This document shows, piece after piece, positions 1 to 37,618 of a stretch of DNA of 37,618 nt. The number at the start of each line of letters is the position of its first letter. Position 1 is the stretch's first letter. The DNA lies in assembly GCA_913031625.1 (NCBI GenBank), contig CAJWGB010000023.1:1-37618 (forward strand). The letters are read 5' to 3'. Below the pieces are notes generated by a model. The model saw only the letters and a program-made list of their open reading frames with translations. It had not been told where the DNA came from and searched no databases. The translations under genes and the position numbers were made by a program. The stretch is from an uncultured Planctomycetaceae bacterium. Lineage in GTDB: Bacteria > Planctomycetota > Planctomycetia > Planctomycetales > Planctomycetaceae.

Positions 1-34
1 ATAGTTCAATCTGCACTGCTCGGTTGCCACTCAT
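1..34 (-). CDS. Start of a downstream gene in the polysaccharide operon (partial, unknown product)
   Basis: On the minus strand an ATG at 34-32 overlaps the TAA stop of the preceding gene by one base and is preceded by a strong Shine-Dalgarno tract (GGAGGAG, about 7 bases upstream). It opens a frame reading MSGNRAVQIEL up to the window edge. The coupling and the strong ribosome site suggest a real co-transcribed gene continuing the exopolysaccharide operon. Eleven residues are too few to name the product. Confidence 0.55.
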   Translation of the reverse strand, partial: MSGNRAVQIEL

Positions 35-2664
35 TACAACTCCTCCTCCGGTAATTCGATGCCGGAGGACTGCCCAGCGGATAAGAGTTCAGTATCGGTT
101 GGCCGACGGCTCAAGCACCACTTGATATGCCGTACAGCCTCCTTAGACCGGCCCGCCTGAAGGAGTTTTAAACCCAGTTGTCTGCGAATTTCAAAGTCGT
201 TGGGCGCCTGCTGCCAGGCCTGTTCCAGGCAATAGATTGCCTGGTCTGAATTACCGTTGAAATTGAACAGTTCATGGCTGCTGCGCCAGAAAAAAGCGGT
301 CAGTTCCGACCCTGCTGCAATTTCATCGAAGTGTTCTTCGAACCAATGACTAATGACCCGACATTCGGACTCCCGATTCAATTTCTTTAGTTCCCTGTAC
401 ATCAGGAACAGCCCGTCAGTGCCTGGGTCCAGATGTTCAATGAGCTCTCTTCCCGTCAGGTAAGGTGCGAGACCTTTAACAATCACCGGACGAACAGCCG
501 GGTCCTTTCTGAAGGCCTGCTTCCACCAGTCCATCGCCTCGTCGAAGTGTCCCTGCTCCATTGAACCAAGGCCTGCTGCATACAGGATTACGCCTCGATG
601 AGGACGCAGGCGGATCGCCTGTTCGAGCAGGTTCTTCTCCTGTTCTTCTGTAATGCCAACCAGAAACCCGATCTGGCTCAGGATGAGCCACGACTCACCT
701 CGCATCGGCTGGCCGTGCAAAGAATGCTGGCACATCTTCAGTGCTCGATAGAGATCGGCGGCATGCGGGCCGAGTGCCCGGTTTAGCCACTCTGCCAGTT
801 CACGCGGCGAGGAAAACTCAGCTGAATGCACCGTGTTCCGAACTTCCCAGAGGCTCATTGGGTTATCGGAATGCTTCTGTTCGCGTTCGAAACGCCGCAG
901 ATACATCGCAGCAAGATCTGCGGAGGCTCGATAGTCCTGTGGGTCTTTGGTGCGGCAGCGTTCAAGATGCCCGATGATCTGATCCAGGTTGTCGTCCAGA
1001 GTTGTCATGGATGTCAGGGAGCCGGACTCCATTGCCTTGATTGCATCCCGGCGGTACAGATTCCAGTCTGCTTCAGACCCGGCGTCTCTGAGTCCGACGT
1101 TGGCCACCAGCTGGCCGGCAGGAAATGCAAGCAGGATGATCACCCATGCCATGAGGCCTGTGGCCGGACTCGTCCGCTGTTTCTGCTCTGTGTCCTGTGA
1201 TACTGATTCATGGCGCAGGCGAATCAACATCGCAGTCACCGTCAGCGTCAGGATCATGCATCCGGGAATATACCAGACAAAGTCCACGGCCGAATGAAGA
1301 ACGCTGGCTGTCAGGCCTGCTGTCAGGGCAATCGCGCGGTTGCGGGTTTTTCTGTTCCGAATCGATACGTAGCTGCAACGCGCAATGTAGACAATGCCGA
1401 TGAATAACAGAATGAGTCCCGGGAGTCCAAGTTCCAGGAGGACCTGCAGGTAACCGGACTCTGCGTGTGAAAATCGGACGCCCTGCTCAACAGTAATCCA
1501 GGTGGGATAGATTTCCGCATGGCTGCCCAGTCCGGCGCCTGTCAGCCAGAAGTTGGGAATGGCGTCTTTCAATGCACTCCAGAGAATATAACGAGCCTGA
1601 AGGAACTCAGAAGACGTTTCAGCTTCTGCAAGTACATTTAGCTTACTCTGCAGGTGGTCGAGGTCAAAGAATACTCCTGCAAGAACTACGAATCCGGCAG
1701 CAGGCGCGAGAAATCGAACTGAGGTTCGCACATGTTTTCGGACTGCAATGAATCCGATCACGGTGGCAATACAGAGCGCTGCCAGCCCTCCCCGGGAGAA
1801 GGACAACAGGCCGGCCACAAGAACCAGAGGGATTGCGCAGGCTGTGGCGTAGCGAATGACGCCGGGCTGCCCCGGGCCCTGACGGCGACGACCAAACTCT
1901 TTCACCTTCTTCTGACTGTCAGCCCAGCAAAGCAGTAACGGACCAATCCCAAGAGCAAGGAACTGGGCAAAATGATTGGGGTTACTAAAGGCTCCTTTTG
2001 CAGGCCATTCAGCGGAGCGAAAAGGATGGTCAAACATCCAGAGGAACTGTCCGTTTCCATAGAATAATTGCGCCAGTCCAAGAACTGCCATCCCGACAGC
2101 GGAGACTGCAACCAGCTTAATTAAGCGGTCGACATCCTTGACTGAGTTCAACTGCTGAATCAAAGTCAGGGCAAAGACACAATATCCGACGGTCAGGACA
2201 AGTCCTGATTGAGTCAGCGACGGAGCAAGAGATATCTGTGTCCACTCACTGAATGCCAGACCTCCTGAGTCGACTTTGAGGTTCTGTGTGGCCCAGGGCA
2301 GAAGTTTGCTGACAAGGCCTGGCGAGAGCGGTACCAGTTGCAGACACACCAGACTAATGGCCGCAATCGCAACTACTCCGGGCACTCCTGTCGACACACC
2401 CGGACGCGGGTCAAGAATGTGCGCCATTGCCCAGGAGACACCCATTAACACGCTCAGGCTGACAAACAGCAGGTTCCCGGATTCCTGAATCGTTGCTGAA
2501 GCCAGAGGGACTGCCAGAACAGCCACGGCCGTGCATACGCCTGCCAGCTGACGTAGTCGCGCGGCAAGCGAAGAGACCTGTCCACCGGTTATAGTCGTTG
2601 GAGCACGTTGCCCCATCAGGATGTTTGTCGTCAATCCCATGAACCTAGGCTGCCAGTTCACCAT
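34..2664 (-). CDS. O-antigen ligase/polymerase (Wzy_C) family membrane protein with C-terminal TPR region
   Basis: Protein of 876 residues. The first ~500 residues hold about ten or more hydrophobic segments. A Wzy_C-type periplasmic loop follows at about residues 375-410 (GLGSHAEIYP, then FSHAESGYLQVLLELG), typical of O-antigen ligases and polymerases that transfer or polymerise undecaprenyl-linked glycans. After the last membrane segment comes a ~360-residue soluble part with TPR-like helical repeats, for example the segment with WWKQAFRKDP and the C-terminal one with RQLGLKLLQAGRSKEAVRHI. It follows the Wzc-like kinase and overlaps its end by 20 bases from the first ATG; a second ATG at 2640 would leave a 4-base gap and is equally likely. 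Inferred role: polymerisation or ligation of the exported polysaccharide. The family is certain; polymerase versus ligase cannot be decided. Confidence 0.85.
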   Translation of the reverse strand: MVNWQPRFMGLTTNILMGQRAPTTITGGQVSSLAARLRQLAGVCTAVAVLAVPLASATIQESGNLLFVSLSVLMGVSWAMAHILDPRPGVSTGVPGVVAIAAISLVCLQLVPLSPGLVSKLLPWATQNLKVDSGGLAFSEWTQISLAPSLTQSGLVLTVGYCVFALTLIQQLNSVKDVDRLIKLVAVSAVGMAVLGLAQLFYGNGQFLWMFDHPFRSAEWPAKGAFSNPNHFAQFLALGIGPLLLCWADSQKKVKEFGRRRQGPGQPGVIRYATACAIPLVLVAGLLSFSRGGLAALCIATVIGFIAVRKHVRTSVRFLAPAAGFVVLAGVFFDLDHLQSKLNVLAEAETSSEFLQARYILWSALKDAIPNFWLTGAGLGSHAEIYPTWITVEQGVRFSHAESGYLQVLLELGLPGLILLFIGIVYIARCSYVSIRNRKTRNRAIALTAGLTASVLHSAVDFVWYIPGCMILTLTVTAMLIRLRHESVSQDTEQKQRTSPATGLMAWVIILLAFPAGQLVANVGLRDAGSEADWNLYRRDAIKAMESGSLTSMTTLDDNLDQIIGHLERCRTKDPQDYRASADLAAMYLRRFEREQKHSDNPMSLWEVRNTVHSAEFSSPRELAEWLNRALGPHAADLYRALKMCQHSLHGQPMRGESWLILSQIGFLVGITEEQEKNLLEQAIRLRPHRGVILYAAGLGSMEQGHFDEAMDWWKQAFRKDPAVRPVIVKGLAPYLTGRELIEHLDPGTDGLFLMYRELKKLNRESECRVISHWFEEHFDEIAAGSELTAFFWRSSHELFNFNGNSDQAIYCLEQAWQQAPNDFEIRRQLGLKLLQAGRSKEAVRHIKWCLSRRPTDTELLSAGQSSGIELPEEEL

Positions 2665-4909
2665 CCGTCATCTGGTCATACTCATCGTCGTCTTCGTCAT
2701 GGCCGTAGCCGTACTGCGACTCATAGCCGTAACCGTAACCGTAACCGTAGCCATAGCCGTACCCCTGACCTTCCTTCTCTGAACTGAGGCCCATGTTTAC
2801 CACCACGCCAACCGGAGTAAGGTCCAGCGATCGCAGTGTGTCCACTGTACGACTGATCATGCTTCTGTGTGTCGTCGCTGGATTCATCAGATAGAGCAGC
2901 CCATCAACATAGCGACCGACAATCGCAGCGTCGCTGACCGGCATGCTGGGAGGACAGTCAACCATCACCTGGTCGTAGTTGGCAACTGCCCAATCCAGAA
3001 GTTCGGACAATGCCGGCATCGACAGCAGCGTGCCCGCGTTCAGGATACGAGGTCCACATGGCAGGACGTACAGTCCGTCCACGTCGGTTGGAGTGACCCG
3101 TTCGCTGGCCAGTTCTGCGATGCCACCGTCCGCCTGCAGGATCTCCGACAGGCCGCCGTTGCCGCGAACTTCCAGCAGGCGCGACAGTCCGGGTCGACGC
3201 ATGTCTGCGTCGATCAACAGAGTCTTCTGCCCGGTCTGAGCAAAGGAAGCTGCAAGGTTGACGGTGGTCACCGTCTTTCCTTCGCCGGCATCTGTACTTG
3301 TGACAGCCAGGCATTTCGATTGCTGGGCTGTCAGCGTGACAGCTGTTTTCAGAGTGCGGAATGCCTCGGCCTGGACTGTCTGTGCAAATTTCTCAAGATA
3401 GATTTTGCACTGACTCAGTTGTTCCTCTGGCAGTCGTCGGATGATTCCCAGAACTGGCAGTCCAAGTTCGTCCTGCACGTCTTCCGGAGTGCGGAGGCGA
3501 TCATCCATCAGGTCCAGCACGTAGATCACCCCCATGGCCGCCATGAACGCAAGGACGCAGTAGAATATCAGTCTCGAATTGAGTGATTCCAGAGATGGTG
3601 TACGAGGAACCATCGCGTCGCTCAGGACTGCCACTTTAAAGTGAGTGGCATTCTCAGAAATCTTGATCGAATTAAGACGGTTCAGCAGAGAGCTGCGGAG
3701 TTCCGTCAGCGATTCGATTTCCCGTTCTTTAAAATCAATCGATGCAAGTTTGTTGCTGATGTTCAGTGCTTCTGCACGGACCTCGTTGTATTCCTCCTGC
3801 AGTGACGACTCAAACTGTTGAATGGAATTCAATTCAGCCTGCAGACTGTCCATCAGCCACTGGCCGGCTTCCGGACCCCGAATTCCGATTTGCAATCGGC
3901 GGTCAAGGTCTGCTCGTGCGGCTTTGACCCGCTGTTCGAACAATTGAATTTTGCTGGTCCGGGAAATGATCTCCGGATGCCCGGATCCGTAGTGGCGACG
4001 CAGAACCGACAACTCGCCCTGTTCGTCATTCAGTTTGTCTTCCAGTGTTTCAATGGCCTTTACGTCGAGTCCTGGTCGCCCTGGCACCTGTTGCATGACT
4101 TCGGGACCGACGATGCGCTGCAGTGCCTGCACAGCGGGAGTCAGGTCTGCCTGGGTGGCCACCAGCCGGCGAGCGGACTTCATGGCTGCTTCCAGTTCCA
4201 TTCGCTGGCTTCGGAGTTCTGTAAATCGCTGGTTGATCTGCCCGACTCGTTCCACCAACGGATGCGATTGAGTTGAGTTCTTGTTGATCACAATGTCGCC
4301 ACAATCGCGGCGCTCTTCGAGGAGTTCCTTATTCTTCTCGATCAGCTTTGTCTCAACCCCTCTACGATCTTCCTGCAGCCTGTTCATCAATGTGACTGTC
4401 AGGCTGGTCTGATAATCTTCAATGAACTGTTCTGAGACTTCCTGCAGGGCTTCAATGACAGCGACCGTCGATTCCGGGTCCCTGGAACGGCAGGAAATCG
4501 TCAGGTCCTGTGACGCAGAATTGAACTTTACGGTCAGCATCTTTCGCAATTCGCCCGGCCAACGAAGCGAATCCACACCACTCAGCTCAGGGGGTTTCGG
4601 GTCAAGGTTTTCAGCAGTCTGCGTCAGTGACTTATCACTCAGCATCAAGTGCTTGTACCCCGCCATGGCCGCTTCCAGAGGAGCGCCAAAGTTGGCCATG
4701 TCACTTCCGGTTTGACGCACCAGCATCTTGGTGCCAGCTTCATAGATCTGCGGCTGTCGATTGTGTTTGACAACAGCGAGGAAACAGGCGGCGGCAACAA
4801 AGCCGACGATGATCAGCTTGTGACGATTGACCACGCGCAGAAATCTCAGCAGCCCCTGCAGGCTGTTGCCTTGACTTGATGCTGATTGTTCCGGCTGCTC
4901 CAGTTCCAT
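2645..4909 (-). CDS. wzc: Wzc-like polysaccharide co-polymerase / tyrosine autokinase (BY-kinase)
   Basis: Protein of 754 residues with the full bacterial tyrosine kinase layout. There is a Wzz-type N-terminal domain with a membrane segment at about 31-47, a long coiled-coil periplasmic region at 170-420, a proline-containing motif and second membrane segment at 435-467, and a cytoplasmic kinase domain. The kinase shows Walker A (TSTDAGEGKT, 537-546), Walker A' (LLIDADMRRP, 564-573) and Walker B (VMVDCPP, 648-654). The C-terminus carries a tyrosine cluster at 717-744 made largely of Tyr-Gly dipeptides, the expected autophosphorylation tail, followed by an acidic stretch. BY-kinases control polymer length and export through cycles of tail phosphorylation. 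The gene lies 56 bases after the Wza-like gene and overlaps the Wzy-like gene. No cognate low-molecular-weight phosphatase is visible in the window. Confidence 0.95.
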   Translation of the reverse strand: MELEQPEQSASSQGNSLQGLLRFLRVVNRHKLIIVGFVAAACFLAVVKHNRQPQIYEAGTKMLVRQTGSDMANFGAPLEAAMAGYKHLMLSDKSLTQTAENLDPKPPELSGVDSLRWPGELRKMLTVKFNSASQDLTISCRSRDPESTVAVIEALQEVSEQFIEDYQTSLTVTLMNRLQEDRRGVETKLIEKNKELLEERRDCGDIVINKNSTQSHPLVERVGQINQRFTELRSQRMELEAAMKSARRLVATQADLTPAVQALQRIVGPEVMQQVPGRPGLDVKAIETLEDKLNDEQGELSVLRRHYGSGHPEIISRTSKIQLFEQRVKAARADLDRRLQIGIRGPEAGQWLMDSLQAELNSIQQFESSLQEEYNEVRAEALNISNKLASIDFKEREIESLTELRSSLLNRLNSIKISENATHFKVAVLSDAMVPRTPSLESLNSRLIFYCVLAFMAAMGVIYVLDLMDDRLRTPEDVQDELGLPVLGIIRRLPEEQLSQCKIYLEKFAQTVQAEAFRTLKTAVTLTAQQSKCLAVTSTDAGEGKTVTTVNLAASFAQTGQKTLLIDADMRRPGLSRLLEVRGNGGLSEILQADGGIAELASERVTPTDVDGLYVLPCGPRILNAGTLLSMPALSELLDWAVANYDQVMVDCPPSMPVSDAAIVGRYVDGLLYLMNPATTHRSMISRTVDTLRSLDLTPVGVVVNMGLSSEKEGQGYGYGYGYGYGYGYESQYGYGHDEDDDEYDQMTDGELAA
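2727..2762 (-). repeat. Short tandem repeat encoding Tyr-Gly dipeptides in the Wzc tail
   Basis: The plus strand shows consecutive six-base units ccgtaa, then ccgtag and ccatag. Read on the minus strand these give repeated Tyr-Gly codon pairs (TACGGT and TATGGC variants). They encode the regular part of the tyrosine cluster, about residues 716-728 of the kinase. Because the unit is six bases, slippage would add or remove Tyr-Gly pairs without changing frame. Confidence 0.8.
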
Positions 4910-4965
4910 GCGAATGGCGGTCCCTGCCCTTTGAGACTCAGGTCCTCTGAGTCCTCTGATTTACG

Positions 4966-6003
4966 TTAGATTCCCCGAAACGCCTGTGTCCCCAGGCCAA
5001 CCAGTCCGCTGACTGTGGACATGGTAAATGTGAGGATGTTCTCATCCACATTGACAATGTCATTGGGCGCCAGAACAAGGTTCTCAACCGGGTCCTTTCT
5101 GGCTCTCCGAAGTGAACCCTTGATCAAGACACGTTTCTTTTCAGATGGCACATATCTGCTGATTGTGACGCTGTCCATGATCCAGTTGGAGTAGCGCTGA
5201 CCACCTGACATTGTAATTGCATCAGTGAGTCGCAGACTTCGCCCGACGGGAATATCAATGACCTGATTACTGATGACACCTGTCATCTTGATTTGCCCAG
5301 GTGGCCGCTGCTGAAAGTCTACGACTGCACCAGGGGGAATGATTATCTGCGCCAGTTGCTCATCCGACGTCTGAGCCAGGTCGATTTGTTCACCGGGCTG
5401 ACTACCGGTCATGCTGACTGGCGTGATTTCGTTTTCGAGCATTTGAGCACGCCTGGAATGACTCAATGTGACAATCCCAGTCGCATTTTTGAGGACACCG
5501 CCCGCACGGACAATGACGTCCGCCAGTGAGAGGCTTTCGGCCTTGAAGCTGAGTGGTCCGGGACTTCCGACGGCACCAGTAACAAGTAATGACTGCTCTT
5601 CCTTTTCTTCACGCTGCACACTCACTGATGGAGTCAGGAAGATGTCACGTTGAAGGCTGGCCTGAACGATCTGCTGTTCGGCCTGAGAATTCGTGAGTCC
5701 ACCCAGCTGAACGCCTCCAATGATCGGCAGTCGGACCTGCCCCTGGTCATCGACCGTCACCTCCCATGAGAGGTTGGAATCCGACCGAAGTGTTCCCGTA
5801 TCAATATTCACTTTCAGGCGGTCACCGTTTTGGATGACTTCATCATTGACGATTGGTCGAGCGAAAGATGTGAGGTTGATGCGTGAAAAATCACGCAATG
5901 GATAAGCCGCGTACCTGGCAGGCAGATCTGACGGCGCAAACCGGCTTGCACACCCGGTCAGGCTGCAAAACATCACCAGAACGCTCAGTGTCCGTGTGGC
6001 CAT
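4966..6003 (-). CDS. wza: Wza-like polysaccharide export lipoprotein (SLBB domains)
   Basis: Protein of 345 residues beginning with a lipoprotein signal peptide whose lipobox is SLTGC (Cys18). A polysaccharide export (Poly_export) domain lies at about 55-130 (GDRLKVNIDTG and QVRLPIIGGVQLGGLT). Two SLBB-like segments follow (VTGAVGSPGPLSFKAESLSLADVIVRAGG, cut here as the region around 140-170, and MTGVISNQVIDIPVGRSL around 240-260). In this family the lipoprotein forms the outer-membrane channel working with Wzc. It is first in the minus-strand operon and diverges from the esterase gene across a 285-base spacer. The ATG at 6003 gives the signal peptide directly. The assignment is firm; the polymer exported is unknown. 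Confidence 0.92.
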   Translation of the reverse strand: MATRTLSVLVMFCSLTGCASRFAPSDLPARYAAYPLRDFSRINLTSFARPIVNDEVIQNGDRLKVNIDTGTLRSDSNLSWEVTVDDQGQVRLPIIGGVQLGGLTNSQAEQQIVQASLQRDIFLTPSVSVQREEKEEQSLLVTGAVGSPGPLSFKAESLSLADVIVRAGGVLKNATGIVTLSHSRRAQMLENEITPVSMTGSQPGEQIDLAQTSDEQLAQIIIPPGAVVDFQQRPPGQIKMTGVISNQVIDIPVGRSLRLTDAITMSGGQRYSNWIMDSVTISRYVPSEKKRVLIKGSLRRARKDPVENLVLAPNDIVNVDENILTFTMSTVSGLVGLGTQAFRGI

Positions 6004-6197
6004 GATCCGATCAACAAGATGCCAATTTGAAGTCTTCCGCTACACCTGCAGCGGAATCTGCGCGTATCTATACACCAGCCCCAGGGTGACTACACAGACA
6101 ACTTTCGCCCGAATTCATAGTCCCGGGCATCGGACCGAAATTCGCATTCTGAACACCTCGAGAGACTGGCAGATCCTGTCGGTTGGCCCGCAGTTGG

Positions 6198-6212
6198 CGG
6201 CAGATTCTGCCG
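6198..6212. promoter_or_regulatory. Perfect 7+1+7 palindrome in the wza/esterase divergent spacer
   Basis: CGGCAGA-T-TCTGCCG is a perfect dyad inside the 285-base spacer between two divergent genes, about 195 bases upstream of the wza start and 77 bases upstream of the esterase start. Its size fits a homodimeric regulator operator. No regulator gene is adjacent, and the match could be chance in GC-rich DNA. Confidence 0.25.
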
Positions 6213-6288
6213 ATTTGTCGACACGCCCCGTACTTTCGCTGGTGAATCGACGCAGGTACCATGCGTCTGATTCCAGTCGCCCCGTCAG

Positions 6289-7080
6289 ATGAATAAACAG
6301 ATGCGCCAGATTCTCATAGCTACCCTTCTTGTCAGTTTTGCCTCAGCTGGCGAATCCCGTCATCAAATGGCACGTGTTGTTGGTGATCATCGGTTGTCGT
6401 GGATCGAGCAGTTTCCTGATTCGCCGGCTCCTGCGGCTGGCAGACCATTGCTCCTGTTCCTGCACGGATATGGTGAGTGTGGCGAAAACCTGGAGCTCGT
6501 CAGAAAACACGGCCCCCCGAAACTCCGAGAGAGAATTCCCCAGTTGAAGTCCTGTGTTGTGATTTCGCCGCAGTGCCCGAAGAACAGCTGGTGGCGCGTT
6601 GCGGCCCTGAAATCGCTGATCTCCGAAGTCATCGCTCGCCGCGGCGACGTTGATACGTCTCGTATCTACGTGACTGGATTGAGTATGGGCGGCTATGGGT
6701 CATGGAGTCTTTTGTCTCGCTACCCCGGCTACTTTGCCGCTGCGGTTCCGATTTGTGGAGGCGGTGATCCGTTTCGCCTGCCAAAGAACCGACCACCTGT
6801 GAAACAGGGGATCAGGAACGAGTTTCTCCCTGATGGACTCAAAAGATCGGCCAGGACTCCCATCTGGACATTTCATGGAACAAAGGATGGGGCTGTCCCT
6901 GTTGCAGAATCTCAGAGACTGGTCGATCTTCTGAAGGCTGCGGGAAGCAATGTTCGGTTCACAGTTTACGAGGGGGTCGGACATGTTGGCGCGTGGGAGA
7001 AGGCATACACCGATGCTGAAATGTGGAATTGGATGTTCAGTCAGTCCAGGCCTCAGGATAATCAGGCAAAGGACAGGTAG
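6289..7080 (+). CDS. Secreted alpha/beta-hydrolase (PHB-depolymerase/LpqC-like or prolyl-oligopeptidase-like esterase)
   Basis: Protein of 263 residues with an N-terminal signal peptide (hydrophobic about 7-20). The alpha/beta-hydrolase signature is complete. An oxyanion-hole HG is at 59-60 (LLLFLHGYGE), the nucleophile elbow is GLSMGGYGSW with Ser132, the catalytic Asp is likely Asp200 (FHGTKDGAVPV), and the catalytic His is likely His232 (GVGHVGAWEKAY). This arrangement is typical of exported 'predicted peptidase/esterase' proteins near poly(3-hydroxybutyrate) depolymerases; the true ester or peptide substrate cannot be told. A second ATG at 6301 is possible. It ends 3 bases before the AlkA-type glycosylase and is probably co-transcribed with it. 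Confidence 0.85.
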   Translation: MNKQMRQILIATLLVSFASAGESRHQMARVVGDHRLSWIEQFPDSPAPAAGRPLLLFLHGYGECGENLELVRKHGPPKLRERIPQLKSCVVISPQCPKNSWWRVAALKSLISEVIARRGDVDTSRIYVTGLSMGGYGSWSLLSRYPGYFAAAVPICGGGDPFRLPKNRPPVKQGIRNEFLPDGLKRSARTPIWTFHGTKDGAVPVAESQRLVDLLKAAGSNVRFTVYEGVGHVGAWEKAYTDAEMWNWMFSQSRPQDNQAKDR

Positions 7081-7083
7081 CCC

Positions 7084-7998
7084 GTGGCTGCAGCTGAGTC
7101 TATCCGGGTCACTTTGCATCTGCCTCAACCCTACAGTCTGCGGCAGACATTCGGACTGTGGCGGCTGAGCAAAGCTGATCCGTGTCTTCAGTTTCCCGAT
7201 TCCAGTTCAGTGCGGCTGGCGCTAAGGACGCCCAGGGGACCGATTCAAATTGATGCTCTGCAGGCGGGCGATGCAGATCTCGACGTACAGGTTGTTGGTG
7301 ATGGCGCGTTCTGGATCAGGGAACGACTTCCCGCGCTTTTCGGACTTAACGACAATCCCGGTGAGTTTCTGCCGGAAGGCAGAGTTTGTGATCTTATTCG
7401 ACGTCATCCGGGAGCGCACCTGCCGACGGCTCCGGTCATCTCTGCAAGATTGGTGCAACTTGTCCTGCAACAGCTGGTGAGCTGGGAGGATGCTGCGTCA
7501 TCGTGGAGTCGACTGGTTCGGACTCATGGTGATGAGGCGCCGGGCGACTGCGGAATGTGGGTTCCACCATCAGTCACCACACTTCGTTCGCTTGGTTATT
7601 ATGATCTTGTCCAGTGTGGCGTCTTGCCGCGGCAGGCTCGACTGGTGCTTCGACTCGCTCCGGAGTTCTCTCGGCTTGAGCGTTTGGCCGGGGATCCTCT
7701 GCGGCTGGCCGGGTACCTGAAAAAGCTGCCCGGAATTGGTCCATGGACGATTCAGTATCTTGCTGGTTCAGCACTGGGCCAGTCAGATGCAGTTCTGACG
7801 GGAGACTATGCCCTGCCCCACGCCATCTCGTGGTTTCTTCGGGAGCAGCCGCGCAGCAGTGATGAAGAGATGCTGCGTCTGCTGGAGCCGTATCGGGGGC
7901 ATCGATTCCGAGTGCAGCAGCTCATCCTGCAAAATGGTCCGCTCGCGCCTCGGCGTGGGCCGAAGATTCGTGCTCATTGGAAGAAGGCAGATGGTTGA
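7084..7998 (+). CDS. AlkA-type DNA-3-methyladenine glycosylase (HhH-GPD superfamily)
   Basis: Protein of 304 residues. A helix-hairpin-helix motif at 214-222 (LPGIGPWT) is followed by QYLAGSALG and by TGDYAL, which carries the conserved catalytic aspartate (Asp241). This is the order seen in AlkA-like glycosylases that remove alkylated bases in base-excision repair. The N-terminal ~115 residues correspond to the divergent AlkA N-domain. The start is GTG, three bases after the upstream stop, with an AGGACAGG ribosome site about 8 bases before it, so translation is probably coupled to the esterase gene. No Ada or O6-methyltransferase gene is nearby. Confidence 0.85.
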   Translation: MAAAESIRVTLHLPQPYSLRQTFGLWRLSKADPCLQFPDSSSVRLALRTPRGPIQIDALQAGDADLDVQVVGDGAFWIRERLPALFGLNDNPGEFLPEGRVCDLIRRHPGAHLPTAPVISARLVQLVLQQLVSWEDAASSWSRLVRTHGDEAPGDCGMWVPPSVTTLRSLGYYDLVQCGVLPRQARLVLRLAPEFSRLERLAGDPLRLAGYLKKLPGIGPWTIQYLAGSALGQSDAVLTGDYALPHAISWFLREQPRSSDEEMLRLLEPYRGHRFRVQQLILQNGPLAPRRGPKIRAHWKKADG

Positions 7999-8000
7999 GG

Positions 8001-8355
8001 ATGGTTCAGACGCAGCCGCAGGACGAGTCAGACGTCAAACTACTCTCCGCAATGAAAGACTATGGGGGGCACGTGGTTGGCACAGCAGAGGATGATGATG
8101 GTCCCGATTATGCGTTCACCGCAGGCATGTTTCAGACACATGAAGCACCTGGAATATGTATTGTTGGCCTTGATGAGTTTCAGGTCATGATGCAGTGAGT
8201 GAACAGGTCTGCCGAACTCCCGGCAGCGGGAGAGGGGATCGCCAGCTGGCACGCTCGGCCGGTGGCCCGAACTTTGCGGCTGTTGCTTACCTTCCCGATG
8301 GTGCAGCGGTCCGTCGGGATGCTGCGGATGATAAATGGGAACCTGAGTCCAGTTA
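8001..8355 (+). pseudogene. Decayed DUF4262-like gene
   Basis: An ATG two bases after the glycosylase stop opens a 65-codon frame ending at 8198. The product resembles the first half of DUF4262 proteins (YGGHVVGTAEDDDGPDYAFT, then AGMFQTHEAPGICIVGLD). Family members normally run to about 130-150 residues and end with a motif like FPxLQxVWPD...W. Past the stop, FPMVQ appears in the same frame and DDKWEPE in another frame at about the right distance. This suggests the original gene extended to about 8355 and was broken by a nonsense mutation and a frameshift. The DUF4262 identification is from memory of the family pattern; the decay is inference. A functional short protein is not excluded. Confidence 0.45.
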
Positions 8356-8463
8356 GAACGCGGTGTGCGTTGCGGAAACGCAAAGTCAGGTCTCTGATCA
8401 GGCCGATTCCTGTCTCTTTAACGTGGCTTCGCTGATGCGAATACGTGGGCGCGACTGGGGCAC

Positions 8464-11400
8464 TTAATCGGTCCACTGTACGAGTGACTCCACATAGGCT
8501 GCGGAACCATCACGCAGCCACCCGTCCAGTTGTGCCGGGTCCTTCAACTGTTGACCTCGCAGCGTGGGAACAACCAGAAACTGGCAATGAGCATCGGGGA
8601 GCGCAGTCATGTCGCCCCAGAGTTTTTCAAACTGAGACACGGGGAAGACATCCTCCTGACCTCGGCCCCAGCGTTTCTTGACATCCTTCAGCGTGATGTA
8701 GGTGGGAAGTCGACTGCTGAGAGCGCGAACAGCCTGCTCGACTGACTGGTGATCATGCAGGTCGGCGCGACTCAGATTGAAGAGTCTCAACAGGCCGTCG
8801 ATTGTGATCCACGTCGTGAGTGAATTGTAGTAGGACAGTCGAAACTCATCTTCTTCGCGGGGCATCGCCAGACCTTCGACGAGGCGGACGCGTCCGTCAA
8901 CTCGAGCAAGCCCACCGCCGCGGTCTTCGAGGCGGCGACTGATGACTTCGTACGAGAGATCAGCACCACCGGCAATGTGCTGACCAAGGCATCCGGGATC
9001 CAGGCCAGCGCCCAGCGTGTCGATGTTGTGAAGCATCAGATACTTTAATTGTGGCTGATCAGCCAGCATTTGCTGCAGTGTGCCATTCAGCAGCAGGTTT
9101 GGGATTTCATACCAGTGACCGACCGGATGCAGACATTGCAGCGGGAGGTTATCTGTGTAGTCTGATGTTTCCCCCGAACTCTGTGCCCAGCCGACCAATG
9201 CAGAACGGACACTGGCGCGAACTTTTTCCTGTTGTTCGTCGAGCACCTGCTGTGGCATTTCTTCCCATGCAAACTGCAGGTCACGTGTGGTGGGAATCAT
9301 TCGGAGACCGACAGAAGCACCGCGTGAGACATAAACACGATCTTCTCTGAGTTCCTCCGCCATCCGACGGATGGGGGAGTCAGTCAGGTAACCTGAAGTA
9401 ATGACGTGTCCCGGTCGGACTCCAACGGCTGAGGCTGTCTTCCGCGTCTTTGCCAGGTGAACGTCAAGGAACGAACGGAATCGCCCGCCCATTCGACAGA
9501 ACGGATTCAGTGCCTTGACGACTCCTGCCCCCTGAGTCCAGCGGCTGCCCACACCGGCTGCAAGAGTGACCACACCGGCCTCGCCCGATTCAAGAGCTGC
9601 CATGCCCGCTGCTGCCGTGTCTTCGGCGATGTCGCCACGCATGTCGGTGACGTCAGCAGGTTGAACGTCTTCAATTGTCACGGCTGGTGAGAGTCGATTT
9701 TGTGCGAGCCCGAGGCGACCGGACTTAAGGTCCTCACGCAGCTGCTCATGGGCCACTGCATCAAATCCGTTACTGGCGAGCAGATCTCTCAGACTTTCTG
9801 CTGTTCCTGCACTTCGCACCGAACCCGGAAGAATTCGAGTAATGAGCCGTTGTGCAAGTTCATTATGATCGTCATCGCTGCGACAGACGTCCCCCGCGCG
9901 TTCCAGTTCCTTCCGCCGCATTGGCGAAAGTGAATTCAAATCGCCTTTCAACAGATCGGGGATGATGAGCGACTGGTATCCGTGGGGCATCTCACCTGTA
10001 TGAATGAGCTCCGCCATGGTGCCGTTGTCATTGATGGCAAAATCGTAAACAACCGGATCCATGGCAAACGGAACACAGTCCTGCATCTGCGTTTTCACTT
10101 CCAGCATCATCTGCTGCAGCCAGTCCTGGGCTTCTTCGCGAATTGATGGATCAAAGATGAATCCCATGCCACCGCCCGACATGCCTCCCAACATCCAGAA
10201 TCCGTGAAACTGGTTGTTGTACTTCTGGCGACAGTGAGCAACGAGCGTCTCCGTGTAGGCGTTTGAACACCACGGGATAATTGTCTGCAGTGGCTCGCGG
10301 AAATTGCGATCTGTGGCTCGGCCGACGGCAGCAATATCACCCTCTGCGAGGGCCTGAGTGATTTCATCGAGCAGGCTGATGGCATCCAGCCGCGCGGCCC
10401 ATTCCTTCTCTGATCGCAGCAGATATTTCTCGGTCACCATTTCAAGGATCGGGCCGACATTCTGCGCCATCCCGCCGTGGACCAGGACGAGGCTGTCCTG
10501 AAGTTTCTGCCTTGTGTCGACGCTCGCTTCAGCGTCAGTGAAAATTGAGTGCTGCGGCATCAGGCGGCCTCGGCTGATACCGAACTCCGGGTCGTCTTTC
10601 GTGGCTGCAGCTCCCTGAATCAGTTTGATCCCCGGCCAGACGCCTCCGGAATCCTGCCAACCACCCCCCGAACCACCGAGCCATTCGCCCAGGATTGCGC
10701 GTGCCGCCACAATACGGCGATCGGCTTCTGTGAGCTGACCGGTAAGGCTGGATACCTGCCCGGTTGCTCGCATGCAGACCGCAATCAGTGAGCCCAGAAG
10801 ATTTGTACTGACAGCCAGACGCGATCCTTTGGGGATGTCGTTGACACGACTCACAATCTCAAGTCCGAGTCCCGGTCCAATCATCCGTGAAAAGATATTG
10901 GCCACAGCGGCCCCGCCGCCTTCCATTCCGGGGGGAATGAGGCCGGATGCAATTACGGCTGCTTTGAGAAGTCCCAGATAGTCACGCCCAAAGTCAAAGA
11001 CTTCACTTACTTCCGTGATGTCTGCGCGAGACTCAAGGTCAATGCTCACCAGTCTCAGAACAGGTTCATCGATTACGCGCAGGCAGCACTCGATCGGTGG
11101 TTGTGGCGATGAATGCCGGCCTCGCACCGCAAGGTCAACGCTGGCATTGATGACTTTGGCCCCTTCCGGAAAGTCCATGCCGAGAAAGAAGATGTCGCTC
11201 CATGCACTGTGAGTAAAGTCCATACGGACAGACGTTCGCTCGCGAAGCGCGGGACATTCGTTACTGGTCTGCGGAACAAGTTCCCGCCGGATGCGAAGGG
11301 GGATGTCAGCAGAGTGGCCAGTACGAAACATCCACTGGTTACCGCGAACAGTCCGAACACTGCGACGGACCTGATTCGCCAGAGTCTGAAACGCCATTCG

Positions 11401-11763
11401 GTGATAGGCTTCTGCCAGACCGCTGGCCAGCGTGACTGTGGGACCCTCCGCGGTTTGTGCCGCCAGAAATGTGTCGACTGCTTCCGGAAAACGTCGGCTC
11501 AGCAGTTGTTCATAGCCGGCAAAAGGAATCGTTCCGGTTTCGCGTCCAGCCAGCTGTTGCGGAAGATGGAAGCGATAAATGGAGTACAGGAAGAACAGCG
11601 CCCGGACTCGCTGATAGAGATTTGGACATGTTCTCCGGAATTTGTCCAGCTGCGCGCAACGAGTCAGCAGGTCATTCGCCGACAAGCCATGACACAGGCG
11701 GTCGAGTGACTGATTTCGGATCTTTGCTTCGTCAGAAGTAATGACCTGCAGCAGGTCTGACAT
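8464..11763 (-). CDS. Bifunctional GHMP-family sugar kinase / UDPGP-type sugar-1-phosphate uridylyltransferase
   Basis: Protein of 1099 residues. The N-terminal part has the three GHMP-kinase motifs: RMDFTHSAWSDIFFLG (180-195, fucokinase-like), PKGSRLAVSTNLLGSL (311-326, the ATP-binding loop) and LGGMSGGGMGF (525-535). GGWQDSGGVWPGIKL at 367-381 is also characteristic of fucokinase-like enzymes. The C-terminal part looks like a UDP-sugar pyrophosphorylase of the UDPGP family, with TLAAGVGSRW...VVKALNPF (733-755) and LHNIDTLGAGLDP (911-923). Predicted reactions are sugar to sugar-1-phosphate and then to UDP-sugar, in the cytoplasm. Known fused fucokinase/GDP-fucose pyrophosphorylases have the opposite domain order. 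It lies 36 bases after a GalU-like gene in the same direction. Which sugar is used is unknown. Confidence 0.8.
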   Translation of the reverse strand: MSDLLQVITSDEAKIRNQSLDRLCHGLSANDLLTRCAQLDKFRRTCPNLYQRVRALFFLYSIYRFHLPQQLAGRETGTIPFAGYEQLLSRRFPEAVDTFLAAQTAEGPTVTLASGLAEAYHRMAFQTLANQVRRSVRTVRGNQWMFRTGHSADIPLRIRRELVPQTSNECPALRERTSVRMDFTHSAWSDIFFLGMDFPEGAKVINASVDLAVRGRHSSPQPPIECCLRVIDEPVLRLVSIDLESRADITEVSEVFDFGRDYLGLLKAAVIASGLIPPGMEGGGAAVANIFSRMIGPGLGLEIVSRVNDIPKGSRLAVSTNLLGSLIAVCMRATGQVSSLTGQLTEADRRIVAARAILGEWLGGSGGGWQDSGGVWPGIKLIQGAAATKDDPEFGISRGRLMPQHSIFTDAEASVDTRQKLQDSLVLVHGGMAQNVGPILEMVTEKYLLRSEKEWAARLDAISLLDEITQALAEGDIAAVGRATDRNFREPLQTIIPWCSNAYTETLVAHCRQKYNNQFHGFWMLGGMSGGGMGFIFDPSIREEAQDWLQQMMLEVKTQMQDCVPFAMDPVVYDFAINDNGTMAELIHTGEMPHGYQSLIIPDLLKGDLNSLSPMRRKELERAGDVCRSDDDHNELAQRLITRILPGSVRSAGTAESLRDLLASNGFDAVAHEQLREDLKSGRLGLAQNRLSPAVTIEDVQPADVTDMRGDIAEDTAAAGMAALESGEAGVVTLAAGVGSRWTQGAGVVKALNPFCRMGGRFRSFLDVHLAKTRKTASAVGVRPGHVITSGYLTDSPIRRMAEELREDRVYVSRGASVGLRMIPTTRDLQFAWEEMPQQVLDEQQEKVRASVRSALVGWAQSSGETSDYTDNLPLQCLHPVGHWYEIPNLLLNGTLQQMLADQPQLKYLMLHNIDTLGAGLDPGCLGQHIAGGADLSYEVISRRLEDRGGGLARVDGRVRLVEGLAMPREEDEFRLSYYNSLTTWITIDGLLRLFNLSRADLHDHQSVEQAVRALSSRLPTYITLKDVKKRWGRGQEDVFPVSQFEKLWGDMTALPDAHCQFLVVPTLRGQQLKDPAQLDGWLRDGSAAYVESLVQWTD

Positions 11764-11799
11764 GTTGGCCGTCCGGAGGCTCAGTTGGGGGTGGATTGA

Positions 11800-12642
11800 T
11801 CAGGAATCCTGAGCCAGCTGTCTGACGAGTTCCGTCAGCAGCAGGTCTCGATCGACTCCGCCCAGAGTGATGGCCAGTTGAGCAAGCAGCAGGCCGTATC
11901 GATAACTGGTGTTAAATCGCTGACCGTCTACTTCGAACGCAAGGTACTGTTCCGACTGAGCCAGCTTTGCCAGCGAGGAAGAAAGGTCAATTGTCGCGCC
12001 CGCTTCTGCGGCATCGAGTGACTCCTGCAACAGTTCAAGGATGCCTGGGGTAAGGACATGCATTCCGAACAGACAGAGGTAGTGACCGGCACGCTGTCCG
12101 GCGACGACCAGTTCCTGTTCCGCCACTGTTGGCGTGGGCTTCTCGATGACAGTGGAGACCTCATAGAGTCCGTCGTGCCGAGGAACAGGAGTCCCGCCGA
12201 CTGTCCCAAAGAACACGATCTCGTTTTCACGAGTTGCCTGGATGGCTGACACGGCACATTCGTGCTGTTCAGCGACCTCGCAAAGCTGAGCTGCACAGCT
12301 CTTGTCACTGCGGCTCACGTACAGGTGATCGGAAACCAGATGAAGGAATGGTTGTCCTTCGACGAAAGAGCCTGCTCGCAGGATGGCATCGCCGTATCCA
12401 CGAGGGCTGTCCTGTTCAAAAAAGACAAGTCGTGATGCGTGAGCCTCTGCAGCGTCAACGTAAGGCTGCGACTGCCCGGGGCGCACAATGACTGCAACCT
12501 CCTCAATACCTGCGTTAACAACTTCATCAAGTGTTCGTCGCAGGGCGGTACCTGGTCTGCCCTCACGGTCGACCACATTCTGGAGTGGAAGACTGGAGTG
12601 GTTATCTCCCGCTGCTGTGATGACGGCTTTGGTGACTTTCAT
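11800..12642 (-). CDS. GalU-like nucleotidyltransferase with an atypical nucleotide-binding motif
   Basis: Protein of 280 residues from the ATG at 12642; a longer frame to 12756 exists, but homology-like sequence begins with MKVTKAVITAAG. The fold signature is that of NTP_transferase/GalU enzymes: an N-terminal beta strand and loop, DEVVNAGIEEVAVIVRPGQ (37-55), HLVSDHLYV, a segment containing VIEKPTPTVAE, and a C-terminal helix region. The loop that is normally G-x-G-T-R reads AAGDNHSSLPLQ at 10-21, so the usual Gly-Thr-Arg and the following lysine context are changed. It may have altered nucleotide use, act as a partner subunit, or be catalytically weak. It precedes the kinase/uridylyltransferase fusion by 36 bases, which suggests a shared pathway. 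Confidence 0.7.
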   Translation of the reverse strand: MKVTKAVITAAGDNHSSLPLQNVVDREGRPGTALRRTLDEVVNAGIEEVAVIVRPGQSQPYVDAAEAHASRLVFFEQDSPRGYGDAILRAGSFVEGQPFLHLVSDHLYVSRSDKSCAAQLCEVAEQHECAVSAIQATRENEIVFFGTVGGTPVPRHDGLYEVSTVIEKPTPTVAEQELVVAGQRAGHYLCLFGMHVLTPGILELLQESLDAAEAGATIDLSSSLAKLAQSEQYLAFEVDGQRFNTSYRYGLLLAQLAITLGGVDRDLLLTELVRQLAQDS

Positions 12643-12724
12643 GACCGCTTTCTGTGGAGGGCAATTGGCCGACTCAGGCAGGAACGTTAGCACGTGAAAC
12701 CGGCAGAACCGAGGCTTTCCATCT

Positions 12725-12979
12725 TCAGGCCCATGCAGGACGCTCATTCCGGTCACCGGGGAGTGACAGATTGGCTGATTCTGCCGATCCTGACGTTGAG
12801 TTCTCCAATAGTTCAGGCTTGATCCATTGAAAATGGTCCGCCGTGGCCATCAGTTCCTGCTTCCGTGAATCAACCATCCCTCGGATGCCTGCCTCATGCT
12901 GCCGAAGCCGCTGAAACCCGGCCCGGTACTTCCCAGCGCAGCCAGTTTTCTGCATCCGGTGGGGGTAAATCCTGGACAC
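12725..12979 (-). CDS. Possible small protein, 84 residues (hypothetical)
   Basis: A minus-strand frame starts with GTG at 12979; an internal ATG nine codons in is also possible. It encodes a basic N-terminal half rich in Arg, Gln and His (KYRAGFQRLRQHEAG), a Lys/Glu/Ile/Trp stretch (FQWIKPELLEN) and a Ser-rich tail. Codon choice (CAG, CTG, CGG, AAG, ATC) resembles that of the neighbouring genes more than a random shadow frame would. It lies directly upstream of the nucleotidyltransferase and overlaps its longer, unlikely 5' extension. No family is recognised; it may be non-coding. Confidence 0.3.
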   Translation of the reverse strand: MSRIYPHRMQKTGCAGKYRAGFQRLRQHEAGIRGMVDSRKQELMATADHFQWIKPELLENSTSGSAESANLSLPGDRNERPAWA

Positions 12980-13020
12980 TGCAGAATACTGTCACGCACT
13001 TCGGTGCCTGCGAGTGGATG

Positions 13021-13050
13021 TTGTCAATTGCATCGCCGACTCCCTACAGT
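13021..13050 (+). promoter_or_regulatory. Candidate sigma70-type promoter for the PQQ-like gene
   Basis: TTGTCA at 13021-13026 and TACAGT at 13045-13050 are separated by 18 bases, a reasonable match to the vegetative consensus. Transcription would start about 90 bases before the ATG at 13149. The call rests on sequence pattern alone. Confidence 0.3.
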
Positions 13051-13148
13051 AGAAACAGTTTCTGGCTCAATAATGGGGATGGTGCATCCATCAACAGGCT
13101 GCTTCTCCTGCCACGGTTAATCCCCTTTCATTCCATCGGAACATGCTT

Positions 13149-14492
13149 ATGAAGTTCACTCCACCGATGATTGCTGTCTTCCTTATATCTGCAGTCAATG
13201 GGGACGACTGGCCACAATGGATGGGGGCTGATCGTGATGGTGCCTGGCATGAAGATGGAGTTCTGGATGAGTTTCCAAAACAGGGGCCCACTCTCCGCTG
13301 GACGCAGAAAATCGGAACCGGGTATTCGGGACCGGCAGTCGCAGATGGGTTTGTCTATGTGATGGATCGCATTCCCGGCAAACTGGATGGTGAAGCCAGG
13401 TATCTGCATGAAGGTGATGTGCCGAAGAATCATAATTTTATTCGACAGCTTCTTCCGGGCACCGAGCGTGTTGTCTGCCTGCGTGAGTCCGATGGCGAAG
13501 TTCAGTGGGTCTATGAGTACGATTGCCCCTATTCAACAGTATCTACTTATGCGATTGGGCCGCGAGCAACTCCGACGGTTGCCGATGGTCACGTCTATGT
13601 CGTCGGTGCAGAAGGTCATCTGACTTGTCTTGATGCACAAAGCGGTCGAGTTGTCTGGAAGAAGGACTATGCTAGAGATTTTGGTCAGGCAGTCCCAAAC
13701 TGGGGCTTCTCTGCGCCACCTCTGGTCGACGAGAATCTGTTGATCTGTATCGTGGGTGGAAGAGGGTCCACGGTCGTTGCCTTCGATCGGATGACGGGCA
13801 ACATCGTCTGGAGAGCACTCGATGCTTCTGAGCCTGGCTACAGTGCTCCAGTCATTCGCACGATTAACGACGAGCGACAGCTGCTGATCTGGGACGCTGA
13901 CGCGGTCAGCGGACTGGATCCGCGCACTGGCAAAGTATTCTGGACGGTTCCCTTCCCGAGCACATTCAAGATGTCAATCGCGACGCCCCAGGTCGCCGGC
14001 AATTCCATTTTTGTAATGTGCTTCAATGGTAAGTGTGCCCTGGTCACGGTTGGGGAAGATGGCCGCTCGGCCGCTCTCAGGTGGACGGGGGGACGCCGAA
14101 AGGGAATTGACGGGGTCCATAATACTGCGCAGATTATTGACGGGCATATCTATGGATGCGGCAACGGTGGTCGCTACATCTGTGCCCGGCTCTCCGATGG
14201 GGAACAGCTCTGGTCGACATTTGATGCGGTCAGTGCAAAACGCCCGATTTACTGGGGCAATGTTTTTACCGTGCGTCATCAGGATCGATTCTTCCTTGCC
14301 AATGATATTGGGGAATTGATCATCGCAAAGCTGAGCCCGGCCGGTTACGAAGAGATCAGCAAGGCGCAATTGATTGATCCAACGCATGACATCGGGGCTC
14401 GCCGACTGGTATGGTCTCATCCGGCATTCGCCAACAGGTCAGTCTACCTGAGGAACGATAAAGAGATTCGTTGTTACTCACTGGCAAAGTAG
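13149..14492 (+). CDS. Secreted PQQ-like (BamB-type) beta-propeller protein
   Basis: Protein of about 447 residues with a short signal peptide (MKFTPPMIAVFLISAVNG) followed at once by DDWPQWMGADRDGAW, the usual opening of planctomycete PQQ-like proteins. The rest shows repeated blades with the W(K/R)xx and A-x-G-x-V/L-(Y/F)-V patterns, for example GPAVADGFVYVMD, ATPTVADGHVYVVGAEGHL and GRVVWKKDYARD. The family binds pyrroloquinoline-quinone-like ligands or acts as a scaffold; the individual function is unknown. The start at 13149 is preferred over 13143 because it gives a cleaner signal peptide. It stands alone on the plus strand and converges with the next gene. Confidence 0.85.
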   Translation: MKFTPPMIAVFLISAVNGDDWPQWMGADRDGAWHEDGVLDEFPKQGPTLRWTQKIGTGYSGPAVADGFVYVMDRIPGKLDGEARYLHEGDVPKNHNFIRQLLPGTERVVCLRESDGEVQWVYEYDCPYSTVSTYAIGPRATPTVADGHVYVVGAEGHLTCLDAQSGRVVWKKDYARDFGQAVPNWGFSAPPLVDENLLICIVGGRGSTVVAFDRMTGNIVWRALDASEPGYSAPVIRTINDERQLLIWDADAVSGLDPRTGKVFWTVPFPSTFKMSIATPQVAGNSIFVMCFNGKCALVTVGEDGRSAALRWTGGRRKGIDGVHNTAQIIDGHIYGCGNGGRYICARLSDGEQLWSTFDAVSAKRPIYWGNVFTVRHQDRFFLANDIGELIIAKLSPAGYEEISKAQLIDPTHDIGARRLVWSHPAFANRSVYLRNDKEIRCYSLAK

Positions 14493-14594
14493 TTAAACGG
14501 CGACTTCGCCACGGACTTCTCCCGAGGTCACACGCCTGGACTCAGCGGGGTTCAGTGAACGGTTGCAGCACGCCGGATTTTCGCCTGGTTCGGC

Positions 14595-16088
14595 TTACTG
14601 AGGAATCTGATTGACCGTGTACCATGCTGTTTCGTGCAACAGGGGCTCTCCATCGTTCGAACGTACGCCGGCAGCCGTGATTTCGTGAATGTAGCCTTCG
14701 CGCAGATCTGCAATCCGGACCTCCGCAGACAGACCATCTTCGGCAACGCTGACACCTGTCACTTTGAGGTCCTGATGATCCACTTCGGGGCTGCCGTAAC
14801 CGGGTGAATAGAAATGAGTAAACGTTCCGACCTTCCATGACGTCAGTTTTCGGGTTGCTTTCGGATCAACTGGTTGAGTGAATCTCACGGAGAATCCGTT
14901 TCTGCGAATTCGGATCGTCTGGAATTCAAACGGAGTTTTGCCTGTCCACTCCAGACGCTGGAGTGCGTACGGCTGAGGTCCGCGGGCCGGCCAGCCTCGC
15001 GAGCATCCGCCTGCCAGATACTGCCCTTCTCTGGTCAGGATGGCACCGATCAGACCTGTGCTGAATCCTTCGCGAAACGGAAAACAGGCGCCCTGGTAAA
15101 CACCATTCACAAGTTCGGTATCTGCCCGCATCAGCAGGCTGAGTGTGTAATCTGCCACGAATAACTGACCGTTGAACGGTCCGAAGTTTCCTTCCGATTC
15201 GTCCAGAGTAATCGCCGATGCAGACTGTCCCATTCGTTTGTAGGGGAAGACAACACTGGGGGGGACCAGCTGCGGAATCCTCGCCGCTTCCAGATGCTGA
15301 CGCTGTTCTCTGCCGCCTTTCGGTTCGGCCGGAACCGGTCCCATGTTGGGAGCAGCTTTGTACCACGGGAAACTGATGGGATGTCCCATGAATCCGCCTG
15401 GGCGAAGGTGTTTCAGCGAACAGGCTCCATTCCACGGTCCCTGATTCTCGACGTAGAACATGTCGCCGGCGGCGTTCATTCCGATTCCACCGGGACTGCG
15501 AAGTCCACTGCAGGTGGGGATCGTTTTGCCTTCGGGGGTCGTTCGTAGACACCAGCCTCGAAACAGACTCTCAGATGTATAAGAACCGGTTAGGCAGTGG
15601 ACCGTCCACAGATTCCCGTCGCGATCAAATTTTGAGCCGTAGGTGAATTCATGCTCACCGCCGAATCCCCAGGTGTCGCAGATTGTCTCAAATCGATCTG
15701 CTCGATCGTCGCCATCGAGATCTGTGATTCGAGTCACTTCGCATTGCTGAGTTGCATAGAGTGCCTTCTTTTCGGCGTTCCATGCGAGGCCAAAGACTTC
15801 GTGGAGTCCGCTGGCAAACAGCTGGTACTTCACTTCGCCTTGACCAAGGGCACCTGAAACGAAATAGATTTCTCCCCGTCGCGTTCCGATAGCAAGTCGG
15901 CCATCCGGCAGTCGCTCGAAACTGGAGGCCTCGAGGTTGATGCTCTGACTGATGGGGACATCAGTGAGCTGATAATACTCGGCCTCACGTTCGTGGACGG
16001 GGCGGATTGGCGGCAGGTCATCTGCGCAGGTGAAGGGAACAGATGAACAGGCCAGGCCTGCGAGGAATGATCTAAGAAGAGCCGACAT
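14595..16088 (-). CDS. Secreted sorbosone-dehydrogenase-like beta-propeller protein
   Basis: Protein of 497 residues with a signal peptide (about 1-22, ending near TCADD). The middle reads as a six-bladed soluble glucose/sorbosone dehydrogenase-like propeller: LEASSFERLPDGRLAIGTRRG, GLHEVFGLAWNAEKKALYAT, DLDGDDRADRFETI, then HEFTYGSKFDRDGNLWTVHC (each cited in part). C-terminal residues from about 400 form a beta-sandwich-like extension (TSWKVGTFTHFYSPGYGSPE, then GYIHEITAAGV) common in planctomycete 'membrane-bound dehydrogenase' proteins. There is no CxxCH motif, so no attached cytochrome domain, unlike many relatives. It begins 5 bases after the M29 peptidase stop and is last in a three-gene minus-strand set. 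Confidence 0.75.
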   Translation of the reverse strand: MSALLRSFLAGLACSSVPFTCADDLPPIRPVHEREAEYYQLTDVPISQSINLEASSFERLPDGRLAIGTRRGEIYFVSGALGQGEVKYQLFASGLHEVFGLAWNAEKKALYATQQCEVTRITDLDGDDRADRFETICDTWGFGGEHEFTYGSKFDRDGNLWTVHCLTGSYTSESLFRGWCLRTTPEGKTIPTCSGLRSPGGIGMNAAGDMFYVENQGPWNGACSLKHLRPGGFMGHPISFPWYKAAPNMGPVPAEPKGGREQRQHLEAARIPQLVPPSVVFPYKRMGQSASAITLDESEGNFGPFNGQLFVADYTLSLLMRADTELVNGVYQGACFPFREGFSTGLIGAILTREGQYLAGGCSRGWPARGPQPYALQRLEWTGKTPFEFQTIRIRRNGFSVRFTQPVDPKATRKLTSWKVGTFTHFYSPGYGSPEVDHQDLKVTGVSVAEDGLSAEVRIADLREGYIHEITAAGVRSNDGEPLLHETAWYTVNQIPQ

Positions 16089-16093
16089 TGAAT

Positions 16094-17218
16094 CTACTCC
16101 TGAGGCAGGCCTTCGTTCAGTGGCTGCAGGTCATCCGGTACGAAGAATCCGTCTTTGCGAATAAGTTCGCCGTCGAACGAAATCTCTCCGCCTCCGTAGT
16201 CTGCTCGCTGAATCAGAACCAGGTCCCAGTGGACTTTACTGCGGTTGCCGTTGTCCGCATCGTCATAGGCGTTGCCTGGAGTAAAGTGGAAGGACCCACC
16301 AATCTTTTCGTCAAACAGTGTGTCCAGCATCGGGTGAAGGATCCTGTTGTTGGTACCAAAGGACCATTCACCGATGTAGCGTGCTCCGTCATCCCGATCC
16401 AGAATTCGATTGAGTCGCTCCGGTGCGTTTGCACAGGTCGCCTTTTCAATTCGACCGTCCTTCAGTTCGAACTCGATGCCGTCAAATACGACTCCCTGAT
16501 ACCGAGACTGTGTGTTGAATTTGATGGTGCCATTGACACTCTCTTTCACCGGCGCGGTGAAGCACTCGCCATCGGGGATATTGCATTCTCCGGCACACGG
16601 CACGACAGGGATGTCTTTGATCGAGAATCTCAGATCCGTTCCCGGCGCTGTGATGTGTACCTGGTCGGCAGCTTCCATTCGAGCAACCAGAGGCTTCAGG
16701 TCCTCGGCCATCTTTGCGTAGTCTGCCGTGCAAACGTCGAAGTAGAAGTCTTCAAACGCTGACGAGCTCTTTTGAGCGGACTGCGCCATCGACGGCGTTG
16801 GGTACCTCAAGACGACCCAGCGTGTATCTTTCACACGGACATCGATATGCACTTGGCTCCACCAGTGCTCTGTATAGAGTTCCATCTTTTCCGGAGGAAC
16901 ATCCGAGAGCTCATCAGAATTGGCGGCACCACGAATACCGATGTACGCAGCTGCCGCTTCCATGGCTGTTCGTTCCAGGCTGCCAGGCCAGTCCATACTC
17001 TCTTCGGTAGCCCCCATGTACAGGCTGCGCAGAACGGTATTGTTTTTCCAATAAACCATCGGCGTGCCGCCACGTGCGTAGACGGCGTCCACCAGTGCGC
17101 AGACAAGGTTTGGTTCCGGCAGGTCAAAAGCCTCGATGATGACCTTTTCACCGGACTGTACACGGCAACTGTGATCAACCAGAGTTTCAGCCAGCTGATC
17201 GATTCGTGGATCCTTCAC
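16094..17218 (-). CDS. M29-family metallo-aminopeptidase (aminopeptidase T/AmpS-like)
   Basis: Protein of 374 residues, close to the normal family length (~370-410). The conserved metal-site residues of the M29 clan appear in order: Glu218 (GECFTAP), Glu284 (YIGEWSFGTN), His311 (GGSFHFTPGNAY), His330 and Asp332 (SKVHWDLV). GECNIPDGECFTAPV and ESVNGTIKFN match the family pattern. No signal peptide is present, so it should be cytoplasmic. It would release N-terminal amino acids using a dinuclear metal centre. It lies between two exported propeller proteins: 86 bases separate it from the PQQ-like gene upstream and 5 bases from the sorbosone-dehydrogenase-like gene downstream. Confidence 0.9.
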   Translation of the reverse strand: MKDPRIDQLAETLVDHSCRVQSGEKVIIEAFDLPEPNLVCALVDAVYARGGTPMVYWKNNTVLRSLYMGATEESMDWPGSLERTAMEAAAAYIGIRGAANSDELSDVPPEKMELYTEHWWSQVHIDVRVKDTRWVVLRYPTPSMAQSAQKSSSAFEDFYFDVCTADYAKMAEDLKPLVARMEAADQVHITAPGTDLRFSIKDIPVVPCAGECNIPDGECFTAPVKESVNGTIKFNTQSRYQGVVFDGIEFELKDGRIEKATCANAPERLNRILDRDDGARYIGEWSFGTNNRILHPMLDTLFDEKIGGSFHFTPGNAYDDADNGNRSKVHWDLVLIQRADYGGGEISFDGELIRKDGFFVPDDLQPLNEGLPQE

Positions 17219-17304
17219 GGAGTCTTCCTTTCAAGAACTATTCAGATTGCGCGTAGCCTAATGGCTGCTGAGAATGTGGGCGAGTGGAGCCTGTCGGCCG
17301 TCCA

Positions 17305-18576
17305 TTACCGACCGTCAATTGCATAGAGACGTTCGTAGGCTCGCAGATAGATGAGCCCATCGCTAAGTGCCGGTGTGGCGTAGAACGTGCCTTCCAGCGT
17401 GTTCTTTGACAGCATATTGCCGGCGCCACCGTGTTCGATGACCGTGCAGAGACCGTCAGTATTGAGGAAATAGACCTTGCCCGCTCCGGCAACCAGTGAT
17501 GCATGATAAGGCCCGCCACCGTTGGAGAGTCGCTTCTTCCACTTTACATCACCGGTATTGCAGTCCACACAGGTTGCAATGCCGTTGTCAGCGACCATGT
17601 AGACGAGATTGTCAAGAATGACTGGCGAGGATGAGTCAGGTGACGAGGTTTCCACGGACCAGAGTTGCTTTGACCCCTTGCGAAACTCAACTCCAATCAC
17701 TCGGCCTTTGCCAGCGCCTGCGGGGTTGGCAGAGGTTGCGACCACAATCCCATTTCGTGTTCCGATGGGAGAAGCAATGACTCGTCCGTATGGACTGTCA
17801 ATCCTGAGGCCGGCAGCAGACCAGGTCTGTTTGCCACTGCTGAGCAGACGGGCATCTACGTGATCAGATCCGGAGATAAGAAGACTCGTGCCATTGTTAC
17901 TCTCGTAGATTGTGGGAGTTGTGTAGGCGTCCGGTCCGTCGTCTGCTGCGTGAAACAAACGGTCGTGTTTCCAGATCTCTTTGCCCGTGGACTTGTTCAA
18001 GGCAACGACATATGACGGTCCCTTGGTAAGACACGACACGATAATGTTGTCGCCCGTCATTCGTGGCGAAGATCCCATTCCAAAGGTGATGTCGTATGCG
18101 CCGTACTCTTTCACAAGATCCTTCCGCCAAACGATCTCACCGTCTGATGCTCGGACACAGACAAGCAGTCCGGTTCCGAAGAATGCCCATGTGTGATCGC
18201 TGTCAGCGACAACTGTAGGCGTTGCTGCGTTGTGTCGGTGAGCATACAGGTTGGCGGGCCCTTTGGCTGCGAGTTTTCCAGACCCCACATTGAGCTCTCG
18301 AGTGATCTTACCCGTGCGACGGTCGATGGAAATGAGGAACAGACTGCCGTCTTCAGTCTGAGTCGTCAGGTCAATCCGTCGAGCTGTGACGACTGGTGAT
18401 GAGTTCCCTTTTCCTCGCAGGTCCACTGACCAGAGGACACCTTTGTCCTGTGCCCATGATGTCGGCAGGTCTTTCTCTGACGAGACTCCACTGCCGGTTG
18501 CTCCCCGAAAACCGGGCCATTCGTCGGCAACGACGGACGTAACAAGAAGGCAAAAACAGGTGGCGATTCGAAACAT
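17305..18576 (-). CDS. Secreted PQQ-like beta-propeller protein
   Basis: Protein of 423 residues from the ATG at 18576, chosen because it begins a signal peptide (MFRIATCFCLLVTSVVA) and has a GATGGA site about 9 bases upstream; a frame 12 codons longer exists. The mature part opens with DEWPGFRGATGSGVSSEKDLP and continues with PQQ-like blades such as WSVDLRGKGNSSPVV, IVWRKDLVKEYG, STGKEIWKHDRLF and DGLIYLRAYERLYAID. It is related to, but clearly diverged from, the PQQ-like genes at 13149 and 19020. It is first in the minus-strand set with the M29 peptidase, and diverges from the 19020 gene across 443 bases. Confidence 0.85.
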   Translation of the reverse strand: MFRIATCFCLLVTSVVADEWPGFRGATGSGVSSEKDLPTSWAQDKGVLWSVDLRGKGNSSPVVTARRIDLTTQTEDGSLFLISIDRRTGKITRELNVGSGKLAAKGPANLYAHRHNAATPTVVADSDHTWAFFGTGLLVCVRASDGEIVWRKDLVKEYGAYDITFGMGSSPRMTGDNIIVSCLTKGPSYVVALNKSTGKEIWKHDRLFHAADDGPDAYTTPTIYESNNGTSLLISGSDHVDARLLSSGKQTWSAAGLRIDSPYGRVIASPIGTRNGIVVATSANPAGAGKGRVIGVEFRKGSKQLWSVETSSPDSSSPVILDNLVYMVADNGIATCVDCNTGDVKWKKRLSNGGGPYHASLVAGAGKVYFLNTDGLCTVIEHGGAGNMLSKNTLEGTFYATPALSDGLIYLRAYERLYAIDGR

Positions 18577-18740
18577 GTGTATGGTTCCATCAGGGTGAGG
18601 ATCTCTGTGCAATTCTAGCAGCTTGCCGGAAACTCGAAACGCCGCTGCTCATCTGAGTTTGCCTTAAGACGATTGCCACTCAGTCAGAATCCTCGGCACG
18701 CCGCCACTTAAATCTTCTGCGGAGTGGGAGAGTCGCAGTT

Positions 18741-18761
18741 TGATCGGCTTTGAGCCGATCA
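18741..18761. repeat. Hairpin with 9-bp perfect stem
   Basis: Arms TGATCGGCT and AGCCGATCA are separated by a three-base loop (ttg). No T-run follows on either strand, so it is not a standard intrinsic terminator. Its place in a divergent promoter region allows an operator or mRNA-leader role. Confidence 0.5.
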
Positions 18762-18835
18762 GGAAAGGAGAGGACCATCGTGCCGCAGGGCTCTGTATGA
18801 GGTCCAGGCCACAAGGTTGCTCCACGCCCCCTCCC

Positions 18836-18848
18836 CGAGCTTTGCTCG
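18836..18848. repeat. Short dyad CGAGC-ttt-GCTCG
   Basis: A five-base perfect stem with a three-base loop. A further partial GCTCGA copy occurs at 18865-18870, so alternative pairings are possible. It is part of the structured 18664-19019 region. Confidence 0.4.
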
Positions 18849-19019
18849 ACCCTTCCGGGGGAAAGCTCGACTTCAACGTTCTCGTACCGCATCAGATCGC
18901 CCATTCGGAAAACGGAATTGCGATCCGCTGCGACTCTCCGCCTCCCTTCCAAATCCCGAGGGATTCGCCATGATGGAGCCTGTTCCTCCCGGCTGTTTCC
19001 TTTCTGGCAAGGCCCCTCC

Positions 19020-20300
19020 ATGCGACTATCTCATACTCTTCTGCTCACTGTTCTCACTTCCTCACTCCTCTCAGCGGCCGACTGGCCTCAGTTCCGCGGC
19101 CCTGATGGTCAGGGACATGCCGGTTCCGCCAGGCTCGCCATCAAGTGGAGCGAATCAGAGAATGTATCGTGGAAGACTCCGATTCCGGGAGAAGGCCACT
19201 CGTCACCCGTTGTGGCTGACGACCAGATCTGGATTACTACGGCAATTCCTGAAGGTGTCAAAGTTGGCAAACAGAGAGCTCTTGTTGCCGATCGACTAAC
19301 GCTGAAAGCCATCATGGTGAGTGCGGCCACCGGAAAGATCGAACAGGAAATCAAACTGTTTGAAGTCGAAAAGCCAGAACCCAAGCATGCATTAAACAGC
19401 TACGCTTCGCCGACCGCTGTGATCGTTGACAACTTTGTCTACTGTCACTTTGGAACATATGGCACAGCCTGCGTCGACCGTGAGACTGGAAAGGTAGTCT
19501 GGACAGAAACAACACTGCATTGCGATCACCAGAATGGTCCAGGAAGTTCGCCCGTCCTGTTTGGCGACCTGCTGGTGATTCATTTTGACGGCCGAGACAA
19601 ACAGTATCTGGCTGCCATCGACCGGCATACAGGCAGGGTTGCATGGAAAACAGACCGCTCCGGCAGGATGCACGACAACAACGACTTCAAGAAGGCTTAT
19701 GGCACTCCGCTGATCGTCGAGAGTAACGGAGTTCCACTGGTTGTGTCTCCGGCGGCTGACTGGGTGTACGGGTATGATGCTCGCAATGGGTCCGAAGTCT
19801 GGAAGGCCCACTATGGCCAGCTTGGATTCTCAACCGTGCCCTGCCCTGTCGAATGGAAGGGGAAGGTTTATATTTCCACCAGCTACATGAAGCCTCGTCT
19901 GCTGGCCGTTGACTATTCCGGTCGAGGCGACGTTACGGAGTCGCATGTCAAATGGGTGTCAGACAAGCAGGCACCCAGCAAGCCATCCATGCTGGTTGTG
20001 AAGGGTCGCCTGTACATTGTCAACGACAAAGGAATTGCGTCATGTCTCGATGCCGAGTCTGGTGAAGAACTCTGGAAGGCTCGATTGAGTGGCGAATACA
20101 GTGCTTCACCGCTTCACGCCAACGGATTCGTCTACTTCTTTGGCCAGAATGGGACAGCCACGGTATTTAAGGACGGCCCAACAGTCGTGGAAGTTGCTCG
20201 GAATCAACTGGACGAAGGATTCATGGCGTCCCCGGCAGTTTCCGGCAACACGATGTTTCTGAGAACAGAAGCTGCTCTGTACCGCATCGATCAGAAATGA
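19020..20300 (+). CDS. Secreted PQQ-like beta-propeller protein
   Basis: Protein of 426 residues from the ATG at 19020. A longer frame to 18918 lacks the signal peptide at its start and runs through the structured non-coding region. The signal peptide MRLSHTLLLTVLTSSLLSA is followed by ADWPQFRGPDGQGHAG, the common N-terminus of planctomycete PQQ-like proteins. Blade motifs include VSWKTPIPGEGHSSPVVADD, GKVVWTETTLHCDHQNGPGS (in part) and GEELWKARLSGEYSASPL. It ends 7 bases before the SRAP gene, with which it is probably co-transcribed. Ligand and function are unknown. Confidence 0.87.
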   Translation: MRLSHTLLLTVLTSSLLSAADWPQFRGPDGQGHAGSARLAIKWSESENVSWKTPIPGEGHSSPVVADDQIWITTAIPEGVKVGKQRALVADRLTLKAIMVSAATGKIEQEIKLFEVEKPEPKHALNSYASPTAVIVDNFVYCHFGTYGTACVDRETGKVVWTETTLHCDHQNGPGSSPVLFGDLLVIHFDGRDKQYLAAIDRHTGRVAWKTDRSGRMHDNNDFKKAYGTPLIVESNGVPLVVSPAADWVYGYDARNGSEVWKAHYGQLGFSTVPCPVEWKGKVYISTSYMKPRLLAVDYSGRGDVTESHVKWVSDKQAPSKPSMLVVKGRLYIVNDKGIASCLDAESGEELWKARLSGEYSASPLHANGFVYFFGQNGTATVFKDGPTVVEVARNQLDEGFMASPAVSGNTMFLRTEAALYRIDQK

Positions 20301-20307
20301 GCCTGTC

Positions 20308-20991
20308 GTGTGCCACCGCTACAATATCAAAGCTTCAGTCGATGACGTCGTGAAGTTTCTGAGTCCGTTTCAGGTGTCGCTGCCGCCCGACCTGTTGCCG
20401 TCAAAGGACTATTACCCTCTTTATGACGTGCTTGTCCTGAGGATGACGGACGACGAGCAGTGGACGGTTGAGCCTCGATCATGGGGCTTTCTTCCGAAGG
20501 CATGGAAGCCCAGCGACCGGACGCGGACGTCAAAGGCATTTCAGCGAGGCAAGATCAACGCAAGGTCTGAAACGGTTCATTCGACATGGCCCTGGCGATT
20601 CGCCTTTCCTTCTCAGCGCTGCGTGATGCTGGCCAGTAGTTTTTATGAACCGTCGATTCACGGTGGTGACACACGCTATGAAGTCCCCGGACATAGCGTC
20701 TTTGCGATAGCAGGTTTGTGGGACGAATATGAGGGGGACGATGGGAAGGGAAACGAACAGTCAGTCTCTTCCTGTGTGATGCTGACGACGGATGCCAATC
20801 CCCTCGTTGCCTCCACTCGCAAAGGACGCATGCGTCAGCCTGTTCTGCTGACTGATCCGGAAGCTATTCAGAGGTACTGTTCGCTGGAAGTGCGGGAACA
20901 CGACCACGTCAGCGACCTGTTCACCCCATGGCCGGATGCACAGATGACGTGCGAAGAACCTGCCGCACAGAAGGGGCTGTTCGAGCAATAA
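20308..20991 (+). CDS. SRAP-family protein (YedK/HMCES-like), divergent active site
   Basis: Protein of 227 residues. The start must be the GTG at 20308, because SRAP proteins need Cys at position 2 after Met removal and the protein begins MCHRYN. In this family Cys2 forms a covalent thiazolidine with abasic sites in single-stranded DNA. Other conserved features are NARSETV (Asn84), RCVMLASSFYEPS (Glu114), FAIAGLWDE and TTDANPLVAS. The normal IHDRMPV segment reads RKGRMRQPV here, so the catalytic histidine appears replaced by Lys172 and the loop is lengthened. It may still shield abasic DNA but could be changed in crosslink reversal. It follows a PQQ-like gene by 7 bases, with no functional link evident. 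Confidence 0.85.
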   Translation: MCHRYNIKASVDDVVKFLSPFQVSLPPDLLPSKDYYPLYDVLVLRMTDDEQWTVEPRSWGFLPKAWKPSDRTRTSKAFQRGKINARSETVHSTWPWRFAFPSQRCVMLASSFYEPSIHGGDTRYEVPGHSVFAIAGLWDEYEGDDGKGNEQSVSSCVMLTTDANPLVASTRKGRMRQPVLLTDPEAIQRYCSLEVREHDHVSDLFTPWPDAQMTCEEPAAQKGLFEQ

Positions 20992-21030
20992 TTCCTCTGT
21001 GATACACAGGGCTTTCACTTCAATGTGGAT

Positions 21031-21050
21031 GGGCGGTCAGGAGACCGCCC
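21031..21050. repeat. GC-rich hairpin between convergent genes
   Basis: GGGCGGTC and GACCGCCC form an 8-bp perfect stem with a four-base AGGA loop. It lies 40 bases after the SRAP stop, ahead of the convergent cytochrome gene end. There is no U-tract on either side. It could act as a transcript-end stabiliser, a weak terminator or a REP-like repeat. Confidence 0.55.
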
Positions 21051-21065
21051 CACAACAAGTGGCTC

Positions 21066-21151
21066 CTCTGTGATTCTCCGTGCTCTCTGTGGTGAATCTT
21101 CTGGCGTTCATTGAGTCCAGTTCACCACAGAGAGCACGGAGAATCACAGAG
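21066..21151. repeat. 31-bp perfect inverted repeat with 24-base loop (CACAGAGA family, copy 1)
   Basis: The arm at 21066-21096 is exactly reverse-complementary to 21121-21151, around a 24-base loop. The arms are rich in the CACAGAG pattern. It lies between convergent genes and could form a long transcript hairpin in either direction. A related, shorter copy lies at 27086-27137 with the same loop length and a shared CGTTCA in the loop. Confidence 0.85.
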
Positions 21152-21199
21152 AAAGCACAGAGAGGTGGGGGCACTCGTAATCCCACATTGTCCCGAACT

Positions 21200-23017
21200 C
21201 TATTGTCCGCCGCTTCGAAGGAATGCGGCTCCCATTTGAGCGGCGCTGCTGCCGTATGCTGTCTGGATTGCCTGCCCTGAATTACGAGCGGTCTGCAGCG
21301 TACGAACATATTGTGCGAGTTTCGGCATGCCGCCGTTGCGAATGAGGTATTGCGTCAGCAGATAGCCAACTGGTCCGACTTCGTCCGGTGAGAAAGTCCC
21401 GTCGTCAAACAGAGTCGCCGGGTTTGTGACGGTTCGCAGTGCTTCGCCGGCAGTCTGAGGAATCGCCTGGAACAGCGCGGATGTCTTGCTGGCTTTGGAT
21501 TCCATCAGCCCGAACCCCTGTTGCAGCCAGTCCGGCATGTTGGTTCCATTGCGGGCGAGGTAAGCCTGAGCCAGCATGGAATTCACCAGTTTTTCGGTGG
21601 CCAGAGTGTATTCGTTTCCTTCGTCACCTACGTCATGCATTGCCACATAGGCTTCACCAAAACTGTTGGTGACTCGAGCGTGTCCGGAGACGCTGCGAGG
21701 AGTTCTTCGATTCATCAGAATTGTGTTGAACTCTTCGTAATCAAAACGGTCTTTGGTCACGAAGACAATTAGTCGACCTCTCCATGCCTTTTGTCCGTTT
21801 GGCAGTCTGTACTTGCCTGTCAAAGCTGTTACCTGGGCTTCACCCCATTCTGCAATCTGATCGAGGCGAGACTGAGGCAGGTTGCCATAGACGTAAAGGT
21901 TGTCGGAAGTTGATGACCGTGTTTCTTCGCGAGGAGCAATTCGCTTCCATGTCGTTTCCGCCTGTTCAATTCGGCGGGCATTAAAGTCCGCATTACTCAT
22001 GGCAGCCAGTTTGGCGGCTTCCATTTCCTCCTCGGTTGGCACAAGGCTTCGGAGTGTGGCTTTGGGATCACCTCCGTCGAATTTAGCGCCTTCCTTAATC
22101 CATGTTTCCAGAGCGACAGCCTGAGATCGTTTGATCCGCACCTGATTGCCCTGAGGCATCTTGATCGGGTCCTGTCGCAGGACAAGGTCGACGATATAGC
22201 TGTTGTCCGGATCACCCGGCACGATTGTGCTGCCCGAATCTCCCTCAGTCAGCAGCTGTTCGAATGTTGTGATGTTGTAGCCACCACGCGGGTTGTTTCC
22301 GCTGTGGCAGTTCAGGCAGACATTGACCATCCATGGTGCTACGTCTTCCTTGAATGAGACAGTCTCGGTTCCATCCGCTTCCACGACCTTGACGGGTTTC
22401 TTGGGAGGGACGGTGGACTGACCAATTTCCGCATTGCGATCTTTGCCGTCAAAACGCGCTCCCTGAGCAACCCAGCGGCCGATGACGTTGATCTCGTCGT
22501 CGGACAGTTTCGTCGCACTCTTTGGCATGCGGGCGGCGGCATCTTCTGTCATCAGCCGGGCCATCAGCAAACTGCGCTGAGGATTGCCGGGGACAAGCAG
22601 AGCACCGTTTGCTCCGCCGCGGCCCATGTTGGCAAAAGTGTTCAGGCGTAGGTTTGCGCGGGGATTATTCTGACCGTGACACCGCAGGCATTTTGCTTTG
22701 AAGATGCTGGCCACTTCGCGTTCAAAGCTGACAGGAATGGCTGCCTTCGCACGGGCAACAGCAGACATGAGTGAACGGTAAGTGCGATCCTTTTCTTCCG
22801 GGTCGATCTCAAACTCGGCGATCTTGTCTTCCACTTTCTTGATCAGGGCTTTTGCTTCGTCGACTTCCTTCTTGCGAATCATGGTTGTGACGCCACGAAT
22901 TTCACGTGAAAGCGTCAGCAACTCCTTGCGGACCTCTGGTGGAATCGCTGCGCGGCATTCTGCCACAAATGACACGACAAACAGGACAAGCAGCGAAAGA
23001 CGAAGATTGGATCGCAT
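21200..23017 (-). CDS. Secreted two-heme cytochrome c domain protein fused to a peptidase-like domain
   Basis: Protein of 605 residues with a signal peptide (about 1-23). A helical segment (30-95) is followed by two cytochrome c modules of the planctomycete type: CLRCH at 110-114 with a probable axial Met164 (ARMPKSA), and CLNCH at 234-238 with a probable axial Met287 (IKMPQG). Both modules share a repeated core (NPRANLRL / NPRGGYNI). The C-terminal ~240 residues resemble an M1/MA-clan zinc peptidase scaffold (ATEKLVNSMLAQAYLARNG, then PDWLQQGFGLMES), but the HExxH position reads NSMLAQ, so zinc catalysis is not expected. It would act in the periplasm. Its partner proteins are unknown; the nearest upstream gene is a CoA ligase 220 bases away. 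Confidence 0.75.
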   Translation of the reverse strand: MRSNLRLSLLVLFVVSFVAECRAAIPPEVRKELLTLSREIRGVTTMIRKKEVDEAKALIKKVEDKIAEFEIDPEEKDRTYRSLMSAVARAKAAIPVSFEREVASIFKAKCLRCHGQNNPRANLRLNTFANMGRGGANGALLVPGNPQRSLLMARLMTEDAAARMPKSATKLSDDEINVIGRWVAQGARFDGKDRNAEIGQSTVPPKKPVKVVEADGTETVSFKEDVAPWMVNVCLNCHSGNNPRGGYNITTFEQLLTEGDSGSTIVPGDPDNSYIVDLVLRQDPIKMPQGNQVRIKRSQAVALETWIKEGAKFDGGDPKATLRSLVPTEEEMEAAKLAAMSNADFNARRIEQAETTWKRIAPREETRSSTSDNLYVYGNLPQSRLDQIAEWGEAQVTALTGKYRLPNGQKAWRGRLIVFVTKDRFDYEEFNTILMNRRTPRSVSGHARVTNSFGEAYVAMHDVGDEGNEYTLATEKLVNSMLAQAYLARNGTNMPDWLQQGFGLMESKASKTSALFQAIPQTAGEALRTVTNPATLFDDGTFSPDEVGPVGYLLTQYLIRNGGMPKLAQYVRTLQTARNSGQAIQTAYGSSAAQMGAAFLRSGGQ

Positions 23018-23237
23018 GTGTGATTCTCAGTTGATTCAAATCCGGGCGGCGACGAATGGCTACCGGAATACGCATCAGGGTACCTACCGTGGAACGGAAC
23101 TTCACGTCATCATAACGCGCCGAATCCGGTCGATGTACGAGATTTTTCGGTGGATCCACCTCGCATTTCGGACTGTTGCGACATTTGGTCGCCTGAGGCA
23201 TGTTGCAGGTCCGATTCGAGCCCCCGGCGGCAGCCGA

Positions 23238-24533
23238 CTATTCCCTGTGAAATCGCCGGCCTTTGAGCTCAAATCTGGGTAGTTCACCTACTTCCGCACC
23301 CTTCACCTGACAGCCAAATCCCAGACGCTGCTTCAATGCTTTTGCTGCGGCGTCCTGCACCGATTCCAGCCGATCCGCAGCATCCGGAGTGGGTTCAACC
23401 GTGATGCAGAGTTCGTGCATTTCTCGCACGGTCTGGACATCAATCCGGAATTCGGCAACCTCTTCCAGTTCGCGCAGGACAGCCTCGATGCTGGAGGGGA
23501 AGACGTTATTTCCTCGAATGGTCACCATGTCGTCCGATCGGCCAAGGATTCCTCCTTCCAGCCACAGCAACTGACGACCTGCCGGATCTTCGGCCGTTCC
23601 GGCCCGAACCAGGTCTCTCGTGCGATAGCGAATCAACGGCGATCCGACTCGACCGAGATTTGTTATCAAAAGTTCGCCTGTTTCTCCGTGGGGGACAGGC
23701 TGCAGAGTCTCGGGGTCGACAATTTCCGCGATGACCTCTGTTTCCAGCAGATACATTCCTCCCGGCCGATCTTCGCTTTCAACTCCAAGTGAGGCGATCT
23801 CAGTCATGCCCCAGTGGTCAATAACTCGAGCGTCCCAGGCTTTTTCGATGCGGGCCCTGGTCGCCGGAATCGCACCGCCTGGTTCGCCGGCCACGATCAA
23901 CATGCGGACACTCGTCTCTCTGAGATCAATCCCCTGTTCTGCCGCTACTTCCGCCATGCGAAGTGCGTATGTTGGGGTACAGCACAGGACGGTAGCTTCG
24001 TTCTCAATCATTGCCTGGAGCCGGATGGGAGTGGACATTCCACCGCCTGCAATAACAAAGTTACCGAGTCGGGAAGCTCCCTCGAACGCCGCCCAGAAAC
24101 CAATGAACGGCCCAAACGAAAATGGAAAGAACAGCCGGTCATAGTCCTTAAGCCCGGCCAACTGATAGATCTGCCGCCAGCACTCCATGATCCAGTCCCA
24201 GCTTTCTGCTGTGTCCAGCCATCGCATGGGCCGTCCAGTCGTACCGGATGTCTGATGCAGGCGAGTATAGGCTGTGGACGGAAACGACAGATTGGCTCCG
24301 TAGGGAGGTTGTTCAGACTGCGTGTCGACCAGTTCCTGCTTGGTCGTTACTGGAAGTTGAGAAAGGTCATCAAGTGTTTTGATGTCGTCTGTTGAGACGT
24401 CTGCCTCCTCAAACTTTGTTGTGTAAAAACGGTTGCGGGGAATAATCGTTCGCAGCATCGCCTGCAGTCGCTGAAGCTGAACGGTCTCGATCTGTGAACG
24501 GTCCTGCCAGACCTCTTCTGTTGTGGTTGTCAT
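23238..24533 (-). CDS. Phenylacetate-CoA ligase (PaaK-like) AMP-forming enzyme
   Basis: Protein of 431 residues from the ATG at 24533; a frame 41 codons longer is unlikely because family homology starts near the shorter start. The ANL-superfamily P-loop TSGTTG is at 95-100. YRTRDLVRAG, LGRSDDMVTIRGNNVFPSSI and a C-terminal ACT-like domain fit PaaK, which activates phenylacetate or related aromatic acids through an acyl-adenylate. No phenylacetyl-CoA oxygenase or ring-cleavage gene is adjacent, so the substrate may differ. It is cytoplasmic. Its start lies 91 bases after the end of the ThuA-like gene, in the same direction. Confidence 0.85.
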   Translation of the reverse strand: MTTTTEEVWQDRSQIETVQLQRLQAMLRTIIPRNRFYTTKFEEADVSTDDIKTLDDLSQLPVTTKQELVDTQSEQPPYGANLSFPSTAYTRLHQTSGTTGRPMRWLDTAESWDWIMECWRQIYQLAGLKDYDRLFFPFSFGPFIGFWAAFEGASRLGNFVIAGGGMSTPIRLQAMIENEATVLCCTPTYALRMAEVAAEQGIDLRETSVRMLIVAGEPGGAIPATRARIEKAWDARVIDHWGMTEIASLGVESEDRPGGMYLLETEVIAEIVDPETLQPVPHGETGELLITNLGRVGSPLIRYRTRDLVRAGTAEDPAGRQLLWLEGGILGRSDDMVTIRGNNVFPSSIEAVLRELEEVAEFRIDVQTVREMHELCITVEPTPDAADRLESVQDAAAKALKQRLGFGCQVKGAEVGELPRFELKGRRFHRE

Positions 24534-24624
24534 GGAATGATCTAAGTTCGGAGCCTTGCTGATTGAGTGTCGCTGCGGCTGCCGGGTGATGACAGCCACG
24601 ACTCTGCTGGTGTGGTTCTTTCGA

Positions 24625-25524
24625 CTATTTGCCCAGCCAGTTGCAGGCATTCTCAAGAATCCGGATCACCACCGGCTCTTTGTACACTTCATAGGTCTCG
24701 TGGCCTGGACGAAAATAAAACACACGCCCTTTGCCAATGTTCCAGAGCATGCCGCTGCGAAATCGCTCTCCCAGTTCCCACGTCTCCTCAAAGATGACCT
24801 GATCCGGATCAGGCACGTGAAACGGTTCGTTGTACATCTCCGTATGAGGAACCCGAAAGGACTTGCCGATGCCTTTGGCAATCGGATGGTCAGGCATTTT
24901 GACTGTCACTGTGCTGGGGGCTCCATCAGGACGATAGTCCGGGAAACAGCAATACGGCAGATGTACGATCGCCTTCCAGTTTTCGCGATTCTCCTTGTAC
25001 CCGAAGACTGCCGGAGTTTTCATTGCTTTATGGATGGGGACGGTAAATTCTCGAGGGGGTTTAACGGTCTCGATCTTCAGGTTCTTCCCTTTGGTCACGT
25101 CCTTCAATGACGCCTTCGCGTCTTCGATACTGCGCCAGTCCATGGCGTAAGTAAACGGTCGTGCCCAGTGCGCGGAATGCAGAGCAATCAGGCTCAGTTC
25201 TCCGTTTTTAATTCGTTCGAGAATCGCGTTTGCGTTTTCTTCTGTCACCTGATTCTGGCGGACATGTCCCCACCAGATAATGACGTCCGCCCAATTGAGC
25301 GTCGCTTCGTCCAGTCCCTGGCTGGGGTCGTCAATGGAGACTGACTTTACTTCGAATTCAGATTTCGTCGCTTTGAGGCGTTCGGCAATCTCATTTCCAA
25401 GCCAGTTGTCGTAGGCCTCTCTCTGACGCAGCTGGCGTTCGTCCCAGACCAGAACGTGAATCGTTTCCGCCGAGGCAGACTTTAGTGGACCAATGGCAAG
25501 AATCAGGACTGCAAGAATTCGCAT
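24625..25524 (-). CDS. Secreted ThuA-like domain protein
   Basis: Protein of 299 residues from the ATG at 25524, which starts a signal peptide (MRILAVLILAIGPLKSASA). A longer frame to 25587 runs through a palindromic intergenic element and is rejected. The domain is ThuA-like, with a glutamine-amidotransferase-like fold: ETIHVLVWDERQ, then LNWADVIIWWGHVRQNQVTE, LSLIALHSAHWARPF and FYFRPGHETYEVYKEPVV. ThuA proteins are linked to trehalose and related disaccharide use in rhizobia, but planctomycetes carry many exported versions of unknown substrate. No trehalose genes are nearby. Confidence 0.85.
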   Translation of the reverse strand: MRILAVLILAIGPLKSASAETIHVLVWDERQLRQREAYDNWLGNEIAERLKATKSEFEVKSVSIDDPSQGLDEATLNWADVIIWWGHVRQNQVTEENANAILERIKNGELSLIALHSAHWARPFTYAMDWRSIEDAKASLKDVTKGKNLKIETVKPPREFTVPIHKAMKTPAVFGYKENRENWKAIVHLPYCCFPDYRPDGAPSTVTVKMPDHPIAKGIGKSFRVPHTEMYNEPFHVPDPDQVIFEETWELGERFRSGMLWNIGKGRVFYFRPGHETYEVYKEPVVIRILENACNWLGK

Positions 25525-25563
25525 AACAGGTATCCGGCGACAGGATTGTGATTCTCTGAATGT

Positions 25564-25585
25564 AGTGGAATTCGCCAGAATTCCC
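25564..25585. repeat. GGAATTC dyad repeat, copy 1
   Basis: AGTGGAATTCGCC is followed by AGAATTCCC. Inside it GGAATTC-gcca-GAATTCC is a perfect 7-bp inverted repeat, 40 bases upstream of the ThuA-like start. The same element with one extra T recurs at 34637-34658. Confidence 0.6.
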
Positions 25586-25682
25586 ATGCTGCTGAACGGT
25601 TCGGCTTCACACCACGCAAACTATACGTGGTCCTGCGGCGGTGTCTCATGCGTTCAGTAGGGAGCGGCAGCTCATTCAGCAG

Positions 25683-26978
25683 TTATCCAGTGACCTCTGT
25701 CAGGGCTCCTGTGCTGTCCCCTAAAGACTGCCGCCGATCTCCAAACACCTGAGCGATGGAAAGCCACAGGTTTGCGACAGGGGTTCCTTCTGCATACCGC
25801 ACGTGCTGTCCCGTCTGAAGTAATCCACCTGCGGTCCCGGCAACGACCGTTGGGAGGTTCGTGTAAACATGCAGTTCGCCGCTGCTCAGTCCTGATCCGA
25901 GTGTAAACATCATGCTGTCCAGCAAAGAGCCCTGCCCTTCCGGAATCGCGTCCATCTTCTTTACCAGACTAACGTATTGCTCCACATGAAAACGATCCAG
26001 CTTTTCGAGATCACGGCGAACGTTCTCCCTCGCCTGATTGTGCGTCCATGAATGATGCTGGATTGGTTTTTCAAACCAGCCTTCGACTTTCAGGGGCGAA
26101 CTCCAACGCTCTGGTCCTGTCATGAGTGTTGCAACACGAGTCAGGTCAGTTCGCAAAGCAAGGATCATCAGGTCCCCCATCACCTGGATGAACTCGTCGC
26201 GTGTCATGGCCTGCCACGGTTTAATGGGCGCCTGGACGTTCAACTTTGATAAATCCGCCTGCCGCGCTCGTACTCGCTGGATCTGCTGCTCCACGGTTCG
26301 GACAGACTGCGTGTACTCATCCAGCTTCTGCCGATCGAGCTTTCCAAGTCGGGGACGGAGCGACCTGGCGTCGTCCATGACCACGTCCAGGATACTGCTG
26401 CTGGTCGCGTGTTCCCGAACTCGAAACAGTCGATTAAACACCTGTTTCGGGTCACGGATCGATTTGGCAACATGCCCGTGTCCGTACCATGAAATGTTGT
26501 CAAAGTAGACGGACTCACGGTTGTCTTCATAGGGGTTGCAGCTGAGCTCAAGACTGCGAAACGCTGTATGAGGGCCGGTTTGATCAGCAATGATCTGATC
26601 GACTGTTCGTTTCAGCGGATATCCGGCCGGCGAGAGTTCGTCCGGAGACGCGCTGCTGAGCCAGCAGGTACTGGCCTGAGCATGTCCATCTGTCCCTGCG
26701 ACTTTGATTCGATCCAGATTGCTCAGCACCAACAGCTTGTTTCGAACGGGCTCCAGCGGCGCCATTGTTGGGCTGAGTGTGAATTCCCTCCCGGTGTCTT
26801 TGGGATTCCACGCATTCTGAACAACACCATTCGGGATGTAAAAGAACGCAGCTCGTCGAGGAGGTTTCTGCTGGTGTTCCTCGGCCTGGCCATTCTGCAT
26901 GATGTCGAGCAGCGGCAGAGCCAAAGTGGCGCCGGCTCCGCGAAGAACCGTTCGTCGAGGAAGAAATGTGCGAGTCAT
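25683..26978 (-). CDS. DUF1552 family exported protein
   Basis: Protein of 431 residues from the ATG at 26978, which places a twin-arginine-like signal at the N-terminus (FLPRRTVLRGAGATLALPLLD). The body matches DUF1552 as known from planctomycetes: RRAAFFYIPNGVVQNAWNP, NKLLVLSNLDRIKVAGTDGH (in part), RSLELSCNP and TLGSGLSSGELHVYTNLPTV. DUF1552 genes usually sit next to a DUF1592/DUF1588/DUF1587 cytochrome-linked protein; none is present here. It follows the DUF1501 gene across a 280-base spacer containing an inverted repeat. Its function is unknown beyond export. Confidence 0.88.
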   Translation of the reverse strand: MTRTFLPRRTVLRGAGATLALPLLDIMQNGQAEEHQQKPPRRAAFFYIPNGVVQNAWNPKDTGREFTLSPTMAPLEPVRNKLLVLSNLDRIKVAGTDGHAQASTCWLSSASPDELSPAGYPLKRTVDQIIADQTGPHTAFRSLELSCNPYEDNRESVYFDNISWYGHGHVAKSIRDPKQVFNRLFRVREHATSSSILDVVMDDARSLRPRLGKLDRQKLDEYTQSVRTVEQQIQRVRARQADLSKLNVQAPIKPWQAMTRDEFIQVMGDLMILALRTDLTRVATLMTGPERWSSPLKVEGWFEKPIQHHSWTHNQARENVRRDLEKLDRFHVEQYVSLVKKMDAIPEGQGSLLDSMMFTLGSGLSSGELHVYTNLPTVVAGTAGGLLQTGQHVRYAEGTPVANLWLSIAQVFGDRRQSLGDSTGALTEVTG

Positions 26979-27085
26979 TGGCCACTTCCAGGCATGGGGC
27001 ATGAGGTCAGGTGCTTATTATCAGCTGCCAATGAGGAAAAACACAACCACGGGAGTAAGTGCCGTCTTCCAGTCTCTGTTGTCTT

Positions 27086-27137
27086 TCTCTGTGGTGAACA
27101 TCCACGTTCAGGGAATCAGGACAGTTCATCACAGAGG
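27086..27137. repeat. Inverted repeat of CACAGAGA family, copy 2
   Basis: TCTCTGTGGTGAAC (27086-27099) pairs with GTTCATCACAGAGG (27124-27137), with two imperfect positions, around a 24-base loop. It lies between the DUF1501 and DUF1552 genes, both on the minus strand, and may end or stabilise the DUF1501 transcript. It is related to copy 1 at 21066-21151. Confidence 0.7.
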
Positions 27138-27258
27138 GCACTCGGATCACTGAGAGCAGCATGAGCATCGTCCACTGCTTCCCGGGCTACAGTTATGCTG
27201 GCCATTGTGAGTCGCTACCCACCCTGTTGCCGTACAGTATCCCGGGTCGAACGAGCCT

Positions 27259-28671
27259 CTACACAATTTCGTGAATGACTTCGCCCGCGTCCAACAGGTA
27301 CTGCGGACGGCCCTGAGGATCGTCAATAGTGACCTGACGCGGATTAATGCCGAGGTGGTGGTACAGTGTTGCGAACACATCTTTGTAGTGAACCGGTCGA
27401 GTCACGGGTGACCCGGCAATGCGGTCAGTCGCGCCGATAATCTGTCCGGTCTTCAGGCCTCCTCCGGCCATCAACGCTGGTCCAACGGCTGGCCAGTGGT
27501 CTCGGCCCCCCTTGCTGTTGTTGATCCGCGGCGTGCGGCCGAATTCCCCCCATGCAATGATCATGACGTCGTCAATGAGTCCCCGCTCAGTGAGATCCTC
27601 CACAAGGACGCTCAGACCGTAGTCGACGATCGGCATCAGATTCTTCATGCGGCTGAAGTTTGCGGAATGTGTATCAAAGTCGCTGATTGAGACGCTGACG
27701 CATCGGACGCCGGCTTCCACAAGTCGTCGCGCCAGCAGAAACTTCTGCACGCTGTCCGGGCCTTCACTGGTCGTCGATCGTTGACCACGTACGGGAGCTG
27801 GCGCCGTAAACCTTCTGCGGACTTCGTCAGGCTCCTGATTCAGGTCCATGGCTTCAGCAAACCGTCCGGAGGTGAGGATGCCCACTGCCTGCTGCTGAAA
27901 GCGGTCCATTGCTTCCATCATGCCGGACGCATCTACCTGTCGTTTAATCTGATCCAGATTATGCAGCAGTGCGCGGCGGTCGCTCAGTCGACTGCCTTCA
28001 AGGGCCGGGTTCAGGGCGAGGCTCGTGGTTTGATTGGCGCCCAGTCGTTTGAGCTCGTTCTTCATGCCGGGCTCCAGCTCGCGCTGAAACATCTTTGACA
28101 TGTCGGGGCGGAACGGTGTGTAGGACGGACCCAGGAATCCTGGCCGCGCTGAGTTTCGGACCAGAGGACGTCCCTGCATCATGTCCACAAACGGCGGGGT
28201 GACGTCTTCCGGTGTGCCCAGCAGTTTGGAAACGATGCAGCCCATTGCCGGGCGACCGCCGAATGCTTCGAGGTCCTTGATGTGAAATCCTGACTGACAC
28301 TGAAACGCATCGTGTCGGCCTGTCGAGCCTACCAGACTGCGGATGAAGACAAAGTCCTTCGCCGCCGCCGCCACTCGGGGCATGAGTTCGCTGACCTGCA
28401 ACTCAGGAAGAGCCGTTGAGATGGGGAGGAACTCTCCACGCACTTCGACGGGGGCATCAGGTTTTGGGTCAATCGTATCCATCTGCGGGGGGCCCCCGTC
28501 GAGATGGATGTTGATAATTGATTTTCGCGAACTGCGAATTCCGGCAGCCTCTTCTGCTCGCAACAGGTCAATCAGTCCCAGACTTCCAAATCCTGCGGCG
28601 CCGGCCGTCACCATCGTACGACGCGTGAGGCCATCACAGTTTCGCCATGATTTCCCGAGGATGTTGAGCAT
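27259..28671 (-). CDS. DUF1501 family exported protein
   Basis: Protein of 470 residues, the usual family length, from the ATG at 28671; the frame continues 88 codons upstream with no coding character. A Tat-type signal is present (LTRRTMVTAGAAGFGSLGLI). Family segments are INIHLDGGPPQMDTIDPKPD (in part), FVFIRSLVGSTGRHDAFQCQ, GVRCVSVSISDFDTHSANFS, DVMIIAWGEFGRTPRIN and KDVFATLYHHLGINPRQVTI. DUF1501 is distantly related to alkaline-phosphatase/sulfatase folds and normally pairs with a DUF1553/DUF1549 cytochrome protein, which is absent here. It diverges from the lipoprotein gene at 28938. Confidence 0.9.
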   Translation of the reverse strand: MLNILGKSWRNCDGLTRRTMVTAGAAGFGSLGLIDLLRAEEAAGIRSSRKSIINIHLDGGPPQMDTIDPKPDAPVEVRGEFLPISTALPELQVSELMPRVAAAAKDFVFIRSLVGSTGRHDAFQCQSGFHIKDLEAFGGRPAMGCIVSKLLGTPEDVTPPFVDMMQGRPLVRNSARPGFLGPSYTPFRPDMSKMFQRELEPGMKNELKRLGANQTTSLALNPALEGSRLSDRRALLHNLDQIKRQVDASGMMEAMDRFQQQAVGILTSGRFAEAMDLNQEPDEVRRRFTAPAPVRGQRSTTSEGPDSVQKFLLARRLVEAGVRCVSVSISDFDTHSANFSRMKNLMPIVDYGLSVLVEDLTERGLIDDVMIIAWGEFGRTPRINNSKGGRDHWPAVGPALMAGGGLKTGQIIGATDRIAGSPVTRPVHYKDVFATLYHHLGINPRQVTIDDPQGRPQYLLDAGEVIHEIV

Positions 28672-28937
28672 GGCCGTCCTTTGCAGGTGGGAGTAGTCAG
28701 GGGCCGGAGAAGTGAGTGTTACAAGCGACACCCTATTTTGATCGACAACAGGCAGTTTGGACAACCGTTGAATTCCCGTTCGGCTGTTTTTGCCGGACAC
28801 ACGAAGATTCGCACAGGTCAGATTCTGACGGTCCGGCAAATCCCCGGATGCCCGGATTACCAGCAAAAACGCTGAGAGTATGATTCCTGCCCCTCCGCGT
28901 CCGTCAACGGTCTGCACCCCACCTCCCCCGGACAATC

Positions 28938-29780
28938 ATGACACGCAATGTTGCAAAACCAGAGACCTCACGGGCCATTCTTCGTCGCATTGCCCTTCTG
29001 GCATTGATTGCTGCGTGCGTGGCTGGTTGTGGAACAACAAACCAACGGAACGGTACCGAGCAGTTGTTGCTGTCTGATTCAGTTGACCGCACGGTCGATA
29101 AGCTGGACTTTGGATTACTGGCGGGCCGGAAGGTTTACCTCGATACCACCTACATCAAGCCCATCAAAGGGCTGCTGTTCGTGAATTCCGACTACATCAT
29201 CAGCTCCCTTCGTCATAAGCTCACTACTTCAGGCTGCCTGATTCGAGAGACGCGGGAAGAAGCGGATTACATTCTTGAAGCTCGCGTAGGTGCACTTGGA
29301 TCTGATTCGCTGCAGGTGACCTATGGGATACCCGCAAGCAGTACGCTCAGTCAGGCTGCCAGTCTTGTTAGCCAGACGCCCATGATTCCGGCGATTCCGG
29401 AAATGAGCGTTGGTAAACGGGATGACGTTATGTCGACGTCGAAGATCGTTGCGTTTGCGTACCACCGTGAAACGGGAACCCCAGTCTGGCAGTCCGGATC
29501 TGCGATCTCCAGGAGTGACGCCCGCGACACATGGGTCCTTGGTGCTGGTCCGCTGCAGCGTGGCAGCATTTATCGGGGGGCAAGGTTCGCGGGCCTGTCC
29601 ATTCGAACGCCACATCTCTTCGGCCGTCCGGATGACCCGGAGCACGTGAGCGGAGACGTGTCGTTTGCAGATGCTCACGAATTCGTCAGCCCTGCCCTGC
29701 TTGAGCAGCAACTGGCGGCTGAAACGGAGTCTGACTCAGCGATTGTTCCGGCGTCTCATGAAGTTCCGGCGGACGAATAA
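28938..29780 (+). CDS. DUF6655-like lipoprotein
   Basis: Protein of 280 residues with a lipoprotein signal peptide; the lipobox is VAGC with Cys31 as the lipidated residue. The mature part reads EQLLLSDSVDRTVDKLDFGL, then LAGRKVYLDTTYIKPIKGLL, VNSDYIISSLRHKLTTSGCL and DTWVLGAGPLQRGSIYRGARF. This matches my recollection of a planctomycete family called DUF6655, whose function is not known. The C-terminal ~60 residues are acidic and probably disordered. It is a single plus-strand gene between divergent DUF1501 and convergent Lgt. Confidence 0.7.
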   Translation: MTRNVAKPETSRAILRRIALLALIAACVAGCGTTNQRNGTEQLLLSDSVDRTVDKLDFGLLAGRKVYLDTTYIKPIKGLLFVNSDYIISSLRHKLTTSGCLIRETREEADYILEARVGALGSDSLQVTYGIPASSTLSQAASLVSQTPMIPAIPEMSVGKRDDVMSTSKIVAFAYHRETGTPVWQSGSAISRSDARDTWVLGAGPLQRGSIYRGARFAGLSIRTPHLFGRPDDPEHVSGDVSFADAHEFVSPALLEQQLAAETESDSAIVPASHEVPADE

Positions 29781-29934
29781 CTCATTTGTCTTTGTCCAAC
29801 CCCACGCTGCAAATTGCTGCGGCAACAAATAGATCGCATCGGGGTCCGATTCAGCCAGACGCCGGGCTAAAACTGAACTCGTGTTATTCAGTTCGCGTTC
29901 GCCTGGCGGTCAAGCAATCGGGTTCACTGACCAT

Positions 29935-31116
29935 TCAGGCGGTGGCTGGAGTCTGTTTGTTGTTGCCGTCAGATTTCTTTCTTCCCAGCCAGATCAACAT
30001 TGCGAGGCCTGAAAGCAGCATGGCCATGCTGAACAACTGAGAAAATGTAAAGCCCGTATTCAGTCGTCCTGGTTCGTCATCGCGAATTGCTTCAAGGATA
30101 AATCGGTTCACCGCGTACAGCATCCAGCCGACTGCAAACACACTTCCCTCAAACTGACGTCGGGGGAAATACCATGTCAGGAGTCCAGCGAGTAGGAACG
30201 CCAGAGCGGAACTGTAAATCTGTGACGGATGCAGTGACATTGTTGTCAGCACAGTGCCCTTCTTCTGGTCCCTGATCTCGGCTTCAGTGATCGGTTCGCC
30301 GTCTGCGCGAAGGAGTTTCGTCTCCAGCTTCTGAAGGTCTTCATCCTTTGGATTCATTGCCTGTTGTTCAGCAATCTCTCGTGAGCGAACTGCCAGTCGT
30401 TCAAACGTCAGGCTGTCGACGGGAAACTCTACGGCCCACGGCAGGCCGCAGGCAGCACCAAAACAACACCCGTAAAGGAAACATCCAATTCGTCCGAATC
30501 CCAGTCCAATGAATACGGAAGGCATCAGTACGTCAGCCAGCTGCATTGGACGGATGTTGTTCCGTCGGCAAAACAGCAACAGGCCAACGATGCCGCCAAC
30601 GATACATCCGTAAAAGACGATTCCGCCGTCCCAAAGCGCAACCGCACGCAGCAGGATCTCGCCACCTTCTGCTCCCTTGAAGACTCTGGAGCCATACTGC
30701 AACAGGTAGATGATCCGAGCCCCGATCAGACCGGGAATCAGGATCCACATCATCAGATCCCAGATGATCTCCGGATTCATGGAAACTGATTTCGCTCTGC
30801 GCGCCGTCAGCCATGTGGCAGTTGAAAAGCCGACAAAGAGCATGAATCCGTAGCCAAAGACCGGAACCCCGCTCTGCACCACCGGCAGGTTGGTTTTGGA
30901 AATCACAAAGATGGCTATCGGAATCGCCAGCCAGAAAATTCCGGAACTCACCACCTGTTTGGTGTCGCCCGTCTTCCTGTGGATAAACGCAAGGCCCACG
31001 GCCGCAGCTGCAATCCACAGGAGAATCATCCAGCCAAAGCCCAGCCAGAATTCATTCTGAACAGACTCCGCCTGCCACAGATCCTGAAAAACTATTCTCA
31101 GCAGAACTTTCTTCAT
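29935..31116 (-). CDS. lgt: Prolipoprotein diacylglyceryl transferase, variant with extra loop
   Basis: Protein of 393 residues, about 100 longer than typical Lgt. It has several membrane helices and the family landmarks GGIVFYGCIVGG (164-175), the signature GRIGCFLYGCCFG (208-220; canonical GRxGNFxNGExxG), LHPSQIYSSA (295-304) and NRFILEAIRDDEPG. Lgt transfers diacylglycerol from phosphatidylglycerol to the lipobox cysteine of prolipoproteins, the first step for proteins such as the Wza-like and DUF6655-like ones here. A charged ~60-residue insertion at about 233-293 separates the signature from HPSQIY. The two Cys residues in GCCFG replace the canonical Asn-Gly-Glu context, as in some other non-proteobacterial Lgt proteins. 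Start ATG at 31116. Confidence 0.85.
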   Translation of the reverse strand: MKKVLLRIVFQDLWQAESVQNEFWLGFGWMILLWIAAAAVGLAFIHRKTGDTKQVVSSGIFWLAIPIAIFVISKTNLPVVQSGVPVFGYGFMLFVGFSTATWLTARRAKSVSMNPEIIWDLMMWILIPGLIGARIIYLLQYGSRVFKGAEGGEILLRAVALWDGGIVFYGCIVGGIVGLLLFCRRNNIRPMQLADVLMPSVFIGLGFGRIGCFLYGCCFGAACGLPWAVEFPVDSLTFERLAVRSREIAEQQAMNPKDEDLQKLETKLLRADGEPITEAEIRDQKKGTVLTTMSLHPSQIYSSALAFLLAGLLTWYFPRRQFEGSVFAVGWMLYAVNRFILEAIRDDEPGRLNTGFTFSQLFSMAMLLSGLAMLIWLGRKKSDGNNKQTPATA

Positions 31117-31201
31117 CGCTGACTTCTGCGGACGATGGAGGCATGAATTGTTCTACCACTCAAACGAGGTTGGTAGTCACGAGCGCCGCAGAGTAGCGAT
31201 A

Positions 31202-32056
31202 TTACGGGGTTGAGGGGAACCGCAGAATGGCATTGTCGATCAGTCTCGTCTTTCCCACCCGAGCAGCGACGAGGGCGACTGCGGAATCAGTGTCTTCGCA
31301 CACGGGCTGCAGAGTACGCTCGTCTGCCACGACGGCGTACTCAAGCTCGACGCCTTCTTCATCGTGGATTCGTCGCTGCATCTCCACAGCAATCTGTGCC
31401 GGGGAGACTCCTCCTTCTGCTTGCTGGCCCGCATTTCGAAGGGCTCGGTTCAGCACGAGTGCTCGGTTCCGTTCTGTTTCCGACAGGTAGCGATTGCGAC
31501 TGCTGAGAGCGAGGCCGTCTGCTTCTCGAATAATCGGACAGGTGACGATCTTTACGCCGAAGTTCAGGTCCTTCACCATCTGACGAATGATGAGTTGCTG
31601 CTGATAGTCCTTCTGCCCAAAACAGGCGATTGTTGGCACTGTAATATTAAACAGTTTTGCCACGATCGTCGTGACGCCTTCAAAATGAGTGGGCCGGTGG
31701 GCTCCTTCAAGTCTCTGAGTCAGCTCCGTCACACGTACGAAGGTTTGAGCATCCGCACCGTACATTTCGTCAGTCTTCGGTGTGAAAACCAGATCTGCGC
31801 CGGCCTGTTCACACTGCTGCAGATCGTCCTGCAGGGTACGCGGGTACTGCTCAAAATCCTCGCCGGGCCCGAACTGGGTTGGATTCACGAATATGGTTGC
31901 GACCACCAGGGTCGACTCCTGCCGCGCGCGTTGGACGAGGCTGAGATGTCCCTGGTGGAGAGCTCCCATTGTGGGGACAACGCCGATCGTTTGACCGTTT
32001 TGTTTCTGCCGCAGCAGAAAACTCTGAACCTGCTCAGGTGAGGAAATAACCTGCAT
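31202..32056 (-). CDS. panC: Pantothenate synthetase
   Basis: Protein of 284 residues, normal family length. It joins pantoate and beta-alanine with ATP to make pantothenate, the coenzyme A precursor. The nucleotide-binding HxGH motif is in VVPTMGALHQGHLSLV (26-41). VNPTQFGPGEDFEQYPRTL, CFGQKDYQQ and GLALSSRNRYLS are the expected substrate and ATP-binding segments. It is cytoplasmic. It lies between lgt, 85 bases downstream, and the DUF1571 gene, 24 bases upstream. No panB or panD is nearby. Confidence 0.97.
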   Translation of the reverse strand: MQVISSPEQVQSFLLRQKQNGQTIGVVPTMGALHQGHLSLVQRARQESTLVVATIFVNPTQFGPGEDFEQYPRTLQDDLQQCEQAGADLVFTPKTDEMYGADAQTFVRVTELTQRLEGAHRPTHFEGVTTIVAKLFNITVPTIACFGQKDYQQQLIIRQMVKDLNFGVKIVTCPIIREADGLALSSRNRYLSETERNRALVLNRALRNAGQQAEGGVSPAQIAVEMQRRIHDEEGVELEYAVVADERTLQPVCEDTDSAVALVAARVGKTRLIDNAILRFPSTP

Positions 32057-32080
32057 TGGTTATCGATTACGAAGACGGAA

Positions 32081-32845
32081 TCAGAAGCTGTATCGCTTGT
32101 TGTTGCGATCAAAGTCGGCATCTGTCAGCCGAACGTCTGTCTTCAGATCTTTAAAGGTGTAGTCTTCAACCAAAGCTGGTTCCCTGCCCGCCTTCTTTGG
32201 AAAGGCGTAGGTCTGCACTCGAACCGGGAACCCGGTTTTTGCGTCAATCCAGAGGCGGACTTTCTGGTTCTTGAACTGCTTGTACGGCTTTGGGTGATTC
32301 GACTCGATCACCCGGCACGTCAGGTCACCCAGTTTCGCATTCTTGAAGTATTTGACCTCAGTCCCCTGGTACCGGGTCTCTTCTTCCCACGTCTTGATGA
32401 CTTCCCCGACGATGTTGGCGATGCCTGACATTGTGATGGGATAACGGTTTTCATTCATCGCTGTTGAATCGGTGGGATTCAGGGATACGGAGCCAGCAAT
32501 GCTGAGCAGTCCAGCCTCATGAGCGAGCAGTTTGCCGTCATTTTCTCCGTCCACATACAAGACTTCGCGACCATTGTGAGGCTTCTCGAAGAACAGGTAA
32601 ACACTGAATGGCTCGTGTCGAATCTTGACGCGCATCTGGTGGTTGACAGTTTTCCGTCCCACCACTTCCTTCTTGTAGAAGGTGGCCGTGTAACCCGGGA
32701 GAGCCTCTACCTTTGCGAGACATTTCTTCGCATAGGCAATTGCAGGAGTGAGTGGATGCTCTTGCTTTTCCGCTTCATCCGCGGCTGTAATCGGAGCCAG
32801 AACTGCAATCAGTGTCAGTGATGCGATTATTCCAAGACGAGACAT
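32081..32845 (-). CDS. DUF1571 family exported protein
   Basis: Protein of 254 residues from the ATG at 32845, which begins a signal peptide (MSRLGIIASLTLIAVLAPITAA). A frame 17 codons longer has no signal at its start and is rejected. The mature part fits DUF1571: KVEALPGYTATFYKKEVVGR, SVYLFFEKPHNGREVLYVDG, MSGIANIVGEVIK and KVRLWIDAKTGFPVRVQTYA. The fold is likely related to LolA/LolB-type lipoprotein-binding barrels (from general knowledge of the domain; not shown here). It precedes panC by 24 bases in the same direction. Confidence 0.8.
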   Translation of the reverse strand: MSRLGIIASLTLIAVLAPITAADEAEKQEHPLTPAIAYAKKCLAKVEALPGYTATFYKKEVVGRKTVNHQMRVKIRHEPFSVYLFFEKPHNGREVLYVDGENDGKLLAHEAGLLSIAGSVSLNPTDSTAMNENRYPITMSGIANIVGEVIKTWEEETRYQGTEVKYFKNAKLGDLTCRVIESNHPKPYKQFKNQKVRLWIDAKTGFPVRVQTYAFPKKAGREPALVEDYTFKDLKTDVRLTDADFDRNNKRYSF

Positions 32846-33231
32846 TGGGTCACCGTGCGTAAAACTCAATTCCTGATCGGGGCCGTGAGTCCCCATTCTA
32901 GAAGTTACTTTCGGCTCGTTGAGTGGTCGCTCTGTGAAATCCCGGAAATTGCTTCCGCAGCAGCCGGAAACACAGGGGAAAAGCCATCAGAGTCAACCCC
33001 TGCTGGCCCTTCCAACATGGGGATAACCTCAACATATGCGCTGATAAGCACCACAATAGAGGGGGCTGCGACCATGCTGCGTACTATATGTTTCCTGTGA
33101 TTCGGCTGTAAATGCCGCTTCAGGAATTGCGATTGTGGATTTTTGCGTGTCGCCCTAGACTTCGGCTGGATCTGCCAGAAACAGGGATTGTTTGCGGCAG
33201 GCTTTTTCCGCTGACATAAGTGGATGCAGGA
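32846..33231. other. Divergent intergenic region, nothing firm
   Basis: This 386-base spacer lies between the minus-strand DUF1571 gene and the plus-strand membrane-anchored gene. It holds only weak dyads (for example CGGAA-attgc-TTCCG at 32943-32957) and an 81-codon frame without coding character. No tRNA, repeat or clear promoter was recognised. Confidence 0.5.
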
Positions 33232-33852
33232 ATGGACTCCTCACGCGGTCGCTCACTCACAAATCTGCTGCTGATCATTATTGTGGTCGGCGTTCCAGTG
33301 CTGGCCCTCTTTCAACCACCGGAGGGAAGTGTTCTCAGCCGGCTGCTCTCTGCAGCAACGGGGGAGCAGGAATCAACTTCGGAGGAACCACAGCCCGAAG
33401 ACGATTTGAATGATCTGTTTCCGGACGATGCCCTCCCGGATGCTCCACCCGCAGAATCAATGCAGCTTAGTGAAGACGATTTGCGAGACGAACTTGAACT
33501 CGACATGCAGAAGCAGCTCGCAAACACCGCGAGCCTGTATGGCACCGAGATTCCGCCGGAAATTATGTCCGGCAGGCTTGAGGAATCGCCCGACGGCACG
33601 GCGGATTCCGAACCAGGTGTGGCAGACAGATTGAATTACCTGAAGGACATGGACAAGGACGGGTTGCTTCCAGCGAACGCCAGGTTGACTCGTACTCGCT
33701 GGTTTCCGGTAGACGGCGGCCACATTGTTTTTGCCGCCTTCTTCTCGTCCCATGGGGGAGGCCCTGTCTATCGATTTGAATCGCTCGCACGAACCCGTGC
33801 TGAAGCCGTTCAGGATGTGATTGATCAGGTACGCGACTGGCAAAAGGAATGA
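33232..33852 (+). CDS. Membrane-anchored acidic protein of unknown function
   Basis: Protein of 206 residues from the ATG at 33232; a GTG at 33220 in the same frame adds four residues, and neither start has a good ribosome site. One N-terminal membrane segment (LTNLLLIIIVVGVPVLALF) is followed by a strongly acidic, probably disordered stretch rich in Asp, Glu and Pro (about 45-90). A compact C-terminal domain then contains TRWFPVDGGHIVFAAFFSSH and ARTRAEAVQDVIDQVRDW. I recognise no family. Its stop overlaps the ScpB start (ATGA), so translation is likely coupled and the protein may act with the chromosome-segregation machinery, but that is inference. Confidence 0.65.
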   Translation: MDSSRGRSLTNLLLIIIVVGVPVLALFQPPEGSVLSRLLSAATGEQESTSEEPQPEDDLNDLFPDDALPDAPPAESMQLSEDDLRDELELDMQKQLANTASLYGTEIPPEIMSGRLEESPDGTADSEPGVADRLNYLKDMDKDGLLPANARLTRTRWFPVDGGHIVFAAFFSSHGGGPVYRFESLARTRAEAVQDVIDQVRDWQKE

Positions 33853-34589
33853 GCCACATGTTGCCCGACTACCCGCGAATACAGCCTCAGACACCATGGC
33901 CCATTCAGGACAGTGTGTCTGAACGAATTCAAATGGCGTTTCGCGCAACGGGGTCGGGAGAACCTGAGCCCGCTGGTGACACTTCAGAGCTGTTGGCAGA
34001 TGGAAGGCTGATTCGATCAGAGCGAATGGCACGTGTGGAAGCGGTGCTGCTGATCTCTCGTGGTGCACTTACCGCAAATCGCCTCGGACAGCTTGCCGGG
34101 CTGTCAGACGCTGCAGAGGTTGCAGAGATGATTGCCACGCTCAACGAAGGTTACGACCGCGGAGGGAGCGCGTTTCGGATTGAACAGACGGCCACCGGCT
34201 ATCTCATGATGACCCGCCCGGCACTTGTCAGCTGGCTTGACCGGCTACACGAACGACAGTCCCAGCTCAAACTGTCTCCCCCGATGATGGAAACGCTCAC
34301 GATCGTTGCGTATCAGCAGCCTGTGACAAGGGCTGGAGTGGAGTCAATTCGGGGAGTTCAGTCTGCGGAAATGATCAGGCAGCTGATTGACCGCGGGCTG
34401 ATTAAGGTGGGAGGAGAGGAAGATTCCCTCGGCCGTCCATTCCTCTATGTCACGACGCGGCAGTTTCTTGACATGTTCGGTTTGGGCCGCGTCCAGGATC
34501 TTCCGGATTATCACTCGATCGGCCGCAAGGCCACCGCGAAAGCTGAGCCGGCAGAATCGATCGAGGAAAATACTTCTCAGGCAGCCTGA
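33849..34589 (+). CDS. scpB: Segregation and condensation protein B
   Basis: Protein of 246 residues. ScpB is the winged-helix kite subunit that works with ScpA and SMC in chromosome condensation. Two winged-helix domains are visible: RMARVEAVLLISRGALTANR, then LGQLAGLSDAAEVAEMIATL (first), and SPPMMETLTIVAYQQPVTRA, GVESIRGVQSAEMIRQLIDR, GLIKVGGEEDSLGRPFLYVT (second). The ~55-residue N-terminal extension is low complexity. The start ATG overlaps the upstream stop by four bases. ScpA is not adjacent, unlike in many bacteria. Confidence 0.92.
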   Translation: MSHMLPDYPRIQPQTPWPIQDSVSERIQMAFRATGSGEPEPAGDTSELLADGRLIRSERMARVEAVLLISRGALTANRLGQLAGLSDAAEVAEMIATLNEGYDRGGSAFRIEQTATGYLMMTRPALVSWLDRLHERQSQLKLSPPMMETLTIVAYQQPVTRAGVESIRGVQSAEMIRQLIDRGLIKVGGEEDSLGRPFLYVTTRQFLDMFGLGRVQDLPDYHSIGRKATAKAEPAESIEENTSQAA

Positions 34590-34636
34590 TTTTGCGTTGC
34601 CGGTCGTTTGAGCGAGGGGTTTGTGATCATCGCCGC

Positions 34637-34658
34637 AGTGGAATTCGCCGGAATTTCC
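34637..34658. repeat. GGAATTC dyad repeat, copy 2
   Basis: AGTGGAATTCGCC followed by GGAATTTCC is nearly the same as 25564-25585; the right arm has one extra T. It lies between the convergent scpB and tmk genes. Confidence 0.55.
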
Positions 34659-34698
34659 TGTGCGTTCTGCACGCATGGGCTTTCATGCAGAGCACCTG

Positions 34699-35412
34699 CT
34701 AAACCGCTTCGTGAACCTCACGAATAATTGCGAGAATCTCGTCGTTGATTGCCTCAACGGGTCGCAGCTGCTGATCACTGTCCAGGCTGCTCACCACGTG
34801 CCATTCTGGTCGAGTGGTCGCTATTTCACGGTAGACCTCACGGACTCCGGCCAGGTAGGTCGTGTCTGCCTCCTGAATGTCCGCTTCCTGCTCCGTGTAA
34901 TCGCGATCACCTTTCCTGCTCACCAGTTCGCGACTCCAGTCCGACGAAATGTCAATGAGGACATTTAATGCGGGGCGAGGAAGCTGGAACACTTCGTGCT
35001 CAATGAGGTCGATCCATTTGAGGAGGTCTGTGCGCTCCTGTCCTGACAGTTTGGCACTCTGGTGAGCAAGATTCGACCCCGTGTATCGATCGAGAATGAC
35101 GATGTCGTTTTCCTGCATGTGCCTTAGCAGCAACTCCCGTGATTCGAATCTGTCACCCGCGTAGAGAACGGCTGCGAGTTGAGGGTGAACCTGGTCAAGG
35201 CTGCCGAATCGACCGTTCAGAAAGTCGCCAATGGCGTGTCCGAAATTCGTTTCTGAATACCGTGGAAACTGAAGGCGTGCGACTGTCAATCCATCTGACC
35301 GCAGCCGCTCCTGCAGCAGTTGTGTCTGTGTTCCTTTGCCGGAGCCATCGATTCCTTCGACTGCGACAAGTGTGGCGACCTGGGTGTCATCCTGCATGAG
35401 TTCTGCTTTCAC
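34699..35412 (-). CDS. tmk: Thymidylate kinase (dTMP kinase)
   Basis: Protein of 237 residues. It phosphorylates dTMP to dTDP. The P-loop is EGIDGSGKGTQ (19-29). PRYSETNFGHAIGDFL and ILDRYTGSNLAHQSAKL match the dTMP-binding and DRY-type motifs, and LNVLIDIS follows. The chosen start is GTG at 35412, which overlaps the MtaB stop (GTGA) and has GCGGAAG before it; an ATG five codons later (35397) is the alternative. It is the last gene of the clpS-mtaB-tmk series. Confidence 0.92.
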   Translation of the reverse strand: MKAELMQDDTQVATLVAVEGIDGSGKGTQTQLLQERLRSDGLTVARLQFPRYSETNFGHAIGDFLNGRFGSLDQVHPQLAAVLYAGDRFESRELLLRHMQENDIVILDRYTGSNLAHQSAKLSGQERTDLLKWIDLIEHEVFQLPRPALNVLIDISSDWSRELVSRKGDRDYTEQEADIQEADTTYLAGVREVYREIATTRPEWHVVSSLDSDQQLRPVEAINDEILAIIREVHEAV

Positions 35413-36704
35413 GCTTCCGCAACGGCAGCTGCACGTTCTGCCGTCATCCCCGTTGTGTCCGCAGACACACCATCACATTCAATGAAACGCCCGAGATCTG
35501 TCTCTGTGCCGGGAACTTCGACCGGGATGTACCACTGATCGGTTCCACGGACATATCCCTCGCGGTCGGCGATTCGCTCGGCAAGCACACGGTGGCTGGA
35601 ATTGATTGCGATTTTTGAGTCGTAGTATTCCTTCGCGAGCTCCCGTTCGAGTCCACTGAGCTGATGGACTCGTTCTTTAATCACGTTCCCGGGGATTTGA
35701 TTGGGATAGTCGGCCGCCGGCGTTCCGTCTCGTCGACTGAATGGAAACACGTGAACCTTCATAAACCGCGCCCGGCGGCATGTCTCCATGGTCTCATGAA
35801 ACTCTTCGTCCGTCTCTCCGGGAAACCCAACAATGACGTCTGTCGTAAACGCCGGATCGTTGCCGAGCTGTTCTCTTATCTGCTCGAGGCGTTCGAGAAA
35901 CCTTGAGACCCGGTATCTACGCCGCATTCTCTGCAGGACGGTGTCAGAACCGCTTTGCAGGGCCGGATGAAACTGCGGGCAGAGATGCTCGCAGTCAGCA
36001 GCAGCCCGGATGAAGTCGTCGTGGACTTCAACCGTTTCAATGCTTGACAGCCGCATCCTCCAGTCGCCCGGGATTTTGTCGAGGCGGCGGAACAGGTCCC
36101 ACAGTCGTTCCGGTTTCTCGCCGGCCGGCAGGTTGTTGGTGTCGATTCCAAAGTGCCCGACATGGACGCCGCTGATCACGATTTCACGATAGCCATTGTC
36201 GATGAGCCGACGGAATTCGTCCTCAATGTCGACGGGGCGCCGACTGCGAATGCCTGGCCGTACAGTCGGGATGATGCAGTAGGAGCACTTGAGAATACAG
36301 CCGTCCTGGATTTTGACGAATGCACGGTGACGTCCCTCGAATTCGCTGATGCCTGGAGGCATGTCCACGATGCCGAACCGCCCAAGCACATCCGGAAGTT
36401 CTCGCTTGTCACGAACGACCTCAATGACATTCGGCAGTTCACTCACCGCCTGTGGATCTCGTGTCGCATAACACCCCATGACGATGGTTTTGGTGCCAGG
36501 GTTTTTTCTGGCGAGCTGGCGGATGACCTGACGTGACTTACTGTCACCAGTGTTGGTAACGGTGCAGGTATTGACCAGACACAGGTCGGCTGATTCGTCG
36601 TCCCTCGCCTCACGAAATCCGCTGCCGGCGAGTGCCTCACGGACCAGCTGCGTCTCGTACTGGTTGACCTTGCAGCCGAGTGTGACGGTTTTAATTGTCG
36701 CCAT
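35409..36704 (-). CDS. mtaB: tRNA (t6A37) methylthiotransferase, MiaB/MtaB family
   Basis: Protein of 431 residues from the ATG at 36704; a frame 13 codons longer exists. It is a radical-SAM methylthiotransferase. The N-terminal UPF0004 domain carries the three cluster cysteines (LGCKVNQYET, NTCTVTNTGD, MGCYATRDP). The radical-SAM motif CxxxCxxC is CILKCSYC, followed by IIPTVRPGIRSR. A TRAM-like C-terminal domain ends the protein. LGCKVNQYE rather than the MiaB-type GCQMN favours MtaB (2-methylthio-t6A37) over MiaB. It overlaps the clpS 3' end by 14 bases and tmk by 4. Confidence 0.9.
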   Translation of the reverse strand: MATIKTVTLGCKVNQYETQLVREALAGSGFREARDDESADLCLVNTCTVTNTGDSKSRQVIRQLARKNPGTKTIVMGCYATRDPQAVSELPNVIEVVRDKRELPDVLGRFGIVDMPPGISEFEGRHRAFVKIQDGCILKCSYCIIPTVRPGIRSRRPVDIEDEFRRLIDNGYREIVISGVHVGHFGIDTNNLPAGEKPERLWDLFRRLDKIPGDWRMRLSSIETVEVHDDFIRAAADCEHLCPQFHPALQSGSDTVLQRMRRRYRVSRFLERLEQIREQLGNDPAFTTDVIVGFPGETDEEFHETMETCRRARFMKVHVFPFSRRDGTPAADYPNQIPGNVIKERVHQLSGLERELAKEYYDSKIAINSSHRVLAERIADREGYVRGTDQWYIPVEVPGTETDLGRFIECDGVSADTTGMTAERAAAVAEA

Positions 36705-37062
36705 CGTTCGTTTCTGGTTCGATCGAAGCGGACATCGAGCCATCGCATCGCTCGATCAGGACATCACGCCCATAGCCATGAATCTGATCCCGTTTCAGCT
36801 CGGCGTGCTCCAGAGTGGTCGTCAGAACAATCGACTTGCCATCACGGTCAACACGCTTGGCAATCTGAAACCCCTTTTCGAGCTCGTGACCAAACAGCTC
36901 CTGCATCATCAACATGACGTATTCGTAGGAGTGGTCATCGTCATCCCAGAGAACCACGTGATAACGAGGTTGCCGTTTCGGTTTTTGACGTTCGCGTTCC
37001 CTCTGGCGTTGAACCGTTTCAATAACCGGCTCGGCTACTGCGGTTTGTCCGTCTTCTTCCAT
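36691..37062 (-). CDS. clpS: ATP-dependent Clp protease adaptor ClpS
   Basis: Protein of 123 residues from the ATG at 37062. ClpS delivers N-degron substrates to ClpAP. The core is present: RYHVVLWDDDDHSYEYVMLM (family pattern Y.V.L.NDD.T...FV), MLMMQELFGHELEKGFQIAK, DGKSIVLTTTLEHAELKRDQI and HGYGRDVLIERC. The family's NDD motif reads WDDDDH here. A basic, Arg/Glu-rich linker precedes the core. Starts at 37113 or 37128 (TTG) would run through a TATAAT-like -10 box, so the shorter start is preferred. It is first of three overlapping genes. Confidence 0.88.
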   Translation of the reverse strand: MEEDGQTAVAEPVIETVQRQRERERQKPKRQPRYHVVLWDDDDHSYEYVMLMMQELFGHELEKGFQIAKRVDRDGKSIVLTTTLEHAELKRDQIHGYGRDVLIERCDGSMSASIEPETNDGDN

Positions 37063-37111
37063 TTTCGGTGCATAAATCAGGTGAGTGGAATAGCTGCCTC
37101 TCAGGTTGCCC

Positions 37112-37117
37112 ATTATA
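37112..37117 (-). promoter_or_regulatory. Candidate -10 box for the clpS-mtaB-tmk operon
   Basis: The minus strand reads TATAAT exactly at 37117-37112, 50 bases before the chosen clpS ATG. No good -35 hexamer lies at the expected distance. The surrounding spacer is AT-rich compared with the rest of the window. Confidence 0.3.
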
Positions 37118-37204
37118 TTGGAATGCAAGTTTCAGAAAAGGTTTTTGAAAAAATTTCGACTGAATAATCTGTTTCCTCCCACCCCAAAATGGCAGAGTTT
37201 GACG

Positions 37205-37618
37205 ATGGACGAAGTGTTCGGGTTTTTGAACGACAACCGGCAGAATTTTGAACAGGAATTGTTCGAATTCCTCGAAATCCCGAGCATCAGCACCGATAGC
37301 CAATACGACCAGGCCGTCCAGAAAGGGGCTGACTGGGTCGTTTCAGCCCTGCAGGGAATGGGCCTCGAAACCGACCTGATTTCCACCAACCGGCATCCGA
37401 TCGTCTTTGCGGAAAGCCCACCCGTGCCCGGAAAACCGGTTGTCCTGGTTTACGGGCATTACGATGTTCAACCCCCGGACCCGCTCGATGAGTGGATCAC
37501 CCCACCGTTCCAGCCCACCGTCCGTAATGGCAACGTCTATGCGAGGGGTGCGACCGATGACAAGGGCCAACTGTATACCCATATCAAAGCGGTAGAAGGC
37601 TGGTTGAAAACCGTGGGC
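37205..37618 (+). CDS. M20-family metallopeptidase (dipeptidase), partial at window edge
   Basis: The frame from the ATG at 37205 is open to the window end (138 codons). It reads NRQNFEQELFEFLEIPSIST, then VVLVYGHYDVQPPDPLDEW and ARGATDDKGQLYTHIKAVE. HYDVQP carries the first metal-binding His and its catalytic Asp, and GATDDKG holds the bridging Asp, as in carnosinase- or CNDP-like M20 dipeptidases. The product would be cytoplasmic, with no signal peptide. It diverges from clpS across a short AT-rich spacer. The dimerisation and C-terminal parts lie outside the window. Confidence 0.88.
   Translation, partial: MDEVFGFLNDNRQNFEQELFEFLEIPSISTDSQYDQAVQKGADWVVSALQGMGLETDLISTNRHPIVFAESPPVPGKPVVLVYGHYDVQPPDPLDEWITPPFQPTVRNGNVYARGATDDKGQLYTHIKAVEGWLKTVG

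Follow-up and report, generated by a model that had tools for sequence, protein, structure and literature searches.

We found that the hairpin at positions 21066–21151 of the window (the whole 37,618-nucleotide stretch of DNA which was analysed, from an uncultured Planctomycetaceae bacterium) is built from spaced arrays of a 7-base word, and that arrays of this kind bracket genes of the GxxExxY family. The word and spacing are specific to the lineage of the gene, matching arrays are dispersed through the genomes in intergenic locations, and the gene with its flanking arrays (the cassette) is present at a place in some species and absent from it in others. We consider it likely that the window hairpin is a copy which consists of the ends of a GxxExxY element and lacks the gene, and which would be recognised and spread by the nuclease that this gene encodes.

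The arms of the window hairpin (21066–21096 and 21121–21151) are complementary at 31/31 positions around a 24-nt loop (21097–21120) which is not conserved across the family; tool extension of the arms gave 38 nt at 92%. The original prediction of a perfect 31-bp inverted repeat between convergent genes was therefore correct, with an SRAP (SOS response associated peptidase, PF02586) gene on the + strand (20308–20991) and a PSCyt1 planctomycete cytochrome C gene (PF07635) on the − strand (21200–23017). The PSCyt1, DUF1501 and DUF1552 domains in the window suggest a planctomycete, and the two named relatives found were Planctomycetaceae and Fuerstiella MAGs. In the direction away from the loop, both arms read TTCACCACAGAG AG CACGGAG AAT CACAGAG, in which repeats of a 7-base word are separated by 2 and then 3 bases; arm 1 carries this on the − strand and arm 2, its exact inverted copy, on the + strand. 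The third CACAGAG unit of arm 2 is followed, after a 4-base spacer, by a fourth unit at 21156–21162 (the two together spanning 21145–21162, + strand). A lone CTCTGTG unit 3 bases past the SRAP stop forms a small hairpin (CTCTGTG-ATA-CACAGGG, 20995–21011) and is probably a decayed array unit. Folded as RNA, the window hairpin had an energy of −75.9 kcal/mol on the + strand (z = −10.1) and −76.3 kcal/mol on the − strand (z = −11.1), with 0/200 shuffles as good in either case, so it is not a chance structure. A known RNA family was ruled out, as Rfam gave 0 matches in the window at the gathering score.

The original prediction proposed a genome-wide search with the arm and a mapping of the copies to gene ends. 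Against the 6.7-Mb genome from which the window comes (G000), the hairpin region gave 85 BLAST matches, and a search for adjacent CACAGAG pairs (an array being directional, for example TTCACCACAGAG nn CACAGAG nnn CACAGAG) gave 83 matches, compared with 0 for the reversed pattern. After many, though not all, of the match places had been fetched, these resolved into at least 39 distinct array sites, none of which (0/39) lies within a gene predicted by codon-usage ORF calls, while 89% of the window is predicted to be coding. The predicted further copies of a REP-like family are thus borne out as a dispersed, extragenic and probably mobile set of arrays. All 39 sites are extragenic (20 between codirectional genes, 14 convergent, 3 divergent and 2 at contig edges). 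The bias towards convergent over divergent placement, judged against the window, was not significant (P = 0.09). By the strict pattern, 24 sites are single arrays, 13 are pairs of the window type with ACC ends facing the loop and 2 are pairs in the opposite orientation, although a second, decayed arm is present at some of the singles, such as L011 and L017. It was also observed that pairs printed from genomes G254, G004, G115, G185 and G189 have their ACC ends outside, in contrast to the window's genome, where they face the loop in 13 of 15 pairs.

A related copy about 6 kb from the window hairpin had been reported in the original prediction, together with an exact 24-base loop containing CGTTCA as a trait common to both copies. 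The second copy is present (27087–27136, with arms at 27087–27099 and 27124–27136) and is a decayed relative of the window hairpin, but it is degenerate, having one recognisable unit per arm and a weak fold (z = −2.8, 2/200 shuffles as good), and it is not counted among the 39 sites. The common loop did not hold up. That of the second copy comes to 24 bases only if one more base is assigned to the arm than in the first copy; when both copies are set in one register, the loop lengths are 24 and 26 bases, and the offset of CGTTCA is 8 in one copy and 6 in the other. Among the 13 pairs with facing ACC ends in this genome, 18–35 bases of differing sequence separate the matched arms, and CGTTCA was found by eye in only one, which is the window copy itself. 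Because loop length and sequence vary between sites, the repeating unit is the arm and not the loop, and a conserved loop was ruled out as a functional element. The features conserved in the family are the 7-base word, the 2-then-3-base spacing and a C ahead of the first unit.

It had been suggested that the hairpin might be a bidirectional transcript end. A bidirectional terminator or mRNA-stabilising hairpin, with its copies produced by ordinary duplication, would agree with the high stability on both strands, the position between convergent genes and the convergent placement of 14 of the 37 placed sites. However, neither arm of the window hairpin is followed by a T-run, 24/39 sites are single by the strict pattern (some with a decayed second arm), the convergent bias reached only P = 0.09, and gene-specific words bracketing one gene family would be left unexplained. 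A terminator scan of 20900–21300, limited to loops of 3–8 bases and so blind to the window hairpin, gave one terminator-like site, the small hairpin at 20995–21011. We found no positive evidence for a transcript end at the window hairpin and regard this explanation as highly unlikely.

The original prediction also named a RAYT-type transposase as a possible partner and proposed to search for it. If this were the case, the array pairs would be REPINs moved by a RAYT (an HUH Y1 transposase) encoded elsewhere, and GxxExxY would be a passenger. The arrays do occur as extragenic singlets and inverted doublets able to fold, like the REPINs described in PMC3116915, and the search found one Y1_Tnp (RAYT-type) gene in the 96% complete genome (C185:5943-6248). 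Nevertheless, the 3.3-kb locus of this gene lacks an array and has just one CACAGAG, at a distance of about 1.3 kb, and the GTAG/CGTC tags of REP ends (as defined in PMC3733652), counted on either strand within 14 bp of array ends, occurred at 8/39 sites versus 10.7 expected at random places. The array-less Y1 locus and the lack of a tag excess rule out a RAYT partner in this genome. The gene that tracks the array word is GxxExxY, and we consider a RAYT-driven origin very improbable. The partner of the arrays is the predicted PD-(D/E)XK nuclease gene which the same arrays bracket, not a transposase.

Two PF13366 (GxxExxY) genes were found in the window's genome. One of them (C138:478-825), encoding 123 aa, has CACAGAG arrays on both sides: the upstream arm reads TTCACCGCAGAG aa CACAGAG agg CACGGAG and is followed after 19 bp by the ATG and 123 codons, while downstream the stop is followed after 1 bp by CTCTGTG ctt CTCTGTG ct CTCCGTG GTGAA. 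On the outer sides of this cassette lie additional arms which complete pairs of the window type. The second gene is divergent and has no arrays around it (L093, G000:C13:6537-6872).

We then considered 112 Planctomycetota genes, comprising these two and 110 from the best-scoring PF13366 matches among those listed, weak members being left out. Inverted arrays on both sides, with at least two units of one word, were found at 85/112 of these genes and in 0/977 control windows drawn from the same loci. A word-free test, in which the 250 bp upstream were locally aligned to the reverse complement of the 250 bp downstream, gave a score of at least 30 for 95/110 scorable genes versus 6/969 control windows, and of at least 40 for 70/110 versus 0/969. 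When the upstream flank of one gene was aligned to the downstream flank of a gene from another genome, 95/1084 draws reached 30, as is expected if words recur. It should be noted that the first 30 loci and the two genes from the window's genome had been inspected by eye before the score was devised. Of the 80 later genes, 79 were scorable, and after the removal of three already known to be flanked (G130:C207, G254:C88 and G012:C10) the score was passed by 64 of the remaining 76. The alignment signature was lacking at 15/110 genes and the two-sided array at 27/112, including the divergent gene above, and a high score does not always represent an array (that of L195 is a purine-rich match). Across the phylum, PF13366 is patchy and occurs in about half of the genomes (139/294), and CACAGAG arrays were found by pattern search in 53/294, with 0 matches to the reversed pattern. 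A PF13366 gene was present in 46 of these 53 array genomes compared with 93 of the 241 others (P = 7e−11), leaving 7/53 array genomes without a PF13366 match.

The flanked protein from the window's genome is a clear member of its family (TIGR04256, 136.7 bits against a cut-off of 35; PF13366, 134 bits against 22). In 80 aligned GxxExxY proteins, residues G22, G24, E27, Y30, D67, E77, K79 and F109 are invariant and Q91 and Y95 nearly so; the pattern of D67, E77, K79 and E27 we take to be a RecB-type PD-(D/E)XK active site. An AlphaFold2 model (pLDDT 97.2) was matched best by VIA-align to the Cas4 protein SSO0001 (Z = 10.0 over 98 residues), the only match to stand out above a band from Z 7.5 downwards which contained HJC, restriction enzymes and others. 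Archaeal HJC, at Z 7.1, may reflect a common arrangement only. With Foldseek no structure reached E ≤ 0.001, the same Cas4 coming closest at 1.4e−3, and a PDB sequence search gave nothing significant. PADLOC and PHROGs gave weak matches, mostly to nucleases, those from PADLOC including Cas4 (best E = 0.007) and PDC-M36A (best E = 1.4e−4), and a phage search with the protein itself as query gave no match. Judging from the model, GxxExxY is a PD-(D/E)XK nuclease with a Cas4/RecB-like fold and predicted nuclease activity.

The 7-base word differs between genes and includes CACAGAG, CGCAGAT, CACGAAA, CATGAAG, CGCCAAG and others; the calls for 91 genes gave 23 different top words, a few of these being shifted or off-frame script calls. 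The words are nevertheless alike, mostly of the form C-R-C-N-R-A-N, and a C stands ahead of the first unit in 139/170 arms. On the protein tree (a quick tree built from 117 columns, in which 15 of 109 branches are starred) the word changes 48 times versus 65.7 times in shuffles (0/300 as low). Base 7 of the word needed 6 changes versus 26.1 shuffled, base 4 22 versus 30.8 and base 5 18 versus 24.7 (0/200 each), and bases 2, 3 and 6 were not significant. For 18 genomes with at least two labelled genes, the genome label changed 31 times on the tree, versus 31.3 at random, while the word changed 25 times versus 28.4 (0/200). On the tree, then, it is the word and not the genome label that is ordered, and the word therefore goes with the protein rather than with the host, although such agreement could arise simply from flanks travelling with the gene.

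We also counted dispersed arrays of five words in 18 genomes, 14 of which were chosen by the word of their gene and four of which have no PF13366 match; the counts sum both strands and include the arrays of the cassettes themselves. CACAGAG gave 83 matches in G000, 86 in G254, 22 in G193 and 9 in G204, for which it is the own word, and elsewhere 147 in G185, 18 in G142, 8 in G127, 6 in G262, 5 in G104, 1 in G181 and 0 in the others. For CGCAGAT the own-word genomes had 294 (G185), 20 (G262) and 7 (G098) matches, with 41 in G127, 4 in G142, 2 in G283, 1 each in G000, G238 and G271 and 0 in the others. CACGAAA was found 108, 93 and 51 times in its own-word genomes G238, G181 and G069 and at most twice in the other 15 (2 each in G193 and G204, 1 each in G104 and G024, 0 in the others). 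CATGAAG was found 52 and 51 times in its own-word genomes G142 and G127 and at most once in the other 16 (1 each in G238 and G104, 0 in the others). CGCCAAG had 184 matches in G185, 82 in G271 and 10 in G104, its own-word genomes, and 6 each in G193 and G204, 3 in G254, 2 in G262, 1 each in G127, G181, G137 and G098 and 0 in the others. The own words of two genomes are weak cases: G127 falls below the labelling threshold and its word was taken by eye, and the gene of G104 fails the alignment score (22). Reversed-pattern controls gave 0–2 matches per genome and strand, and the four genomes without PF13366 gave 0–2 per word. The excess of CACAGAG in G185 and of CGCAGAT in G127 may possibly be due to further GxxExxY genes in those genomes; the cross-talk words were absent at two genes read in G142 and one in G127.

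With regard to how a word might be read, Thr at residue 7 of the protein goes with G at base 5 in 45/47 Thr rows, and Ala, Val or Cys with A at base 5 in 15/16. This association was seen in L092 466–834 and in alignment A1. Coupling was not supported by a tree-corrected residue-base test (P = 0.5–1), which was underpowered, as supported branches provided no more than 7 independent pairs. Residue 7 is thus a possible specificity position and a lead, for which kinship could account.

Arrays typically contain about three copies of the word, with spacers of 1–3 bases. Between the two arms of one cassette (n = 85 cassettes) spacer length was equal in 147/149 comparisons, compared with 583/1132 between genomes of the same word, and spacer letters agreed in 167/270 versus 398/995, a share which 3/1000 within-word shuffles reached. 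In the 15 pairs from the window's genome, spacer letters agreed in 16/25 cases versus 1147/3253 between sites, and the window copy is one of two pairs with identical spacers at both positions. A 2,3 spacing, which is that of the arms at this genome's flanked gene, was found in 27/36 three-unit arrays of this genome with the cassette and 25/33 without it, while in G254, G004, G185 and G130 all 25 of the 25 arrays read, including cassette arms, have a 2,2 spacing. Spacing which is kept while spacer letters drift would be the pattern of a protein binding site. A simple minisatellite, in which a 9-bp unit grew by slipped-strand events without any enzyme, would explain why the number of units varies (up to eight in L079), but hardly the inverted pairs, the agreement of spacer lengths within a pair (147/149), the C ahead of the first unit in 139/170 arms or the presence of one word at many unlinked places per genome, and we give this explanation almost no credence.

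Flanked GxxExxY genes were also found outside the Planctomycetota, in Bacteroidota and Gemmatimonadota. A tblastn search with the protein from the window's genome found 8 plasmid or chromid records. Arm scores exceeded the largest control (in brackets) for Gemmatirosa at 110 (54), Bernardetia at 36 (23) and Bacteroides at 45 (23), and were no better than controls for Sphingomonas at 24 (24) and Treponema at 22 (24), despite which the words CACGCGAAG and ACACGGATT are still visible in these two. The scores for Prevotella at 22 (21), Fusobacteria at 13 (25) and Persicobacter at 18 (26) showed nothing convincing. Both IMG/VR matches are flanked, with scores of 48 and 47 given without control windows.

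Of 210 pairs compared at ≥ 62% protein identity, most had no flanking ORF in common, and L099 and L102, from two genera of one family, have 86% identical proteins and a single 47-aa flank match in common. Some close homologues do have common flanking genes (L132, L138 and L145; L097 and L100), and hence not every copy moves often. Separately, L102 (G193) and L169 (G204) lie between the same flanking genes (76–78% identical) with GxxExxY proteins which are 63% identical; given that L102 and L099 are 86% identical, the gene at this site may have been replaced in place. Between radA and the FAD protein gene, Bacteroides finegoldii has a cassette, Parabacteroides distasonis has 13 bases and no cassette and Phocaeicola massiliensis has another ORF; Sphingomonas parapaucimobilis has a cassette between fabD and fabG where S. 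paeninsulae has none. These presences and absences are between different species, with no near-identical empty site, and exact ends and duplications are therefore unreadable. At loci compared between different species only, no excision product or target-site duplication was seen. With respect to the features which define MITEs and transposon ends, inverted repeats are present at the cassettes, and the cassette-less places compared are all from other species. In seven same-genus genomes, the 4.2–4.6 kb around the homologue of the window's PSCyt1 gene had no CACAGAG array, and this gene therefore has no conserved site beside it. Both SRAP and PSCyt1 were matched in four of these genomes, where the two matches were far from each other or on separate contigs; the other three had the PSCyt1 match only.

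The arrays could instead be binding or target sites through which the nuclease serves a host function (self-recognition, repair or regulation), with the gene placed between arrays so that it can regulate or protect itself by way of them, in which case they would not be mobile ends. That protein and word go together, that active-site residues are invariant, that the arrays lie outside genes (of the 37 placed sites, 14 are convergent and 3 divergent) and far outnumber the GxxExxY genes, and the weak PADLOC matches to Cas4 and PDC-M36A described above would all suit such a role. Set against this are the patchiness of PF13366 (139/294 genomes), the lack of an array beside the PSCyt1 homologue in the seven same-genus genomes, and the lack of common flanking ORFs in L099/L102 and most of the 210 pairs, which means that no constant partner gene is seen. 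We regard a host function as unlikely, although less so than the other alternatives.

In the mobile-element explanation which we prefer, an autonomous form would consist of a single small PD-(D/E)XK nuclease gene, GxxExxY, with an array on each side, the two being inverted, and a non-autonomous form of two facing array ends without the gene, as in the window hairpin. Each nuclease lineage would recognise an array with its own word and spacing and would cut at or near its cognate arrays, or process their hairpins, as a result of which arrays, and occasionally the gene cassette, would be copied into new intergenic places, either by double-strand-break repair between arrays or through a single-stranded hairpin intermediate. 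Gene-less arrays would be by-products of nuclease action, REPIN/RAYT-like in outline with an unrelated enzyme. We infer the recognition, cutting, mobility and copying route of the arrays from sequence data, in which indirect support suggests recognition, the invariant catalytic residues suggest cleavage and the distribution suggests transposition. On balance, we lean towards the broader view that these are widespread minimal mobile elements whose end repeats are spread by their own 120-aa Cas4/RecB-like nuclease and not by a transposase.

Nucleases of the Cas4, RecB-type and Hjc families typically have CRISPR, helicase or recombinase partners. GxxExxY resembles them in fold and catalytic residues (SSO0001 Z 10.0; HJC Z 7.1) but is only 120 aa long and is bracketed by arrays. 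Homing endonuclease genes are single nuclease genes without a transposase, which cut an empty site and copy themselves by repair. A lone nuclease gene and plausible spread through break repair are features in common with these, whereas here there are many gene-less copies of the site and the gene lies between two inverted sites. REP/REPIN-RAYT systems, as presented in PMC3116915, similarly combine short, dispersed extragenic singlets and inverted doublets with a dedicated gene; the gene here is a predicted PD-(D/E)XK nuclease and not an HUH Y1 transposase, and the repeat is a spaced array of a gene-specific 7-base word with no GTAG/CGTC excess. The MITEs of Porphyromonas gingivalis are likewise non-autonomous inverted-repeat DNA with tandem units, but there the minisatellite is inside the element (PMC4596501), while here the arrays are the ends. 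The gene belongs to GxxExxY/PDDEXK_3 (TIGR04256, PF13366), a family named by its motif only, and two open-licence PMC papers name it in passages which say nothing of a repeat. No description of a coupling between GxxExxY and arrays was found among the matches listed from the open-licence PMC literature. Periodic repeats, chiefly tandem heptamers, with no known function in many prokaryotes are described in PMC6344855, and we do not treat them as the same thing as the spaced arrays.

The proteins called GxxExxY have no known function, and a tie to dispersed repeats would give them a substrate and a testable role. The coupling would explain a class of unannotated hairpins and provide a REPIN-like system based on an unrelated nuclease. 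If the explanation is true, several kinds of short spaced repeats in environmental bacterial genomes would be accounted for at once, and the family would form a series, provided by nature, of nucleases whose differing DNA specificities can be read. Should the enzyme indeed read its word, the twenty or so words seen would stand for natural specificity variants, ready for use, of a very small nuclease.

Two further array structures were observed. In L079 (G004:C43), at 2039–2220, one arm has eight units while the printed sister copies have two or three, which indicates that arrays expand. In L084 (G185:C6:30000-32503), at 2089–2349, arrays of the CGCAGAT type lie inside a CACAGAG pair, so that one element family is nested in another, in a genome which has three abundant words (147, 294 and 184 matches).
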